Of a stretch of DNA of 64,000 nt, positions 1 to 64,000 are shown piece by piece. The notes under the pieces were generated by a model. The model was not told the origin of the DNA. It made no database searches and saw only the letters and a program-made list of their open reading frames with translations. The stretch comes from Arachnia rubra. GTDB taxonomy: Bacteria; Actinomycetota; Actinomycetes; Propionibacteriales; Propionibacteriaceae. The stretch spans positions 2,604,001-2,668,000 of the forward strand of contig NZ_AP024463.1 in assembly GCF_019973735.1 (NCBI RefSeq), written 5' to 3'. The stretch's first letter is position 1. The number at the start of each line of letters is the position of its first letter. The translations under genes and the position numbers were made by a program.

Positions 1-956
1 ACCTCCCAGACATCTACTGCTAGTCGTCCGGTGGCTGCCGGCAACCCCTTGAGAAGTTTGTCAATCCGAGCGATATTGTCCTCGTGCGACTTCCACCTCC
101 TTACGACTGCGTCGCGGACCTGGATGACTGCTATACCACCCAGAGCGTGGATACCGTCGATCACCTCAGCCCACTTGGGAAGGTCATCTAGCTGTTCTCC
201 GATCACCAACCGCACGGCCGGTGTGCGCTTGCCGCCCGTGATAGCCTTGAGGTCATTGATCTGCTCAGGTGTGGGAACTTTTGTGAAGGTCACTCCTATG
301 AATGCCTTTGCAGGGATGACGGAGGCCAAGGCTAGGTCCAGCTTCAACTGTGCCTCTGAAGCCAGTTCCAGGCATTGAGCAGCGAGCGCTCCCCTCTCGG
401 GGCCGATTTCAAGCGCACCGCATCTGGCCAGTGCCTCCTCAGTGGCCTGGCGGGCAGCGACGATGTCCGCATCCGGTTCAGGTCCTGCCTCAATCCGTTG
501 TACCTGCCGGTCGTGCAGGGTGCGGGCTGCCAGCTCATTCAAGTCATAGGTACCGGGGCCTGGTAGATCCGCCATCAGAGCGGAATAGCCATGACTAGTA
601 GGCCACGACAACGTCAGCGTGTAGGGACCGCCCTCCGCAGGGAGGGCAAACTTCGCCGTTGCCCCTTCCGCCTCTTCCAGAAGACGTACCTTGACGGCGA
701 TCAGCGATTCAGACTCCAGGAGCGCATCGTCATACCATTTCTCACCGGCCCCATTGGTCTGCCGGTCCCGGAATGCCGCAAAATCCAGGAATGTCCCATC
801 GGGCAGATAGGCGTACAGGACCACCTCTCCCGCCCCGTCTTCCTGGGGAGCCAGGCCATGGGCCTGTGGATTCATCCCGGGCAGGTAAGCACTGAGCGCC
901 GAAACGCCCAATGCACCCAGGACCGATCTTCTATCTAGCGGAAATGATGTCGTCAC
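1..956 (-). CDS. Tat-exported protein, partial (possible glycosidase-like barrel)
   Basis: The minus-strand frame is open from a GTG at 956 to the window edge, about 318 codons, and is cut at its C-terminal side. The N-terminus reads LDRRSVLGALG followed by small hydrophobic residues, a twin-arginine-type export signal, so the protein is probably secreted. Residues 35-150 look like a beta-rich module. Later segments (RLVIGEQLDDLPKW, HALGGIAVIQV, and AVDVWEV at the edge) resemble strands of TIM-barrel glycosidases, where a WEVGNE acid/base motif is common; the next residues lie outside the window, so the enzyme class is inference. A second in-frame GTG lies at 983. I see no strong ribosome binding site for either start. 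Confidence 0.7.
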   Translation of the reverse strand, partial: MTTSFPLDRRSVLGALGVSALSAYLPGMNPQAHGLAPQEDGAGEVVLYAYLPDGTFLDFAAFRDRQTNGAGEKWYDDALLESESLIAVKVRLLEEAEGATAKFALPAEGGPYTLTLSWPTSHGYSALMADLPGPGTYDLNELAARTLHDRQVQRIEAGPEPDADIVAARQATEEALARCGALEIGPERGALAAQCLELASEAQLKLDLALASVIPAKAFIGVTFTKVPTPEQINDLKAITGGKRTPAVRLVIGEQLDDLPKWAEVIDGIHALGGIAVIQVRDAVVRRWKSHEDNIARIDKLLKGLPAATGRLAVDVWE

Positions 957-1027
957 GCCGTTGATTCTGACAGAAAAACGCACTGATTTGAATGAATAAT
1001 CCGACGGATTCTTACGTTTCTCTGCTG

Positions 1028-1465
1028 CTATGCGTCGCTCCACTGCTCAACAGCCAAGCCTGCGGCGGCCAGGATCTGCTCACCGGATGGCAGTCCCGAG
1101 GCCTGCCGGACCGGTTCTGTGTAGCTGACGACGTAGACCACCCGCCGCACCCGCCGGCTGTTGACGATCAACCGCGCGCAGGTGGCGCAGGGCTCGTGGG
1201 TGATGTAGAGCGTGTGGGCCTCGCCGTTCCAGTTGGCGGCCAGCAGCGCGTTGACCTCCGCATGGATGAAGCCGCTCATCCCCTGCTCCAGTGACTCGCG
1301 TTCGTTCGGCTCCCCCGCTGCCCGCCCGTTGTAGCCGACGCCCACCACGCGGTTGAAATGATCCAGCAGGCAGGCGCCCACCTGCACCTTGCTGTCGGCG
1401 CTGCGGGTCGCCCACAGCCGCGCCGTCGCGACGCCAAGTTCGTCAAAGCTGGGTCGATGTGCCAT
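1028..1465 (-). CDS. dCMP/cytidine deaminase family protein
   Basis: A zinc-dependent nucleotide deaminase of about 145 residues. It carries the zinc signature HAEVNAL near residue 68 and EPCATCA near residue 92: His and two Cys bind zinc and the Glu of HAE shuttles the proton. Length and spacing fit the deoxycytidylate deaminase/ComEB group (dCMP to dUMP for dTTP synthesis), though the exact substrate is inferred. The ATG at 1465 follows an AGG and is preferred; a GTG two codons upstream (1471) is possible. It stands alone in a 500-bp slot between short genes on the same strand. Confidence 0.85.
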   Translation of the reverse strand: MAHRPSFDELGVATARLWATRSADSKVQVGACLLDHFNRVVGVGYNGRAAGEPNERESLEQGMSGFIHAEVNALLAANWNGEAHTLYITHEPCATCARLIVNSRRVRRVVYVVSYTEPVRQASGLPSGEQILAAAGLAVEQWSDA

Positions 1466-1547
1466 ACCCACAACCTAATGGCGCTCCGCCTCCAGCCCGG
1501 TCAGGAACCACCTGTCTCTCCTGGATGTCGCAAGAGCCAGGCCGCCC

Positions 1548-1910
1548 TCACAGGAGGGTGCCCTGGTGATATTCCACGACCCAGCGGGAAGGGGTGCGCC
1601 GCCAGATGGTTGCGCGGCGGCTGCGCCGTCCTTCCTGGTCGAGTTCGTAGGTGGCAAGCCAGAGGCCGTCGCTGAGCTGTCGGGCCTGGAAATCGTGGAT
1701 GACCCAGACGTCCTCATGCGGTCGGGAGTACCGGTCGACCAGCGCCTCGATGACAAAGTCCCGCGTGTAGACGCGCCCGCTGGCCCCAACCTCCCAGAAG
1801 CCGGGGGCGGTCATGTTCTCGAACACCTCACGGCCTGCACCCAGCTCCTCATGGTGGAAAACCGGCTCAAGTGCCAGGAGCTGCTCAGTGACCTGATGGT
1901 CGCAGCTCAT
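1548..1910 (-). CDS. SnoaL/NTF2-like (DUF4440-type) protein
   Basis: A 120-residue protein shaped like an NTF2-fold domain: an N-terminal helix (VTEQLLALEPVFHHEE), the loop around FENMTAPGFWEVGASG, then alternating strands ending in WRRTPSRWVVEYHQGT. This pattern is common in DUF4440/SnoaL-like proteins, which are small dimeric binding or hydrolase folds of mostly unknown substrate. Its ATG overlaps the stop of the upstream gene (TATGA), so the two are translationally coupled. I cannot assign a specific reaction. Confidence 0.7.
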   Translation of the reverse strand: MSCDHQVTEQLLALEPVFHHEELGAGREVFENMTAPGFWEVGASGRVYTRDFVIEALVDRYSRPHEDVWVIHDFQARQLSDGLWLATYELDQEGRRSRRATIWRRTPSRWVVEYHQGTLL

Positions 1911-2638
1911 ACCCCAGACGTCCCCATGACCGGCACGGCCGGGGCTATGCGGGCGCTGCCGATGCCACGATTCGCCTTACCGAGCCGGAACCGGACCCTT
2001 CCTTTCAGCACCGTGCCGGAAACGGCCTGCCCGCCGATCAATGGCTCACCGGGAAAGAGTGTGAAGGTCCACTTCTCGTTGTAGTCGCTGTCGGGGATGA
2101 GCCCGGCCGGGGCCTGAAGCAGGCGGGCGCCCCACAGCTGACGCGTCATAGCAGCGCGGGTGTCGAAGCCATCGACGGTGAAGACGTCGGGTGACGCGCT
2201 GGTGACATCGTCGTAGCTGCCCGCCGCCATCCCGTACGCGCCCACCACCGACACGAAGGGCGTCCATGGCTGGGCTGGGCCGGTCAGGTCTGCTCCGTCC
2301 GCGAGCGCCGGGTCAAAGAAATCCTCTCCGAGCCCCGCGTGCTGACTCGCTCGCACGTCGGCGGGGATGCTGCTTCGCGTGTCCAGGTGACGTGGTGAGG
2401 GCACCATCAAGAGCCCGTACTCCACCGAGCCTGCGAACCGGAAATCGCTGAACCGCTCCCGCAGCAGCGACACCCCGCGTTGCGCGGCACGCCACTGCTC
2501 ATCCGACAGGACCTCGGTGAGGAATGTGAGCGGTGACGGCAGCCCGGCATCCTCCAGCAACTCCCGGATGCGGGGGTTTGCCACCCAACCGGACTCCCGA
2601 ATCCGAGCCAGCTCGTCGCCGCGGAATGTTGACACCAC
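1907..2638 (-). CDS. Hypothetical protein, possibly DUF5701-like
   Basis: A 243-residue soluble protein from a GTG start with no signal peptide or membrane segment. It has a helical N-terminus (ARIRESGWVANPRIRELLEDAG) and a conserved-looking centre (VEYGLLMVPSP, SVVGAYGMAAGSYDDV), and ends with short beta-strand stretches. The spacing resembles the actinobacterial DUF5701 family from memory, which is a weak assignment. It is coupled by a 4-base overlap to the NTF2-like gene that follows, so the two products probably act together. No function is proposed. Confidence 0.65.
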   Translation of the reverse strand: MVSTFRGDELARIRESGWVANPRIRELLEDAGLPSPLTFLTEVLSDEQWRAAQRGVSLLRERFSDFRFAGSVEYGLLMVPSPRHLDTRSSIPADVRASQHAGLGEDFFDPALADGADLTGPAQPWTPFVSVVGAYGMAAGSYDDVTSASPDVFTVDGFDTRAAMTRQLWGARLLQAPAGLIPDSDYNEKWTFTLFPGEPLIGGQAVSGTVLKGRVRFRLGKANRGIGSARIAPAVPVMGTSGV

Positions 2639-2694
2639 ATCACGTTAACAACAGACTAGGCCGGCCGCACAGCAACAGCCCCGGTCCGGAGCTG

Positions 2695-4959
2695 TCACAC
2701 CTCGTTCTGCAAGGCCTCCGGGATGGGCCGCGCCCAGGTCTCCCGGAGTTTCACCAACGGCATGCTCAGCAGCCCCACAACGGTGGCCTCCAACGGCTCG
2801 ACGACTTCACCCAGCCTGGTCAGCGGCACGACGTTGTCGCGGCACAGCGACTTCAGCCGTTCCACCGACGACTCCGGCATGGTTACCACAGCCCGGGCGG
2901 CCGACTCGCTGAACAGCTGCGTCGCCGGGTCCTCTCCTGGCAGCGTGACGGTGAATCCGAACCCGCCCTGCAGGGCCGATTCTGTCAGGGCCACGGCGAG
3001 GCCGCCCTCGCTGAGGTCGTGGGCGGAGTGCAGCAGCCGCTCCAGGGCCGCGTCCCGGATCACCCTTGCCAGCCCGGCCTCCGCCCGGAGATCCACCTGC
3101 GGCGGGGTGCCACCGAGGTGCCCGTTGTGCACGGCATCCGCCCAGACCGATCCCGACAGCTCCTCCCTGGTGGTTCCCAGCAGCCAGATCCCGTCTCCGG
3201 CCTTCGCGAAGCCCGACCGCAGCCGCTTGGACACGTCGTCGATCACGCCGAGCACGCCGACGGTCGGGGTGGGCAGGATCGGGGTGCCGCCGGTCTGGTT
3301 GTAGAGGGAGACGTTCCCTCCCGTGACAGGGATGCCGAGTTCCTTGCACGCATCGACCAGGCCGAGGATGGTCTCGACGAAGCTCCACATCACCTCGGGA
3401 TCCTCGGGGGAGCCGAAGTTGAGGCAGTCGGTGACAGCCACCGGTTCTGCGCCTGTCACCGCGACATTCCGGTACGCCTCGGCCAGTGAGTGCTGGGCAC
3501 CAAGATAGGGGTTGAGGAAGGTGAATCGTGAGTTCGCATCGAGCGCCAGCGCGATCCCCAGCCCCGTCTCCTCATCGATCCGCAGCATCCCCGCGTCCTC
3601 GGGCTGCGCCAGGACGGAGTTCCCCCTCACATAACGATCGTATTGGTTGGTGATCCAGGACTTGTCGGCGATGTTGCCGTGCGCCAGCACCTTCAGCCAC
3701 GCGTCCCGCAGACCTTCTGGGGAGTTGTCGCGGGGCAGGCTTTCGGCGCGATTGTCATTGACCTGGTCAAGCCAGGCAGGACGATGGTATGGGCGATCGT
3801 AGGTCGGCCCCTCGTGGGCCACAGTCCGCGGGTCCACGTCCACGATGCAGTGGCCGTGCCAATGGATGATGAGCCGCTCACCGTCGGTGACCTCGCCGAT
3901 GACGGTGGCCGCTACATCCCACTTGCGGCAGATCTCCATGAAACGCTCCACGTTCCTGGGCTCCACCACGGCCATCATGCGTTCCTGCGACTCGCTCATC
4001 AGGATCTCCTCAGGAGCGAGGTTCGGGTCGCGCAGCGGGACGAGGTCGAGGTTGACCGACATGCCGCTGTTGCCTGCGGAGGCCAGCTCGGAGGTGGCGC
4101 AGGAGATGCCCGCGGCCCCGAAGTCCTGGATGCCGTTGATGATGCCCGCCTTGAACAATTCGAGGGTGCATTCGATGAGCAGCTTCTCCATGAACGGGTC
4201 ACCGACCTGTACGCTGGGCCGCTTCGCCGGGCCGGTCTCGTCAAAGGTCTCGGAGGCCAGGATCGAGGCTCCTCCGATGCCGTCGCCGCCGGTCGCCGCG
4301 CCGAAGAGGATCACCCGGTTGCCCACCCCGGAGGCGTGGGCGCGGTGCAGGTCCTCGTGGCGCAGCACCCCGACGCACAGCGCGTTGACGAGGGGGTTGC
4401 CCAGATAGGTGGTGTGGAACTGCACCTCGCCGCCGATGTTTGGCAGGCCCAGGCAGTTGCCGTACCCGCCGACTCCCGCGACGACACCAGGTAGGACGCG
4501 GTGGGTGTCGGGCGCATCGAGCGGGCCGAACCGCAGCGAGTCCATCACGCCGATCGGCCTGGCTCCCATCGCGAGGATGTCGCGGACGATGCCGCCGACT
4601 CCCGTTGCCGCGCCCTGGTAGGGCTCGACGAAACTCGGGTGGTTGTGTGACTCCGCCTTGAAGGTCACGGCATAGCCCTGGCCGATATCAACGACTCCCG
4701 CGTTCTCACCGATGCCCGCCAGGAGCGGTCCGCGCGGGGTGTCCTGGGTGAGCTCCCCGAATTTCCTCAGATGCGCCTTCGACGACTTGTAGGAGCAATG
4801 CTCCGACCACATGACCGAGTACATGGCCAGCTCCGCGCTGGTGGGCCGGCGTCCGAGGATCTTCCGGATACGGTCGTATTCCTCGTCTTTCACCCCAAGA
4901 GCGGCATAGGGCTGCTCCAGGTCCGGGGTTTCCAGTGCATGAGCCACAGTGTCTACCAC
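2695..4959 (-). CDS. purL: Phosphoribosylformylglycinamidine synthase subunit PurL
   Basis: The 754-residue small-type PurL catalyses the ATP-dependent conversion of FGAR to FGAM in purine synthesis, working with PurQ and PurS, neither of which is in the window. Recognisable motifs are WSEHCSYK near residue 52 (active-site His), [12 protein letters not shown], the metal-binding AESHNHPS segment, GGGSASLASE-like loops and HDLSEGG near residue 650. Length is normal for the Gram-positive/actinobacterial form, which lacks the glutaminase domain. It begins with GTG GTA and stands alone, divergent from the PfkB kinase gene across about 155 bp. Confidence 0.97.
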
Positions 4960-5116
4960 GGGGCCAATCTAGCGGTTGATCCCGCGACTTCGCGGGACCT
5001 CCCAGCCGCCGTCGCAAGATGGCTCTGCCCAAGTGTCGACTCCCCTTGCCCGCTCCCCTATGGTTGTGGCTGGTTGCAGTCTCAAAGCCGAGTCGCAGGA
5101 AGGAACCACCCGGGAA

Positions 5117-6265
5117 ATGACCCAGCCAACCCATTCCGATGAATTCTGTGAACGCTGCTGGAGCTTCGATCCGCTCGCCGCCTCCCGCAGCGAGGACGAT
5201 CCGGCGCTCGACGTCATCACCTCGGGAACCATCTTCTTCGACATCATCTTCGCGGGGCTGCCCCGGATCCCTGTCCCCGGCGAGGAGCTGTGGAGCACAG
5301 GCCTCGGCTCCTGTCCTGGGGGCATCGCGAACCTGGCGACGGCGCTGGCCCGGCTGGGGCTGCGGACCGGCCTGGTGGCAGGCTTCGGCGACGACACCTA
5401 CGCGGACTGGATCTGGGAGACCCTCCTGGAGCAGGAGCACATCAACCTGGCTTCCTCTCCCCGGTACGAGAACTTCCACACCTCGCTGACGGTGGCGGTT
5501 ACCGTCGAAGGCGACCGTGCCATGGTTACCCACGGCCACGACCTCCCGGAGTCCCTGTCGTCCTACATCCTGGCAGCTCCGGCGTCACGCACCGCGGTGG
5601 TCGATCTCGGCGGCGAGACCTACTGGTGGGACGAGTTGAAGTCCCGCGGCACCGCGCTGTTCGCTGACATCGGCTTCGACATCTCAGGACGCTGGGACCC
5701 TGCCGTCCTGCACCCGCTGCGCCACTGCCAGGCCTTCACCCCGAACGCCGTCGAGGCCATGGCATACACCCGTACCGACTCCCCCAATCAGGCCGTCCGC
5801 AAACTCGCCGACCGCGTCCCCCTCGCGGTGGTGACCGATGGCATCGGCGGCGCCTACGCCATCGACCAGAACACGGGCGAGGAGGCCTGGTGCCCGGCCG
5901 TGACGGTGGAGGTCACCGACGCCACCGGTGCAGGCGACGTGTTCGCTTCCGGACTCGTGTTGGGCTGCCTGGCGGGCTGGCCGCTGGAGCAGCGGCTGAA
6001 GTTCGCATCGCTGACGGCGTCCCTGGCGGTGCAGCAGTTCGGCGGCTCGCTGGCTGCCCCGGGCTGGGGCGACATCTCCGACTGGTGGCGCCATCTACGC
6101 CGCAGAGTGACCGCCGGAGACCTCAAAGCCGCTCACATCAGCCGCGAGTACGGCTTCCTCGACGACCTCATCCCCCGACACCAGGTGCACAGCGTCCGCC
6201 GCGCCGAGGCGACCTTCGCCACCCACTCCGACCTGCGCACGAAGACCCCACGCAGCCCGGCCTAG
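5117..6265 (+). CDS. PfkB (ribokinase)-family carbohydrate kinase
   Basis: A cytoplasmic sugar or nucleoside kinase of about 382 residues. The N-terminal substrate region reads VITSGTIFFDIIF...GGIANLATALARLGL, and the C-terminal PfkB signature is TDATGAGDVFASG, with its catalytic Asp and anion-hole glycines. The start is placed at ATG 5117 because AGGAAGGA lies 12 bases upstream; an in-frame ATG at 4976 would add 47 residues with no domain content. The C-terminal 60 residues extend past the usual fold end. The substrate cannot be read from the sequence and no pathway partner is adjacent. Confidence 0.88.
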   Translation: MTQPTHSDEFCERCWSFDPLAASRSEDDPALDVITSGTIFFDIIFAGLPRIPVPGEELWSTGLGSCPGGIANLATALARLGLRTGLVAGFGDDTYADWIWETLLEQEHINLASSPRYENFHTSLTVAVTVEGDRAMVTHGHDLPESLSSYILAAPASRTAVVDLGGETYWWDELKSRGTALFADIGFDISGRWDPAVLHPLRHCQAFTPNAVEAMAYTRTDSPNQAVRKLADRVPLAVVTDGIGGAYAIDQNTGEEAWCPAVTVEVTDATGAGDVFASGLVLGCLAGWPLEQRLKFASLTASLAVQQFGGSLAAPGWGDISDWWRHLRRRVTAGDLKAAHISREYGFLDDLIPRHQVHSVRRAEATFATHSDLRTKTPRSPA

Positions 6266-6407
6266 GGGTTTCACTGACCCTCCCTCGGTGGAACCCCCCA
6301 CCTTGCCCTGAACACCTGAGTGTTTCTGTCGTCCTTTCGGCCGAGCCCCTCGCTGGGCTCCGGAACGCTTGGATACATTGACCGATAATCTATCCCCTGG
6401 AGGGCTC

Positions 6408-8651
6408 ATGAAATCAATATCCCGTCCATTGGTCGTTGTCATGGCGGGTTCGCTCGCCGCCTTGGCAGGGTGCGCCTCAGTCTCAGGGCCGCAGACGGCA
6501 GCACCGCCGATCAGCCCCGCGAACGTCCTGGTAGCCGGTCCCGGCGACGCCACCAGCCAGGCCCCCGAGAGTGACGGCACCGCCCCTCTGGTAGCCAACA
6601 ACATCTCGGAGGATGCAGAACAGGCCACAACCCAGCTGCAGAACCTCATCAACAAGGCCGTGCAGGAAGACACCGGAGTCAAGCTTGATCCATCGCGGAC
6701 CTACACGATCAACCATGAACTGGTCCTCACGAAGGGACTGAAGTTCTTTGACGGCGCAGGCGCCACCATCAAAGCTGCGATACCCAAAGGGGATAACCCC
6801 GGAAACGTATTCCGTTTCGAAAAAGACGCCAGCAACATGAAGCTCACCAATGTAGTGATTGACCTCAAGGAATCCACAGAAAAGGGGGCAGAAGTTCGCG
6901 GGGTCCTAGGCTCCGCTATATCGGATATCGAGATCAGTCATTTGACAATTCTCGGCCTCGGGTATAGAGGCATCGATGTAGTCGCACGAGACGGCGCAGT
7001 GAAAAATGTCAAGATCCTGAACAACAGGATAGTCGGGACTGTAAGTGATGAAGTCCCAGACAAGCAAGTCGCAATCGGTGTTACTTCTGGGATCAAGGGC
7101 GTAACCACTGATCCAAAAGATGAATATGCAGACAAAGAAGCTCCAGCATATGATCGATTTGTCGAGAAGGGCACTATCGCAGAAACAAATCCTGGAAGCA
7201 CAAACATCACCATCACTGGCAACCACATCACCGGAGCATACTATGGCATCGGGCTATCAGGAGTCAGCAACAGCTCCATAACCAACAACTACTCGACCGA
7301 GAACACCCGCAATCTGTCGATGCAGGACAACTCAAACAACAACACGGTGGAAGGGAACTACTTCAGCAATTCGTTCTCGGCATCCATCCACCTCGCCTAC
7401 GGTTCATCAGGCAACACCATCAAGGGAAACAAGATCACCACCAACCGCTCCCAGGGCGAAGGACTGGTGCAGGCCTACCAGAAAAGCCAGAACAACACCT
7501 TCGAGAACAATGTGATCGAGGTCAAAGAGCCAGCCCATCCCCACTGGATGTTCTACGTCGGCCCGGCCTCTGACAATAACGTCTTCCAGGGAAACATCCT
7601 CTCCGGGAAAGCCGACAGGGCCATTGTTGCGGTCGAGTCCATCTGGGACAAGGACTCCACAGTGTCAGGGAATGGCAACCAGCTCTCCAAGCATGCATAT
7701 GCCGGAAGAGACATCACCCATCCAAAAACTAAGGTATCGGTGAAGTACGCTGGCGGCCGAGGTAATCTCACTGGTGTCAAGTTCGTCGACAATGTCATCC
7801 TCCCGACGGGGACGCCATTCTATGTGGGCGCCGAAGTGTCCAAAGGTGTGGCGTCGAACCCTCTGAAGAAGGGCGAAACTAGAAAGCCGGAGGAAAAACT
7901 GATAGGCAATATCACGGGCCTGAATATCTCGGGCAATCACCTCGCCGGGACGGGGTACTCCGAATACCCCAGCGGACTGGCTGAACACAAGGGTTCTCTT
8001 CCTGGCGTTGAGAGCGCTTCCATCAACTATGAAAGCAAGGAGATCGGCCAGCACCACTCCACGGTCACCGATCAGCAGGGTGGCAATGGGAATGATCGGT
8101 TCGTCTTCGATGCATCCGGGGACAAGGCCACCGACAGCGGCGGCACCGACACCCTGTACACCGCCATCGACACCACCATCCCGGCTGGGGTGGAGAACCT
8201 TCAGATGCTGGGCAGTGGCCCGCTGAAGGTGACGGGCAATGACGAGGCCAACGCGATTACCGGCAACTCCGCCGACAACACCCTGTCTGGGGAGGGCGGC
8301 GACGACATCCTCGCCGGCGGAGAGGGAGCAAACACCCTCACCGGGGGCGCTGGGAACGATACGTTCGTACTGGATGGGAGGGCGGACGGCAAAGCCGACA
8401 CGCTCACCGACTTCGCCTCCGGCCAGGACAAGATCAAGCTGCCCGCGGCGACCTTCGGCTACCTGGGTGATGACGCCTTCACTACAGGCTCGGCCACCAC
8501 CACGACCCGCATCTACCAGCAGGACGGCGCTCTGTTCTTCGATGCCGATGGCTCGGGAGGCCTGTACCAGCCTGTGGCCATCGCGAAGCTACCCGCTGGC
8601 GTCCAGGTCCAGGCCGGTGACCTGATCATGGAGAAGGAACCAGCCAAGTAA
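6408..8651 (+). CDS. Beta-helix lipoprotein with C-terminal RTX/serralysin-like repeats
   Basis: A 747-residue predicted lipoprotein. Its signal peptide ends in the lipobox LAGC at about residue 23. Residues 80-530 are right-handed parallel beta-helix repeats of the NosD/pectate-lyase-like type, rich in N-x-I-x-G-N turns such as NITITGNHITG and NNTVEGNYF. Residues 570-680 carry RTX-type nonapeptides (GGNGNDRF, GEGGDDILAGG, GGAGNDTFVL), then a serralysin-like tail (LTDFASGQDKI, FFDADGSG). The order resembles alginate C5-epimerases (beta-helix plus R-module), so a surface polysaccharide epimerase, lyase or hydrolase is plausible but unproven. The start follows CTGGAGGG by 4 bases. A central A-rich coding stretch differs in composition from its neighbours. 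Confidence 0.82.
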   Translation: MKSISRPLVVVMAGSLAALAGCASVSGPQTAAPPISPANVLVAGPGDATSQAPESDGTAPLVANNISEDAEQATTQLQNLINKAVQEDTGVKLDPSRTYTINHELVLTKGLKFFDGAGATIKAAIPKGDNPGNVFRFEKDASNMKLTNVVIDLKESTEKGAEVRGVLGSAISDIEISHLTILGLGYRGIDVVARDGAVKNVKILNNRIVGTVSDEVPDKQVAIGVTSGIKGVTTDPKDEYADKEAPAYDRFVEKGTIAETNPGSTNITITGNHITGAYYGIGLSGVSNSSITNNYSTENTRNLSMQDNSNNNTVEGNYFSNSFSASIHLAYGSSGNTIKGNKITTNRSQGEGLVQAYQKSQNNTFENNVIEVKEPAHPHWMFYVGPASDNNVFQGNILSGKADRAIVAVESIWDKDSTVSGNGNQLSKHAYAGRDITHPKTKVSVKYAGGRGNLTGVKFVDNVILPTGTPFYVGAEVSKGVASNPLKKGETRKPEEKLIGNITGLNISGNHLAGTGYSEYPSGLAEHKGSLPGVESASINYESKEIGQHHSTVTDQQGGNGNDRFVFDASGDKATDSGGTDTLYTAIDTTIPAGVENLQMLGSGPLKVTGNDEANAITGNSADNTLSGEGGDDILAGGEGANTLTGGAGNDTFVLDGRADGKADTLTDFASGQDKIKLPAATFGYLGDDAFTTGSATTTTRIYQQDGALFFDADGSGGLYQPVAIAKLPAGVQVQAGDLIMEKEPAK

Positions 8652-8655
8652 TGTC

Positions 8656-8696
8656 AAGGCGGCCGGGCAGAGCACCACGCTCTGCCCGGCCGCCTT
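8656..8696. terminator. Strong hairpin terminator after the beta-helix gene
   Basis: A perfect 18-bp inverted repeat (8656-8673 with 8679-8696) encloses a 5-base loop just after the lipoprotein stop. There is no long T-run, but stem strength and position between convergent units (lipoprotein, tRNA) suggest a bidirectional terminator. Confidence 0.8.
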
Positions 8697-8717
8697 CGGC
8701 TCTCCGTGGGCTACCAG

Positions 8718-8791
8718 CGCCCCCGACGGGATTCGAACCCGTACTTGAGCGGGTTTAAGCCGCCTGCCTCTGCCAGTTGGGCTACGGGGGC
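8718..8791 (-). tRNA. tRNA with UAA anticodon on a class I body
   Basis: A 74-nt cloverleaf. The 7-bp acceptor stem pairs 8785-8791 with 8719-8725. A short D-arm follows, then anticodon stem GGCGG/CCGCT around loop CTTAAAC, which places UAA at positions 34-36. The variable loop is only 5 nt (CAAGT), and the T-arm has the perfect loop TTCGAAT. UAA would decode UUA (Leu), but bacterial tRNA-Leu normally has a long variable arm and A73. Here the variable loop is short and the discriminator is G. CCA is not encoded. It lies directly before ppx. The fold is certain; the amino acid is not. Confidence 0.85.
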
Positions 8792-8797
8792 CGGGAC

Positions 8798-9703
8798 CTA
8801 CAGCAGTTCCAAGGCTATTCCATCCAGGATGTCAGTTTCGCTGACTAGGATTTTTTGGGAGGGAATTCTCGCGGCTATCTCGTCGAGGATCAGGGTCCCG
8901 GCCCCGATCACCCCAGCCCGGAGGGGATGCATGCAAGGCTCCCCCTCGATCTCGGACACCGGGGTGGCCAGCCAGTGGCTGTTGGCGTCGCGGATGTCGT
9001 CGCATCCCAGCACCAGGCCGTGCACCGCATCACGGGAATAGGCCTCCAACCCCAGCACCCGGGCGGCAACGCTCGTCACGGTCCCAGCCACCCCGACCGC
9101 ACTCGCGACGGCAGCGAAATCGATCCCGGAGCCATCCAGCAGATCACCGACGAACGCCCGGGAGGTCCTCTGCTCCTCGGACGTCGGAGGGTCGGTGTGC
9201 AGGAACCGTTCACGGAGCCGCACGGAACCGACGTTGAGGGAGACGGAGTGCAGGATCGTCCCGGCCACATCGGCCAGCACCAGCTCCGTCGAGCCACCGC
9301 CGATGTCGAGGATCAGGGTCGGCGGGGTCACATCCACCGCGCAGAGCGCCCCGGAGCTGGATAGCCGCGCCTCCTCCTGGCCCGGGATCACGTCCACCTC
9401 CACGCCCAGGCGTTCGCGCACCCCGTCGCTCAGCAGCTGCCGGTTCGTGACGTCACGCGCCGCGGAGGTGGCGACGAATCGCACCTTCCCAGCGCCATGG
9501 GCACGGATGATCTGGGCGAACTCGTCGCAGACAGCAAAGGTGCGGGCCAGGGCATCCGGATGGAACTCCCCGGTGGCGTCGACTCCCTGCCCGAGGCGCG
9601 CCAGCCGCACCTCACGCGCTAGCTCTTGGGGCGCATCGCGGCTTCCCGCCAGGACGAGCAGGCGGATTGAGTTGGTTCCGCAGTCGATGGCAGCCACCGT
9701 CAT
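8798..9703 (-). CDS. ppx: Ppx/GppA phosphatase family (exopolyphosphatase)
   Basis: A 301-residue member of the ASKHA-fold Ppx/GppA family, which hydrolyses polyphosphate and/or pppGpp. The phosphate-1 motif is DCGTNSIRLLV near residue 8; the phosphate-2 motif is LDIGGGSTEL near residue 140. Length matches the short actinobacterial form (domains I-II only), so exopolyphosphatase activity is inferred from family knowledge. It overlaps the DUF501 stop by 4 bases (ATGA), as the last gene of the eno - divIC - DUF501 - ppx block. Confidence 0.92.
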   Translation of the reverse strand: MTVAAIDCGTNSIRLLVLAGSRDAPQELAREVRLARLGQGVDATGEFHPDALARTFAVCDEFAQIIRAHGAGKVRFVATSAARDVTNRQLLSDGVRERLGVEVDVIPGQEEARLSSSGALCAVDVTPPTLILDIGGGSTELVLADVAGTILHSVSLNVGSVRLRERFLHTDPPTSEEQRTSRAFVGDLLDGSGIDFAAVASAVGVAGTVTSVAARVLGLEAYSRDAVHGLVLGCDDIRDANSHWLATPVSEIEGEPCMHPLRAGVIGAGTLILDEIAARIPSQKILVSETDILDGIALELL

Positions 9704-10197
9704 GCCGGCTCCTCACAGCAGGCATCCCCGACCCGTTCCCGCACCAGAGCCAGGGCCTCGTCCCCCAGGGGATTCACGCCGGGGCCCACCGCCAGCGAAT
9801 GTCCCACGAGGACATGAAGGCATTTCACACGGGCCGGCATGCCGCCCGCGGAGACTCCCTCGATCTCCGGCACAGCCCCGAGGGCAGCCCGGTCCGCGAG
9901 GTAGGCCTCGTGGGCATTCTGGTAACGGACCGCCAGTTCCCCGTCCTCCTGGAGCCGCCGCGACATCTCAGCCATCAGCCCCGAGGCCTCCAGCGACGAG
10001 CAGGCCGCGACGTACCGAGGGTTGGTCAGGTAGTAGACGGTGGGGAAAGGCGTGCCATTGTCCAGTCTGGGAAGGGTCTTGATCACCCCGGGGTTTCCGC
10101 AGGGACAACGCCACGCGACTGCCACCACTCCGCGCGGGGTGCGCCCCAACTGGTTCTCGATCACGTCGAGGTCAGCGGCTGTGGGAGCCTCGCTCAC
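9700..10197 (-). CDS. DUF501 domain protein
   Basis: A 165-residue actinobacterial DUF501 protein. The conserved core holds the Cys pair WRCPCGNPGVIKT and the segment LPRLDNGTPFPTVYYLTNP, then helices to GMPARVKCLHVLVGHSLAVGPGVNPLGDEAL; Cys and His residues suggest a possible metal site. The GTG at 10197 is chosen because GAGGAAT sits just upstream and DUF501 homology begins here. An ATG-initiated frame reaching to 10584 would run through the divIC gene and is spurious. Position between divIC and ppx is conserved in Actinobacteria; the function is unknown. Confidence 0.9.
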   Translation of the reverse strand: MSEAPTAADLDVIENQLGRTPRGVVAVAWRCPCGNPGVIKTLPRLDNGTPFPTVYYLTNPRYVAACSSLEASGLMAEMSRRLQEDGELAVRYQNAHEAYLADRAALGAVPEIEGVSAGGMPARVKCLHVLVGHSLAVGPGVNPLGDEALALVRERVGDACCEEPA

Positions 10198-10205
10198 CAG
10201 ATTCC

Positions 10206-10781
10206 TCACTCTTCCTCTTCGGCCGGGGCATCGGCCACGGCGACCGATCCCCACATCTGCTGCCACCACATACCGCTGCTGGGCTTGTTGGGAGCCAGCG
10301 CAGTGGAGTCGCCGCCAATCGGCTTGCCGTCGGCGCCGATCACCCGGTAACCGGTCTCCCCCGGCATGACCCAGCCGAGCCGGGACCGGGCCTCCGCCTT
10401 GACGAAGGCGGGGTCCTTCCAGCGGGCCAGCTGATCCTCCAGGGTGGAGATCTCCTGCTGGCGCTGCGCGATCTGTTCTCGCAGCATCGCCGTCTCCTGC
10501 GCCTGGGCGAAGTAAACCCGCAGGCTCTGAGCCAGGGTGACGGCCAGCGCGGCCATGACGACCCCCAGGATGAGGAGCCGCCACGTCATCCCGAGCGCAC
10601 GCTCGGAGGATGTGACGCGGGGCCGTTCCGCGGTGGCACGGGCGACGGCCTCCGCATCCAGCGGACGGGTCCGGGAGCGACCGCTGGAGATCCGCTCCCC
10701 CGGACGGGCCGCGGTCCGGGAACGCGGGGATCCACGTCCCGGACCGCTGCCCGTCGGCTTGCTTCTGGGATTACTCGGCAT
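10206..10781 (-). CDS. FtsB/DivIC-family septum formation initiator
   Basis: A 191-residue bitopic membrane protein of the divisome. It has a long basic, disordered N-terminal tail (residues 1-65), one transmembrane segment (LLILGVVMAALAVTLAQSL, about 68-86), then a coiled coil (AQAQETAMLREQIAQRQQEISTLEDQL). A short conserved tail follows (DPAFVKAEARSRLGWVMPGETGYRV), diagnostic of the FtsB/DivIC family in Actinobacteria. It should bind FtsL and FtsQ outside the membrane. The position after eno is conserved. Confidence 0.92.
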   Translation of the reverse strand: MPSNPRSKPTGSGPGRGSPRSRTAARPGERISSGRSRTRPLDAEAVARATAERPRVTSSERALGMTWRLLILGVVMAALAVTLAQSLRVYFAQAQETAMLREQIAQRQQEISTLEDQLARWKDPAFVKAEARSRLGWVMPGETGYRVIGADGKPIGGDSTALAPNKPSSGMWWQQMWGSVAVADAPAEEEE

Positions 10782-10811
10782 GCGACCAGTCTGACTGATG
10801 CGAGTGCCGGA

Positions 10812-12161
<1,350 letters not shown>

Positions 12162-12198
12162 TCACGCCTTTCTTCCGCCCCTCGCACAGGGTTGCAGA

Positions 12199-12489
12199 TC
12201 AGCGGCGTTTGACGACCTGGGCTATCAATTCCCGGCTGCACCCGATCGCTTTCGCGAGCGCGCCATAGGACCAGCGTTTCTCATCCTCAGCGCGCAGCTG
12301 CCGGATCAGGCGGTCGCGCTCGGCACGCAGGTCGGCGGCGCGCCGCTCGGCCTCGGACGCCTGGTCGTGGAGTTCCCGGGCCCTGGCGGCCTTGAGGTCC
12401 GACACTCCCCCGGAACGACGAGTGGCGGCCCCGCCTGCGCCTGTCAGCGCGGCGTTGCCGCCACGTGTCCGGTCCCGCCTAGAAGCCAC
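12199..12489 (-). CDS. Small coiled-coil/HTH-like protein coupled to Ro60 gene
   Basis: A 96-residue basic protein starting at a GTG that overlaps the last 11 bases of the Ro60-like gene in another frame, so it is translationally coupled. Residues 1-25 are basic and disordered and 30-70 form an Arg/Glu-rich helix. The C-terminus (WSYGALAKAIGCSRELIAQVVKRR) reads as a short helix-turn-helix. Such a tail could bind DNA or RNA. I do not recognise a named family. The context suggests a role with the Ro60/Y-RNA particle or its regulation, which is inference. Confidence 0.7.
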   Translation of the reverse strand: MASRRDRTRGGNAALTGAGGAATRRSGGVSDLKAARARELHDQASEAERRAADLRAERDRLIRQLRAEDEKRWSYGALAKAIGCSRELIAQVVKRR

Positions 12490-14047
12490 GCGAAAACTCC
12501 GAGATCAGGTTCGGCACCGCATGGTCGAATCCGGCCACGTCCAGCATGCCCGCGTCGTCCGGGTTGGCGATGCTGAACCCCGTGGAGGTCATGGCCACCA
12601 CCACGAGCTTCGCCGGGATGCCGGTTGCCCGGCGGTACTCGGCCAGGGCCTGGTACGGGTGGATTCTCCCGCACCAGGTCTCGTTGTCGGTGTAGACCAC
12701 GAAGGTGTCCACCTCCAGTTTCTGCTTCCGGGCGTGGATCATTGGCTGTGCGCAGTCCGTGTTGCCGAACGGCAGACCGCTGATCCTGCCCAGCACGTCA
12801 TCGAGACGCTGCCGCGGTGACAGGTCGAGCGGCTGCAGCCGCCCGGTGAAACCGACGACCGCCGAGACGGGTTCTGTTGCCAGCTGCACCAGGGCCAGAC
12901 CCGCCGAGGCCTCGCGGGCGGTCACCGGCAAGCCCGAGATGTAGGAGGCCATCGAACCGGAGACGTCCAGCGCCAGCATGGTGCGCTTACCCGACGGGAC
13001 AACTGCGCCAAAAGTGGCGTAGAACGCATCATCCAGGGCGTCGACGACCCTGCGGCTGGGCTGCCATGAGCTCTTGCCGCGTACTGACTGCCCGGAGGCA
13101 TAGGTGCGTGCCGCCACGAGGACGTTCACCGGGTGGACGCGCGCCTTGCGGAGCCGGCCGGGATCGGTGAGCTGCGCGCATACCTGCTCGGTGTGGCCTC
13201 CCAGGTCGCTGAGAAGACCCAGCCCGGTGAGTCGTGGCAGCTGGCGCAGCAACGCCGTCTGCGGGATTCCCGCTTCCAGGAGCGCCTCCCAGACCTCGGG
13301 CTCCTTGAGAGCGGCGTCCGGCAGCATCTCCCAGGTCAGCCGGTGCTCACGAACCAGCCCAGCCCAGGTGCTGGCCTTCGTCGCCTCCTGCGCCTTCAGG
13401 AAGACGCGGATCAGCTCTGGTGTGTCATCATCCACCGACCTGCGCACGATCCAGTCGAACAGCGACCGCAGCTCCGGCACCGGCGTCACGGGGTGTGACA
13501 GCCGTAGCAGGTCCCGGTGCGTCCAGCCGTCGCGCTGACGGTACTTGACCACCTGATAGGCCAGGTCGCTGGCCTGCCGGTCCGTATACCAGCGCCCGAC
13601 GGCGCGGCGCAGCCCGCGTCCCCAACCGCGGAACTGCTGCACGTAGGCGGCGAAGGTGAACAGGTGGGTTCCAGTGCGCGCCACCGTGGGCAAAGCGGCC
13701 AGCGCAGCCGCGGAGGTCTCAGGCACGGAGGCTGCATAGGCCAGCGCGAACAGGGCCGGGTTCTGCCGGGGCGCGGCGCCGCGGGCAGAGACGTCGACGA
13801 TGGTGGCGACCAGCCCCTCGGGGTCCGATGCGGCCATACGCTGGAGGACGGCGACGTTCTGGATGGCCAGGTCCGCGGCGGAGGCATAGTAGGTGCCCCC
13901 ATCGACCCCGAGCAGCAGGAAGCGGCGCAGCCGCGCGGCATCGTCGAGTTCAAAGGTGTAACCCCCGGCTGAGTTCAGGACCTGCCGCTCGTCGGCGGGC
14001 GCGTTCTGCGGGGTGATCCGCAGTGCAATCCGGCGCAGTACGTCCAT
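12479..14047 (-). CDS. rsr: Ro60 ortholog (TROVE and vWA-like domain, Rsr)
   Basis: A 522-residue protein of the Ro60/TROVE family, a ring of HEAT-like helical repeats plus a vWA-like domain that binds Y RNAs and RNA 3' ends. N-terminal hallmarks include NSAGGYTFELDDAARLRRFLLLGVDGGTYY. HEAT-like helices cover residues 60-330, and the vWA MIDAS motif DVSGSM is at 361-366, with YTDNETWCG further on. The start is ATG 14047, with AAAGGAGG 8 bases upstream; longer ATG forms add only a disordered tail overlapping the Y RNA. In bacteria, Ro60 with Y RNA acts in rRNA maturation and decay with PNPase (family knowledge). The adjacent YrlA-like RNA strongly supports the call. No rtcB/rtcA neighbour is present. 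Confidence 0.93.
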   Translation of the reverse strand: MDVLRRIALRITPQNAPADERQVLNSAGGYTFELDDAARLRRFLLLGVDGGTYYASAADLAIQNVAVLQRMAASDPEGLVATIVDVSARGAAPRQNPALFALAYAASVPETSAAALAALPTVARTGTHLFTFAAYVQQFRGWGRGLRRAVGRWYTDRQASDLAYQVVKYRQRDGWTHRDLLRLSHPVTPVPELRSLFDWIVRRSVDDDTPELIRVFLKAQEATKASTWAGLVREHRLTWEMLPDAALKEPEVWEALLEAGIPQTALLRQLPRLTGLGLLSDLGGHTEQVCAQLTDPGRLRKARVHPVNVLVAARTYASGQSVRGKSSWQPSRRVVDALDDAFYATFGAVVPSGKRTMLALDVSGSMASYISGLPVTAREASAGLALVQLATEPVSAVVGFTGRLQPLDLSPRQRLDDVLGRISGLPFGNTDCAQPMIHARKQKLEVDTFVVYTDNETWCGRIHPYQALAEYRRATGIPAKLVVVAMTSTGFSIANPDDAGMLDVAGFDHAVPNLISEFSRGF

Positions 14048-14101
14048 GATGTCGCCTCCTTTCATTCGTCTTGGGCCTCTCGGAGCGGAAGGAGAGGAAG
14101 A

Positions 14102-14235
14102 GGCCCGGGCGGGCGTAGGTGTGGACACCGGAGTGCTGCTCTACCAATTGAGCTACGCCCGTTAGGACGACGGGACTCGAACCTGCAACCCGCCCATCCA
14201 TAGTGGTAACCGATGCCCTTCGGCCCACCCGGGCC
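14102..14235 (-). ncRNA. yrlA: YrlA-type Y RNA (tRNA-mimicking, Ro60 partner)
   Basis: A structured RNA about 134 nt long lies 54 bases upstream of the Ro60 start. Its ends pair (14223-14235 with 14102-14114, G+C rich). Next to the 5' strand is GGGCCGAAGGGC, close to the GGUCCGAAGG Ro-binding sequence of vertebrate Y RNAs. The interior mimics tRNA: a T-arm with loop TTCGAGT (14175-14181), then a 7-bp acceptor-like stem GGGCGTA/TACGCCC (14154-14160 with 14111-14117) enclosing a perfect D-arm (14138-14153) and a short third hairpin. T-arm precedes D-arm and there is no normal anticodon loop, so this is not a functional tRNA. Exact transcript ends are unknown. Confidence 0.85.
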
Positions 14236-14245
14236 ACGTCACCGC

Positions 14246-14381
14246 ATGAGGGCCACCCGGGCGTGTGAGTGCATCCGGCGTTCAACCGACGGGGGCGGCT
14301 TTTCAGACAACAGGCCTGGCAATGTGCCGCAGCCCGCACGGAAGTCGTTAACCGAGCGCGACCGGCCCGGGTGGTCCTCAT
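14246..14381. other. Long inverted-repeat element next to YrlA, possible second structured RNA
   Basis: Arms 14246-14262 and 14365-14381 pair over 17 positions with a single G-T type difference and enclose about 102 bases, a span nearly equal to the YrlA element beside it. The interior holds small hairpin potential (CGG...CCG around a 7-base loop near 14280) but no clear CCGAAGG motif or perfect T-arm. It lies between the candidate promoter and YrlA, so it could be the leader of the same transcript, a divergent second Y RNA, or an attenuator. Confidence 0.5.
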
Positions 14382-14414
14382 ATTGAGTTCTTCGTTCCGG
14401 GCCTTGCCCGTCAA

Positions 14415-14452
14415 CTGTGTATTACAGTACACAGTCCTTCGCAGGGATGCAA
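14415..14452 (-). promoter_or_regulatory. Candidate promoter and palindrome for the Y RNA/Ro60 unit
   Basis: Read on the minus strand, TTGCAT (14447-14452) and TACTGT (14424-14429) are separated by 17 bases, a sigma-A-like pair. The -10 sits inside a perfect 7-bp inverted repeat CTGTGTA/TACACAG (14415-14434), a possible operator. It lies downstream of mazG and upstream of the Y RNA. Confidence 0.45.
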
Positions 14453-14505
14453 CTCATGGTTCTTCGTGGGACCCGTGGTGGAATAGAGGACGCCGACAGC
14501 TGGTG

Positions 14506-15138
14506 TCAGTCCGCGTCCGACCGCCTCTCCGCTTCCCGGATCCGATCCTCCAGCTCACGGAGAGCGGCACGGACCGAGGCGTCGGCATCGATGCCGCTGG
14601 CCTGGGCCCGGGCGACGAGAGCCCGGATCTGCTCCCCCGTCTCGCTGGCCGTGATGGCCTCGTCCGGCAACTCGACGGCGACCTGATGCGACCGGGCCCG
14701 CGAGATGACCTTCTGGGTGCGCGCCAAGGAGCTCATAGACTGCGCGATGCCGTCCAACGACGAGGTCCTACCCTTCTCCTGGCGTTTGCTCTGCTCCCAG
14801 GTCTGCCTGAGATTCTCGGGAACCTCACCGCCGCCGAAGACGTGGGGATGCCGGCGAATCAGCTTGTCGGCGATCCCCCGGGCGACGTCGTCGAGGGTGA
14901 AGCGCCCCTCGTCCTCGGCTATCTGGGCGTGGAAGTAGACCTGAAGCAGCAGGTCGCCAAGCTCCTCCAGAAGGTCGGCGTCGGTTCCCTGCTCGACGGC
15001 GTCGACCACCTCGCAGGCCTCCTCGACGAGGTGGGTCAGCAGCGACTGGTGGGTCTGTTCCCGGTCCCAGGGACATTCGACGCGCAGCCGGGCCATCACC
15101 TCGCGGAGGCGGATCAGCTGCTCACCGGCCATGGTCAT
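14506..15138 (-). CDS. mazG: MazG nucleoside triphosphate pyrophosphohydrolase
   Basis: A 210-residue house-cleaning NTP pyrophosphohydrolase that converts (d)NTPs to NMPs and pyrophosphate. The MazG core holds CPWDREQTHQSLLTHLVEEACEVVDAVE, then LLEELGDLLLQVYFHA with the metal-binding EExxE and ExxD carboxylates. A C-terminal tail (about 130-210) is typical of the mycobacterial-type protein rather than the two-domain E. coli form. Its ATG overlaps the lipoprotein stop by one base (TGATG), so the two are coupled. The order mfd - lipoprotein - mazG is conserved in Actinobacteria, here split by a GH16 gene. Confidence 0.93.
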   Translation of the reverse strand: MTMAGEQLIRLREVMARLRVECPWDREQTHQSLLTHLVEEACEVVDAVEQGTDADLLEELGDLLLQVYFHAQIAEDEGRFTLDDVARGIADKLIRRHPHVFGGGEVPENLRQTWEQSKRQEKGRTSSLDGIAQSMSSLARTQKVISRARSHQVAVELPDEAITASETGEQIRALVARAQASGIDADASVRAALRELEDRIREAERRSDAD

Positions 15139-15620
15139 CAGTCCTCCGTCGCGACCGAGATGGAGCCGCCCTGCGGGTCAAGTCCCTGCTCCGGGTCCCA
15201 GCTGCCATAGCGCGGATTGAACTCCACCTGCGGCAGCAGTTGCTGAACGGTGTCCGGGTCCACATTCCGCTGCATAAGGCGCAGTTTCACGCGGCCTTGA
15301 AGCACCTTCTCGCAGGGAGTTCCGGCCAGGGCCCTGCCCTGGGGGTCCGACTCGATGCTCTGCCGGATCCCGGCCTCATCGAAGGGGGTCCCAACGCCTT
15401 GGGCAACGTGGTCGGCGATGTCGCCGGCCACCAGGAAGAACAGCGCCCGGGTGCGGGTGACCTCAAGGCCAGCTGCCTTGCACGACTCCACCGTCTCAGT
15501 CAGCCTCACCTCCGGGATGGCCACATCACCGACGACTGCTGCGGTGGACGCACTGTGCGAGCAGCCGGCAAGCGCCGCAGCGGCCAGGCACGCAGCGGCA
15601 GTACGGGTGGCGAACTTCAT
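15138..15620 (-). CDS. SurA N-terminal-like lipoprotein
   Basis: A 160-residue lipoprotein with signal MKFATRTAAACLAAAALAGC, whose lipobox LAGC makes Cys20 the lipid anchor. The mature part (VVGDVAIPEVRLTETVESC..., then a helix-rich region with two Cys) resembles the SurA N-terminal chaperone-like domain without a peptidyl-prolyl isomerase domain. It may assist folding of exported proteins, by family knowledge. It is coupled to mazG. The same small lipoprotein sits between mfd and mazG in other Actinobacteria. Confidence 0.82.
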   Translation of the reverse strand: MKFATRTAAACLAAAALAGCSHSASTAAVVGDVAIPEVRLTETVESCKAAGLEVTRTRALFFLVAGDIADHVAQGVGTPFDEAGIRQSIESDPQGRALAGTPCEKVLQGRVKLRLMQRNVDPDTVQQLLPQVEFNPRYGSWDPEQGLDPQGGSISVATED

Positions 15621-15828
15621 GGGTCTCCCTCCGACAAACAGCCTCGCTCCCGAAGCATAGCGTCCACCTCATCATGGGCCAGCACATCCCTGTGATAAAG
15701 GCCGATGAATTCTGAAAGGCGGTTTCACAAGGACTTTTTCCGCAGTTCTCGTTGCATCCCAGGAGTCAGCCCAGTAGCGTGAAGCGTGCTCATCACCGCT
15801 CACGGTATATCCGCAGAAGTGGGAGTCA

Positions 15829-15858
15829 CCTCGATTCGAGGCGTCTTATTTAAAAGAC
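15829..15858. promoter_or_regulatory. Tandem palindromes upstream of the GH16 gene
   Basis: Two adjacent palindromes sit in the 319-bp gap before the GH16 gene: CCTCGA-T-TCGAGG (15829-15841) and GTCTTATTTAAAAGAC (15843-15858, an imperfect palindrome with AT-rich centre). They are candidate operators or leader hairpins about 80-110 bases before the ATG. I see nothing else clear in this gap. Confidence 0.5.
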
Positions 15859-15938
15859 AACCACCTCGGATTCGCGCCTTCGACCACGACGTGGATACGC
15901 CGGGACCGGGACCGTCCTATCGAGGAGTAAATAAGCTG

Positions 15939-17477
15939 ATGAAGATTTATCGCCGTAAATTTCACCTGGCGACGGCAGCGGTGGCGTTCATAGGCGTCTT
16001 ATCGTTCCTACCCATCACACCTGCTAGCGCAGGAACGCACGAGGCTCCCTCATTCCAGTCCGCGCCGTCCGAGGTGGGAGACAACGGTGCGCCGTTCCAG
16101 CTCACCGCCGACCCGGGTCATTTCCAGAAGACAAGCCGGAGCGATGGCTCAGCAGCGGATTCCACGCTAACGGGTTACACCTTCCAGCTGGACGCGATCC
16201 CCTCCACCAGCGTCTACAACCGAGTGCAGGTCCGCAAGTCCGGGGAGAGCTATTACTCGGTCGTCGTGCGCTCCACTGAAGGGAAGGACTCCTACATCCA
16301 GCTGGAGAAGGTCACCAACGGCACCACTGAGGTACTCCAGGGCGCCAAGGTGAACGGCCTCAAGACCGGAACCAGCTACCGCCTCGAACTGGAGGCAGCC
16401 GGGAAGGACAAGGCGACCCTGTCCGCACGGGTCTATGAGGCCAGCTCCTCTGCTCCGCAGTGGCAGGTGACGGCAACCGACGAGAAGAGCCCCTTCGCAC
16501 CATCATCAGAGATCGGGGTGACCGCCTACGTGGGCAAGGGCAGTAGCACCCCCGTCACCACGACGGTCAGCAACCTGACCTCCGCGGACACCGCGGCGAG
16601 CACAGCACAGCAGACAAACCAGCAGAACGCAGCAGACGGCCACGTCGAGGGCTGGGGAGACCCCGTCTTCAATGACGATTTCAATGACTTCTCCCAGACG
16701 AAGAATAAGTGGAATATTGAAGATAATACCTATGTCGGCTACGACTGGGGGGAGATCAAGGCAGACAATGTTAACGTCCGTGATGGCAATCTGGTCATTC
16801 ACACCGAACGTCTAAAGGAGCCGATATCCCACAAAAAGGGGGATATAGACAAGGATGGCAATATCATCAAGCAACGCTGGTACTCCACAGGATCCCTCCA
16901 GACCAAGAATGGAAAATTCTCCCAGGAGTACGGCCGTTTCGAGCTGCGTGCAAAGCTGCCGACGATCAAAGGACACTCCCGCGGCATCTGGCCCGCATTC
17001 TGGATGCGCCCAGATAATGCTGACACCAACGAAGGTGAGATCGATATCCTCGAGGCCTACGGCACCCCAGCGGAAAGCCACGAAGACGACCATATCGACC
17101 TGCTGACCCAGTCCACGGCCACCTTGCACTACGTGCAGCCAGATAAGCACCCGGGCCAGAAACAGAAGCACCCCAATGAAAAGGCGATCACGCCGGCGGG
17201 GATCGATGTCAATGATGGCCAATTCCACACGTGGACCGTGGAGTGGACGCCGGAGAAGATCACCTTCTTCGTGGATGGCCAGAACTACTTAGATGTCGAC
17301 AAGTCGAACGACCCCCGCTGGAAGACTCTCTTCGGGTCGGGGGACAAATACAATCTCCGCCTGAACACCCAGGTCGGCTCGGGATACTGGGGCGAGCCCA
17401 ATGCCGAGCAGACGGCCGACAGGACCGAGTTCGTCATCGACTACGTGCGCGCGTGGAAGTACCAGGGACAAAGCTGA
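15939..17477 (+). CDS. Secreted GH16 endo-beta-glucanase-like enzyme
   Basis: A 512-residue secreted protein. Residues 1-31 form a Sec signal (MKIYRRKF then hydrophobic, cleavage near PASAG). Residues 45-215 look like a jelly-roll module (TGYTFQLDAIPS, NRVQVRKSGESYYSVVVR), possibly carbohydrate binding. Residues 235-510 are the GH16 catalytic domain with GRFELRAKLP, GIWPAFWMRP and the EIDILE active site at 367-372 (nucleophile and acid/base Glu). GH16 enzymes cleave beta-1,3 or beta-1,3/1,4 glucans, including dental-plaque or yeast glucans; the precise substrate is inferred. The ATG 15939 has GAGGAG 12 bases upstream; the longer open frame has no signal content. Two rare TTA codons occur, one in the signal peptide. 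Confidence 0.9.
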   Translation: MKIYRRKFHLATAAVAFIGVLSFLPITPASAGTHEAPSFQSAPSEVGDNGAPFQLTADPGHFQKTSRSDGSAADSTLTGYTFQLDAIPSTSVYNRVQVRKSGESYYSVVVRSTEGKDSYIQLEKVTNGTTEVLQGAKVNGLKTGTSYRLELEAAGKDKATLSARVYEASSSAPQWQVTATDEKSPFAPSSEIGVTAYVGKGSSTPVTTTVSNLTSADTAASTAQQTNQQNAADGHVEGWGDPVFNDDFNDFSQTKNKWNIEDNTYVGYDWGEIKADNVNVRDGNLVIHTERLKEPISHKKGDIDKDGNIIKQRWYSTGSLQTKNGKFSQEYGRFELRAKLPTIKGHSRGIWPAFWMRPDNADTNEGEIDILEAYGTPAESHEDDHIDLLTQSTATLHYVQPDKHPGQKQKHPNEKAITPAGIDVNDGQFHTWTVEWTPEKITFFVDGQNYLDVDKSNDPRWKTLFGSGDKYNLRLNTQVGSGYWGEPNAEQTADRTEFVIDYVRAWKYQGQS

Positions 17478-17496
17478 CTTTGCCACCTCGCCCGGC

Positions 17497-17526
17497 GGGG
17501 GCCGCGGGTCTAGACCCGCGGCCCCC
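17497..17526. terminator. Bidirectional terminator between GH16 and mfd
   Basis: A perfect palindrome of 15-base arms (GGGGGCCGCGGGTCT and its complement) is followed by GTTTGTT. It lies between the convergent stops of the GH16 gene (17477) and mfd (17535). Confidence 0.85.
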
Positions 17527-17534
17527 GTTTGTTG

Positions 17535-20500
17535 CTACGGACTGATCACCCGGTCCAGCAGGGACATCGCCCAGGCAACCGTATCGCCGTCGGGTTTGGG
17601 TACCAGCAGCTGCGACGCCGCCGCCTTGTATACCGACCCCGGATACAGACGCTGCAGCCGCAGTTGGCGTGACTCGGGCAGCGTCACCGGCTCGACCCGG
17701 ACGTTCTTTCCCTGCGCAACGATATCCACCACCCCGAGTTCGCGGGCGCGGTTGCGCAGCACCGCGACCCCCAGGAGCTGCTCGACGGGCGGCGGCAGCT
17801 CACCGTAGCGGTCCGCCAGCTCAGAGCGCACCGCCTCGACGTCCTCAGGCGAGCGGATCTCCGCGATCTGCTTGTACATCTCCAGCCGCAGCCGCTCCGA
17901 CGGCACGTACTCGTCGGGCAGATGGGCATCGACGGGCAGCTCGATGCGCAGCGCCGGCTCCGGCGTGGTGTCCTCGCCCCGGTACTGGGCGACGGCCTCC
18001 CCCACCAGGCGCAGGTACATGTCGAAGCCAACGTCGGCGATGTGCCCGGACTGCTCCCCGCCGAGAAGGTTCCCAGCACCGCGCAGCTCCAGGTCGCGCA
18101 TCGCGATCGACATTCCCGCGCCGAGGTCGGTGTGGGAGGCCATCGTCGTCAGGCGCTCATGGGCGGTCTGGGTGAGGGGCTTGTCCGCGGGATACAGGAA
18201 GTAGGCGTAGCCCCGCTCGGAGGAGCGTCCCACCCGGCCCCGCAGCTGGTGCAGCTGGGAGAGCCCTAGCACGTCGGCGCGGTCGATGATGAGGGTGTTC
18301 GCGGTCTGGATGTTCAGGCCCGCCTCGACGATGGTGGTGCACACCAGCACGTCGGCCCGCCGCTCCCAGAAGTCGAGCATGACCTGCTCCAGCCTCGACT
18401 CCCCCATCTGCCCGTGGGCGGTGGCGACCCGGGCCTCCGGCACCAGCTCCCGCAGCTCGGCGGCCACCTTGTCGATGGAGTCGACGCGGTTGTGGACGAA
18501 GAACACCTGGCCCTCCCGCGCCAGCTCGCGGCGGATCGCGGCCCGCACCTGCCCCTTGTCGTAGGGGCCGACGAGGGTCAGCACCGGGTGGCGTTCCTCC
18601 GGCGGGGTGGCGATCACGCTCATCTCCCGGATCCCTGTAATCGCGATCTCCAGGGTGCGCGGGATGGGGGTGGCCGACATCGACAGCACATCGACGTTGA
18701 CCCGCAGCTCCTTCAGCCGCTCCTTGTGCTCGACGCCGAACCGCTGCTCCTCGTCGATGATCACCAGGCCGAGATCCTTGAACACGACCTCCTTGGCCAG
18801 CAGCCGGTGGGTGCCGATCACCAGGTCGATCCTGCCGTTCGCCAACCCTTCGAGGACCTTCCTCGATTCGGCGTCGCCCTGGAACCGGCTCAGCTGCGCC
18901 ATGTGGACGGGAAAACCCGCGAACCGTGACGCGAAGGTCTGATGGTGCTGGCTGACCAGCAGGGTCGTCGGCACCAGCACCGCCACCTGCTTGCCATCCT
19001 GGATGGCCTTGAACGCCGCCCGGACGGCGATCTCTGTCTTGCCGAACCCGACGTCGCCGCAGATCAGGCGGTCCATGGGGACCACCCTCTCCATGTCGGC
19101 CTTGACCTCCTGGATCGCAGACAGCTGGTCGGGGGTCTCGACGAAGCTGAAGGCGTCCTCCAGCTCCCGCTGCCAGGGGGTGTCCGGCCCGAAGGCGTGT
19201 CCCTTGGTGGCCTGCCGGGCGGCGTAGAGCTTGATGAGCTCCGCGGAGATCTCCTTGACGGCCTTCCGGGCGCGCGACTTGCGTTTCGCCCAGTCCGCGC
19301 CACCCATCTTGTCCAGCGCGGGGGTCTCGGATCCGACGTAGCGGGTCAGCTGGTCAAGCTGGTCCATCGGCACGAACAACCGGTCACCGGGCTGGCCGCG
19401 TTTGCTAGCCGCGTACTCGATCACCAGGTAGTCGCGGACGGCGCCCTGGACGGTGCGCTGCACCAGCTCCACGAACCTGCCGACCCCGTGGACCTCGTGG
19501 ACGATCGGGTCGCCGGCCTTGAGCTCCAGCGGCTGGATGGTGTTGCGGCGGCGGGACGGCAGTTTGCGCTGGCCACGCTCCGCGGCCTGCTGTCCTGACA
19601 GTTCCGCGGCGGTAAGCAGCTCCAGCTTCGCGGGCCCAGCGCGCCAGCCACGGCGGAAGGAGCCAACGACCACGTGCGCAGTCCCGGTCTCTGGTTCGCT
19701 GTCAAGTTCGGAGAGGCCCGCGGTGATCTGATGCTCAGCCAACAGCTCGGTCATGCGCGAAGCCAGGCCCTGCCCCTCGACGCCGATCAGCACCCGCCAG
19801 CCGTCACGGAGCCGGCCCTGGATATGAGCAACGGCAGCGTCCACGTCGCCACGGAAGTCCTCGGTGGGGGTGATACCGAGCTGGCGGGAATGCACAGAGT
19901 CGGCGTCGAGATTGGCGTCGGGGGCCTCGTCGGCTGTGAACGGGGTGAGGCTCCACCATTTGTGGCCGAGCCCCATGGTGTGTTCACGGACCTCACCGAG
20001 CGCCCGGTAGGAGGAGGCTCCCAGGTCGATGGGCGAGGTGCCGCCGCTGGCCGCAGCCGCCCAGCTGGCACTCAGGAACTCCTCACTGGTCGCGACCAGT
20101 TCGACGGCGCGGGCCCGCACCAGCTCCGGGGCCGCCAGCAGCACCAGGGACCGCTGCGGAAGCACGTCGGTGATCAGCTCCAGGCCGTCCACCAGGACGG
20201 GGATCAGGGCCTCCATCCCCTCGACCGCATGCCCCTCGGCGAGACGGGAGAGCATATCCGAGAGCTGAGGATGCTCCCGCTGAAGGGCTTTGGCCCGCTG
20301 CCGGACCGCACCGGTGAGCAGCAGCTCCCGGCAGGGCTCGGCCGTGACCTTCCTCAGCTGCTCACCGGTGGAGCGCTGGTCGGCGACGGAGAACGGCCGG
20401 ATCTCGGTCACCTCGTCGCCGAAGAAGTCGATGCGGACCGGCTGTTCCGCGGTAGGTGGGAAGACGTCCACGATCCCGCCGCGCACCGCGAACTCGCCTC

Positions 20501-21017
20501 GCCGCTCCACCAGGTCGACGCGGTTGTACGCCGCATCCACCAGCGACTTCAGCAGACTGGTCAGGTCGCATTCCTGGCTAGCCTCGACGGTGACGGGTCG
20601 CATTGCGGCCAGGTCCTTGACCTGCGGCTGAAGCAGGGCGCGCACGGGCGCGACCACCACCTGCGGCGGCGCGTCAGAGGCAAGCCGCCGCAACACGGCC
20701 AGGCGCTTGCCGACGGTGTCGGCCCGGGGTGAAAGGCGCTCGTGGGGCAGAGTTTCCCACGCCGGGTAGTAGGCGACTGCGTCCTCACCGAGCAGGCCGG
20801 CGATCTCGGCAGCCATGGCCTCGGCCTCCCGGAAGGTGGAGGTGACCAGCAGCGTCGTGCGCCCGGACTCGGATGCCAGCAGGGCGGTCGCGGTGGCGAA
20901 GAATGAGGTGGCGCAGGTGATGTCACGCGCCTCCGCGCCCGCCACCTGGGAGTCGTGCAGCGTGGCCCGGACGGCTGGGTCGGCTTCGAGGGCGGGAAGA
21001 AGTCCGGGAAATCTCAC
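17535..21017 (-). CDS. mfd: Transcription-repair coupling factor Mfd
   Basis: Full-length Mfd (1160 residues) pushes stalled RNA polymerase off DNA and recruits UvrA. The N-terminal UvrB-homology module covers residues 1-350; the RNA polymerase interaction (CarD-like) domain starts near ELKAGDPIVHEVHGVGRF (about 490). Helicase motifs are GDVGFGKTEIAVRAAFKA (Walker A), VIIDEEQRFG (Walker B) and LSMSATPIPRTL, with the TRG motif and a C-terminal D7 domain. It is followed by pth in the reverse direction of chromosomal reading, and rplY-pth-mfd lie head to tail with only 20 bp between pth and mfd. Confidence 0.97.
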   Translation of the reverse strand: MRFPGLLPALEADPAVRATLHDSQVAGAEARDITCATSFFATATALLASESGRTTLLVTSTFREAEAMAAEIAGLLGEDAVAYYPAWETLPHERLSPRADTVGKRLAVLRRLASDAPPQVVVAPVRALLQPQVKDLAAMRPVTVEASQECDLTSLLKSLVDAAYNRVDLVERRGEFAVRGGIVDVFPPTAEQPVRIDFFGDEVTEIRPFSVADQRSTGEQLRKVTAEPCRELLLTGAVRQRAKALQREHPQLSDMLSRLAEGHAVEGMEALIPVLVDGLELITDVLPQRSLVLLAAPELVRARAVELVATSEEFLSASWAAAASGGTSPIDLGASSYRALGEVREHTMGLGHKWWSLTPFTADEAPDANLDADSVHSRQLGITPTEDFRGDVDAAVAHIQGRLRDGWRVLIGVEGQGLASRMTELLAEHQITAGLSELDSEPETGTAHVVVGSFRRGWRAGPAKLELLTAAELSGQQAAERGQRKLPSRRRNTIQPLELKAGDPIVHEVHGVGRFVELVQRTVQGAVRDYLVIEYAASKRGQPGDRLFVPMDQLDQLTRYVGSETPALDKMGGADWAKRKSRARKAVKEISAELIKLYAARQATKGHAFGPDTPWQRELEDAFSFVETPDQLSAIQEVKADMERVVPMDRLICGDVGFGKTEIAVRAAFKAIQDGKQVAVLVPTTLLVSQHHQTFASRFAGFPVHMAQLSRFQGDAESRKVLEGLANGRIDLVIGTHRLLAKEVVFKDLGLVIIDEEQRFGVEHKERLKELRVNVDVLSMSATPIPRTLEIAITGIREMSVIATPPEERHPVLTLVGPYDKGQVRAAIRRELAREGQVFFVHNRVDSIDKVAAELRELVPEARVATAHGQMGESRLEQVMLDFWERRADVLVCTTIVEAGLNIQTANTLIIDRADVLGLSQLHQLRGRVGRSSERGYAYFLYPADKPLTQTAHERLTTMASHTDLGAGMSIAMRDLELRGAGNLLGGEQSGHIADVGFDMYLRLVGEAVAQYRGEDTTPEPALRIELPVDAHLPDEYVPSERLRLEMYKQIAEIRSPEDVEAVRSELADRYGELPPPVEQLLGVAVLRNRARELGVVDIVAQGKNVRVEPVTLPESRQLRLQRLYPGSVYKAAASQLLVPKPDGDTVAWAMSLLDRVISP

Positions 21018-21037
21018 GGCGTCATCCTGTCATGACA

Positions 21038-21616
21038 CTAGGAGTTGAAACGATTCTGCGCGGCCGCAAGACCCTCGGCTACCAGGGCCTCGACCGCATC
21101 GGCCGCGACCGCCGCGTCGAGCCGCATGGCATCCAGATCCGCGGGGCGCATCCGGGAGAGCACGTAGTCGGCAGCGGGCTGGCGGCCCGGGGGACGGCCA
21201 ATTCCCACGCGGACGCGGTGGAAGTCACCAGTGCCAAGGTGCGCCCGGATGGATTTAAGCCCGTTGTGCCCATTGTCGCCGCCACCGAACTTCAGCCGCA
21301 GGCGGGTGGGGTCGAGGTCCAGTTCATCATGGACGACGATCACGTCGGCGGGAGGGATCCTGTGGAACCTGGCGACGGCGGCGACAGCGACGCCCGAGTC
21401 ATTCATGAAGGTGGTGGGCTTGACGAGCACCAGCCGGTGGTCACCCGGCAGCATCCCAGTGGTCACCTCGGCGCGCTGCCCGCGGGCGATGGAGAAACGC
21501 GCCCCCAGACGTCCGGCCAGGTCGTCCAGCGCCCAGAACCCGACGTTGTGCCGGGTGGGAGTATACGCCGGGCCCGGATTCCCGAGCCCGGCGACGAGAT
21601 GCAGGGAAGGACTCAC
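21038..21616 (-). CDS. pth: Peptidyl-tRNA hydrolase
   Basis: A 192-residue Pth that releases peptides from dropped-off peptidyl-tRNA. Motifs: VAGLGNPGPAYTPTRHNVGFWALD with the catalytic His (RHNVG), KPTTFMNDSG, and VVHDELDLDPTRLRLKFGGGDNGHNGLKS containing the second active-site residues. It starts at GTG 21616, overlapping the rplY stop by 4 bases (GTGA), so the two are translationally coupled. Confidence 0.96.
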   Translation of the reverse strand: MSPSLHLVAGLGNPGPAYTPTRHNVGFWALDDLAGRLGARFSIARGQRAEVTTGMLPGDHRLVLVKPTTFMNDSGVAVAAVARFHRIPPADVIVVHDELDLDPTRLRLKFGGGDNGHNGLKSIRAHLGTGDFHRVRVGIGRPPGRQPAADYVLSRMRPADLDAMRLDAAVAADAVEALVAEGLAAAQNRFNS

Positions 21617-21906
21617 TCGGCCTTGACCGGAACCAGGTCGATGTGCTCAAGGAAGCCGGTGATCGGGTCGCGCTGGGTCTGCTTCGGCGTCACCAGGAGG
21701 GGGGCGCCGCCGTCGACGCTCACCTCCACGATGACTCCGGCCTCACGGAAGACCAGGAAGGCATCCTGGCCTTCAAAAGAGATGTGGATGGGGTCCAGCC
21801 CCGGGCCGTAGATGACGGCGGGAACACGGTCGGCGCGGCGCAGCTTGCGGGCGGCGCCCTTGCCGAACTCGGTGCGAGCGGTGGCTTCCAGCTTCTGGGG
21901 GGCCAT
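21613..21906 (-). CDS. rplY: 50S ribosomal protein L25, short form
   Basis: The 97-residue L25/RplY 5S-rRNA-binding protein has the core LEATARTEFGKGAARKLRRADRVPAVIYGPG and ends at TGFLEHIDLVPVKAE. That is just the L25 domain, like the 94-residue E. coli protein. Many Actinobacteria carry a roughly 200-residue CTC-type protein with an extra C-terminal domain, which is missing here. The stop is shared in a coupled overlap with pth, so truncation by frameshift within this gene seems unlikely. Confidence 0.94.
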   Translation of the reverse strand: MAPQKLEATARTEFGKGAARKLRRADRVPAVIYGPGLDPIHISFEGQDAFLVFREAGVIVEVSVDGGAPLLVTPKQTQRDPITGFLEHIDLVPVKAE

Positions 21907-22090
21907 TTCTACCTCCTGAGGTGTGGTCGGGGATGCACGCCTGCAGGGGTTGCTAGTCGATAACGGACGTCGGGTCCCTCGCCAGGCAGCCCGGTCAGCC
22001 TACCCGAGCTGTCGCGGAGACGTCACGTCCCCGACCTCAAGGGGTAACGAAGGTCATCAGGGTTTTCCCTGAGATACGATTTGGCACCGG

Positions 22091-22113
22091 TGAAAATTTA
22101 GTTACAATTTTCA
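22091..22113. promoter_or_regulatory. AT-rich inverted repeat before the ferric reductase operon
   Basis: A perfect 8-bp inverted repeat TGAAAATT/AATTTTCA with a 7-base spacer lies about 70 bases before the ATG of the ferric reductase-like gene. The TGAAAAT half-site resembles Fur/Zur-family boxes of Actinobacteria, although their usual spacing is shorter. It is a probable operator or promoter element for this redox operon, or for divergent rplY. Otherwise the 275-bp gap shows little. Confidence 0.5.
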
Positions 22114-22180
22114 ACGACCCATAAGTTCTCACAGGTCATCTCACAGCTTCCTCACAAATTTGTCGCAAGGATTTATCAGC

Positions 22181-23566
22181 ATGACCTCATCACCCCCATT
22201 GCAGCGCGTGGCGCAGCGGGCCCCTGCCCTGCCGCGCGGGCGGCGCCTACCCATCTGGCGCGACGTGCTGGTCGGGCTGGCGTGGGTGAGCACAGCCCTC
22301 GCAGTCGCCCTCTACCTGGCGGACGGCACAGTGCAGCAGATCCGCAGCATTCCCACAGCGCTGCACGCGCTCGGGATCGTGGCGGGTCTCGTCGCCACGA
22401 ACTCGATGCTGTTCATGCTGCTGCTGGCCGCCCGGGTACCCGCCATCGACCGGGTGATCGGGCAGGTCAAGGCCATGGAATGGCACCGGCAGCTGGGGCA
22501 GATCACCGTGCTCGGGGTACTGGCCCACGCCGCCCTGATCCTCACGGAGGTCGCCTGGACGAGCCGCGACGGCCTCCTTGGGGCAATCAGCATGCTGTGG
22601 GAAGGCGACCTGCTGCTGGCCTCCGCCAGCGTCGTCCTGCTGGTGCTGATAGCGATCACCTCGGTGGTGGCGGTGCGCCGCAGGCTGCGTTACGAGATCT
22701 GGCACGTCGTCCACATCCTCTCCTACCTTGCCGTGCTCCTGGCGATCCCCCACATGTTCTCCATGGGCTCGGTTTTCCTGCCCGGCACCATGCAGCGCGT
22801 CTACTGGGCCACCCTGCTGCTGGCCGTCGGCGCCTGCCTGCTCGGCTACCGCGTCCTGACGCCCCTCTACCGTTCCTGGCGGCACCAGCTGCGGCTCGTG
22901 GAGACCGTGCGGCTAGCTCCTGACCTTCTCCACTTGGAGTTCGCAGGCCGTGATCTCGACAAGCTGGAGGCCCGGGGTGGCCAGTACTTCACGTGGCGCC
23001 TGCTGACCCCGCAACTGTGGCGGCAGGCCCACCCGTTCTCCTTGTCCGCGGCGCCGACCAACAACCGCCTGCGCATCACCATCCGCATCACGGGCGACGG
23101 CACAGCCGAGCTGGCCGCCGCCAAGCCCGGCACGAGGGTGATGTTCGCTGGCCCCTACGGCGCGTTCACCGACGCCTCCCGCACCCGCGATGGCCTCGTG
23201 CTGATCGGCGCGGGCACCGGCGTCGCCCCGATCCGGTCGCTGCTGGAGACCACCACCGCGCACCCGGCGGACACCGTGGTGATCCTCCGCGCCTCCCGGC
23301 CAGAGGACCTGCTCCTGCTCAGCGAGTTCCGGGGGCTGTGCTCCAGCCGTGGCATCGCGCTGCACCTGATGGTCGGGCCGCGGTACGAGGGACGCTGGGT
23401 GAGCGCCAACTACGCACACCATGATTTGTCGACGCTGGTCCCGGATGTGAAGAACTCCGACGTGTTCGTCTGTGGTCCTCGCGGATTCGTCGACTCCGTG
23501 CTGGCTGAGGCCCGCTCCCTGGGGGTGGCCTCCGAGCAGTGCCACGAAGAAAGGTTCTCTCTGTGA
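22181..23566 (+). CDS. Ferric reductase-like transmembrane flavoprotein
   Basis: A 461-residue membrane oxidoreductase. An N-terminal ferric-reductase-like domain with six helices (about residues 25-220) holds paired His residues (MEWHRQLGQ, LAHAALI, WHVVHILSYLAVLLAIPHMF), which suggest two b-type hemes. An FR-type FAD domain (HPFSLSAAP near 280) and a nucleotide-binding domain (IGAGTGVAPIRSLLE, VFVCGPRGF) follow. It should pass electrons from cytosolic NAD(P)H across the membrane. It is the first gene of a coupled operon with an FMN-binding protein and ApbE. The ATG at 22181 is preferred over an in-frame TTG at 22160. Confidence 0.9.
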   Translation: MTSSPPLQRVAQRAPALPRGRRLPIWRDVLVGLAWVSTALAVALYLADGTVQQIRSIPTALHALGIVAGLVATNSMLFMLLLAARVPAIDRVIGQVKAMEWHRQLGQITVLGVLAHAALILTEVAWTSRDGLLGAISMLWEGDLLLASASVVLLVLIAITSVVAVRRRLRYEIWHVVHILSYLAVLLAIPHMFSMGSVFLPGTMQRVYWATLLLAVGACLLGYRVLTPLYRSWRHQLRLVETVRLAPDLLHLEFAGRDLDKLEARGGQYFTWRLLTPQLWRQAHPFSLSAAPTNNRLRITIRITGDGTAELAAAKPGTRVMFAGPYGAFTDASRTRDGLVLIGAGTGVAPIRSLLETTTAHPADTVVILRASRPEDLLLLSEFRGLCSSRGIALHLMVGPRYEGRWVSANYAHHDLSTLVPDVKNSDVFVCGPRGFVDSVLAEARSLGVASEQCHEERFSL

Positions 23567-24018
23567 AAACCGGCTCCACCATCCTGACCGTCCTGGCCGC
23601 CGCCGGCGTGCTGGGCGCAGGGTACGCCATCGGGATGAGCGGGCAGTCACCCGCGTCCGAGTCCTCCCCCGGTTCCCCGGCGGGCTCCGGCGGCGGCTCA
23701 GCCACCACCTCCTCCCCGACCAGCGGGACTGTGAAACCTGGGGTCAGCGGCACCTTCACAGGCGCCACCACTCCGCATGAGCACGGCTCTGTGACGGTCA
23801 CCGTCACCCTCGCGGAGGGCGCCATCACGAATGCGTCGGCCACGTACGAGGCGGTCGGGGACAGGTCGAGGGGCTACGCCGAATCAGCGATACCGCTTCT
23901 CAACCAGGAGGTGGTGCAAGCCAATGGGGCTGCGGTGGACACCGTCTCAGGAGCCACCTACACCACCGAGGCATACCTGACGAGTCTCCAGTCGGCGCTG
24001 GACCAAGCCCGGGCGTGA
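23563..24018 (+). CDS. Exported FMN-binding domain protein (covalent flavin acceptor)
   Basis: A 151-residue exported protein. An N-terminal hydrophobic anchor or signal (TILTVLAAAGVLGAGYAIGM) and a Ser/Gly/Pro-rich linker (30-60) precede an FMN_bind domain ending in DTVSGATYTTEAY. The Thr of SGAT (about residue 132) is where ApbE attaches FMN by phosphoester, as in NqrC and RnfG. GTG 23563 overlaps the reductase stop (GTGA). It probably takes electrons from the reductase on the outer face of the membrane and passes them to an extracellular acceptor. Confidence 0.9.
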   Translation: MKTGSTILTVLAAAGVLGAGYAIGMSGQSPASESSPGSPAGSGGGSATTSSPTSGTVKPGVSGTFTGATTPHEHGSVTVTVTLAEGAITNASATYEAVGDRSRGYAESAIPLLNQEVVQANGAAVDTVSGATYTTEAYLTSLQSALDQARA

Positions 24019-24716
24019 AGCAGATCTTCGAGGCGATGGGCACCATCGTCAGCCTGCGCTGCCCAGCCGGGAGCACCGCAGCAGTGGAGCAGATCTTCTC
24101 CGGCCTGGAGGCACGATTCTCGCTCTACCGGGAGGACTCCGAGGCCAGCCGGATGGCCCGCGGCGAGCTGCTGCTGAAGGACGCATCCACGGAGATGCGT
24201 TCCATGTATGCGCTGGCCCATGACTGGCGTGTGGCCACCGACGGCGCCTTCCAGCCCCACCGGCCGGATGGGGTCATCGACCTGGCCGGGGTGGTGAAGG
24301 CTGAGGCGATCCGCCGCTCCGGCGAGCTCCTGGCCAGCACCGGCGAGGCCTGGCTCGTCAACGCGGGCGGGGATGTGCTCACCAGCGGCGAGGGCGTGGT
24401 GGGAATCGTCGCCCCCACCGACCGCGGCAGGCTGCTGTCACAGTTCACCACGACCACGACGCACCGGGCGGTCGCCACGTCGGGGACTGCCGAGCGTGGC
24501 GAGCACATCTGGCGGGTCGGCAGTCGCAGCGAATTCACGCAGGTGACCGTCGCAGCCCCCGACATCATCACGGCCGATGCGCTCGCCACCGCCATCGTCG
24601 CGGGTGGGCAACGGACCCTGGACAAGATGGTCCGCGAACACCCCATCCAGGTCCTGGCGGTTGGCTACGACGGCAGCCTGGCGGCGACGTCCGCCTTCCG
24701 CAGGCCGGCGGGGTAA
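24015..24716 (+). CDS. apbE: FAD:protein FMN transferase (ApbE)
   Basis: A 233-residue ApbE flavin transferase that moves FMN from FAD onto the Thr of SGAT motifs. Visible are AMGTIVSL at the N-terminus, the substrate loop VIDLAGVVKAEAIRR, NAGGDVLTSG, HRAVATSG and the Mg-binding ADALATAIVAGG near residue 190. It is shorter than typical proteobacterial ApbE and has no signal peptide. The usual DLGGxAKG loop reads DLAGVVKAEA. It starts at a GTG overlapping the stop of the FMN acceptor gene, which strongly implies that protein is its target. Confidence 0.9.
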   Translation: MKQIFEAMGTIVSLRCPAGSTAAVEQIFSGLEARFSLYREDSEASRMARGELLLKDASTEMRSMYALAHDWRVATDGAFQPHRPDGVIDLAGVVKAEAIRRSGELLASTGEAWLVNAGGDVLTSGEGVVGIVAPTDRGRLLSQFTTTTTHRAVATSGTAERGEHIWRVGSRSEFTQVTVAAPDIITADALATAIVAGGQRTLDKMVREHPIQVLAVGYDGSLAATSAFRRPAG

Positions 24717-24760
24717 GTCCCGGAGCACCCGCCTGGGGACATTCCCGCAGCCCGGTGGCA

Positions 24761-25390
24761 TTAGTGGTGGCCGCGGGTTCCCAGGTCGTTGACGAACTCA
24801 ACCTGCGGGCCGTCCTGGGTGGCTTTGAACGAGGTCATGGACGTGGGGGGCAGGCTGAGCCGCCGCGCGGGCAGCAAGTCGATGCCGAGCACCAGCGAGA
24901 TGCAGCTCATGATCGGCCCCCAGTGGGTCACGACCACCGTCGTGCCGTTGAGCCCGAGAAGCCTCTCGAAGGCGGGGCGGACCCGGCTGTGCAGATCGAC
25001 GTGCGATTCGCCGCCGGATATCCGGAAGGTCTCGTCGCTCCAGAACCGGTAGGTCTCGTCGGGATGGTCGCGACGCAGCTCCTCACCGGTGCGGCCGTCC
25101 CATTCTCCGAAGGACAACTCGTCCCAGACCCGCCTGGGCGTGACCCCGGTGCCGAACAGCTCAGCGACCGGGGCCGCGGTTTCCTTTGCGCGACGCAGCG
25201 AGGACGATATGACACGCACCTCCGGCGCATCCCCCAGGAAGGCGCCGACGCGGGCCGCCAGGTCGCGGGCTTGGGCCTGCCCCTCGGCGTTGAGCGCCGG
25301 ATCGGCACCCCCGCGCCCGTCCCATCGCCCGGAGGCGGTGAAGTCAGTGACACCATGCCTGCAAAGAACAACGCGGCTGCCGGTCTGCAT
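24761..25390 (-). CDS. Histidine phosphatase family protein
   Basis: A phosphoglycerate-mutase-like phosphatase of about 209 residues. The catalytic RHG motif is in VVLCRHGVTDFT near residue 11. The acid/base region is FGEWDGRTGEEL, and the second His is VVVTHWGPIMSC near residue 155. Substrates of this family range from sugar phosphates to cobalamin intermediates; none is indicated here. The start is uncertain: ATG 25390 fits the family N-terminus, with an in-frame ATG 9 codons upstream. Confidence 0.85.
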   Translation of the reverse strand: MQTGSRVVLCRHGVTDFTASGRWDGRGGADPALNAEGQAQARDLAARVGAFLGDAPEVRVISSSLRRAKETAAPVAELFGTGVTPRRVWDELSFGEWDGRTGEELRRDHPDETYRFWSDETFRISGGESHVDLHSRVRPAFERLLGLNGTTVVVTHWGPIMSCISLVLGIDLLPARRLSLPPTSMTSFKATQDGPQVEFVNDLGTRGHH

Positions 25391-25484
25391 ACGAAGAAGG
25401 CTAACGGCCACGGGCATTAGCTGCCAGCAGCCGCTCCGGCTGGGCACAAAGACGCGCGGGTCGACTTCGCGGCACAATCTCCCT

Positions 25485-26138
25485 ATGGACCTTCCCGGCT
25501 TCACACGAGCATCCCGTGACTGGTTCCGCCGCCCCGTCCTCAACCTCGCACCGCTGCTGCTCGGCTGCGCACTGGCCCGGACGACCGGCGACGGCACCGT
25601 CGCCGTCCGCATCACGGAAGTGGAGGCGTACGCGGGGCCGGCCGACCCCGGGTCGCACGCCTTCCGGGGCCGCACCGCCCGCAACGCCACCATGTTCGGT
25701 GAACCCGGGCACCTGTACTGCTATTTCAGCTACGGGGTGCACCACAACCTCAACGTGGTGTGCGACGAGGCCGGCACCCCGACCGGCTGCCTGCTGCGGG
25801 CGGGCCAGGTGATCCGGGGAGCCGAGCTGGCCAGGAGCCGCCGGACGGCGAAGCCCCGGGCCACTGCCCTGCCGGAGCAGCACCTGGCGCGTGGCCCCGG
25901 CAACCTGGGGCAGGCCCTCGGGTCGTCACGCGAGACCGACGGCGCCGACCTGCTGGGCGACGAGTGGTCGTGGTGGCTGCCACAGGACCCGCCCGCCTTG
26001 TGGCGGACGGGTCCCAGGGTGGGGGTCTCAGGCCCAGGCGGCGACGGCGAGCTCCATCCGTGGCGGTTCTGGCTGCCGGGCGAGCCCAGCGTCTCGGCCT
26101 ACCGGCCGGGAACAGCCCGGGCCAGCCGCGGCCGGTGA
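25485..26138 (+). CDS. DNA-3-methyladenine glycosylase (AAG/MPG family)
   Basis: A 217-residue base-excision repair enzyme that removes alkylated purines such as 3-methyladenine and hypoxanthine. The MPG fold is marked by the catalytic segment ITEVEAYAGPADPGSHAFRGRTARNATMFG, then YVYFSYGVHHNLNVVC-type residues and GPGNLGQALG. The start ATG 25485 gives the usual length; a longer open frame to 25089 has no homologous content. A second alkylbase glycosylase (Tag) lies near 38 kb. Confidence 0.93.
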   Translation: MDLPGFTRASRDWFRRPVLNLAPLLLGCALARTTGDGTVAVRITEVEAYAGPADPGSHAFRGRTARNATMFGEPGHLYCYFSYGVHHNLNVVCDEAGTPTGCLLRAGQVIRGAELARSRRTAKPRATALPEQHLARGPGNLGQALGSSRETDGADLLGDEWSWWLPQDPPALWRTGPRVGVSGPGGDGELHPWRFWLPGEPSVSAYRPGTARASRGR

Positions 26139-26151
26139 CCGCCAGCAAGGG

Positions 26152-26820
26152 TCAGTGGTCCTGACGCTCGTAGATGAAGATCGACACCAGCAGCGAGACG
26201 AGATAACCCACCAGGCCGAGCCCCAGCAGCAGCCACGGCCCCCAGGGGCGAAGCCACTCTGGGAAGTTCGCCATCAGCCAAGAATCAGGCATCGCCGACA
26301 GCGCTGCCCATCCTCCCACCATCACAGTTGCCACCGTGATGATAAAGACGAATAAACCCGTGATATATCCATATTCGAAGATTGCTCTCATGAGATATCC
26401 ATAGTGAACGGAGACGGGAGCAAGGACCGCGTAGCTGAGCACAGCTGCCCCAAGGGATGACGGAGTCATGGCCACCCAGCCACTGGCTGCGTCCATCCCC
26501 AGGAGCACACGCAACCCCAAGACAACGGCTGCAAGGCCCCCGTAGAGCACCAAGAACATCAGCGAGGTCAGGTAATACGAGATCGTCACCACGCGCCGCC
26601 GCAGGAGCAGGATGTCGTAGAACACCCTGTGAGGGGCTAGCGTTTCCAGGCTGAAAATAAAAATCACCGACATCGTTAAGAATGTGCTGGCGAAACTCAT
26701 GGGATCTTCAGCCCCATGAGAAAAAACAAACCAGTATAGGATCACCCCAGGGGTCGTGTAGAAAATCCCACGCATTCTGTATAGGTCGAACTTCAGCATG
26801 GCTCCAAGTTCACGACGCAT
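26152..26820 (-). CDS. ABC-2-type transporter permease
   Basis: A 222-residue integral membrane protein with about six hydrophobic segments, including VILYWFVFSHG, SVIFIFSLETL, LMFLVLYGGLAAVVLGL, YITGLFVFIITVATVMVGG and LLLGLGLVGYLVSLLVSIFIY. It looks like a permease of a small GntR/YtrA-regulated ABC system. Its start overlaps the end of the ATPase gene by 11 bases. Lower GC and more Ile/Phe codons than the neighbours are visible. The substrate is unknown; relatives respond to cell-envelope antibiotics. Confidence 0.8.
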   Translation of the reverse strand: MRRELGAMLKFDLYRMRGIFYTTPGVILYWFVFSHGAEDPMSFASTFLTMSVIFIFSLETLAPHRVFYDILLLRRRVVTISYYLTSLMFLVLYGGLAAVVLGLRVLLGMDAASGWVAMTPSSLGAAVLSYAVLAPVSVHYGYLMRAIFEYGYITGLFVFIITVATVMVGGWAALSAMPDSWLMANFPEWLRPWGPWLLLGLGLVGYLVSLLVSIFIYERQDH

Positions 26821-27655
26821 TCTCTGATTCCTTTCGCTTGGCGAGATGCACCAGCAGCTCTTCGATAGACGGCGCTTCCGACACGATGCCGGGCCCGCAC
26901 AGGCTTAGGTCGGAGGCGGCCAGGAGCCCCTCCCAGCCGACGGCGTGCCGCCTGAGTCCGCGGATCCGGGGGCGTAGCTCATCGGTGAGGTCAGCGGCCC
27001 CACCGCGGACCATCGCCCACGCCTCGACGACCTCATCGCGGGGTCCGGAAGCGATCACCCGGCCACGGTCGAGGATGGTGATGAGGTCGGCGATGCGTTC
27101 CAGGTCGCTGGTGATGTGCGTGGAGAACAGGATGGCGTGCCGCTCATCGGTCATGAAATCCGACAGCCTGTCCAGCAGCTCACTGCGCGCCAGAGGGTCG
27201 AGGCCGCTGGTCGGCTCGTCGAGGATCAGCAGCTCGGCCCGGTGCGCCAGAGCCACCGCGATCTGCATCTTCATGCCCATGCCGCGGGAGAACTCCTTGA
27301 TCTTCAGCCGCGGGGACACCCCCGCCCAGCCGGCCAGCTCATCGAAGACCCGCTGATCCCAGTCAGGGTAGAAGGGACGGAACAACCGGGAAAGGTCGCG
27401 GACCCGCCAGTCGGTATGCCAGGGCGGCTGGTCCAGGACCACGCCAACACGGGTCTTGTCGATCAGGTGCACCGCGCCGGCATGGTGCCGCACTGCGCCG
27501 AGCGCGATCTTGATGGCGGTGGTCTTGCCCGCCCCGTTGGCCCCGACCAGGCCCATCACGTAGCCGCGCGGCACGGCCAGGTCGAGGGGGCCGAGACGGA
27601 ATCCGCCATAGGCCTTGGCGATTCCCCTCAGGTCAAGGGGGTTGCTGCTGGTCAT
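26810..27655 (-). CDS. ABC transporter ATP-binding protein (YtrB-like)
   Basis: A 281-residue ABC ATPase: Walker A GANGAGKTTAIKI near 40, the Q-loop region, signature FSRGMGMKMQIAVALA (an SRGM variant of the LSGGQ signature), Walker B LLILDEPTSGLDP near 165, and the switch His in FSTHITSDLER. The SRGM signature fits the ABC-2 exporter subfamily controlled by GntR regulators. It is coupled to the GntR gene upstream (4-base overlap) and to the permease downstream. Confidence 0.93.
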   Translation of the reverse strand: MTSSNPLDLRGIAKAYGGFRLGPLDLAVPRGYVMGLVGANGAGKTTAIKIALGAVRHHAGAVHLIDKTRVGVVLDQPPWHTDWRVRDLSRLFRPFYPDWDQRVFDELAGWAGVSPRLKIKEFSRGMGMKMQIAVALAHRAELLILDEPTSGLDPLARSELLDRLSDFMTDERHAILFSTHITSDLERIADLITILDRGRVIASGPRDEVVEAWAMVRGGAADLTDELRPRIRGLRRHAVGWEGLLAASDLSLCGPGIVSEAPSIEELLVHLAKRKESENAS

Positions 27656-28035
27656 TGTTCCTCCTTGGAAGTGAGAGCTAGTTCGGCGATGGCTCGGATC
27701 TCGTCGTCGTCAATACCGGCTAGCCGGGCGGCAGCCACGCCGTCGGCGAAGTGTCTCTCCACCTCGCGCAGTGCCTGTTCCCGGACGAGCTCGGCGTCGC
27801 GTGCTAGGACGAAATACCCCTTGCCGGGGACGTTGGCGACCATGCCGGAAGCCACCAACTCCGCGTAGGCGCGGGTGGTGGTGATAACGGAGACCCTCAG
27901 GTCGCGGGCGAGGGCCCGGATGGAGGGCAGCGCCTCACCCTCGGTGACATCGCCACGCAGGATGGCCGTCTTGATCTGGTCCTCGATCTGGACGTAGATC
28001 GGGGTCCCGGCGGTATTAGATAGCACGATGTCCAT
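27652..28035 (-). CDS. GntR-family regulator (YtrA subfamily)
   Basis: A 127-residue YtrA-type GntR regulator. A winged helix (PIYVQIEDQIKTAILRGDVTEGEALPSIRALARDLRVS) is followed by TTTRAYAELVASGMVANVPGKGYFV and a short helical dimerisation tail. YtrA regulators usually repress their own GntR-ABC operon. A perfect inverted repeat CTGTATAT/ATATACAG lies 13-35 bases upstream of the start and is the likely operator. Confidence 0.93.
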   Translation of the reverse strand: MDIVLSNTAGTPIYVQIEDQIKTAILRGDVTEGEALPSIRALARDLRVSVITTTRAYAELVASGMVANVPGKGYFVLARDAELVREQALREVERHFADGVAAARLAGIDDDEIRAIAELALTSKEEQ

Positions 28036-28047
28036 GCACCCTCCTTT

Positions 28048-28070
28048 CTGTATATAGACACCATATACAG
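28048..28070. promoter_or_regulatory. Probable GntR operator
   Basis: A perfect 8-bp inverted repeat (CTGTATAT, 7-base spacer, ATATACAG) directly precedes the ribosome binding site CCTCC-complement of the YtrA-like gene. Position and symmetry fit autorepression. The rest of the 297-bp gap to 28332 contains only the terminator hairpin at 28271. Confidence 0.65.
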
Positions 28071-28270
28071 TAATGACGGAAAGTACAACTATGCCGCGGA
28101 TTACGGGGTTCTACCGGTAGCCGACGGTGCTGATTCGGCCGGCCCATCTGGACTGTCAGCAGAGCGAAAAGCCAACCCGCGAGGCATCAGGATGAGCCCC
28201 AAGGAAAATCCCTGTTGTTGGGGTGCCCACTCACCGGGCGAGCCTGGCAGGCACCACTTCGCAACAAGCC

Positions 28271-28307
28271 AACCGGCCGGCGACGGGCTGCCCGTCACCG
28301 GCCGGTT
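28271..28307 (-). terminator. Terminator hairpin after the MacB-like operon
   Basis: A 37-base inverted repeat (AACCGGCCGG...CCGGCCGGTT with inner GACGGG/CCCGTC pairing) sits 26 bases after the stop of the ABC permease at 28333 on the minus strand, a typical intrinsic terminator position. Confidence 0.75.
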
Positions 28308-28332
28308 TCGTCGAAGGACCTGTAGCTTGTAG

Positions 28333-30777
28333 CTAATCCACCGCCAGGGCCTCCGTCGGGGTGGCGTTGGCCGCACGCCGGCCGGGCAGGACCGATGCCA
28401 GGGCCGCTGCCGCCACGCACACCAGGATCAGGCCACCCGTGACCGGCAGGTTGACGGAGAACACCACATCGGGCCGGCTGGACTCCGACATCATCCCGAG
28501 GGAGGTGACCACGCCCAGCCACGCGAAGAACGACCCGGCTGCCACGCCCAGGACAATGCCCGCCAAGGCCAAGAACATCGCCTCGGTCAGCAGCATCAGC
28601 CTGAGCGAGCGCCGCTGCATCCCGAGGGCCCTCAGCAGGGCCGACTCGCGCTGCCGCTCCAGCACCGACAGGCCGAGGGTGTTGCCGACGCCGATGAGCG
28701 CGATGGCGACCGCGACGCCGAGCAGCGCGGTCAGCACCACCATGAGCACATTCACGACCTGCTCGATGATCCCAGCCGCGGTGGCACCGCCACCCATCAC
28801 GACCCCGTCGCCGGTAGCGGCTTGCGTCATATAGGGTCTCAGCACGTTCATCACCTGGTTGATCGCCGAGACAGAGTTACGGTCGGTCAGCTTGACCCAG
28901 GCCTCCCGGACCTCGGCCGTCCCGGACAGCTTTTCGAAGACGGACTCCGAAACCGCTGCGGTATTTCCTTCAACCTTGTTGGAGCCGCGCACCTCGACCT
29001 CGCCGGCACCCGGAAGCTCAATCCGCGACGGCATGGCCCTGGCCGTCGCCAAGCTCACAGTGACCACGCCATCGGCAGCATCATTACGTCCGCCGGAGAG
29101 CCCAAGTTCCGCATACCCAGGGTTCACATTGCGGACGCTGAGTTGCTCACCGCCCAGGTCCACCTGCTTGCTGGAGACCTCGACCACCTTGGCGACCCCG
29201 CTGGAATTGCGGAGGCCCTCCACCACCCCGCTCGGGAGCGGACCGGAGGTAGCCCGCGCGGACACGTCAACGGGATAGCGCTGGTTGATCCACTCGATGG
29301 CCGAGGTGCGCATGGTCGAGACACCGACCTGCAGCGTCACGACCAGGCCCACCGCCAGCATCAGGGCCACCGCGGTGGCGGAGGCACGACGCGGGTTGCG
29401 GGCGGCATTGCTAGCCGCCAGCTTGACCGTCGGCCCTGCGAATCCGAAAATCCGGCCGAAGAGCCGCAGCAGGAGGGGGATATAGAACGGGGCCGCACCC
29501 AGGATGGCCAGGGAGAGGAAAGCGCCACCGCCGGCAGCCCACATGAGGCCATGCTCCGTGTCACTGAAGGCCTGGAAGACCAGCCCGCCTCCCAGCAGCA
29601 GGAACAGGCCACAGAACACTGCGCGCACGATGCTCAGCCGTTTGGCCCGGGCAGCACTCGGCACCACCTGCAGGGCCTCGAGGGGACTGACCCGGGTGGC
29701 GGTCAGCAACGGACCGATCATCGACAGCACGGTGGCCAGCACACCGGCGGCAACGGCGACAGCCAGCTCCCCGAACGGCAGCACCAGCCCCCAGTAGAGA
29801 GACTTCGTGAAGTACCCGGCGATGGCGCCAACCCCGATCCCGAGCCCCACGCCGATCAGCGACCCGATGAGCCCCAGCAGCACGGATTCGGTCAGGAGCC
29901 GTCCCGCGACCTGCCCGGTCGAGGCCCCGACGGCGCGCAGCAGGCCGATCTGGCGGCGTCGCTGGGTGACGAGGATGGTGAAGGTGTTGGCGATGATGAT
30001 CATCCCGACGATCAGGGAGATCGCGGCGAATCCCAGCAGGAGGTTGCGGAAGACCTCGAAGCTGCCAGTCAGCTGATTGAGCTGAGCAGCGCGATAGGCG
30101 TCGGTGGTCTGCACCTTGAAGCTACCCTGCCCGAGGTCGTCGATCGCCTTCTGAATGGCCGGGGCCACCGAGTCCGGATCCTGGGCCTTGACGACCCACT
30201 GCACTGCCGTCTGCGTTTCGAAGCTGGCGACATAGGCGGTCGATAAGTAGAGCGTGGGCGCGTCGTTGGTGATGCCGACGACCTTGCGGGTGTTCTTGCC
30301 CTGCTCAGCGCCATCGATGGTGATCTCCTCCCCGATCTTCACCTCCAGTTTCTCCGCGCCCTCCTTGGACAGGACGATCTCATTCGCACCCGAGGGCCAG
30401 TTTCCCTCAGCGAGGGAGGCCCAGCGGAAGTCCTCGGAGGGCAGCCGCATGATGTTGAAATAGGCAGAGGAGGAGCCACGGGTCAGTGACGTGGGAAAGA
30501 CCAGGATGGGCTCCGCGGCCGTCACACCGGAGACCCCTCGAATGGCCTTGGTGACGTCCTCCTGGTCGAACCGCTCGCCGGGCTTCTCCTCCATACTGAC
30601 CACGACATCGGCCTTGGAGATCGACAGCTCCATGGACCGGGCAACCGAGTTCTCCTGGCTGCGCACCCCGACGAGGATGGCCGAGATGAAGCCGACGCTG
30701 ATGGCGACGGCCAGCAGCGTCGCGACGAAGCGGCCGGGATGCAGCCGGATCTCGTTGATGGCGTCGCGTAGCATCAC
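28333..30777 (-). CDS. MacB/FtsX-type ABC transporter permease, duplicated core
   Basis: An 814-residue membrane protein with two FtsX permease cores. The first has an N-terminal helix (RFVATLLAVAISVGFISAILVG), an extracytoplasmic domain (about 45-240) and helices at 255-375. The second repeats this pattern, with ATAVALMLAVGLVVTLQV near 470, an external region, then three helices near 680-800. Such permeases form mechanotransmission complexes that move lipoproteins, peptides or antibiotics out of the membrane. It overlaps the ATPase stop by 4 bases, so the two form an operon. Confidence 0.9.
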   Translation of the reverse strand: MMLRDAINEIRLHPGRFVATLLAVAISVGFISAILVGVRSQENSVARSMELSISKADVVVSMEEKPGERFDQEDVTKAIRGVSGVTAAEPILVFPTSLTRGSSSAYFNIMRLPSEDFRWASLAEGNWPSGANEIVLSKEGAEKLEVKIGEEITIDGAEQGKNTRKVVGITNDAPTLYLSTAYVASFETQTAVQWVVKAQDPDSVAPAIQKAIDDLGQGSFKVQTTDAYRAAQLNQLTGSFEVFRNLLLGFAAISLIVGMIIIANTFTILVTQRRRQIGLLRAVGASTGQVAGRLLTESVLLGLIGSLIGVGLGIGVGAIAGYFTKSLYWGLVLPFGELAVAVAAGVLATVLSMIGPLLTATRVSPLEALQVVPSAARAKRLSIVRAVFCGLFLLLGGGLVFQAFSDTEHGLMWAAGGGAFLSLAILGAAPFYIPLLLRLFGRIFGFAGPTVKLAASNAARNPRRASATAVALMLAVGLVVTLQVGVSTMRTSAIEWINQRYPVDVSARATSGPLPSGVVEGLRNSSGVAKVVEVSSKQVDLGGEQLSVRNVNPGYAELGLSGGRNDAADGVVTVSLATARAMPSRIELPGAGEVEVRGSNKVEGNTAAVSESVFEKLSGTAEVREAWVKLTDRNSVSAINQVMNVLRPYMTQAATGDGVVMGGGATAAGIIEQVVNVLMVVLTALLGVAVAIALIGVGNTLGLSVLERQRESALLRALGMQRRSLRLMLLTEAMFLALAGIVLGVAAGSFFAWLGVVTSLGMMSESSRPDVVFSVNLPVTGGLILVCVAAAALASVLPGRRAANATPTEALAVD

Positions 30778-31523
30778 GCCCCCAGTCGGCCGAGACTAGC
30801 CAGCATGATCTCAGCGGAGGGCTGGGCCACATCGTCGACGATAACCCCGTCGGAGAGCACCAGCGCCCGGTCCGCGTAGCCTGCCGCCTTCGGGTCGTGG
30901 GTGACCATGATGATGGTCTGCCCCTGCTCGCGGGAGCACTGCTGCAGGTACTCGAGCAGCGCAACACCGGTGCGGGAGTCGAGCGCCCCGGTGGGCTCAT
31001 CAGCGAAGATCACCTGTGGCCGGGTAATCAGGGCTCGCGCGATCGCGACCCGCTGCTGCTGGCCGCCGGAGAGCTGGCTGGGACGGTGGGTGAGGCGCTC
31101 GGTCAGGCCGAGGGATTCGACGACCTCCGCCAGCACCGCACGGTCCGGCTTGCGGCCCGCGAGCTCAAGCGGCAACAGGATGTTCTGCTCGGCAGTGAGG
31201 GTGGGAAGCAGGTTGAAGGACTGGAACACGAACCCGATCTGGTCGCGGCGGATCTTGGTGACCGCCCGCTCCGGCAGCCTGGAGAGGTCCTGCTGCCCCA
31301 CCCACACCGATCCGCTGGTGGCACGGTCTAGCCCCGCCATGCAGTGCATAAGAGTCGATTTGCCGGACCCGGACGGTCCCATGATGGCTGTGAAGGACCC
31401 GGCCTCGATGGTGATGGTGACGTCGTTGACGGCGACGACGGGACGAGGTCCGCCCTCGCCGAACACCTTGGTCAGATTCTGGGCGCCGCAAGCGGGAGCC
31501 GTGACAGGTGGAGCGATGCTCAC
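30774..31523 (-). CDS. ABC transporter ATP-binding protein (MacB/LolD type)
   Basis: A 249-residue ATPase: Walker A GPSGSGKSTLMH near 50, Q-loop FVFQSFNLLPTLTA, signature LSGGQQQRVAIARAL, Walker B VIFADEPTGALD and the switch His in MVTHDPKAAGYA. FQSFNLLPTLTA and DEPTGALD are characteristic of the MacB/LolD group. It is coupled to the 814-residue FtsX-type permease downstream. The cargo is unknown. Confidence 0.95.
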   Translation of the reverse strand: MSIAPPVTAPACGAQNLTKVFGEGGPRPVVAVNDVTITIEAGSFTAIMGPSGSGKSTLMHCMAGLDRATSGSVWVGQQDLSRLPERAVTKIRRDQIGFVFQSFNLLPTLTAEQNILLPLELAGRKPDRAVLAEVVESLGLTERLTHRPSQLSGGQQQRVAIARALITRPQVIFADEPTGALDSRTGVALLEYLQQCSREQGQTIIMVTHDPKAAGYADRALVLSDGVIVDDVAQPSAEIMLASLGRLGA

Positions 31524-31735
31524 TATCGGTAACCTTCCTCGATTCGATTGCTCGTCATCAACGTATCGGCCAGGATCCGCGGGGTCATCACTCTGACGGG
31601 GGAAGTTCCAGACGGTCTCTTGCAGACCAAAGTGCTAGCCTCCCCCATGCCGGACTAGGGGTATCACCCCGCCTCACCGGCATCCAGCCCCAGGGAAATC
31701 AGATGATTGAATCGGGCACGACGCCGGACCTAACC

Positions 31736-31806
31736 CTTTGAATTGTCAAAGTTTGGCAAAACCCGGTCGGATACAGTTAACTATCGGAGAGAAAATCAGT
31801 TAACTG
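31736..31806. promoter_or_regulatory. Repeated palindromes before the Crp-like gene
   Basis: Within the 300-bp gap before the Crp-like gene are CTTTGA-ATTG-TCAAAG (31736-31751) and two copies of CAGTTAACT (31774-31782, and 31797-31806 as CAGTTAACTG), each centred on palindromic AGTTAAC(T), 23-24 bases apart. The repeats lie 18-50 bases before the ATG, fitting autoregulation. Upstream, a small GGGGT/ACCCC palindrome at about 31658 is the only other structure seen. Confidence 0.55.
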
Positions 31807-31822
31807 GGGTTAAGATCTGAAC

Positions 31823-32506
31823 ATGACCAGCGCCACACATCTAGTAGGCACCCGGTGGGAACCTATTGCCCGCCGCACAGTCGAGGAAGCTGTGGGTTGT
31901 CCCATACCGGGATGGAACCTGTGCGCAGCTTCATCCATCGTGATGGAGGTTGATTCAGGGCAGCCACTGCCCAACGGCAATCAGCCCATGATGTGGCTGA
32001 TACTCAGCGGCACCATAACAGCCATGGTCACCATCAAAGGCAAGTCGCACATCGCGGGTTACCATCAGAAAGGAGATATCTTCCTCAACACAACACCCCA
32101 CGAGTTCAGCGAACTGCTGGGGCTCCCCGCGAACCACCAGATACTGGAGTCCCCTCTGGCTCTCGCACGCCAGCGCGGATTGGCCAAAGAGAATTCCATC
32201 ATCGTCGGCACCCCGATTCGTCTTCTCTCAGCCCTCGGGAAACGCCATCCCGAATGGCATCGCTTCTCCACCGTCGCATTGCTGCGCCTGGTCGCCTATC
32301 ACATGCACCGGGAATACCAGCTTCTGACTATGAGCACCGAGGAACGCTACCTGGCATTCCTGCAGGAATACCCACGCCTGGCAGCCCGCCTGTCACAACG
32401 CGAAGTGGCGCAGTACCTCGGCCTGACCCCCGTCGGGCTCAACCGTGTGGTCTCCCGGCTCCGCCAGCGCGGCGCTATCCCCCGGCCGGCGGAGAACACG
32501 GCCTAG
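31823..32506 (+). CDS. Crp/Fnr-like transcription regulator
   Basis: A 227-residue protein. A cyclic-nucleotide-binding-like beta-barrel (residues 20-115, with MMWLILSGTITAMVTIKGKSHIAGYHQKGDIF) and a dimer helix precede a C-terminal winged helix (RLSQREVAQYLGLTPVGLNRVVSRLRQRG). The cAMP-pocket residues (GE...RS pattern) are not evident and no Fnr-type Cys cluster is visible, so the ligand is unknown. Two identical CAGTTAACT repeats upstream suggest autoregulation. Its stop codon TAG coincides with the left end of the MITE-like repeat. Confidence 0.85.
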   Translation: MTSATHLVGTRWEPIARRTVEEAVGCPIPGWNLCAASSIVMEVDSGQPLPNGNQPMMWLILSGTITAMVTIKGKSHIAGYHQKGDIFLNTTPHEFSELLGLPANHQILESPLALARQRGLAKENSIIVGTPIRLLSALGKRHPEWHRFSTVALLRLVAYHMHREYQLLTMSTEERYLAFLQEYPRLAARLSQREVAQYLGLTPVGLNRVVSRLRQRGAIPRPAENTA

Positions 32507-32671
32507 AGGTGTCGTGTGGCGTTAGTTCACCGGTGTTTTCCGGCCCCCGGATGCGGCGCCTCGCTTCGTTCACCTTCATCACGGTACGCAGTACCGTTTC
32601 ACTCGACTGCCCCGCGAACCATCCGCTCCGGAACCGCCTCCCACTGACAGACTCCCACCACACGGCACTAG
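32503..32671. repeat. MITE-like dispersed repeat, copy A
   Basis: About 169 bp with short, imperfect terminal inverted repeats (left CTAGAGGTGTCGTGTGG; right reads CTAGTGCCGTGTGG on the other strand). The interior aligns by eye with 42944-43105 over its whole length, sharing GATGCGGCG, CTCGC-TCGTT, ACCGCCTCCCACTGAC and CCACACG blocks. It contains no gene. The left end overlaps the stop of the Crp-like gene. Confidence 0.7.
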
Positions 32672-32686
32672 TAAATCAGCTGAATA

Positions 32687-32726
32687 GTGGATTCCCTGCC
32701 GGCAATGACGCCGGCAGGGAGTCCAC
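32687..32726 (-). terminator. Terminator hairpin after ldh
   Basis: Arms 32687-32703 and 32710-32726 pair over 17 positions (one G-T) around a 6-base loop, 7 bases after the ldh stop on the minus strand. It is a probable terminator for the glmU-prs-ldh unit. Confidence 0.75.
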
Positions 32727-32732
32727 GGAGTT

Positions 32733-33683
32733 TCAGAATCCCAGTGAATTCAGGGTATGCCGAATTGCGTCGGCCGATTCATGCATACAGCCGAGTTCAC
32801 CATCGGTCAGATGCAGCCGGAGGCTACGCCCAGCGCCCTGACTGTCGACGATAGTGGGCACGGAAAGACAGACGTCCTTGATACCGTGCCAGTCATCCAC
32901 GAGTCCCGAAATGGGAAGCACGCGATGCTCATCGCGCAGGATCGACTCGATGATCCGCGTCGCCGCCAGACCGATGGCATAGTTCGTTGCTCCCTTGCCC
33001 TCGATCACCTCGTATGCCGCATTCACCACGCGGTCCGCGATCTCATCGCGAGTGGACTCATCGAGTTTCCCGGTCTCGCGTTCCCAGTCCAGCAACGGAA
33101 TGCCACCGATGGTGGCAGCGCTCCACAGCGGGATTTCAGAGTCGCCATGCTCACCCGCGATATATGCATGGACATTCACCACGGCCACCTCACAGGCCTC
33201 TGCTACCAGATAACGCAGCCGAGAGGAATCCAGCACCGTGCCCGACCCGAATACCTGATTGGAGGGCAGCCCGCTGATCTTGAGAGCCGCATAGGTGGTG
33301 ACGTCCACGGGATTAGTCACCATGAGGAAAATCGCCTCTGGCGAACGCTCCACCAGCGGCGGGATTACCTTCTTCATCAGGTTCACGGTGGAGGCCGCGA
33401 GGTCCATCCGGGACTCCCCTGGTTTTTGCTTGGCGCCTGCGGTAATCACGACCACATCGGATCCCCGGGTGACCTCAGGGTCCTCTGACCCCTCGATCTT
33501 CGCCTGCGGCATGAACTGGCTGCCATGAGCCAGGTCGAGCGCCTCGGCGCGAACCTTCGCCGCGTTGATATCGTGCAACACGACGTGCCGGGCAACCCCC
33601 CGGATCAGACTGGCGTAGGCGAGCGAGGAACCCACCGCCCCAGCGCCGATGATCGATACCTTATTGACCCCACGAACACTCAT
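32733..33683 (-). CDS. ldh: L-lactate dehydrogenase
   Basis: A 316-residue NAD-dependent L-LDH that reduces pyruvate to L-lactate. The Rossmann motif is VSIIGAGAVGSSLAYA near residue 8, substrate-loop residues lie in KQKPGESRMDLA (Gln and Arg distinguishing LDH from MDH), the catalytic His is in GEHGDSEIPLWSAATIGG near 185, and SVPTIVD is near the end. ATG immediately follows the prs stop (TAAATG), so it is cotranscribed with prs. In most Actinobacteria prs is followed by rplY, so ldh here marks a rearrangement. Confidence 0.95.
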   Translation of the reverse strand: MSVRGVNKVSIIGAGAVGSSLAYASLIRGVARHVVLHDINAAKVRAEALDLAHGSQFMPQAKIEGSEDPEVTRGSDVVVITAGAKQKPGESRMDLAASTVNLMKKVIPPLVERSPEAIFLMVTNPVDVTTYAALKISGLPSNQVFGSGTVLDSSRLRYLVAEACEVAVVNVHAYIAGEHGDSEIPLWSAATIGGIPLLDWERETGKLDESTRDEIADRVVNAAYEVIEGKGATNYAIGLAATRIIESILRDEHRVLPISGLVDDWHGIKDVCLSVPTIVDSQGAGRSLRLHLTDGELGCMHESADAIRHTLNSLGF

Positions 33684-34658
33684 TTATGCTTGCCCTCCAA
33701 ACAGAGATGTCACCGATCCGTCGCGGAAGACGGCGTTGATGGCCCGCGCGATGAGCGGGGCGATTGACAACACCGTCAGATTGTGGATGGGCTCGGCGGT
33801 CCGAATCGGCAGCGTGTTGGTCACGATGATCTCCGCCATGCCCGATTGATTCAGCCGCTCCACCGCAGGTCCTGAGAACACAGCGTGGGTAGCGGCGCAG
33901 ATGACCTTGTTGGCGCCTCGCTCATGCAGCGCATGGGCCGCCTGGGTGATGGTTCCAGCAGTGTCGATCATGTCGTCGACGAGCAGGCAGGTTTTGCCCT
34001 GCACATCGCCGACGACCTCATGCACGGCGACCGTATTGGCCTTCTCATGGTCACGGCGCTTGTGGATGATCGCGAGCGGGCAGCCAAGTTCGTCCGTCCA
34101 CATGTCGGCCAGCCGGACTCGCCCCGCGTCCGGGGAGACGACACACATCTGTGAGGCGTCGTAGTGGTCTCGTATGTATGCGCTCAGCACCGGCAGACCC
34201 CAGAGGTGGTCGACGGGGCCGTCGAAGAATCCCTGGATCTGCGAAGCATGCAGGTCCACCGACATGATCCGGTCGGCGCCGGCGGCCCGGTACAGGTCCG
34301 CGACCAGCCGCGCCGAGATGGGCTCCCGCCCGAGGTGCTTCTTGTCCTGGCGCGCGTACGGGTAGAAGGGGGCCACCACGGTGATCCGCTTCGCGGAGGC
34401 GCGTTTCAGGGCATCCACCATGATCAGCTGCTCCATGATCCACTCGTTCACGGGCGCGGTGTGTGACTGGATCACGAAGGCGTCACAGCCACGTACCGAC
34501 TCCTCGAAGCGCACATAGATCTCGGAGTTCGCGTAGGCCAGGGCGCGGGTCGGCACCAGGTTCGTTTCGAGGGTCTGGGCGATCTCCTCGGCCAGCTCCG
34601 GGTAGGCCCGCCCCGAGAAAAGCATCAGGTGCTTGTTGTTCGCGGTCTCATTCCTCAT
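33684..34658 (-). CDS. prs: Ribose-phosphate pyrophosphokinase
   Basis: A 324-residue PRPP synthetase making PRPP from ribose 5-phosphate and ATP. Motifs are LFSGRAYPELAEEIA at the N-terminus, the ATP loop YPYARQDKKHLGREPISARLVADL near 105, MSVDLHASQIQGFF, and the PRPP loop CLLVDDMIDTAGTI near 225. The start is ATG 34658; the longer open frame overlaps glmU and has no homology there. It lies 10 bp after glmU, and the pair is conserved because GlmU and PRPP both feed envelope precursors. Confidence 0.96.
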   Translation of the reverse strand: MRNETANNKHLMLFSGRAYPELAEEIAQTLETNLVPTRALAYANSEIYVRFEESVRGCDAFVIQSHTAPVNEWIMEQLIMVDALKRASAKRITVVAPFYPYARQDKKHLGREPISARLVADLYRAAGADRIMSVDLHASQIQGFFDGPVDHLWGLPVLSAYIRDHYDASQMCVVSPDAGRVRLADMWTDELGCPLAIIHKRRDHEKANTVAVHEVVGDVQGKTCLLVDDMIDTAGTITQAAHALHERGANKVICAATHAVFSGPAVERLNQSGMAEIIVTNTLPIRTAEPIHNLTVLSIAPLIARAINAVFRDGSVTSLFGGQA

Positions 34659-34668
34659 GCGGGGATGC

Positions 34669-36150
34669 TCAATCCTTCTGCTTGGCGCGTGACTCGACGA
34701 CGGACGGATGGATGCTGCCGTCGTTCGCGGCGGCGGCCCGCGCGGCCTTGGAGTGGGGGCGCCGCTGATCCACCCAGTCGTCGACGTTGCGCTGCCGGCC
34801 CCGGGCCACGGCCAGCGCCCCGGCAGGCACGTCATCGGTGACAGCGGATCCGGCCGCCACGAAAGCGCCGTCGGCGATGTCGACGGGCGCCACCAGCACC
34901 GAGTTGGATCCAATGAAAGCGGAATTCCCGATGTGGGTGGTGGATTTGTTGACCCCGTCGTAGTTCGCGAAGATCGTGCCGGCCCCGATGTTGGTGCCGT
35001 CGTCGATCACCGCGTCTCCGACGTAGCTCAGGTGCGGTACCTTCGAGCCCTCTCCGATGACGGCGTTCTTGGTCTCGACGAAGGCACCGATCTTTCCGCC
35101 GGTACCCAGCTGGGTGCCGGGCCGCAGGTATGAGAATGGCCCGACATTGGCGCCGTCCCCGATGATGGCGAAGGATCCGTGGGAGCGGGTGACGGTGGCG
35201 TTCTCGCCGACCTCGACGTCCTGGAGGGTGGTGTCCGGGCCGATCACGGCTCCGGTGGCGACGGTGGTGGCTCCCTGCAGGATCACGCCGGGCAGGAGGG
35301 TGACATCCTGGCTGAGGTCGACGTCCACGTCCACCCAGGTGTTACGCGGGTCGATGACGGTGACCCCCTCCAGCATCCAGTGTTCGAGGATGCGGCGGTT
35401 CAGCTCCTGGCTCATCCGGGCCAGCTGGATGCGGTCGTTGACGCCTTCGGTCTGCCACACATCGTCGGTGATGAGGGCACCCACGGGGTGGCCCTGGTCG
35501 TGGGCGTAGCGCAGGACGTCGGTGAGGTACTGCTCGCCCTGGGAGTTGTCGGTGGTCAGGTGCGCCAGGCCGTCGCGGAGGGTGGCGGCGTCGAAGACAT
35601 AGATCCCGGAGTTGATCTCCCGGATGAGAAGCTGCTCGTCGGAGGCGTCGCGGTGCTCGACGATGCCGGTCACCCTCCCGGCGGTGCGCACGATCCGCCC
35701 GTAGCCAGCGGGATCCGCCACCTCGGCGGTCAGCACGGTGACGGCGTTGCGCTCGGCGCGGTGGATGGACACGAGGCGGCGCAGGGTGTCCCCGGTCAGC
35801 AATGGCACGTCGCCGTAGGTGACGACCACCTCGCCATCGAAGTCGGGAAGCTGCCCCAGCCCGCAGGAAACCGCGTGGCCGGTGCCGAGCTGCTGGTCCT
35901 GGACCGCTGTGGTCACGTTCTGGCTCAGCGATTCGAGATGCTCGATCACCTCCACTCGCTGATGCCCCACCACGACCACGAAATGATGTGGGTTGAGCGC
36001 TGCTGCCGCGGAGACCGCGTAGCTGAGCATCGATTTCCCGCACACCTCATGGAGCAGTTTGGAGCGACGCGACTTCATGCGCGTCCCACCGCCGGCTGCC
36101 AGGACGATGACCGCCGCGACGGGAGCCAGATCGTTGTCAGGGATGGTCAA
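34669..36150 (-). CDS. glmU: Bifunctional UDP-GlcNAc pyrophosphorylase/GlcN-1-P acetyltransferase
   Basis: GlmU (493 residues) makes UDP-GlcNAc for peptidoglycan. The N-terminal uridyltransferase has VIVLAAGGGTRMKSRRSKLLHEVCGK near 15 and VTYGDVPLL near 110. The C-terminal half (about 260-460) is a left-handed beta-helix of hexapeptide repeats (VILQGATTVATGAVIG, YVGDAVIDDGTNIGAGTIFANYDG) with the acetyltransferase His/Asn/Tyr region. The Arg/Lys-rich tail after 465 is typical of actinobacterial GlmU. It is the first gene of glmU-prs-ldh. Confidence 0.97.
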   Translation of the reverse strand: MTIPDNDLAPVAAVIVLAAGGGTRMKSRRSKLLHEVCGKSMLSYAVSAAAALNPHHFVVVVGHQRVEVIEHLESLSQNVTTAVQDQQLGTGHAVSCGLGQLPDFDGEVVVTYGDVPLLTGDTLRRLVSIHRAERNAVTVLTAEVADPAGYGRIVRTAGRVTGIVEHRDASDEQLLIREINSGIYVFDAATLRDGLAHLTTDNSQGEQYLTDVLRYAHDQGHPVGALITDDVWQTEGVNDRIQLARMSQELNRRILEHWMLEGVTVIDPRNTWVDVDVDLSQDVTLLPGVILQGATTVATGAVIGPDTTLQDVEVGENATVTRSHGSFAIIGDGANVGPFSYLRPGTQLGTGGKIGAFVETKNAVIGEGSKVPHLSYVGDAVIDDGTNIGAGTIFANYDGVNKSTTHIGNSAFIGSNSVLVAPVDIADGAFVAAGSAVTDDVPAGALAVARGRQRNVDDWVDQRRPHSKAARAAAANDGSIHPSVVESRAKQKD

Positions 36151-36302
36151 GACCGTTTCCTTCCCGCTGTGTCCACCGGGGCCTCCCCGGACTCACGGTA
36201 TGAAAACTACCAGCCGGGGAGTCAGGGAGCCCAGAGCCTGCGTCAACCCGGTCCTCGACGCTGTCCGGTTCGCCTGACCCGCTGCCTCGTTACCCTGAGG
36301 CA

Positions 36303-37391
36303 GTGGTGAGGTTCAACACGGATCCATTGATGGCCCCGCTCACTCCGCAGGAGTTGCGGGTGTTGAAGCAGCGTCGACGCAGCGGAGAGTTCGGCTACAC
36401 AAAGGTGTCTACGATCGCGGTAACCGCGATCTTCTTCATGGTCTTCTTCATCCTCTTCATATTCGTAGGCAGCAATGTGGCGAGGGTCTTCATCAGCGAC
36501 ATGTCCATCACGCAGAGATTTCAGCCTCGCTTCGAGCTGATCCTGATTCCGGCAGCGTTCGTGGGAGTCTTCGCCATCGTGGCCCTGGTCTTCATCAAGG
36601 CCGGGCTGGCAAATTTCCGGAAGAGACGCAACTGGGCTTTGCTGGCACGGTTCGCCGACGTGAACGGCCTGCGTTTCGCATTGCAGTCGGCTAACCCGCG
36701 GTACCCCGGGCTGCTGTTCGACATGGGGCACTCCAGAGCTTCGGTGAACCACTTGTACTCGCCCACCGGGGTGCTGGTCGATGTCGGCGGCTACGAGTAC
36801 ACGACAGGCTCGGGAAAGAACAGCACAACCCATCACTGGAATTTCGCTGCCTTCCGGCTGCCGAAGCCCGTACCGCATCTGCTGCTCGACGCCAAGGCGA
36901 ACAACAACTGGGGGTTCACGAACCTTCCCGCGGTCTTCGCCTCGTCGCAGCGCGTAAGCCTCGGAGCGCCATTCGACGACCACTATCAGCTCTACGCCCC
37001 CAGCGGGTATGGCCACGATGCTTTCTACCTGCTGCCTCCCAACGTACTGGATGCCTTGCTGAGGGCGCCGGCCAGCTATGACATCGAGATGGTCGACCAG
37101 TGGCTGTTCTGCTACACGCAAAGTCCCCAGGATCTGACCGACCCGGCGACCTGGCGTCTCCTTGAGATGATCGCCGGCGGTGTGCTGGGGGCGCTGAATC
37201 CCGTCGTCAGCCGGTACAGCAACCAGCACACCAGGCAGCAGCCGGCTGGCGGGCCCTACGGCCCTGGGATCCCGGCCCAGGTGGCGTCACAGGGCCTGCG
37301 GCTCAAACGGGGAGTCAACCTGACGTCTCTCATCGGCATCGCAGGTTTCGTGATCTACCTGCTGGTGCGGGCGCTGCTGTTCAGGATGTGA
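36303..37391 (+). CDS. Hypothetical membrane protein
   Basis: A 362-residue protein from GTG 36303. It has two N-terminal transmembrane helices (VSTIAVTAIFFMVFFILFIFVG near 36-57; LILIPAAFVGVFAIVALVFIKAG near 80-102), a soluble domain (about 110-310, with SPTGVLVDVGGYEYTTG and HHWNFAAFRLPKPVPHLLLDAK) and a C-terminal helix (LTSLIGIAGFVIYLLVRALLF). The soluble domain resembles actinobacterial proteins of unknown function with a beta-sandwich that senses or binds at the membrane. I do not recognise the family; function unknown. Confidence 0.8.
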   Translation: MVRFNTDPLMAPLTPQELRVLKQRRRSGEFGYTKVSTIAVTAIFFMVFFILFIFVGSNVARVFISDMSITQRFQPRFELILIPAAFVGVFAIVALVFIKAGLANFRKRRNWALLARFADVNGLRFALQSANPRYPGLLFDMGHSRASVNHLYSPTGVLVDVGGYEYTTGSGKNSTTHHWNFAAFRLPKPVPHLLLDAKANNNWGFTNLPAVFASSQRVSLGAPFDDHYQLYAPSGYGHDAFYLLPPNVLDALLRAPASYDIEMVDQWLFCYTQSPQDLTDPATWRLLEMIAGGVLGALNPVVSRYSNQHTRQQPAGGPYGPGIPAQVASQGLRLKRGVNLTSLIGIAGFVIYLLVRALLFRM

Positions 37392-37395
37392 CGGC

Positions 37396-37474
37396 TCCCC
37401 GGGTAGGAGTCGAACCTACTTCGCTAATCCTGATTCAAAGTCAGGCGGGCCCTGCCGGAAGACCAACCGGGGAA
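37396..37474 (-). tRNA. tRNA-Gln (anticodon UUG), atypical 79-nt form
   Basis: The acceptor stem 37468-37474/37397-37403 (TCCCCGG/CCGGGGA) pairs fully. Anticodon stem CCTGA/TCAGG encloses loop CTTTGAA, giving anticodon UUG. The T-arm is GTAGG-TTCGACT-CCTAC. Discriminator G and acceptor stem starting with U fit Gln. The variable region has 9 bases and the D-arm one extra base, so the gene is longer than usual tRNA-Gln. CCA is not encoded. The place near glmU is shared with other Actinobacteria (recollection). Confidence 0.85.
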
Positions 37475-37677
37475 CGGCCCTTGCCGGGCCAGTTGGCAAG
37501 TGTATAGGAAAACCCGGCCAGGCTGAGTGCCTCAGAAGATCTGCAGCTGCTCACGGCCGTGCGGCGCTGTTTTCAACAGCGGTCACGAACCGGGCCGGTC
37601 CTGGAGGACCGGTTGCGGCAACGTCCATGATGGAAAATGACCAGGGCGGATCTTTCACGAGGGATCAAGGAGGGATC

Positions 37678-38244
37678 ATGGAGCGTTGTTTCGGAGCCGG
37701 GGACCCGCTGTACGAGCACTACCACGATACGGAGTGGGGACGTCCCATCGCCGATACCGCCGAGGAGACGGTCCTGTTCGAGCGGCTGGTCCTGGAGGGT
37801 TTCCAGTCGGGGCTGAGCTGGATCACAGTGCTGCGGAAACGCGAGGCCTTCCGGGAGGTGTTCGCGGGATTCGACCCGGCGCGGGTGGCGCAGTTCGACG
37901 AGCAGGACATCGGCCGTCTGATGGGCGATGCCAGGATCATCCGGAACGAGGCGAAGATCCGCGCCGCCGTCGGCAACGCGAAGGCCCTGGTGGCACTGCA
38001 TGAGGCGGGCGGGACCCTGGCGGGGATCCTCGCGGACCATGCCCCTGGCCCACCATTGGCAGCGCCCAGGAGCCGTGACGAGATCCCCAGCCGCACACCG
38101 GAGAGCGAGGCCCTCAGCCGGCGGCTGAAGGGCCTGGGCTTCCGTTTCGTCGGCCCGGTGACGATGTACGCCACCATGCAGGCCGTCGGACTGGTCAACG
38201 ATCACCTGGCCTCCTGCTGGGTGCGTCAGGACAAAGCCTGGTGA
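37678..38244 (+). CDS. tag: DNA-3-methyladenine glycosylase I
   Basis: A 188-residue Tag enzyme removing 3-methyladenine from DNA. The conserved core is YEHYHDTEWGRPIADTAEETVLFERLVLEGFQSGLSWITVLRKREAFREVF, followed by GLGFRFVGPVTMYATMQAVGLVNDHLASC, an HhH-like fold with a Cys/His zinc site. The start is ATG 37678, directly behind AAGGAGGGATC; an earlier ATG at 37627 adds nothing. It stands between the tRNA and a TetR gene. Two hairpins upstream (37566-37580, 37595-37612) may terminate or regulate. Confidence 0.95.
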   Translation: MERCFGAGDPLYEHYHDTEWGRPIADTAEETVLFERLVLEGFQSGLSWITVLRKREAFREVFAGFDPARVAQFDEQDIGRLMGDARIIRNEAKIRAAVGNAKALVALHEAGGTLAGILADHAPGPPLAAPRSRDEIPSRTPESEALSRRLKGLGFRFVGPVTMYATMQAVGLVNDHLASCWVRQDKAW

Positions 38245-38324
38245 GCTCTCCGAGGCGTGCACAACCGGAAGCCCGTCATTGTTTGGGCATCCCCCAGCGG
38301 ATGCGGGAGACTGGAGGTATGTCC

Positions 38325-38981
38325 ATGCCCGCCAGCGCACGCGCCCGGCGTTCCCGGGTGCGCCTGAGCTCGGCACAGCGCCGCGAGCAGTTGCTCACCA
38401 TCGCCCGGGAGGTGTTCGCGGAACGCGGATTCGAGGGGACCTCGGTGGAGGAGATCGCAGCCCGCGCCGGCGTCTCAAAGCCTGTGGTCTACGAGCATTT
38501 CGGAGGCAAGGACGGCGCCTACCAAGCTGTGGTCGAGAAGGAGACCACTACCCTGCACGCCGAGATCCACGCCGCCCTCACCAGGCCAGGTGCAGGCCCG
38601 CGGGAAACCCTGGAGCGCGGCGCCCTGGCTCTCCTGGACTACATCGACCGCTGCCCCGACGGGTTCCGCATCCTCTCACGGGATTCCTCGCTCGCAAACC
38701 CCACCGGCTCTTTCGCCTCCATCCTCAGCGAGATCGCCACCCAGGTCGAGGACATCCTGCGCGCCGAGTTCCCCCGCCTCGGACACGACCCGCAATACGC
38801 GCACCTGTATGCCCAGGCCCTGGTCGGGTTGGTGGCCATGACCGGGCAGCAGTGGCTGGATGACCGCGAGCCCGAACGACTCGTGGTGGCGCGGCACCTG
38901 ATCAACCTGGCCTGGAACGGCATGGCGCACCTCACACCCAGCCCCAGGCTTCTCGTGGAGGTCAAGGACTCACGCCAGTAG
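38325..38981 (+). CDS. TetR-family transcription regulator
   Basis: A 218-residue TetR regulator. The helix-turn-helix occupies about residues 20-70 (QRREQLLTIAREVFAERGFEGTSVEEIAARAGVSKPVVYEHFGGK), followed by an all-helical ligand domain. ATG 38325 is chosen because GGAGG lies 7 bases upstream; ATG 38319 would be too close. A TetR gene next to glmU is also found in mycobacteria (recollection), so it may regulate a lipid or envelope gene. Its 3' end overlaps the convergent MarR gene by 12 bases. Confidence 0.9.
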   Translation: MPASARARRSRVRLSSAQRREQLLTIAREVFAERGFEGTSVEEIAARAGVSKPVVYEHFGGKDGAYQAVVEKETTTLHAEIHAALTRPGAGPRETLERGALALLDYIDRCPDGFRILSRDSSLANPTGSFASILSEIATQVEDILRAEFPRLGHDPQYAHLYAQALVGLVAMTGQQWLDDREPERLVVARHLINLAWNGMAHLTPSPRLLVEVKDSRQ

Positions 38982-39446
38982 GCGGCGCAGCATCGCCGCC
39001 AGGGATTCCCGTTCGCCGGCTGACCAGCCAGCCAGGAGGGATTCCTCCAATTCGACCAGGGCCTCCAGGGCATTGTCCACGGCACGCCTGCCGGCCCCGG
39101 TGAGTCCGACGACGACGGAACGGCCGTCGCTGGGTGCGGCATGACGGGTCACCAGTCCACGGTCGCACAGCCGGTCCACCCGGTTGGTCATGGTGCCGGA
39201 GGTGACGTGGGTCTGATGCAAGAGCTGCCCCGGAGATAGCTGGTAGGGCTCCCCAGCCCGCCGCAGGGCGGCCAAGACGTCAAATTCCCAGTTGTCCAGA
39301 CCATGCTCAGCGAAACAGCGTTTGCGGGCTGCGTCGAGCAGGGCGGCCAGGCGGTGGATCCGCGACCACACCGCCATCGGCGAGGTCGCGAGATCGGGAC
39401 GTTCCCGGTGCCACGCGGCCATCACCTCGTCAACCTCGTCCATCAC
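38970..39446 (-). CDS. MarR-family transcription regulator
   Basis: A 158-residue winged-helix MarR regulator. The DNA-binding core reads EFDVLAALRRAGEPYQLSPGQLLHQTHVTSGTMTNRVDRLCDRGLVTRHAAPSDGRSVVVGLT, including the DxRxxxV/L wing, between helices forming the dimer interface. It lies immediately after ispE on the same strand with only 6 bases between genes, so it may be expressed from the ispE-rsmA-tatD-rsmI unit. The ligand is unknown. Confidence 0.92.
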   Translation of the reverse strand: MMDEVDEVMAAWHRERPDLATSPMAVWSRIHRLAALLDAARKRCFAEHGLDNWEFDVLAALRRAGEPYQLSPGQLLHQTHVTSGTMTNRVDRLCDRGLVTRHAAPSDGRSVVVGLTGAGRRAVDNALEALVELEESLLAGWSAGERESLAAMLRRLLA

Positions 39447-39452
39447 GGCTCC

Positions 39453-40352
39453 TCACCCCACCACCTGAGCCCCAGGCACTGGGCCACAGACCCTGCGGAC
39501 AGCACGGACCCTGGAGGACAGCAGCAGCCGCTCAGCGATCGCATCGGATGTCCCGGCCTCACCGGCCAGGAACGCGATCGTCGGGCCGGAGCCACTGACG
39601 ATGGCGCCGGCCGCTCCGGCATCGCGTCCCATCCTCAGGACCTCGGCCAGTTCGGGCTGGAGGCTGATCGCAGCCTGCTGCAGGTCGTTGCTGAGCAGCT
39701 TTCCCAGACGCGGAACGTCGCCGTCGGCGAGCGCCGCCAGCAGGTCCGGGCCGATGCCGGTGGGCTGCGGCGAGCTGATGCGGTCGAATTCCCGGAAAAC
39801 CGCCGGGGTGGACAAGCCATGGTGGCTGAGGGCAAGCACCCACCGGAAGGTGCCGCCAACGGCCACGGGGGTCAGTTTCTCACCTCGTCCGGCCCCCAGT
39901 GCGGTGCCTCCGTGGAGCAGAAAGGGGACGTCGGCGCCGAGCTGGGCTGCGAGGCCATGGAGCTGCTGGAGGCTCAGCCCGGTTTCCCACAGCTGATTGC
40001 AGGCGACGAGGGTGGCGGCGGCGTCGGCGGATCCTCCGGCCATGCCACCCGCAATGGGGATGCGCTTGTGGATCCGGATGTCGGCACCAGCACCCTCGGC
40101 TCCGCAGGTCTTAGCCAGTAGCCGGGCGGCGCGGGTCACGAGGTTGGTGCCGTCCGTGGGCAGCCCCGCTGCTCCCTCACCCCGGAAGCTCAGCCGGATT
40201 TCCCCGGTGCTGAGTGGCCGGGCGGTCAGCTCGTCGAACAGCGACACAGCCTGGAAGACCGTGCCGAGGGCGTGATAGCCGTCCTGGCCGGTGGCCCCAA
40301 CGTTCAGCGCCAGATTCACCTTCGCCGGCACCCGCACCCGCACTTCAGCCAC
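39453..40352 (-). CDS. ispE: 4-diphosphocytidyl-2-C-methyl-D-erythritol kinase
   Basis: A 299-residue GHMP kinase of the MEP isoprenoid pathway, phosphorylating CDP-ME. Motifs: [35 protein letters not shown] at the N-terminus, the GHMP ATP motif [17 protein letters not shown] near 95, and [16 protein letters not shown] near 255. It overlaps the rsmA stop by 8 bases, consistent with one transcript. Confidence 0.95.
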
Positions 40353-41232
40353 AGTCCGGGCCTAGCGTCGCGGCGGCTCCATCCGCCAGCCTGCTCGCGA
40401 TGGCGGCGAAGGCCGCGACGTCGAGGACCTCGCCCCGGACCTGCGGGTCCAGGCCTGCCGACTCGATGGCCTCCGCTGCCGCCGCTGACCCGCCGAACAG
40501 CCCCGACAACGCGGCCCGCAGCATCTTGCGGCGCGACGCGAAGGCCGCGTCGATCACCGCGAACACCTGCTGCCGGGTCGCCGTGGTCTCCGGTGGGGCG
40601 TGGCGCTCCAGCCGCACCAGCCCCGAGTCGACGTTGGGCACCGGCCAGAAGACCTTCGGGGGCACAGTGCCGGCGCGCGTGGCCGAGGCCCACCAGGCGA
40701 GCTTCGCGCTGGGCGCTCCGTAGACCTTGGAGCCGGGCTGCGCGGCCAGCCGGTCCGCGACCTCCAGCTGCACCATCACCAGGCCCCGCCGCCAGGACGG
40801 GAAGTGCTCAAGCAGATGCAGCAGCACCGGCACCGACACGTTGTACGGCAGGTTCGCGACCACCGCGGTCGGCGCCTGGCCGGGCAGGTCGGTGACGGCC
40901 AGCGCGTCGGCAGCGACCACGTCCAGCCGCGCCGCGGCCTGTGGCCCGAGCCGCTGCGCGACGGTTGTCCCCAGACGGCCGGCCAGGCGGTCATCGATCT
41001 CGACGGCGGTGACCGCACGAGCCACCTCAAGCAGCCCGAGGGTCAGCGACCCCAGCCCAGGGCCGATCTCCAGGACGACGTCATCAGGTCCAATGCCAGA
41101 CAGGGCAACGATGCGGCGCACCGTGTTGGCGTCGACGACGAAGTTCTGGCCGCGCTGTTTGGTGGGCCGCAGGTCCAGCCCAGCAGCGATCCGGCGTGCC
41201 GAGCTGGGATCCAGCAGGCCGGTCTCAGGCAT
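40345..41232 (-). CDS. rsmA: 16S rRNA dimethyladenosine transferase RsmA (KsgA)
   Basis: A 295-residue SAM-dependent enzyme that dimethylates A1518 and A1519 of 16S rRNA. Motifs: [18 protein letters not shown] (N-terminal), SAM-binding [17 protein letters not shown] near 58, and the catalytic [16 protein letters not shown] near 130. It overlaps tatD by 8 bases and ispE by 8 bases. Loss of this enzyme usually gives kasugamycin resistance. Confidence 0.96.
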
Positions 41233-42088
41233 CGCCGCCCCAGCTCGTGGCGTAGGCCGCCTCGGTGTTGGCCCTCACCTGGCGGCAGAAGCCGGCCAGG
41301 TCGGCGTCCAGCAGATCAGCCAGGAATACGACCGTATGGGGTAGCAGGTAGGGCGCGTTCGGCTTGCCGCGCTGCGGTTTCGGCGTGAGATAGGGCGCGT
41401 CGGTCTCCACGAGAATGCGGTCCAGAGGTGTCGCCTTCGCGGCCTCCCGCAGCGGCCCCGCCGATCCGAAGGTCACCACCCCCGGGTACGACAGCCAGAA
41501 GCCACGGTCCACGCACTCCCGGGCGAAGCCGGCGTCCCCGGAGAAGCAGTGCATCACGACCCTCCCGGGGCGCTCCCCGGAGTCGAGGATCCTCAGCACG
41601 TCGGCGTGGGCGTCCCGGTCGTGGATCACGAGGGTGAGGTCCTTCTGTCGCGCCAGGGCAATGTGGGCGCGGAAGCTGTGGGCCTGCGCCTGCTGCCCCT
41701 GAGGGTCGCGGGTGCGGTAGTAGTCCAGCCCGGTCTCACCGACGGCCACCACGCCCGGCAGCGACGCGAGCGCCGGCAGTTCCGCCAGCTCTTCGTCGAG
41801 GGCCGCCAGGCCGCCGCCCTGGAAGCAGCGTGCCGCGTCATTCGGGTGGATGGCGACGGCGGCCCGGACCCTGGGGTCGGCAGCCGCCAGGGCAGCGGCG
41901 GCGCGCGATGAAGGCAGGTCGCAGCCGACATCGACCACACCCAGCACCCCGGCGGCCGCGGCCGCATCGAGGGACTGCGCCACCTCAAGTCCGGAATACT
42001 CGGCGGTGGATCCCAGATGGGTGTGATTGTCGATGACATGCGCAGGAAGCGCCTCAGGAGCAGCCGGGAGATGCTCTGGAAGGCTCAT
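41225..42088 (-). CDS. tatD: TatD-family metal-dependent deoxyribonuclease
   Basis: A 287-residue TIM-barrel metallohydrolase. The metal ligand motif is VIDNHTHLG near residue 20 (HxH), followed by [11 protein letters not shown] near 115, LVIHDRDAH near 150, VMHCFSGD near 175 and [18 protein letters not shown] near 230. TatD enzymes act as 3'-5' DNases and D-aminoacyl-tRNA-related hydrolases. The gene overlaps rsmI by 4 bases and rsmA by 8. Confidence 0.95.
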
Positions 42089-42933
42089 TCGCCCTCCTTC
42101 CTGGCCGCCAGGGCGGCCTCGTAAAGTTCCTTGCGGGAGATCCCGAGCAGGTCTGCCACAGCACGCACTGCCTGTGACAGTTTCTCACCATCGGCGACCC
42201 GGGAGGCCACCAGGTCAAGAGCGTCCCCCATCCCGGCGCGGACTGGTTCGGCTCCGGCAACGACGACGGTCACCTCACCCCGGACCCCGTCCGCAGTCCA
42301 GCCTGCCAACTCCGCCAGGCAACCCCGGACGATCTCCTCATGGGGCTTGGTCAATTCCCGGCACACCACCGCGCGCCGCCCCGGGCCGAAGGTATCCGCC
42401 GCGTCCAGCAGCCACTCGTGGAGACGGTGCGGCGCCTCGAACAGGATCATGGTGCGCTCCTCCGCGGCCAGGGCCGCCAGCCGGGCGCGCCGCTCCCCCG
42501 GTTTCCTGGGCAGGAACCCCTCGAAGCAGAACCGGTCGCAGGGCAGCCCGGAGACCGCGAGCGCGGTCAGGACCGCCGAGGGCCCGGGAACGGCGGTGAC
42601 CGGCAGGTCATGGTCGATGCACGCCCTCACGAGGCGGTATCCCGGGTCGCTGACCGAGGGCATCCCGGCATCGGTGACCAGCACCACCCGCTGCCCGGCA
42701 GCAATCACGTCCACCAGCTCCGTGGTCCGGGCAGCCTCGTTGCCCTCGAAGTAGGACACCACCCTCGCCCCAGTCACCACACCAAGGCGACGCAACAAGG
42801 TCACTAAGCGGCGAGTGTCCTCAGCCGCGATCACATCAGCAGCCACCAAGGCCTCGCGCAACGCAGGACTGGCATGGGTATGCGATCCGATAGGGGTGGC
42901 AGCCAGCACCAGTACGCCTCGGGTCGGATCCAT
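42085..42933 (-). CDS. rsmI: 16S rRNA (cytidine-2'-O)-methyltransferase RsmI
   Basis: A 282-residue SAM enzyme that 2'-O-methylates C1402 of 16S rRNA. Motifs: LVLAATPIGSHTHASPALREAL at the N-terminus (SAM-binding tetrapyrrole methylase fold), IAAEDTRRLVTLL, VLVTDAGMPSVSDPGYRLV near 95 and AVPGPSAVLTALAVSGLPCDRFCFEGFLPRK near 130. ATG 42933 matches the family start; a longer open frame runs into the repeat element. First gene of rsmI-tatD-rsmA-ispE, divergent from the mannosyltransferase. Confidence 0.95.
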   Translation of the reverse strand: MDPTRGVLVLAATPIGSHTHASPALREALVAADVIAAEDTRRLVTLLRRLGVVTGARVVSYFEGNEAARTTELVDVIAAGQRVVLVTDAGMPSVSDPGYRLVRACIDHDLPVTAVPGPSAVLTALAVSGLPCDRFCFEGFLPRKPGERRARLAALAAEERTMILFEAPHRLHEWLLDAADTFGPGRRAVVCRELTKPHEEIVRGCLAELAGWTADGVRGEVTVVVAGAEPVRAGMGDALDLVASRVADGEKLSQAVRAVADLLGISRKELYEAALAARKEGE

Positions 42934-42943
42934 AACCGCCAGC

Positions 42944-43105
42944 CTAGTGTCGCCCCACAATCTCGCTGTTGCTCTCCCACCCCAGATGCGGCGTCTCGCC
43001 TCGTTGACCTCGCCCACGGCACACCCAGGCGCCGCTTCACACAGTTACCCGCCACTCCGCCCCGGGACCGCCTCCCACTGACCAGCCTCCGCCACACGAC
43101 ACCAG
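42944..43105. repeat. MITE-like dispersed repeat, copy B
   Basis: About 162 bp filling most of the rsmI/mannosyltransferase divergent gap. The ends read CTAGTGTCG on the left and, on the other strand of the right end, CTGGTGTCGTGTGG. The interior aligns with 32503-32671. A promoter for either flanking gene must lie inside or beside it. No coding sequence is supported. Confidence 0.7.
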
Positions 43106-43199
43106 CATCAGGGCCGTGAACTCACTGGCCTGCCTCCCCAGCCCCCCAGTCCGCCTTTGCAACAGAGCACCTTGTCGCGGAACCTCTTAGACTGTCCGC

Positions 43200-44912
43200 G
43201 TGGTGACGACTATCGAGGCTCTTGAAGACGGGCAGCTCAGGGACCGGCTGCCCGGATGGCTGGTGGCCGTCGGTCTCGCGGTCTTCGCCTTCGCAACCCG
43301 CATCTACAACCTGGGGTTTCCCGGGAAGATCGTCTTCGACGAGACCTACTACGCCAAGGACGCCTGGGGGCTGCTGCACTCCGGCTACGAGAGGCAGTGG
43401 CTGGACACCAAGCAGTTCGGCACCGACGACAAGATCGCGGCCGGGGACCTGAGTGGCTTCACGGACAATCCCGCCTATGTGGTACATCCGCCCCTCGGCA
43501 AGTGGCTGATCGCGATCGGTGAGCATTTCTTCGGGATGACGCCCTTCGGCTGGCGATTCATGTCCTGCGTCTTCGGGGCGCTGCTGGTGTTCCTGACGGT
43601 GCGGATGGCGCGGCGCCTGTCGCGTTCGACGCTGGTCGGCGCCATCGCGGGGGTGCTGCTCACCTTCGATGGCCTGGCATTCACCATGAGCCGGATCGCA
43701 CTACTCGACATCTTCCAGGCAACGTTCGTGCTCGCCGCCGTGGCTGCGCTGATCGCCGACCGGGACTGGTTCCGCTCACACCTGGCCCGGTACCTGCGCA
43801 CAAACAACATGGAAAGCCTGCAGGGCGCGTATGGTCCGCTTGCCCTGCTGCGGCCCTGGCGGCTCGTGGCCGGGGTAATGTTCGGCGCGGCCTGCGCTGT
43901 GAAGTGGAACTCCATCTACGTGGTCGCCGTGTTCGGGGTCCTGACGGTGGCCTGGGACATCGGTGCCCGCCGCCTCGCCGGCGCGGGCCGCAGGCTGAAC
44001 GTCACCTGGCTCACCTGGGCCACGGCGTCGGCGTTGATGATCTGCGCCACGATCGTGATCGGTTCCCGCGCCGGTTTCCCCCAGGCTGCGTTGCTGGTCG
44101 GTGCCGTCGGCGGGCTGATCCTGTACGCCCACGTCCTGGGGCTGTGGCGGTCGCTGCTCAGCGACGCCCCCATGGCTTTCCTGTCGACGGTGGTGCTAGC
44201 GATCCCCGTCTATCTCGCCTCATGGACGGGCTGGCTGACGACCTCGGGCGGCTACCTGCGTGACTGGGGCGCGAAGCACCCGGACGACCCCGTCGTGCGG
44301 TTCCTGGGACCGGACCTGGGGGCATTGTGGAACTATCACGTGTCCGCCTACTCGTTCCACACCGGCGAGACCATGATGGTCAAGGCGGAACACCCCTACG
44401 AGGCCCACCCGCTGGGCTGGCTGGTGATGGTGCGCCCGATCGGGATCGACGCCCAGAATGACATCCAGCCAGGCGACCAGGGCTGCACCGCCGACGGCAC
44501 CACTTGCCTGAGGGTGATCTCGGGAATCGGCACCCCCATCCTGTGGTGGATGGCCTTTGCCGCTCTGATCGCGGGGATCTGGTGGTGGCTGGGCCGCCGC
44601 GACTGGCGGTTCGCCGTCCCCGTCCTGGGCGTGCTGTCGGTGTGGCTGCCGTGGTTCCAGTACGCGGACCGTCCGCTGTTCTTCTTCTACGCGATCGTGC
44701 TGCTGCCGTTCTACGTGACGGGACTGGCGATGGCTCTGGGAAAGATCCTCGGCCCGGCGCACCATCCGAGACGCCGCATCCGTGCCGTGCTCGCCGGGGT
44801 CGCCGTCGCGCTGGTGGTCCTGCACTTCGCGTTCATCTACCCGATCCTCTCGGACGAGCTGCTGACCCGCCCTGAGTGGCTGGCGCGGATGTGGTTTGGC
44901 ACCTGGATCTAA
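43200..44912 (+). CDS. GT39 protein O-mannosyltransferase (PMT family)
   Basis: A 570-residue polytopic membrane enzyme that moves mannose from polyprenyl-phosphate-mannose to Ser/Thr of proteins during Sec export. The catalytic DE pair is in IVFDETYYAKDAW near residue 48, and HPPLGKWLIAIGE near 98 is a PMT landmark. About ten transmembrane helices follow, with an extracytoplasmic region around 360-430 containing SYLRDWGAKHP-like residues. The start is GTG 43200 (a second GTG follows directly). In Actinobacteria it commonly lies opposite rsmI, as here. Confidence 0.93.
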   Translation: MVTTIEALEDGQLRDRLPGWLVAVGLAVFAFATRIYNLGFPGKIVFDETYYAKDAWGLLHSGYERQWLDTKQFGTDDKIAAGDLSGFTDNPAYVVHPPLGKWLIAIGEHFFGMTPFGWRFMSCVFGALLVFLTVRMARRLSRSTLVGAIAGVLLTFDGLAFTMSRIALLDIFQATFVLAAVAALIADRDWFRSHLARYLRTNNMESLQGAYGPLALLRPWRLVAGVMFGAACAVKWNSIYVVAVFGVLTVAWDIGARRLAGAGRRLNVTWLTWATASALMICATIVIGSRAGFPQAALLVGAVGGLILYAHVLGLWRSLLSDAPMAFLSTVVLAIPVYLASWTGWLTTSGGYLRDWGAKHPDDPVVRFLGPDLGALWNYHVSAYSFHTGETMMVKAEHPYEAHPLGWLVMVRPIGIDAQNDIQPGDQGCTADGTTCLRVISGIGTPILWWMAFAALIAGIWWWLGRRDWRFAVPVLGVLSVWLPWFQYADRPLFFFYAIVLLPFYVTGLAMALGKILGPAHHPRRRIRAVLAGVAVALVVLHFAFIYPILSDELLTRPEWLARMWFGTWI

Positions 44913-44930
44913 CGCAGGAACGCGGCAGGA

Positions 44931-46403
44931 TCACGCTTTCTTGCGGGCTTCCAGGGCCAGACGCTGGTGCTGTGGCCGTTCCAGGAAGCAGGCGATGACC
45001 GCGACGAGGAAAATCGAGGCCGCGGGCAGCAGCAGGGTGGTCGACATGGCGGCGGCGATTCCCTCCCGGGCCGTCTCCGGGATCGCCTCTTCCTGTCCTG
45101 GCTCCGAGCCGACGTGCGTCAGCAGCAGTGCGCTCATCACCGTCGCGATCAGCGCGCTGCCGAGCACCGAGCCCACCTGCCGGGTTGAGTTGTAGACCCC
45201 GGAGCCCGCGCCGGCGCGCATCGGTGGCAGGTTCGCGGTCGCCGACGACGACAAGGGGCTGAACACCAGGCTGCCTGCCGCGCCGGTGAGGGTCATCGTG
45301 GCGATCGGCACCCACACGGGTGTGGTCATGTCGAGGAAGTGCGCGGTCGCCAGGAGCGACCCCGACCACACCAGGGCGCCGGTGACGGTGAGATAGCGCG
45401 GATGCACCTGGTTGACCAGCCGTCCGGTCCAGTTCGACACCACCAGGGTGACCACAGCCGCCGGGGCGTTCATCAGGGCCGCGGCCAGGGGGGTCAGGCC
45501 GCGAGCCTGCTGAGCCCACATCATCAGCGGGTACGGGGTGGCGACGGAGGTCAGGCCGACCAGGGCGATGGCCAGGTTGGCGACGGAGAAGTTGCGGTCC
45601 TTGAACAGTGCCAGGGGCATCAGCGGCTCATCCGGATTGCGCCACTGCCACAGGACGAACACCACGAGCAGTAGCACCCCCGTGATCAGCAGCGACGTCA
45701 CGCTGATGGGCCCGTAGATCACGCCCCAGTCGTGGCTGGTCGCCTCCTGGAGGCTGAACACGATGCAGAACAGCCCCGCGCCGGAGAGCACGACCCCGAG
45801 CCAGTCGAACCGGTGCCGGTTCTTCTCCAGGTCCGGGACCAGCCGGGCGGCCGCGATGTAGCCGACCACACCGATCGGCACGTTGATGAAGAAGATCCAC
45901 TCCCACCCGAGCATCCCGATCAGCAGGCCGCCCAGCAACGGGCCGACGAGCATCGCCAGGCCCGCGGTCGCCCCCCAGATCGCCATCGCCTTGCCGCGCT
46001 GGTGGGGTGGGAACAGCCGAGTGATCACGGCCATGGTCTGCGGGGTCATCAGAGAAGCGCCCAGGCCCTGCACCACCCGGGCCATGACCAGCATCTCGAC
46101 GGTGTTGGTCAGGCCGCAGGCCAGCGAGGCGAGGGTGAAGACGATGAGCCCGAGTAGGTAGATCTGCTTGGGCCCGAACCGGTCGCCGAGCCGCCCAGTG
46201 ATCAGCAGCGGCACCGCATAGGCCAGCAGGTAGGCGCTGGAGACCCACACCACGGCGGCGACGTCCGCGCCCAGCTCAGTCATGATCGTCGGAGTCGCGA
46301 CCGTGACGATCGTGCTGTCGACGAGAATCATGAAGAACCCCGCCACCATGGCCCACAGCGACCGCCAGGCGTTGGAGGGCACAGCGGACTCGGGTTGGTT
46401 CAT
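44931..46403 (-). CDS. MFS drug exporter (DHA2, 14-helix family)
   Basis: A 490-residue EmrB/QacA-type exporter with 14 predicted helices. The signature VDSTIVTVATPTIMTELGA is motif D1 at the N-terminus, followed by GRLGDRFGPKQIYLLGLIVF (motif A, near 72), and RVVQGLGASLMTPQTMA with PHQRGKAMAIWGATAGLAMLVGPLLGG (motif C, near 150). It converges on the mannosyltransferase, with 18 bp between stops, and stands alone without a regulator beside it. The substrate is unknown. Confidence 0.93.
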   Translation of the reverse strand: MNQPESAVPSNAWRSLWAMVAGFFMILVDSTIVTVATPTIMTELGADVAAVVWVSSAYLLAYAVPLLITGRLGDRFGPKQIYLLGLIVFTLASLACGLTNTVEMLVMARVVQGLGASLMTPQTMAVITRLFPPHQRGKAMAIWGATAGLAMLVGPLLGGLLIGMLGWEWIFFINVPIGVVGYIAAARLVPDLEKNRHRFDWLGVVLSGAGLFCIVFSLQEATSHDWGVIYGPISVTSLLITGVLLLVVFVLWQWRNPDEPLMPLALFKDRNFSVANLAIALVGLTSVATPYPLMMWAQQARGLTPLAAALMNAPAAVVTLVVSNWTGRLVNQVHPRYLTVTGALVWSGSLLATAHFLDMTTPVWVPIATMTLTGAAGSLVFSPLSSSATANLPPMRAGAGSGVYNSTRQVGSVLGSALIATVMSALLLTHVGSEPGQEEAIPETAREGIAAAMSTTLLLPAASIFLVAVIACFLERPQHQRLALEARKKA

Positions 46404-46507
46404 GGTTCTCCTCAGGTCGCGAGCCGATTATCTCGGCTAGGACAATAGCGGCCTTGCGGCGACCAGGAACTTTCCTGGACCAGATGCCGGGCATTTCGCC
46501 CAGAACA

Positions 46508-47623
46508 TCAGCCGGCGGGGCGGCGGCGTTTCAGCAGGCGTCCGGCCCCAGCGCGCAGCTTCGAGGCCCAGGGCAGCGACACGCCGCGGGCAGCGCCGGT
46601 GCCCAGCAGCAGGGCCGCCAGGTAGCAGCCCGACGCGGTGCCATTCATCAGCTCACCGCGGCCGTTGCCGCGGGTGTAGAACCCGCCGGGAATGGCGGAG
46701 GCGCCGACGACGGGGCGGCCGTGGTCACTGGGATCGATGATGAGCTGCCCGGGCGTCGAGTCTGTGGCCCCAAACTCGGTGGCAGCCCAGTTGGACAGCG
46801 CCACGGCGGCATCCTGGACCTGGATGCGAGCGCATTTGGAGCCGAGCAGCAACACCTCGCCGCCGATGGGCCGGATCAGCCAGACCGGCGGGCCCGCGAG
46901 CAGCGTCACCTCCCTGGGAACCGCGACGCCCCGCAACCGCAGGGCCGGCACGTACTGCGGCTGCCCGATGCCGGCCACCGCCCCCCAGGGACTCACCCCG
47001 AGGGTGTCGACGACGGCGTGCGCGGTCATCACCTCCAGGTCCCGCGACCAGGCCAGGTTCCATCGGAACGCCACCTCGGTTGCCCCGTCACCGCGCCTGA
47101 TGCGGGTGACGGTGACGTCGTGGAGGATTCTCGCCCCGGTGGACGCGGTCTGCGCCTCCAGGGTCTGGGCGTAGTCGCCGGGATCGACCAGGAGAGCTGC
47201 TGAACGCAACCCCGCGCAGGCCCTGGAACTCAGCTCGGGCGTCAGCAGCGAGACCTCCGCCCCGCCGCCAGCGATGAGCTGCTGCACCCGCCGAAGCTCC
47301 CGGTCCAGGGCAACGCCGAGGGAGTGGTCGTGCAACTCCACCTCGGTCAGCTCCAGGGCACCTGCAGCCGCCACTCCACGGATCTCCTCGAGTCCCGCGA
47401 GATTGCGCCTGACATGCTCGTGGGCCGCACCGTCCCCGTAGGCCCCGGCCATGGTCGCGACCGTGCTGGCATGCGCGCAGGCTGCGACACCATGCCCGAT
47501 GGCTGCGGTGACAAGCTCCGGGTTAGGGTCGAGCACAGCGACGGAGAAGCCCTCTGTGGCCAGGCGTCTGGCAGCGGTCAGACCCGCGACGCTGGCCCCG
47601 ATCACAACCACATCCAGCACCAT
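46508..47623 (-). CDS. FAD-dependent oxidoreductase
   Basis: A 371-residue flavoenzyme with the N-terminal dinucleotide fold VVVIGASVAGLTAARRLA and a C-terminal FAD element around ELMNGTASGCYLAALLLG. The central part (GGEVLLLGSKCARIQVQDAAVALSNW and GRPVVGASAIPGGFYTRGNGRGELMN) resembles the DAO/glycine-oxidase-like fold. The variant of the GxGxxG loop has Ser (GASVAG). The substrate cannot be inferred. It lies divergent to the uracil-xanthine permease gene at 47739. Confidence 0.85.
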   Translation of the reverse strand: MVLDVVVIGASVAGLTAARRLATEGFSVAVLDPNPELVTAAIGHGVAACAHASTVATMAGAYGDGAAHEHVRRNLAGLEEIRGVAAAGALELTEVELHDHSLGVALDRELRRVQQLIAGGGAEVSLLTPELSSRACAGLRSAALLVDPGDYAQTLEAQTASTGARILHDVTVTRIRRGDGATEVAFRWNLAWSRDLEVMTAHAVVDTLGVSPWGAVAGIGQPQYVPALRLRGVAVPREVTLLAGPPVWLIRPIGGEVLLLGSKCARIQVQDAAVALSNWAATEFGATDSTPGQLIIDPSDHGRPVVGASAIPGGFYTRGNGRGELMNGTASGCYLAALLLGTGAARGVSLPWASKLRAGAGRLLKRRRPAG

Positions 47624-47738
47624 GACCCAACCCTATCCGGGGCCCGGAGCCGGCTCGCAGGACATCACGGTTCACTCATGTCATCTGTGCCTGGACCCGG
47701 CAACGGCAGTAACATGCCCGCGACGAAAGGACTGGGCC

Positions 47739-49220
47739 ATGTTCGGCTGGAAGTTGCACAACAACGGAATCCTTGCTCCCGGGGCCGTGGTGGCCCCGAC
47801 CGAACGACTCAGCTGGGGACGAACGATCGGGCTCGGCGCCCAGCACGTGGTCGCGATGTTCGGCGCCACGTTCGTGTTCCCCCTGCTGATGGGGCTCAAT
47901 CCGCAGCTCGCGGTGATGATGAGCGGCATCGCGACGCTGGTGTTCCTGTTCGTCGTGAAACACCGCGTACCCAGCTACCTAGGCTCCTCGGCCTCGTTCG
48001 TGGGGGTCGCGACCGCGATCTACGCGGCCGGCGGCAACCCCGCGACCTTGACGGGCGCACTCTTCGTGGTCGGCCTGACCCTGTTCATGGTGGGGTTGAT
48101 CATCCACTTCGCGGGGGCCCGGGTGATCCACCGGGCGCTGCCGCCGGTAGTGACCGGGGCCGTCGTGATGCTGATCGGCTTCAACCTGGCCCCGGTGGTC
48201 GCGGGGACGTACTGGCCGCAGGACCCATGGCTGGCGTTCATCGTCATGCTGATCGTGATCACGTTAAGCGTCGGGCTGCGTGGCTTCCCCGGGCGGATCG
48301 CGATCTTCTTGTCGCTGGTGACCGGCTACATCCTGAGCTGGGTCTTCGACCTGGTCTTCGGGCCCGTCCAGAACGCCGCCGCCGACGGCACCGTCACTGA
48401 GAAGCTGCGCGTCGACTGGTCGGCCGTGACCTCCGCGGACTGGTTCGGGCTGCCGCCGGTCACCGACCTGGCCAGCTGGCAGTTCGGCGGCACCGGCAAC
48501 GTCGTCGGCTTCCACCTGCCGCAGTTCTCGCTCGGCGCCATCGTCATCGCCCTGCCGGTGGTGATCGCGCTGATCGCTGAGAACACCGGGCACGTCAAGG
48601 CGGTCGCGGAGATGACGGGCGAGAACCTCGATCCGCTGATGGGACGCGCCATCGCCGCCGACGGTGGCGGCTCGATGCTCGCGACCCTCGTCGGCGCCGG
48701 CCCCACCACCACCTATGCGGAGAACATCGGTGTGATGGCCGCCACGCGCGTCTACTCGACGGCCGCCTACGTGGTGGCTGCGCTGGTCGCCATCGGGTTT
48801 GGCCTGTCGCCGAAGTTCGGCGCGGTGATCTCCGCCACCCCGGGCGCGGTGCTGGGCGGCATCTGCGTCGTGCTGTACGGCATGATCGGCCTGCTCGGAG
48901 CGAAGATCTGGAAGGAGAACCACGTCGACTTCGGCAATCCGATCAATCTGATCCCGGCCGCGGCGGGCATCATCATCGGCATCGGCGACGTGAAGCTGCC
49001 GATCGGCCCGAACCTCACCCTGGGCGGTATCGCGCTGGGCACCATCGTGACGGTGGCCGTCTACCACATCGCCCACGCCATCGCGCCACGCGAGCTCCGG
49101 GAGGCTGTCGACGGCGCAGGCCTGATCTATGACGCGCCCGGCTTCTACGACGAGGACGGCGACGACCCCCAGGAACCAGCCGATAGCGGCGATGAGCGGG
49201 GGGACAACGACCGGCGGTAG
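47739..49220 (+). CDS. NCS2 uracil/xanthine permease
   Basis: A 493-residue membrane transporter of the NCS2 family with about 14 segments. Markers: [25 protein letters not shown] at the N-terminus, [12 protein letters not shown] near 80, [19 protein letters not shown] near 285 and [22 protein letters not shown] near 325, a motif typical of uracil permeases (UraA-like ENxG and xxTxxYxEN). ATG 47739 follows AAAGGA by 9 bases. The C-terminal tail is acidic and polar. Sits just before trpB. Confidence 0.93.
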
Positions 49221-49231
49221 CATCTGGAGCC

Positions 49232-50428
49232 ATGACTTCGCTGATCCACGCCGACCAGGCCGGTTTCTTCGGGGAACACGGTGGTCGTTTCCTGCCCCCG
49301 CAGCTTGAGGCCCCCATCGCCGAGGTGGCAGCCGCCTACGCTGAGGCCCGGCAGGACCCCCAGTTCCAGGCCGACTATGAGGCGCTGCTTGCCGACTATG
49401 TCGGCCGCCCGTCGCCGCTGTTCCTGGCAGCCGGGCTGACGAAGCATCTCGGTGGCGCGAAGATCTATCTGAAGCGCGAGGACCTCAACCACACCGGCGC
49501 CCACAAGATCAACCACTGCCTGGGCGAGGGCCTGCTGGCCAAGCGGATGGGCAAGAGGAAGCTGATCGCGGAGACCGGCGCGGGACAGCACGGTGTGGCG
49601 CTTGCGACGGCGGCCGCGCTGCTCGGGCTGGAGTGTGAGATCCACATGGGCGCCATCGACGTGGCCAAGCAGCACCCCAATGTGGTGCGGATGGAGCTGC
49701 TGGGCGCGAAGGTGGTCTCGGTGACCTCGGGCGGACAGGCCCTCAAGGACGCCGTCGACTCGGCCTTCGGGGTGTTCGCCAACGACTACGCAGATACGTT
49801 CTTCGCTATCGGGTCCGTCGTCGGCCCGGACCCCTACCCGTCGATGGTGCGCGACTTCCAGTCGATCGTGGGGCGTGAGGCCAAGCGCCAGATCCTGGAG
49901 AAGGAGAACCGTCTGCCGGATGCGCTGGTGGCGTGCGTCGGCGGCGGGTCGAACGCGCTGGGACTGTTCACTGGCTTCCTGGAGGACGAGTCGGTGAGGA
50001 TGTTCGGCGTCGAGCCCTCGGGACGGGACCTGGGCGTGCTCGGTGAGCATGCCGCGACGATCACGCTCGGCTCCCCCGGGATGCTGCACGGCATGCGGAC
50101 GCTGCTGCTACAGGACCAGGACGGCAACCCGGCGGCAGTGCACTCCATCGCTTCGGGCCTGGACTATCCCGGGGTTGGCCCGCAACACGCCTTCCTGCGG
50201 GATATGGGTCGCGTCGACTACGTGCACGCCTCGGACGACGAGACCCTCGCGGCCTTCCAGCTGCTGTGCCGCACCGAGGGCATCATTCCGGCGCTGGAGT
50301 CGTCGCATGCGCTGGCCCACGCCATCCACCTGGCCCCTACGATGAGCCCCGACGAAGTAATCGTCGTCAACCTCTCAGGCCGCGGCGACAAGGACATCGA
50401 CTACGTCGCCGAGCGTCTGGCGAAGTAG
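49232..50428 (+). CDS. trpB: Tryptophan synthase beta chain, solitary
   Basis: A 398-residue PLP enzyme making L-Trp from indole and serine. The PLP lysine is in [24 protein letters not shown] near 88; [19 protein letters not shown] near 115, and the phosphate-cradle GGGSNALG near 235 follow. It starts 11 bp after the permease stop. No trpA, trpC or trpF is nearby, so either the alpha chain is elsewhere or the enzyme scavenges indole. Confidence 0.95.
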
Positions 50429-50442
50429 GCGGCTCCCCCTGG

Positions 50443-51201
50443 TCAGGGCCGCTGGCGCCGTGTCGCCAGGGCACCGGTGCAGTCCCGGTCCCGCCAGGCC
50501 AGGATCCGGCACTGATCCCACTCGCAGGTCCACCAGGCTGGTGTGTCGGGACCGGCGGGGCGGTACTCCCAGGACTCCCCCAGGGTCCCTCCGGGTCCGG
50601 CCAGGCCGGGCAGGCAGACTTGTCTCATCCGGTCCAGGGTGATCGCCCCGGTTTTGACGAGGGCCTCCTTCGCGACCCACAGGCGCAGCAGCTCGTCGGG
50701 GCGCTGCGCCCAGTTCTCCGCGGGATGGCACAGTATCGCCTTGACCGCGCTGAGTTCGCTGGCGCGCGCGTTGTCCTCGACGTCGATTCCCACCGCCCCG
50801 CGGCCTGCGGCAGCCACCGCGGCAGCCACGCTGCGGCGGGAATGCGACAGGGAGATGCAGTCCCCAGTGGGGCTGATGGGTCGTCCGGCGTCGTCATGGC
50901 TGATCACGGGCACAGCGTTCGCCGAGGTCGCCGGGGCATCAGCGATCAGCGATTTCGCCACCAGATGCGCCAGGGTCTGTGCCAGGCGGTCGTCAGGTCT
51001 GCGCAGCCTGGCCAGCCGCTGCCACTCCGCGGTGGAGAACCAGCCCGTAACGTCGTCCAGTCCAGTTCTCGGGGTGGCCAGCCACCACTGAGCGCGGATC
51101 AGCGGCCCATCGGCCACGCTGAGCTCACCCAGGCACCCTCCCAGTGCCCTGGGGCCGGGGTGATTCCCGGTGGCCGGCGGCCGGAGCCAGTTCGTCGCCA
51201 T
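50443..51201 (-). CDS. 4'-phosphopantetheinyl transferase (Sfp type)
   Basis: A 252-residue Sfp-type transferase that puts phosphopantetheine on carrier proteins. Signature segments are ISLSHSRRSVAAAVA near 118, GIDVEDNAR near 138 (metal-binding Asp), and LWVAKEALVKTGAI near 172 (KEA motif). It lies downstream of and convergent to trpB. No PKS or NRPS gene is in the window, so its carrier target is elsewhere, or it serves fatty-acid synthase. Confidence 0.9.
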   Translation of the reverse strand: MATNWLRPPATGNHPGPRALGGCLGELSVADGPLIRAQWWLATPRTGLDDVTGWFSTAEWQRLARLRRPDDRLAQTLAHLVAKSLIADAPATSANAVPVISHDDAGRPISPTGDCISLSHSRRSVAAAVAAAGRGAVGIDVEDNARASELSAVKAILCHPAENWAQRPDELLRLWVAKEALVKTGAITLDRMRQVCLPGLAGPGGTLGESWEYRPAGPDTPAWWTCEWDQCRILAWRDRDCTGALATRRQRP

Positions 51202-51249
51202 GGGATCAGTTTTCTCACACCTGTGTCGGTAAAGCCTCCGCAGGGGATT

Positions 51250-51298
51250 TTAGTACCGCATGGCGTCATTTCGCCGGTTTTTTCAGCCCCGGATGCGG
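51250..51298. repeat. Fragment of the MITE-like repeat, copy C
   Basis: About 49 bases aligning with the left part of copy A (TAGTACCGCATGGCGT, CGCCGGTTTTTTC, CCCCGGATGCGG). It overlaps the 3' end of the quinone oxidoreductase gene and supplies its final codons and stop. The right half of the element is absent. Confidence 0.5.
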
Positions 51299-52245
51299 AT
51301 CGCGACCTTCCCGGTGGTCCTCCCCTGTTCGAGTGCGGCGAGCAGGTCCGTGACTCTGGGAAACTCCGCGGTCTCGGTCAGGTCAACCCGGATGTCGCCG
51401 CGCGCCACAGCGGTGAGCGCCCAGGCGAGGGAGTCGGTGCCGGCCTTGGGGTGGGCTGCAAGCCAGGCACCAACGTTGAAGCCGGCGGTGGTCTTGTTCT
51501 GCAGCCAATGGTCGATGGAGCTGACCGGAACGTCGGGAGCCTGGGAGGCGTTGCCCACGCGGAGCAGCCGTCCGCCACTGCGCATGAGACCAAAAGCCGT
51601 CCGCGTGGCCTCACCACCGACCGGGTCCACCACGATGTCGTAGGTGTCCTCCGGCACCGCAGTCAGGTCGCTGCGCAGATAGGCGTGGTCGTAGCCGAGG
51701 GCGGCAGCTGTCTCCTGCTTGGCAGCGGTGCCGACGACAGCGTCGATGCGGCCGGCTCCAAGCGCTTTGGCCACCTGGGCGAACTGGGAGCCCAGCCCTC
51801 CCACACCCGCGTGCACGAGGAGGCTCTCGCCAGGTGTGAAGCGGGCGACGGTGGTCAACGCGAGGTGGGCAGTCACTGTGTTGATCGGGACCACCGCGGC
51901 CACGTCGGTGTCCACACCATCCGGGATCGCGGCCACGAGCGCGGCAGGAGCACAGACGATCTCAGCGAATCCGCCAGCGGCGGGGAGAATCGCCACCACC
52001 CGCTGCCCGAGTGTGAACCCGGTGACATCCTCACCGAGTTCCCGGACGACCCCGGAGACCTCCAGCCCGGGGATGAAGCTGGGGAGGGATGGCATCGCGC
52101 CGGTGGTCCAGAGGGCATCGATCAGGCCCACTCCGGCAACCTGCACATCGATGCTGATCTCCCCCGGCTCAGGACGTGGATCTGGGACCTCGGAGCACTC
52201 AAGGCCGGCAAAACGATCATGACGGGCGACGACGAGAGCATGCAT
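51283..52245 (-). CDS. Zinc-less MDR-type NAD(P)H:quinone oxidoreductase-like protein
   Basis: A 320-residue medium-chain dehydrogenase. The N-terminal GroES-like domain (SIDVQVAGVGLIDALWTTG, FIPGLEVSGVVRELGEDV) has no catalytic zinc ligands. The nucleotide-binding domain has LLVHAGVGGLGSQFAQVAKALGA near 150. The lack of zinc residues fits the quinone oxidoreductase group. A MarR gene lies upstream on the same strand, with an inverted repeat (52288-52325) in the gap. The end of the gene overlaps repeat copy C, so the last residues (RIRG) may be altered. Confidence 0.88.
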   Translation of the reverse strand: MHALVVARHDRFAGLECSEVPDPRPEPGEISIDVQVAGVGLIDALWTTGAMPSLPSFIPGLEVSGVVRELGEDVTGFTLGQRVVAILPAAGGFAEIVCAPAALVAAIPDGVDTDVAAVVPINTVTAHLALTTVARFTPGESLLVHAGVGGLGSQFAQVAKALGAGRIDAVVGTAAKQETAAALGYDHAYLRSDLTAVPEDTYDIVVDPVGGEATRTAFGLMRSGGRLLRVGNASQAPDVPVSSIDHWLQNKTTAGFNVGAWLAAHPKAGTDSLAWALTAVARGDIRVDLTETAEFPRVTDLLAALEQGRTTGKVAIRIRG

Positions 52246-52287
52246 GGGTTTCTCCTTGCAGGATCGGATCTAGTAAGCACTCTCATG

Positions 52288-52325
52288 TATATCAGGATTC
52301 TACTGAAAAACAGAACTCTGATATA
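52288..52325. promoter_or_regulatory. Inverted repeat between MarR and the oxidoreductase gene
   Basis: Arms TATATCAG (52288-52295) and CTGATATA (52318-52325) are perfect complements 22 bases apart, with an inner TTCT/AGAA pairing. It sits about 45 bases before the start of the oxidoreductase, on an AT-rich stretch that stands out from the GC-rich background, a likely MarR operator and promoter. Confidence 0.55.
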
Positions 52326-52435
52326 GGTCAGGAGTCAGTCATCCTCGGCGATAGAGGTCCGGGAAATCGGCAAATACAGATCGGGGAGCTGCCGGCCGGC
52401 GAGCCCAGCTGCCGGGCCAGCCAGTGCTTGTCCCG

Positions 52436-52897
52436 CTACGCGCTACGGCTGCGAATATGCTCCTCAGCGCGGGAAAGATACTCACGGAAACGATCGAACT
52501 CGGCAGGTGTGAAAGCCGCGCGGAGGTCATCCTCGATGGCACGCGCCACCCGGTCCGCCTTGGCGGCGAGTTCCCGGCCCGCATCAGTGAGCTCACAGAC
52601 GAGGACCCTGGCGTGCAGCGAGGAGACATCCCGGGTGATCAGCTTCTTGGCCTCAAGATTATTCAGGATCGTCGCCATGGTCTGAGGCGAAACCAGCGCC
52701 GCACGGGCCAGCTGCGCGGCCGACTGCCCAGGAACATAGCTCAATGCCAGGAGCGTGGCGTACTGCGGAACCGTCAGATCGAAGTCACGTAGAGCTCGCG
52801 CCTTCTCCGCCATGAGAACTTGCTCGACCCGCTTGATCCCGCTCCCAAGACGCACCGACACATCCGCCTCGAGTCGTTCCCGCCCCGCCTGCATCAT
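52436..52897 (-). CDS. MarR-family transcription regulator
   Basis: A 153-residue winged-helix regulator. The core reads RDFDLTVPQYATLLALSYVPGQSAAQLARAALVSPQTMATILNNLEAKKLITRDVSSLHARVLVCELTDAGREL, with the wing Arg at DVSSLHARV. It precedes the quinone-oxidoreductase gene, 190 bp away on the same strand with an inverted repeat between them. Redox-responsive MarR regulators often control such reductases, although no conserved Cys pair is evident. Confidence 0.92.
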   Translation of the reverse strand: MMQAGRERLEADVSVRLGSGIKRVEQVLMAEKARALRDFDLTVPQYATLLALSYVPGQSAAQLARAALVSPQTMATILNNLEAKKLITRDVSSLHARVLVCELTDAGRELAAKADRVARAIEDDLRAAFTPAEFDRFREYLSRAEEHIRSRSA

Positions 52898-52982
52898 TCT
52901 GGAAACCGCCTTAGTTCACTTCGCAACCACGCGGCAGTCTACTGAGCAGTTGCCAGTGGGCAGCGAGCGAAACCCCAACAGC

Positions 52983-53276
52983 TCACTCGTCGTGCTGGAC
53001 GACCTCGAAGCCCAGTAGCTCGATGGACATCCCGCGGCGTTCGTCGGATGTGTGGGCGCTGGTGTCGCGGGCGGCCACCCACGCGTCGTAGTTCTCGCGG
53101 GAGGCCCAGCGGGTGACGACGAAATAGCGCTCCTCGCCGAATTGGGGACGTAGCAGTTCGAATCCCTCAAAACCATCGGCTGAGTCGACGGCCCGTCTGC
53201 GGGCTGCGAATCGCCTTTCGACCTCAGGTCCCGCACCCTCGGGAATCCTCAGGGCTGTGATGTTCACAAACGTCAT
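52983..53276 (-). CDS. Heme-degrading monooxygenase (MhuD/IsdG-like)
   Basis: A 97-residue dimeric ferredoxin-like protein close in sequence to mycobacterial MhuD from memory. It has the N-terminal VNITALRIPEGAGPEVERRF with the heme-contacting Asn, GFEGFELLRP, EERYFVVTRWAS and SAHTSDERR with the proximal His. It should degrade heme and release iron, fitting a host-associated actinobacterium. Start 53276 follows GGAGGACAGC. No heme-uptake genes are adjacent; the upstream gene is the SF1-like protein, whose stop is 24 bp away. Confidence 0.88.
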   Translation of the reverse strand: MTFVNITALRIPEGAGPEVERRFAARRRAVDSADGFEGFELLRPQFGEERYFVVTRWASRENYDAWVAARDTSAHTSDERRGMSIELLGFEVVQHDE

Positions 53277-53300
53277 GCTGTCCTCCTGAACTCCTGTGAC

Positions 53301-56051
53301 CTAGCCGTCGGTGGTCTCCCGGGTGACGGGTGTGCTCACCCACACCCTCTCATCGCCTCGGTCGATTGTGGTGCCGAACCTCGCGAGCCGGTCCGCGAGG
53401 GTCTGCATTGAGGCTCTGGGCGGAATCCAGGTGGCGCTGACCCCGCAGGCGGCGGCGATGCTGGAGAGCACTTTGTCCGGGATCGCAGCCACCCGGAAGC
53501 GCGTCGAATCCCCAATAGCGATCACCCGCTGGGCGCTGTGGATGATCTCCAGCGCACGCTGCGGGGCGACCTGCTCGGCCTCGTCGGCGATCGCCCACCC
53601 AATGGCCTCAGGACCCAAGCTGCCGAACATCCCGCCAAACAGTTCGATGCCCGTGGTGACCACTGGGACCGCCAGGAAGAACAGCTGCCACGCCGCTCGG
53701 ATCTTCTCCAGGCCCAGATCCTCCGGGGCTTTTCCCGTGATGACGTCGATGGCGGTGCCGAGCGCGCCGACCATACGGACGGCGGTCCCCGCCAGGAGAG
53801 CCTCATGCAAGTTCAAGGCCGCCAGGAACAGCTCCGAGCGCGCAGCCTCCAGCTCCGCATCGAGCCAGGGGGCGTGGAGTTCGCGCCTTTCCCCCACCCA
53901 GTGCTCATCGGGATAATTGTCGCCGAGCCGGTTCTTGTCCGCCCTGATCTCACGACTCAGCTGATCCAGCTCGGCCCCTATGCTCTCCAGCTCCGGGGCC
54001 ATCTCCACCTGCTCCATCCGGAGTTTCTCAAAACGCCCCCGGAGCTCCTCACCCTGGTCGATCATCCGCTGGTATTCCTGCTCGGCCTGCTGCAGATTCC
54101 CAGTCGCCGCGTCATGCTGCCTGCGCCATTCCCGGGCAGAACCTCCCAGGGTGAAGAGAAACTCCGTCGCGCCCGGTTTGAAGGCCAGTGTCTTGTAGTG
54201 CTGGGTGGTCATGTCCTCGACCCGCTGCTTGGCGGCCCGCTCCGCCTCGGTGTTCGCCAGCATCTCGGACTCGACAGCAGAAAGCTCCGCCTCAACCACC
54301 GGCGTGCGGTCCTGGAGGATGCGTTCCCGCTCGATCAGGTCGCGTTGGGTCAGCATCGCCTGGCGGGCGTCGAGCCGGGTCTGGATGAGTTTGGTCACCT
54401 TCTTCTCAGCCTGCTGGAATTCGTGCCGGGCCATCCACCAGCTCCGGTGGGACGCCTTGCCGTCGCGCCAGTTCCTCAGCTTGCCCAGCATCCTGACCGA
54501 GGTGGTCTCCCCGGTGTCCGGGTCTGTTGTGTCTAACCAGAACTCGGCGCCGAATGCCTCCCTAGCATTCGCGTCGCCGAACCTGGCTGCGACCATTCCC
54601 CAGGCCGCGCTGGGGGCCGCCCCGTCCTGCGTCGGCTTCTCGGCGGGTGGTTCCTGCGAGCCATCCTGCGCCCCCTCCCCCAGGACAGCAGTGGCGATGT
54701 CGGCGAAATAGTCCGCGGATTCCCGCCACGGCTGGCCAATGGACTCGCGGCTCAAGAGGTCCGCCGCGATCTCACCGGCGGCCGCGTCGCTGCCCGCGAC
54801 CACCACCATCTCGAACCCACAGAACTCGTCACGGAGCTGCGGCATCACCCGCTGGAACCCCTTCGCATCCTTCCAGCTGTGCTCCTCAGGGGTGAAGGCC
54901 TCCGTCGGATGCGACAACCCGGCCAGCCGGCGCGCACGCTCCACGACATTGCCCGCCAGGATGTCGCGCAGCACGACGGTCCGGCCGGGCCCGGACGTGA
55001 CGTTGATCCCCAGCAGCCCTCTCGTGGGCGCCAGGTCGTCAAGGGCCCGGTTGATGACGAACTGCTGCCTCAGGGTCGGGGAATGTGACGGGTCGCGGGG
55101 CCAGCGGCCGCGGGGAAGCCGCTCCGGTGAGGTCAGGGCGTCCACTGCCTCCGGTTCGGCGACGATGTCGATCCGGCTGGTCTCGGCCAGCTCCTGGTCC
55201 TTGGTGAGGTAGGCACGCAGCGCCGCTCCCACCTCGCCCTCCTCCTGCAGGGCTGCAATGACGATGTCCAGCTCCTCCTGGAAGGGACTGCCGGGAAAGT
55301 GCGGTTCCGCGATCTCACCGCCCTGGGGGATGTCAGTCAGCTGGCTCTTCAAGAGGATCCGGTCCATGGACAGCTCACGGGCGCCCTCGATACCCCAGGT
55401 CTTCTCAACGATGCGCAGCAGCTCCTTCAGGGAGTCGGCGTCCTGGGGCGGCGGAAGCTCCTCCTCGACGCTTGCACGCCGCGCCCTCTCGAAGGAGCCG
55501 ATCATCTCATCCAGCCGGGTCTGCGCGGAGGCGAATTCATCGATCCACCCGGGACCGGGGTCCTCTCCGTGGGCAACCCTCCCGATCGCCCAGAGCGCCG
55601 CCGACAACACCGCGGACCCGGGGATGATCCGCCCGTTCTCGTCCAGCACCAAGAAAACGCAGGCACCGTCTCCCGTGGGTAGTCCCGCGTGCGCAGGCTC
55701 CTCTTTGGACACCCTGCGGAGCCACTCGTAGGTGTCCTTGAGCCGGTACACCCCGAGGAAGACGAGGTGCCGCCAGGCCTTCGGCGTCTCCTCCTGCTCA
55801 TTCTCCGGGGTCTGGAGCACGTCCCACGGTAGCGGGCTGGAAGGCACCCACTCGATCACCTGCTCTTTCCCGTCCCCGTCAGCGAGCGAGAAGAGGCGTG
55901 GCATCGGCTGCGGGCTGAAGAGCTCAAGCAGCCGCCAGAACGTGAGAATCTGGCGGCGCTCATTATCAAGAAAGCCCGGCATGGCTACCATCTTGCCGTT
56001 GAAGAGACTCAAACGCACTCGTCTTTCTACCCGACGACATCCGGGATCCAT
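53301..56051 (-). CDS. SF1 helicase-like protein with degenerate P-loop, lacking RecA2
   Basis: A 916-residue open frame. An N-terminal domain (about 20-330) without recognisable motifs is followed by INVTSGPGRTVVLRD near 349-363, which aligns with the Upf1/DNA2-type Walker A (GPPGTGKTTLLRD) but with the Lys replaced by Arg and the first Gly lost. A long insertion with coiled coils (about 545-760) is followed by motif II ADEAEQVAPQRAL near 822, then VIAIGDSTRF, where Gln of the usual GDPLQL is missing. The frame stops 60 residues later at the end of RecA1, where relatives continue into the second RecA domain. It is probably inactive as a helicase, or a repurposed scaffold. Start uncertain; ATGs at 55991 and 55982 are possible. 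Confidence 0.8.
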   Translation of the reverse strand: MDPGCRRVERRVRLSLFNGKMVAMPGFLDNERRQILTFWRLLELFSPQPMPRLFSLADGDGKEQVIEWVPSSPLPWDVLQTPENEQEETPKAWRHLVFLGVYRLKDTYEWLRRVSKEEPAHAGLPTGDGACVFLVLDENGRIIPGSAVLSAALWAIGRVAHGEDPGPGWIDEFASAQTRLDEMIGSFERARRASVEEELPPPQDADSLKELLRIVEKTWGIEGARELSMDRILLKSQLTDIPQGGEIAEPHFPGSPFQEELDIVIAALQEEGEVGAALRAYLTKDQELAETSRIDIVAEPEAVDALTSPERLPRGRWPRDPSHSPTLRQQFVINRALDDLAPTRGLLGINVTSGPGRTVVLRDILAGNVVERARRLAGLSHPTEAFTPEEHSWKDAKGFQRVMPQLRDEFCGFEMVVVAGSDAAAGEIAADLLSRESIGQPWRESADYFADIATAVLGEGAQDGSQEPPAEKPTQDGAAPSAAWGMVAARFGDANAREAFGAEFWLDTTDPDTGETTSVRMLGKLRNWRDGKASHRSWWMARHEFQQAEKKVTKLIQTRLDARQAMLTQRDLIERERILQDRTPVVEAELSAVESEMLANTEAERAAKQRVEDMTTQHYKTLAFKPGATEFLFTLGGSAREWRRQHDAATGNLQQAEQEYQRMIDQGEELRGRFEKLRMEQVEMAPELESIGAELDQLSREIRADKNRLGDNYPDEHWVGERRELHAPWLDAELEAARSELFLAALNLHEALLAGTAVRMVGALGTAIDVITGKAPEDLGLEKIRAAWQLFFLAVPVVTTGIELFGGMFGSLGPEAIGWAIADEAEQVAPQRALEIIHSAQRVIAIGDSTRFRVAAIPDKVLSSIAAACGVSATWIPPRASMQTLADRLARFGTTIDRGDERVWVSTPVTRETTDG

Positions 56052-56123
56052 CCTAGAGCGTCACGCGAAATAACTTCGCGCCAGTGGTTTTCCTCTCCAG
56101 GATTGCCTCTGCCGGCCCCACCC

Positions 56124-56708
56124 CTACAGGGCAAGCCTGCGGGCAGCCCTCACCACCGACTCCCGGCGCCGGGCATGCTCGGCCTCGGTGGCTGGCCCGG
56201 TCAGCATACGCGCGACCTGCGGCACTGATGACCACCAGCTGGCCAGCGACAACACCAAGAAGACGATGTGATCGGCATCAAAGTCACCGGTGATCACCTT
56301 CCCCCGCTGGCCATCAAGGACAGCCGCCGTCTTGTAGCTGTAGTGCTCGCGCCGCTGTTCCTCGTCGGGCACCTCCTCGGCGTCGAAGATGAGTCCCTCC
56401 CAGCGCAGCAGCCGCCCGAGCTCCGGGTGCTCCAGATGGTAGTCATAGACCTGTCCCGCATAGTCGCCGATGTCCTCTTTGGCGAAAGATTCGACGGGCA
56501 GGGCCTGCGCCACCTTGGCGAGTTCCTCACGCAGGACCCGGGAGAACAGCTCGCGCTTGCCGCCGAAGTAGTTGTAGACGCGCTCCTTGTTGACTCCCGC
56601 CGCCTTGGCGATCCGCTCGATGGTGGTGCCGTCTGGGCCATGGGCCGCGAACTCACTCGTGGCCGCCTCCAAGATGCGGCGTTTCGTCGCCTCAGTGTCC
56701 CAGGCCAT
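56124..56708 (-). CDS. TetR-family regulator of the adjacent MFS gene
   Basis: A 194-residue TetR regulator. The N-terminal helix-turn-helix is TKRRILEAATSEFAAHGPDGTTIERIAKAAGVNKERVYNYFGGKRELF, followed by an all-helical ligand-binding domain. It is divergent from an MFS exporter gene, and the 102-bp gap holds two copies of a CCAAC...GTTGG palindrome, typical of a repressor-exporter pair. The effector is unknown. Confidence 0.93.
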   Translation of the reverse strand: MAWDTEATKRRILEAATSEFAAHGPDGTTIERIAKAAGVNKERVYNYFGGKRELFSRVLREELAKVAQALPVESFAKEDIGDYAGQVYDYHLEHPELGRLLRWEGLIFDAEEVPDEEQRREHYSYKTAAVLDGQRGKVITGDFDADHIVFLVLSLASWWSSVPQVARMLTGPATEAEHARRRESVVRAARRLAL

Positions 56709-56735
56709 CGCTCATTCCCGTTCATTGCTCAAATT

Positions 56736-56798
56736 CCAACGATTTGGTTGGATTTCGGCGCCGCATCGCACTACCCTCTTTTCCAACGATCACGTTGG
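56736..56798. promoter_or_regulatory. Two palindromic TetR operators
   Basis: CCAACGATTTGGTTGG (56736-56751) and CCAACGATCACGTTGG (56783-56798) share the same half-sites CCAAC/GTTGG with 6-base centres, 47 bases apart. The second is perfect over CCAACG/CGTTGG. They lie between the divergent TetR and MFS starts and very likely bind the TetR product. Confidence 0.8.
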
Positions 56799-56810
56799 GA
56801 AGGAAGGTAT

Positions 56811-58055
56811 ATGACGCCGGATCCCGAAAGCACCCCCGTGGCAAGGACGGGAGGAGACCAGCCCGGCCAGGAGGAGACTTTCCCAGCCAGTGTAGGTGGG
56901 GTCTCAGTGCTGGTCATCACAGCGTTGGCGGTGTTGTCGCAGCTCTACGCGGCGATCCCGCTACTGGTGCCAGTCGGCACTGCCCTGGGTGGCAGTGCGA
57001 CGTTCGCGCTCTCCACAGCCTATGGACTGTGCTATGCCCTCGGCTTCCTCCTCTGGGGGCCAATAGCAGACCGGTATGGTCGCAGACGGGTCATGATCAC
57101 CGGACTGGCCTGCCTGGTGGTCACGACGTTCGGATGCGGACTGGCCAGCTCGCTTCCGCTGCTTGCCGTGCTGCGCGGCGCACAGGGGTTGATGGCCTCC
57201 AGCCTTCCCCCCGTCGGGCTGGCCTACCTCAGCGAGGCCGTGACTCCCAAGCACCGAGCGACGGCGATCGGAGCGATGTCCACCGCTTTCCTCGTCGCTG
57301 GGATCGTCGGGCAGATAGGGGCGCAGGCTGTGGCTGAGCGGTTCGGATGGAGTTGGGTGTTCTTCGGCAGCGCCTGTCTGCTTGCGCTGTGCATGCTGTC
57401 GATCGCCCTGCTGGTGCGTGAGCCTGGCCGCGCGCCGTCTCCCGGTGGGCTCGGCCAGCAGTTCCTCACCATCGTCCAGCTCTTTTCCAGGGGCGATGTG
57501 CTGTTCCTGTGCGCCGCGCACCTCACGCTCCTGTTGTCTTTTGTCGCCATGTATACCGGTCTCGGCATGCATCTGACTGCTCTCGGGCACGATCCGGGAA
57601 CGGTGTTTGCACTGCGACTGGCCGGCCTGCCGGGCATGTTTGTCGCGCTGGCCGCGGGGCCCCTGACCCGCAGACTGGGTGGCAGCACGGGCCTTACACG
57701 GACGGGTTTCCTGGTCGCTGGTCTCGGATTGGTCGCAGAGGCCCTGGCTCCAGAATCGATGATCGGCCTAGGGCTCGCCAGCCTGGTCTTCGTGACTGGC
57801 ATCGCCCTGGCTGTACCGGCCATGATCGCGCTGTTCGGGCAGGCCGCCGCGCCCCGGCGTGGAAGCGGCATGGCTATCAACGGCTTCGTCCTGTTCATCG
57901 GTGCCAGCCTTGGTCCGGTCCTGGCCACCGCCGGGCTGAGTTTCACCATCCTGTTGTTGGTCATCGCGCTGCTCCTGGGAATCGCCGCCGTCTTCGTGAC
58001 GCTGTCCGCCCGCGCTGCGGCGTCAGCAACAGCAAAAAGACCCAAGGAGTCCTAG
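56811..58055 (+). CDS. MFS transporter (12-helix)
   Basis: A 414-residue major facilitator with 12 predicted helices. Motif A is LLWGPIADRYGRRRVMITG near 75, and the second helix set includes RGAQGLMASSLPPVGLAYLSE near 115 and STAFLVAGIVGQIGAQAVAERFGWSWVFF. It has an acidic N-terminal tail of about 30 residues. ATG 56811 follows GGAAGGAAGG. It is probably repressed by the divergent TetR through the paired operators. Substrate unknown. Confidence 0.93.
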   Translation: MTPDPESTPVARTGGDQPGQEETFPASVGGVSVLVITALAVLSQLYAAIPLLVPVGTALGGSATFALSTAYGLCYALGFLLWGPIADRYGRRRVMITGLACLVVTTFGCGLASSLPLLAVLRGAQGLMASSLPPVGLAYLSEAVTPKHRATAIGAMSTAFLVAGIVGQIGAQAVAERFGWSWVFFGSACLLALCMLSIALLVREPGRAPSPGGLGQQFLTIVQLFSRGDVLFLCAAHLTLLLSFVAMYTGLGMHLTALGHDPGTVFALRLAGLPGMFVALAAGPLTRRLGGSTGLTRTGFLVAGLGLVAEALAPESMIGLGLASLVFVTGIALAVPAMIALFGQAAAPRRGSGMAINGFVLFIGASLGPVLATAGLSFTILLLVIALLLGIAAVFVTLSARAAASATAKRPKES

Positions 58056-58361
58056 GAGTTCTTGGGAGCGGTGAGGGCGCGCAACCGGACGAGCCGCTGA
58101 TAGGAGGCCGTCCCAGGGACCGCGGTCCAGGCGACGACCTGCATGTCCGGGTCGGCGTTCCACGTCAGCGCCGACCATTCAAGTTCGAGATCCCCGACCA
58201 GCGGGGGATGCAGCACCTTAACTCCCCAGGTGCGCGGCGCGACCTCGTGGCTGGCCCGGCACCCGGCGCATACCGAACGACGTCGTTATCCCCACGGCCT
58301 CGGGTGTCAGGCCAGCTCGCCGCGCCCGCAGGAAGTCACCGAGGACGGTTGATGAAGCCAT
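58052..58361 (-). pseudogene. Decayed MmyB-like helix-turn-helix regulator
   Basis: The start of an XRE/MmyB-type regulator is visible (ASSTVLGDFLRARRAGLTPEAVG...RRVPGQP, from ATG 58361), then the frame stops. In another frame the C-terminus typical of MmyB proteins follows (LVGDLELEWSALTWNADPDMQVVAWTAVPGTASYQRL...) to a TAG at 58052. The roughly 180 residues of the middle are gone, with the junction near 58225. Such regulators usually sit divergent to the oxidoreductase they control, as here with the gene at 58501. Both parts are seen directly; loss of function is inferred. Confidence 0.8.
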
Positions 58362-58500
58362 GGCTGTGACTATTCCAGAAGAACCGGCTCCATGCCGTGT
58401 CACTGCCAGGGAAAGACGCTCCTAGGTTCGATGCTTGCTGTTACCGGACCAGAAATAAATACTGGCCACAATCCCAAACGTCTTCCAAAGGAGCACACTC

Positions 58501-59523
58501 ATGCGTGCAACCGTCATGTACGGCGCCGGCGACGTCCGCGTTGAGGATCGTCCCGCCCCAGCCATCGAGGAGGACACCGATGCAATCGTGCGCGTCGTGC
58601 GCACCTGTATCTGCGGTTCCGACCTGCACCCTTACCACTCAATGGCGGCCTCCAGCGACGGCACCACCATGGGTCACGAGATGATCGGCGTGGTGGAGCA
58701 GACCGGCGACCTGGTCTCCACCGTCACCCCGGGCGACCTGGTGATCGCACCATTCGCCTTCTCCGACAACACCTGCGACATCTGCCTGGACGGCTTCCAG
58801 ACCGCCTGTCCGCACGGAGGGTATTTCAGCACCTGCCAGTCCGAGGTGGTGCGCGTACCACAGGCCGACGGCACCCTCGTCGTCGCGCCCGCCACCGAGG
58901 ATGAGGCGATCCTGAAGTCCTATCTGGCGCTGTCCGACGTGTACTTAACCGGCTACCACGCCGCCTTCATGGGCAAGGTGGAGCCGGGCAAGTCGGTGAC
59001 GGTGATCGGCGACGGCGCAGTGGGGCTGTCCGCGGTGCTGGCCGCCTCCCGGATGGGTGCCGACCGGATCATCCTGATGGGCCGTCACACCGACCGCACC
59101 GACCTGGGCCGCGACTTCGGTGCCACCGACGTGGTCGCTGAGCGCGGTCAGGAGGGCGTTGAGAAGGTACGAAGCATGACCGACAGGCAAGGCACCCACG
59201 TCGTCCTGGAGGCCGTCGGCCACATGGCCGCCTATGAGCAGTCCTATGGGGTGGTGCGCTCTGGTGGGGTCATCAGCCGGGTCGGGGTCCCGCAGTATGA
59301 GGACGCGCCGGTCGGTTTCATGAGCCTCTTCGGCCGCAACATCACCCTGACCGGCGGGCCGGCCCCGGTGCGCGCCTATCTGGAACAGGGATTGAAGGAC
59401 GTCACCTCCGGCCTGATCAACCCAGGACAGCTGTTCGACGTCACCCTGCCGCTCGACGAGGCCCCCAAGGGTTACGAGCTGATGGACTCCCGCAAAGCCC
59501 TGAAGGTGATGCTCAAGCCCTGA
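58501..59523 (+). CDS. Zinc-dependent alcohol dehydrogenase family protein
   Basis: A 340-residue MDR dehydrogenase. The catalytic-zinc site is CICGSDLHPYH and GHEMIG near 40-65, and the structural-zinc region has three Cys in CDICLDGFQTAC near 95. The NAD fold is VTVIGDGAVGLSAVLAASRMGA near 162. The Asp/Glu after the fold is replaced by GRH, suggesting NADP preference. It is the first of three oxidoreductase genes (58501-61553), probably an operon once controlled by the decayed MmyB-like regulator. Confidence 0.93.
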   Translation: MRATVMYGAGDVRVEDRPAPAIEEDTDAIVRVVRTCICGSDLHPYHSMAASSDGTTMGHEMIGVVEQTGDLVSTVTPGDLVIAPFAFSDNTCDICLDGFQTACPHGGYFSTCQSEVVRVPQADGTLVVAPATEDEAILKSYLALSDVYLTGYHAAFMGKVEPGKSVTVIGDGAVGLSAVLAASRMGADRIILMGRHTDRTDLGRDFGATDVVAERGQEGVEKVRSMTDRQGTHVVLEAVGHMAAYEQSYGVVRSGGVISRVGVPQYEDAPVGFMSLFGRNITLTGGPAPVRAYLEQGLKDVTSGLINPGQLFDVTLPLDEAPKGYELMDSRKALKVMLKP

Positions 59524-59594
59524 CGGCAGTCCGCCGGGGGCCGCTTCCGGCGGCTCTCTTCGACCCCACACCTGTCAGCTAGGAGGATTCAGGC

Positions 59595-60545
59595 ATGCAT
59601 GCCATCGGTTTCGACACTTATGGGGCTCCCCAGGTGCTCCACCCCGTCAACCTCCCGGACCCCACACCGGGCGCCGGCGAGGTACTGGTCCGCGTCGCGG
59701 CCGCGGGAGTCGCCCCCGTCGACGCGATGGCCCGCTCCGGCCTGCTCGCGGCTCTGTACGAGAGACAGCAGCCGCCCTTCGTCCCCGGGATGGAGATCGC
59801 CGGGACGGTGGAGGTGCTCGGGATTGGGGTCAGCGACGGTGAGCTTTCCGCGGGTACCCCCGTGGCCGCCTTCGTCGACTTCAAGGGCGCGCATGGCGGC
59901 TACAGCGAGCTGCTCGCACTGCCGGCGGAGTCGGTGGTGCGCGCCCCCGCCGGGCTGTCGATGCCCGAGGCGGCCACCACTGTGCTCAATCCCCTGACCG
60001 CCCGCAATGCCTTGGATGCGCTGGACCTGCCGGCCGGGGCGACGCTGCTGGTGACCGGTGCCGCTGGTGCGGTCGGCGGGTATCTCGTCCAGCTGGCCGC
60101 GCATGCGGGCCTGCGGGTCGTGGCCCAAGCCAGTGCCGGGAACGAGAAGCTGGTGCGCGACCTCGGCGCGGCGTGGTTCGTGCCGCGTGACGCAGACCTG
60201 GCACAGGCCGTCAAGGCACAGCTGCCGGATGGCGTCGATGCTGTGGTGGACACCGCGAACATCGGGGTTGCGGTCGCTGATGCGGTCCGTGACGGCGGCC
60301 AGTACGCGGCGCTTCGCCCCTCGACGGACGAGACCGGCCGCGGCATCGCGGTCAAGGGCCTCAATGTGCGCCAGCGTGCCACCGACCACGCCGCGATCGC
60401 GGCCCTGCGCGACCTTTTCGACCAGGGGGTGCTGACCGCGCGGCTCGGTGAGGTCGTCCCAGCCCGCGACGCTGCCCGCGCCCACGAGCTGCTGGAGACC
60501 GGTGGGTTGCGAGGCCGCATCGCCCTGGACCTGACAGCTTTCTAA
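59595..60545 (+). CDS. NADP-dependent MDR oxidoreductase (quinone reductase-like)
   Basis: A 316-residue zinc-less MDR. The N-terminal domain is VLVRVAAAGVAPVDAMARSG, FVPGMEIAGTVEVLG; the cofactor domain is ATLLVTGAAGAVGGYLVQLAAHAGLRVV near 150. Active-site zinc ligands are missing, as in the NADPH:quinone/alkenal reductase group. ATG 59595 follows AGGAGG. Lies between the zinc dehydrogenase and the aldo/keto reductase, with 72 bp and 6 bp gaps. Confidence 0.92.
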   Translation: MHAIGFDTYGAPQVLHPVNLPDPTPGAGEVLVRVAAAGVAPVDAMARSGLLAALYERQQPPFVPGMEIAGTVEVLGIGVSDGELSAGTPVAAFVDFKGAHGGYSELLALPAESVVRAPAGLSMPEAATTVLNPLTARNALDALDLPAGATLLVTGAAGAVGGYLVQLAAHAGLRVVAQASAGNEKLVRDLGAAWFVPRDADLAQAVKAQLPDGVDAVVDTANIGVAVADAVRDGGQYAALRPSTDETGRGIAVKGLNVRQRATDHAAIAALRDLFDQGVLTARLGEVVPARDAARAHELLETGGLRGRIALDLTAF

Positions 60546-61553
<1,008 letters not shown>

Positions 61554-61560
61554 CTCCCCC

Positions 61561-62073
61561 CACCCGGCACAACAGATACACCAAGACGGATACACACCGA
61601 ATGACCGATACGGAATCACGGTCCTGTGCGGGCTGTGGTGGGGCTATTTCCTCTTCGGTCCCACCACCCTCCAGAGCGTCCTGGAGGAGAGCGAGAACCG
61701 CATCGAGCTGATCAGGCCGGTGCTGTCGTACGGGCACCTGGCGCTCGCCGCCGGGATCGTCGCCATCGCTGCGGGCATCGGCCAGGCTGTTGCCGATCCC
61801 GGGGAGCCGCTGCAGGTGGACAACGCGATCCTGCTGTTCGGCGGCACGATGCTTTACCTGGTCACTTTCGCCTTCACCCGGTGGCGGCTCTTCCAGACCC
61901 TCGCGGTGCCGCGGCTGTCAGCGGCGGCTGCGGTCCTGATCCTGTTCTTCCTGTCGACGCAGGTCGCGGCGATCTACTCGGTCGCCCTGCTGGCTGTCGC
62001 GCTGATCATCTTGAACATGGTCGAGAGCGTGGTGCTGCCCCGCACCCTCCGGAAGCCCGGGACCGCAGGGTAG
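61561..62073 (+). pseudogene. C-terminal remnant of an LtrA-like membrane protein
   Basis: The plus-strand frame from 61561 to the stop at 62071 encodes GYTPNDRYGITVLCGLWWGYFLFG... then SYGHLALAAGIVAIAAGIGQAV and three more hydrophobic segments, matching the last half of low-temperature-requirement A proteins (about 380 residues when whole). No plausible start codon precedes LCGLWWGYFLF; the frame fades into the aldo/keto reductase stop region. The N-terminal half seems to have been deleted. A GTG at 61720 could start a 117-residue fragment. Confidence 0.7.
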
Positions 62074-62760
62074 GCGCAGGCTGATCCCGGCCCCGGCCAG
62101 GCCTACAACACCGCCTGGGGTGAGACGGACGGCGCGGGTGTCGGCGATGCGTTCAACCCAGCCCTGCGCGAAGAACGCCTGGCAGATGCTGACGCCAAGC
62201 GGTCCTGCGAGGTGGAAGCGACGCTCGGTGGCGTCCAGGCAGGCGGCGCCCCGGGTGGTCTCCGGGATTCCCCAGCTGGCGAGAAGATCCAGTCCGCCGG
62301 AGGTGGGCTGGAAGTCGTCATCCATCAGGCCGCAGTGCTGAAGCTGCGCGGCGAGACCGACGCCGAGACGTCCGGCAAGGTGCCGGTAGCAGGTGCGACC
62401 GGCACGCAGGCGATCCCCCGCGCGGTGGGCACCGAGGCTGGGCGGGGTCGCGACGGTGGTGCCAGAGACGACGGCGAGGTCCTCGATGATGCGCGCGATG
62501 CATTCCCCCGCTAGGCGCAGGTAGCGGTGACGTCCCTGGCGGATCTCCTCGGCGAAGCCACGGGCGACGAGCAGGTTGGCGTGTTCGCTCGCTGTGGAGC
62601 GGGCCAGGCCGCAGTACCTCCCCAGTTCACCGGCCGTCCAGGCTCGCCCATCCATCAGCGCGGCGCACATGGCCGCCCGCGACGAGTCGGCCAGCACCGC
62701 CGCGGCCGTGGAGATGTCGGGTACCGGTTCAGGGAATGTGCGGGCTCTCATCTTCTCCAT
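61918..62760 (-). CDS. ArsR-like regulator with aberrant read-through C-terminus
   Basis: The first 225 residues form a normal ArsR-type regulator: a winged helix (ISTAAAVLADSSRAAMCAALMDGRAWTAGELGRYCGLARSTASEHANLLVARGF) and a domain with Cys residues (CYRHLAGRLG, DDDFQPT, FHLAGPLGVSICQAFFAQGW, RAVRLTPGG). After LTPGG the frame leaves the family sequence and runs antisense through the LtrA remnant, adding a low-complexity Gln/Arg/Asp tail to residue 280. The ATG 62760 with GGAG five bases upstream is preferred to 62931. It is divergent from the MFS gene at 62849. Confidence 0.8.
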   Translation of the reverse strand: MEKMRARTFPEPVPDISTAAAVLADSSRAAMCAALMDGRAWTAGELGRYCGLARSTASEHANLLVARGFAEEIRQGRHRYLRLAGECIARIIEDLAVVSGTTVATPPSLGAHRAGDRLRAGRTCYRHLAGRLGVGLAAQLQHCGLMDDDFQPTSGGLDLLASWGIPETTRGAACLDATERRFHLAGPLGVSICQAFFAQGWVERIADTRAVRLTPGGVVGLAGAGISLRLPCGPGLPEGAGQHHALDHVQDDQRDSQQGDRVDRRDLRRQEEQDQDRSRR

Positions 62761-62848
62761 TCTGGCTCCGGCTTCGTTCGGCCTGCACCGAACATTCCAC
62801 GTGCGAGCATCGAGGCGACACCTGGCAGCCGAGGAAAGGGATGCCCGC

Positions 62849-64000
62849 ATGGACACAAGACCAGCCCGGGGAGCTCTGGCAGCGGTGCTGCTGGGGTATT
62901 TCGTCGTCATGCTGGACACGACGATCGTCAATGTCGCGCTGCCGCGGATCGGAGCCGATCTTGGCGCCCAGGTGGCGGAGCTGCAGTGGGTAGCCGACGC
63001 CTATACGATCGTATTTGCAGCTTTGCTGCTGGGCGCGGGCTCGGCATGCGATCGTATGGGAGCGCGCAGGGTCTACGTCGCTGGGTTGCTGCTGTTCGCG
63101 GTCTTGTCGGCCGGATGCGCGCTGGCTCCCTCAATCGGGGTGCTCATCGCCGCGCGAGCGGTGCAGGGCGTCGGCGCCGCGGCGATCGTGCCTGGGTCGC
63201 TGGCGCTCATCACCGAGACCCATTCCGGCCCCGGTGAAAGATCCAGGACCATCGGACTCTGGGGCGGCGCCGGTGGGATTGCGGCGGCCGTCGGTCCGGT
63301 GCTGGGCGGGATGCTGGTGGAGACAGCGGGCTGGCGAGCGGTGTTCTGGGTGAACCTGCCGGTGATTGCCGTCACCTGTCATCTTGCTCTTAGTAGGCTC
63401 CCTGCCGCCTCGACAACTCTCCCCCGCGGCCCGGTGGATCACGCTGGGCAGATATTAGCGATAGCAGGGTTGGGGACGCTGGCTGCCGGGATCATCACCG
63501 CCGGTGAGGAAGGCCTGCGACCCGCTCAGGCGCTGCTGCTCGTCGCCGGGGTGCTGCTCCTGGCCGGTTTTGCGCTCGTCGAGAAACACCACCCGGCCCC
63601 GATGCTGCCGTTGAGCCTGTTCACCACCGCTGGCTTCGGGCTGCCTGTGCTGGCCGGGTTCGCGCTGAACCTGGGGTTCTTCGGGCAGCTCTTCGTGCTC
63701 TCGCTGTTCTTCCAGCAGCACCTCGGCTACCCACCCTGGCTGGCGGGACTGGCCCTGGCGCCGCAGGCATGCAGCGCGGTGGTCGCGGCGCCCCTTGGCG
63801 GAAGGGCCGCGGCTAGGATCGGTCCGTCCATCGCTATGCTCCTGGGCCTGGCAGCGGGGGCGGCCGGGTTCGCGTCCCTGGCCTTGGTGGATGAGCGGAC
63901 ACCCTATCCGGCAGTCGCTGTCCTGACGTTCATTGCCGGATGCGGGGTGGCTTTCGCAGTGCCCGCGGCGACCTCCGCAGCCATCACCGGGGCCCCGGCC
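62849..64000 (+). CDS. MFS drug exporter (DHA2 type), partial at window edge
   Basis: The open frame runs from ATG 62849 (GAGGAAAGGG upstream) past the window end, 384 codons seen. Motif D1 is LDTTIVNVALPRIGADLGA near 22, motif A is ACDRMGARRVYVAGLLLFA near 72, and motif C is GLWGGAGGIAAAVGPVLGGMLVE near 137. At least ten helices are present and the rest lies outside. The ArsR-like gene is divergent across 88 bp and probably controls it. Confidence 0.92.
   Translation, partial: MDTRPARGALAAVLLGYFVVMLDTTIVNVALPRIGADLGAQVAELQWVADAYTIVFAALLLGAGSACDRMGARRVYVAGLLLFAVLSAGCALAPSIGVLIAARAVQGVGAAAIVPGSLALITETHSGPGERSRTIGLWGGAGGIAAAVGPVLGGMLVETAGWRAVFWVNLPVIAVTCHLALSRLPAASTTLPRGPVDHAGQILAIAGLGTLAAGIITAGEEGLRPAQALLLVAGVLLLAGFALVEKHHPAPMLPLSLFTTAGFGLPVLAGFALNLGFFGQLFVLSLFFQQHLGYPPWLAGLALAPQACSAVVAAPLGGRAAARIGPSIAMLLGLAAGAAGFASLALVDERTPYPAVAVLTFIAGCGVAFAVPAATSAAITGAPA

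What the first reader, a model, noticed from the sequence alone, without database searches (positions are those of the whole stretch)
12479..14235. Ro60 (Rsr) with an upstream tRNA-mimicking YrlA-type Y RNA
Seen: a 522-residue TROVE/vWA protein, with a structured element 54 bp upstream containing a GGGCCGAAGGGC motif next to pairing ends, a canonical T-arm, then a D-arm inside a 7-bp acceptor-like stem. The T-arm comes before the D-arm, so this is no ordinary tRNA. Known: bacterial Ro60 orthologs bind Y RNAs, YrlA RNAs mimic tRNA, and vertebrate Y RNAs carry GGUCCGAAGG at the Ro site. Inference: a complete Ro60-Y RNA particle in a Propionibacteriaceae-like organism, which standard annotation would likely miss.
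Basis: partly seen in the sequence, partly recalled or inferred. Interest (0 to 1): 0.82.

Follow-up and report, generated by a model that had tools for sequence, protein, structure and literature searches.

The report
Two Y RNAs before a Ro60 gene
A bacterium related to Arachnia propionica carries a gene for a bacterial version of the human lupus protein Ro60, preceded by two small RNAs that look built to bind it; a short motif in one of them matches a motif of animal Y RNAs that is linked to DNA copying.

Summary
ORF 12479-14047(-) is a full Ro60/Rsr. Just upstream lies a YrlA-type Y RNA (14102-14235): Ro stem with CGAA bulge, 9-bp upper stem, UUACC, T-arm, acceptor-like stem, D-arm. It scores 35.9 bits with Rfam YrlA, below the cut-off of 69. 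Of 84 rsr loci, 68 carry 1-4 units (51 two or more) with one frame and varying middles. Distal stem pairs covary (87% paired; 58% with strands re-dealt). A finder blind to the loop gave 122 frames (6 in shuffled DNA); 90 have UUA(U/C)C right after the upper stem. Animal Y/stem-bulge RNAs have that pentamer in the same place, needed for DNA replication in vitro. Independently, Rfam's nematode stem-bulge model hits 13 of 32 rsr loci scanned: 22 hits, all in the 700 nt before rsr, two above cut-off. The window's own RNAs do not hit it. The object is of a known kind; its family suggests bacterial and animal Y RNAs share more than the Ro site. Transcription and binding are untested.

The parts
12479..14047 (-). 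rsr: Ro60/Rsr protein, 522 aa (TROVE + vWA)
   Evidence: Pfam, PDB phmmer; His185 aligns with human His187 and is invariant in the 10-row alignment A1, the window included
14055..14062 (-). Shine-Dalgarno AAAGGAGG of rsr
   Evidence: sequence
14102..14235 (-). Y RNA 2 (YrlA type), 134 nt: 13-bp lower Ro stem, 9-bp upper stem, tRNA-like middle
   Evidence: same position and paired stems in relatives
14219..14222 (-). 5' side of the Ro internal loop, CGAA (opposite ACACCTAC at 14115-14122)
14205..14209 (-). loop pentamer UUACC of Y RNA 2, directly after the upper stem
14170..14186 (-). T-arm GCAGGTTCGAGTCCCGT
14138..14153 (-). D-arm GCTCAATTGGTAGAGC, 3' of the T-arm
14253..14374 (-).
   Evidence: pairing score 43 against 930 shuffled-3' controls of mean 26.5, 99th percentile 38, max 46; a unit in the same first position in relatives; coordinates
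14415..14434 (.). 20-bp palindrome CTGTGTACTGTAATACACAG, candidate operator
   Evidence: GTGTA-N6-TACAC upstream of the array in the window and in the 8 rsr-bearing genus relatives (loci outside the genus not checked); GTGTACTGTNNTACAC has one exact match in the genome, here
14424..14452 (-). candidate promoter TTGCAT-N17-TACTGT, -10 inside the palindrome
   Evidence: read from sequence; TTG...-N17-TACTGT also read by eye in L010, L013, L037, L020, L022, L026; no transcript data

Best explanation
This is an rsr operon whose leader encodes two Ro-binding Y RNAs. A sigma-70-like promoter under a palindromic operator is inferred to make one transcript, Y1-Y2-rsr; the Y RNAs would be trimmed from it and held by Rsr through the bulged lower stem. 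The constant frame (Ro stem, upper stem, UUAYC) would dock the RNA on Rsr and the varying middle would be the effector end. In Y2 that is a tRNA-elbow mimic, which by analogy with the D. radiodurans Rsr-Y RNA-PNPase particle would tether PNPase or gate substrate entry; in Y1 it is a different module, so Y1 could act as an alternative gate or occupant. Shown here: the protein, both frames, and, over the family, their conservation, covariation and layout before rsr. Inferred: transcription, processing, binding, the PNPase link and the effect of Y1.
For: Rsr identity and the conserved Y-contact histidine. UUA-blind frame finder over 84 loci: 122 frames at score >=40 in 69 loci, 6 in one shuffle of each leader; at >=34 it is 209 against 64. 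Lower-stem covariation: 105 distinct units, pairs 5-10 paired in 87.3% of cells against 57.6% (max 62.7% of 500 trials) when 3' strands are re-dealt. 152 units in 68 of 84 loci; by simple patterns T+D 69, T only 41, D only 4, neither 38. Similar frames before rsr in other phyla and, by eye, in phages. In 39 genomes of the genus the 5' pattern GGGCCG...CGGTTAYC has 42 matches, 22 of them in the leaders of the 9 rsr-bearing genomes. Palindrome shared by the window and its 8 rsr-bearing genus relatives. PNPase and RtcB genes exist elsewhere in the genome. [quoted passage not shown] smegmatis.
Against: No expression or binding data. The YrlA model stays below its cut-off and tandem tRNAs nearly match it. 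The folding z-score is modest and at low thresholds the frame finder is noisy (288 against 152 at score >=30). The other 20 of the 42 pattern matches in the genus lie elsewhere, some in genomes without rsr; the reversed control pattern has 10. Only 8 of 35 other genomes of the genus have rsr. The palindrome's uniqueness is weak evidence: with two mismatches allowed the pattern has 2 matches and its reversed control 7. Y1 has a mismatch in the upper stem and lacks the T-arm that the first unit has in L010, L013 and L037, so it may be decaying.
Confidence: 0.85

Rival explanations
1. The structures are a cis-acting leader of the rsr mRNA (autoregulation by Rsr binding its own 5' UTR) rather than free small RNAs.
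For: They lie in line with rsr, the last ending 54 nt before the start codon; units lie upstream of rsr in 68 of 84 loci.
Against: One to four units with unrelated middles, including tRNA mimics, exceed what a leader switch needs; the ribosome-binding site is outside the stems; Yrl RNAs elsewhere are described as Rsr-bound RNAs (PMC4726728, passages). Both roles could coexist.
Confidence: 0.12
2. A decayed tandem tRNA pair: the T-arm of one tRNA followed by the D-arm of the next.
For: The YrlA model scores an intact tandem tRNA-Lys pair in this genome at 32.6 bits. In several myxobacterial and deltaproteobacterial loci rsr sits inside tRNA arrays.
Against: Outer stems, bulge and UUAYC are conserved and covary in a set in which 38 of 152 units carry neither arm. 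Tandem tRNAs may still be the evolutionary source of the YrlA module.
Confidence: 0.03
3. The UUAYC and upper-stem likeness to animal Y/stem-bulge RNAs is convergence on a shared contact or fold, not common descent.
For: The motif is short. The RF02553 consensus reads CUAc at this place and the Bosea YrlA lacks UUAYC. No RF00019 (vertebrate Y RNA) match appears, and 19 of 32 loci gave no RF01656 hit. In C. elegans, stem-bulge RNAs were not found with the Ro60 homologue (PMC4726728, passage), so the motif need not be a Ro60 contact there.
Against: Order and spacing of lower stem with GGYCCGR, ~9-bp upper stem and UUAYC agree, and in several non-actinobacterial units ACUUG before the 3' strand as well, enough for the nematode model RF01656 to hit at 42.0 and 41.4 bits, over its cut-off of 38.
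Confidence: 0.4

Closest known systems
YrlA bacterial Y RNA (Rfam RF02553; described in Salmonella and M. smegmatis)
   Same: Rsr-linked; 5'/3' stem with a Ro-site loop; T-arm, acceptor-like stem and D-arm in that order
   Different: Scores 35.9 of the 69 needed; UUACC after the upper stem where the RF02553 consensus reads CUAc; a second unit of another class lies in front of it
Salmonella rsr-yrlBA-rtcBA operon (PMC7790460, passages read)
   Same: Two Y RNA genes in one operon with rsr
   Different: Here the Y RNAs precede rsr and the only RtcB gene is far away in the genome; a palindrome overlaps the candidate promoter. RtcR and RtcA were not searched for
Deinococcus radiodurans Rsr, Y RNA and the RYPER particle (PMC4726728, PMC8394870, passages read)
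   Same: Rsr ortholog; Y RNA as tether/gate to PNPase is the proposed model
   Different: No binding to PNPase shown here; the D. radiodurans Y RNA sequence was not compared
Nematode stem-bulge RNAs and vertebrate Y RNAs (PMC4450293, passages read)
   Same: [quoted passage not shown] nematode model RF01656 hits relatives of this RNA
   Different: The window's own two RNAs give no RF01656 match at E<=10; tRNA-like middles; no DNA-replication role known

Membership tests
Ro60/Rsr protein | TROVE ring plus Ro60-type vWA domain | tested here: met
   PF05731 152.1 bits, PF25045 211.3 bits
Ro60/Rsr protein | Y RNA-contact histidine (human His187, named in PMC4030889, passage) | tested here: met
   aligns with His185, invariant in the 10 rows of A1
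YrlA Y RNA | T-arm 5' of D-arm with an acceptor-like stem between | tested here: met
YrlA Y RNA | long 5'/3' stem with the Ro-site internal loop | tested here: met
YrlA Y RNA | score over the RF02553 gathering cut-off (formal Rfam membership) | tested here: not met
   35.9 of 69; no YrlA match reaches 69 (best 52.5). It is therefore called YrlA-type, not an RF02553 member
YrlA Y RNA | binds Rsr; modified by tRNA enzymes | not testable with these tools
   needs experiment
[quoted passage not shown]
   met by Y2; Y1 has UUAAC and an upper-stem mismatch, so only in part
Animal Y / stem-bulge RNA | match to RF01656 or RF00019 | tested here: not met
   No such match for the window at E<=10. Relatives: 22 RF01656 hits in 13 of 32 loci scanned, two over the cut-off; none to RF00019 in those lists
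Animal Y / stem-bulge RNA | role in DNA replication | not testable with these tools
   needs experiment

The most novel reading that the evidence does not exclude
Bacterial and animal Y RNAs are one family by descent, not just RNAs that share a Ro60 docking site: the upper stem and the UUA(U/C)C loop motif, thought to serve DNA replication in animals, are ancient and were already part of a Ro60-linked RNA in bacteria. Bacteria then used this constant frame as a cassette holder: 1-4 units per rsr with varying middles (full tRNA elbow, T-arm often with UGG, or neither), i.e. several exchangeable effectors for one Ro ring.
Probability: 0.5. Interest if true: 0.82.

Novelty: new variant of a known kind. 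Interest (0 to 1): 0.62.

Why it matters
The UUA(U/C)C pentamer was described as a feature of animal Y/stem-bulge RNAs whose mutation severely compromises their activity in a DNA-replication assay (PMC4450293, passages), and a review calls bacterial Y RNAs not homologous with the vertebrate ones (PMC4726728, passages). It follows the upper stem in 90 of 122 loop-blind frames of rsr leaders, mostly actinobacterial, and occurs in other phyla and, by eye, in phages and plasmids. If the likeness is by descent, the motif did not arise for the animal role, and what it does can be asked in bacteria with one rsr and few Y RNAs. The genus includes Arachnia propionica (formerly Propionibacterium propionicum, recalled), which PMC11944652 (passages) discusses as a Ro60-bearing commensal in lupus; its Y RNAs would travel with the cross-reactive protein.

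Tried and rejected
Chance: rejected by shuffles and covariation. Tandem or decayed tRNAs: rejected as the present identity, kept as a possible origin. A hairpin just downstream of Y2 (14073-14106) that competes with its 3' strand looked like a switch; by eye I did not find it in the relatives' leaders, so I dropped it. A longer GTG start (14128) for rsr was set aside: it overlaps Y2, and the ATG has a good ribosome-binding site. No structure prediction was run. My D-arm pattern was first too strict (61 T+D of 153) and was relaxed (69 T+D of 152, after dropping one chance hit, L062 -1043); both patterns are crude. Dropped rows: 6 of 90 rsr loci as duplicates (same contig); 13 of 153 units without a 3' anchor in the covariation count, identical stems merged (140 to 105). 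Of the 84 loci, 16 have no unit by the main pattern: L050 has only 113 nt upstream; 8 (L087, L088, L093-L098) have frames by a wider pattern; L068 has a variant loop; L090 only a distant one at -1681; L055, L081, L084, L091, L092 none that I found. The pentamer tally (145 of 153 UUAYC) is biased, because the pattern contains most of the motif; the loop-blind figure is 90 of 122. Phage and plasmid loci were judged by pattern and eye, not scored: L131, L132, L133, L135, L137 and L140 show the motif, L134 a variant, L136 (Bosea) none in a Y frame.

Full report
What is there. The ORF at 12479-14047(-) encodes a 522-aa Ro60/Rsr (Pfam TROVE 152.1 bits and vWA_Ro60 211.3 bits; D. radiodurans Rsr 2nvo E 3.4e-119, human RO60 E 6.9e-112). 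Human His187, which PMC4030889 (passages) names as essential for Y RNA contact, aligns with His185, invariant in the 10-row alignment that includes the window. Fifty-four nt upstream ends a 134-nt element (14102-14235): lower stem GGCCCGGGTGGGC/GCCCGCCCGGGCC, internal loop CGAA opposite ACACCTAC, upper stem GGGCATCGG/CCGGTGTCC (9 bp), UUACC, T-arm, a short acceptor-like stem, D-arm. Rfam YrlA matches it at 35.9 bits, under the gathering score of 69; nothing is reported there at gathering nor by ARAGORN. That score alone is not proof: in the same genome a tandem tRNA-Lys pair scores 32.6 bits, and folding energy is only modestly better than shuffles (z -2.04, 7 of 200 as good).

A second unit with the same frame lies at 14253-14374: lower stem CCACCCGGGC/GCCCGGGTGG, upper stem GCGCUCGG/CCGGAUGC with one C.A mismatch, UUAAC, but no canonical T- or D-arm in its 68-nt middle. 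In L010, L013 and L037 the first unit has a T-arm. Upstream lie a palindrome CTGTGTACTGTAATACACAG and TTGCAT-N17-TACTGT, the -10 inside it. GTGTA-N6-TACAC is found upstream of the array in the window and in the 8 rsr-bearing relatives of the genus; loci outside the genus were not checked. GTGTACTGTNNTACAC has one exact match in the genome, here, and one other with two mismatches, against 7 for the reversed control at two mismatches.

Relatives. rsr is present in 8 of 35 other genomes of the genus and 1 of 24 of the order. In 39 genomes of the genus the pattern GGGCCG...CGGTTAYC has 42 matches; 22 lie in the leaders of the 9 rsr-bearing genomes, the other 20 elsewhere, against 10 for the reversed control. 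A scan of named genomes found 361 relatives of which the best 80 were kept; with the 10 and 6 duplicates removed, 84 rsr loci were examined. 152 units lie in 68 of 84 loci: 17 loci with one, 27 with two, 15 with three, 9 with four; by simple patterns T+D 69, T-arm only 41, D only 4, neither 38. In the 51 loci with several units the one farthest from rsr is T+D in 38. Of the T-only class 19 of 41 begin UGG after the pentamer, which could offer D-loop-like Gs to the T-loop, a minimal tRNA elbow; this is inference. The 16 loci without a unit by this pattern are listed under Tried and rejected.

Is the structure real? Scored without reference to the loop motif, 122 frames at score >=40 occur in 69 loci against 6 in one shuffle of each leader; lower thresholds are noisier (209 against 64 at >=34, 288 against 152 at >=30). 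With the 3' strand located by a motif instead of by pairing, lower-stem pairs 5-10, which lie outside that motif, are paired in 87.3% of cells over 105 distinct units; dealing the 3' strands anew gives 57.6% on average, 62.7% at most in 500 trials, and pairs 7-10 use all four Watson-Crick types. Relatedness inflates such numbers, but the gap is large.

The pentamer. In 90 of the 122 loop-blind frames UUA(U/C)C follows the upper stem directly; TTAYC occurs 207 times in 90,377 positions of the same leaders, these 90 included. In 17 loci, mostly of other phyla (4 of them, L082, L083, L086, L089, also in the main set), 23 of 31 motif sites pair at score >=34, against 1 of 31 with the 3' side shuffled; 12 of the 17 loci have at least one. 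By pattern and eye, unscored, it is also seen in phage loci L131, L132, L133, L135, the cyanobacterial plasmid L137 and the Rhizobium plasmid L140; L134 has a variant and the Bosea YrlA (L136) lacks it. The RF02553 consensus reads CUAc there. So it is widespread, not universal.

The link to animals. PMC4450293 (passages) reports that C. [quoted passage not shown] Rfam RF01656 carries the names ceN72-3 and ceN74-2; the paper lists CeN72 and CeN74-2 as stem-bulge RNAs. It matched Y RNAs of bacteria and one phage independently of my motif: 22 hits at E<=1 in 13 of 32 loci scanned, every one on the rsr strand within 700 nt upstream of rsr. The 32 loci were chosen, not random: non-actinobacterial ones, ones with short middles, and phages or plasmids with a few others. 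Two hits exceed the cut-off of 38 (L056 Nocardia carnea 42.0 bits, L083 Ca. Sungbacteria 41.4 bits); three more come within a bit (L058 37.7, L097 37.5, L082 37.4). Smaller scans of two loci gave lower E-values for the same hits and two weaker further ones, also upstream (L097 1747-1807 at 754 nt before rsr, L087 1901-2009). Against this: the window's own RNAs do not reach RF01656 at E<=10, 19 of the 32 loci have no hit, no RF00019 match appears in any list, and in C. elegans the stem-bulge RNAs were not found with the Ro60 homologue (PMC4726728, passage). [quoted passage not shown] PMC4030889 notes the shared bulged C. Full-text searches for UUAUC with Y RNA or sbRNA, and for YrlA, YrlB, Rsr or bacterial Y RNA, listed no paper that I recognised as reporting the pentamer in bacteria, but I saw only listings and passages, and Chen 2014 and Sim and Wolin 2018 are not held.

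How it most likely works. One operator-controlled transcript is inferred to yield Y1, Y2 and rsr mRNA. Rsr holds each Y RNA by the bulged stem. The Y2 middle mimics a tRNA elbow and, by analogy with D. radiodurans where Y RNA tethers Rsr to PNPase (PMC4726728, PMC8394870, PMC7790460, passages), may recruit PNPase; PNPase and RtcB genes lie elsewhere in this genome. Y1, without arms, may serve as a gate or hold another partner. An array of one frame with varying middles fits several effectors for one ring. The expression, processing, binding and effector steps are untested.

Origin. The permuted T-then-D order equals the junction of two tandem tRNAs, an intact tandem pair nearly passes for YrlA, and in 9 of 10 loci given to ARAGORN, most of them picked because one search had shown tRNAs there, rsr sits among 7-24 same-strand tRNA genes. 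YrlA may have arisen from such a junction. This is a hypothesis.

Verdict. The particle is of a known kind with new features. The interest lies in the conserved frame and its animal counterpart, which make a question about Y RNA function testable in bacteria.

Noticed in passing
L081, L084, L088, L091-L094, L096, L098: In these Myxococcota/Deltaproteobacteria loci rsr is nested among 7-24 same-strand tRNA genes per 4.5-6.7 kb; L081, L084, L088 and L093 share the order Phe-Lys-Gly-Thr-[rsr]-Asn-Glu (an extra Gly in L081), L091 nearly so.
   Followed up: partly
L011 1312-1385; L014 1318-1388; L011 820-900: ARAGORN calls tRNA-Asp(gtc) and tRNA-Glu(ctc) over the Y unit next to rsr, and tRNA-Val(gac) just before the first unit; at least the first two look like false tRNA genes.
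   Followed up: partly
L086: A contig labelled Ca. Bathyarchaeota encodes an Rsr 50% identical with several UUACC frames upstream; an archaeal Ro particle or a mis-binned contig.
   Followed up: no
phage collection; L131-L135: 342 of 50,697 phage records match Rsr, mostly Mycobacterium (197) and Streptomyces (115) phages; four of five fetched show the UUAYC pattern upstream, with no Y RNA among the listed features.
   Followed up: partly
41 T-only units; e.g. L056 -233: A recurrent class keeps the T-arm and often UGG after UUAYC but has no D-stem: a possible minimal tRNA-elbow mimic.
   Followed up: partly
window 37393-37473: tRNA-Gln(ttg) call is weak (Rfam 29.1 bits, cut-off 29) and may be degenerate.
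   Followed up: no
window 6369-8651 and 15786-17477: By reading their translations, with motifs recalled: a secreted protein with GGxGND-type repeats and a glucanase-like secreted enzyme; not searched.
   Followed up: no
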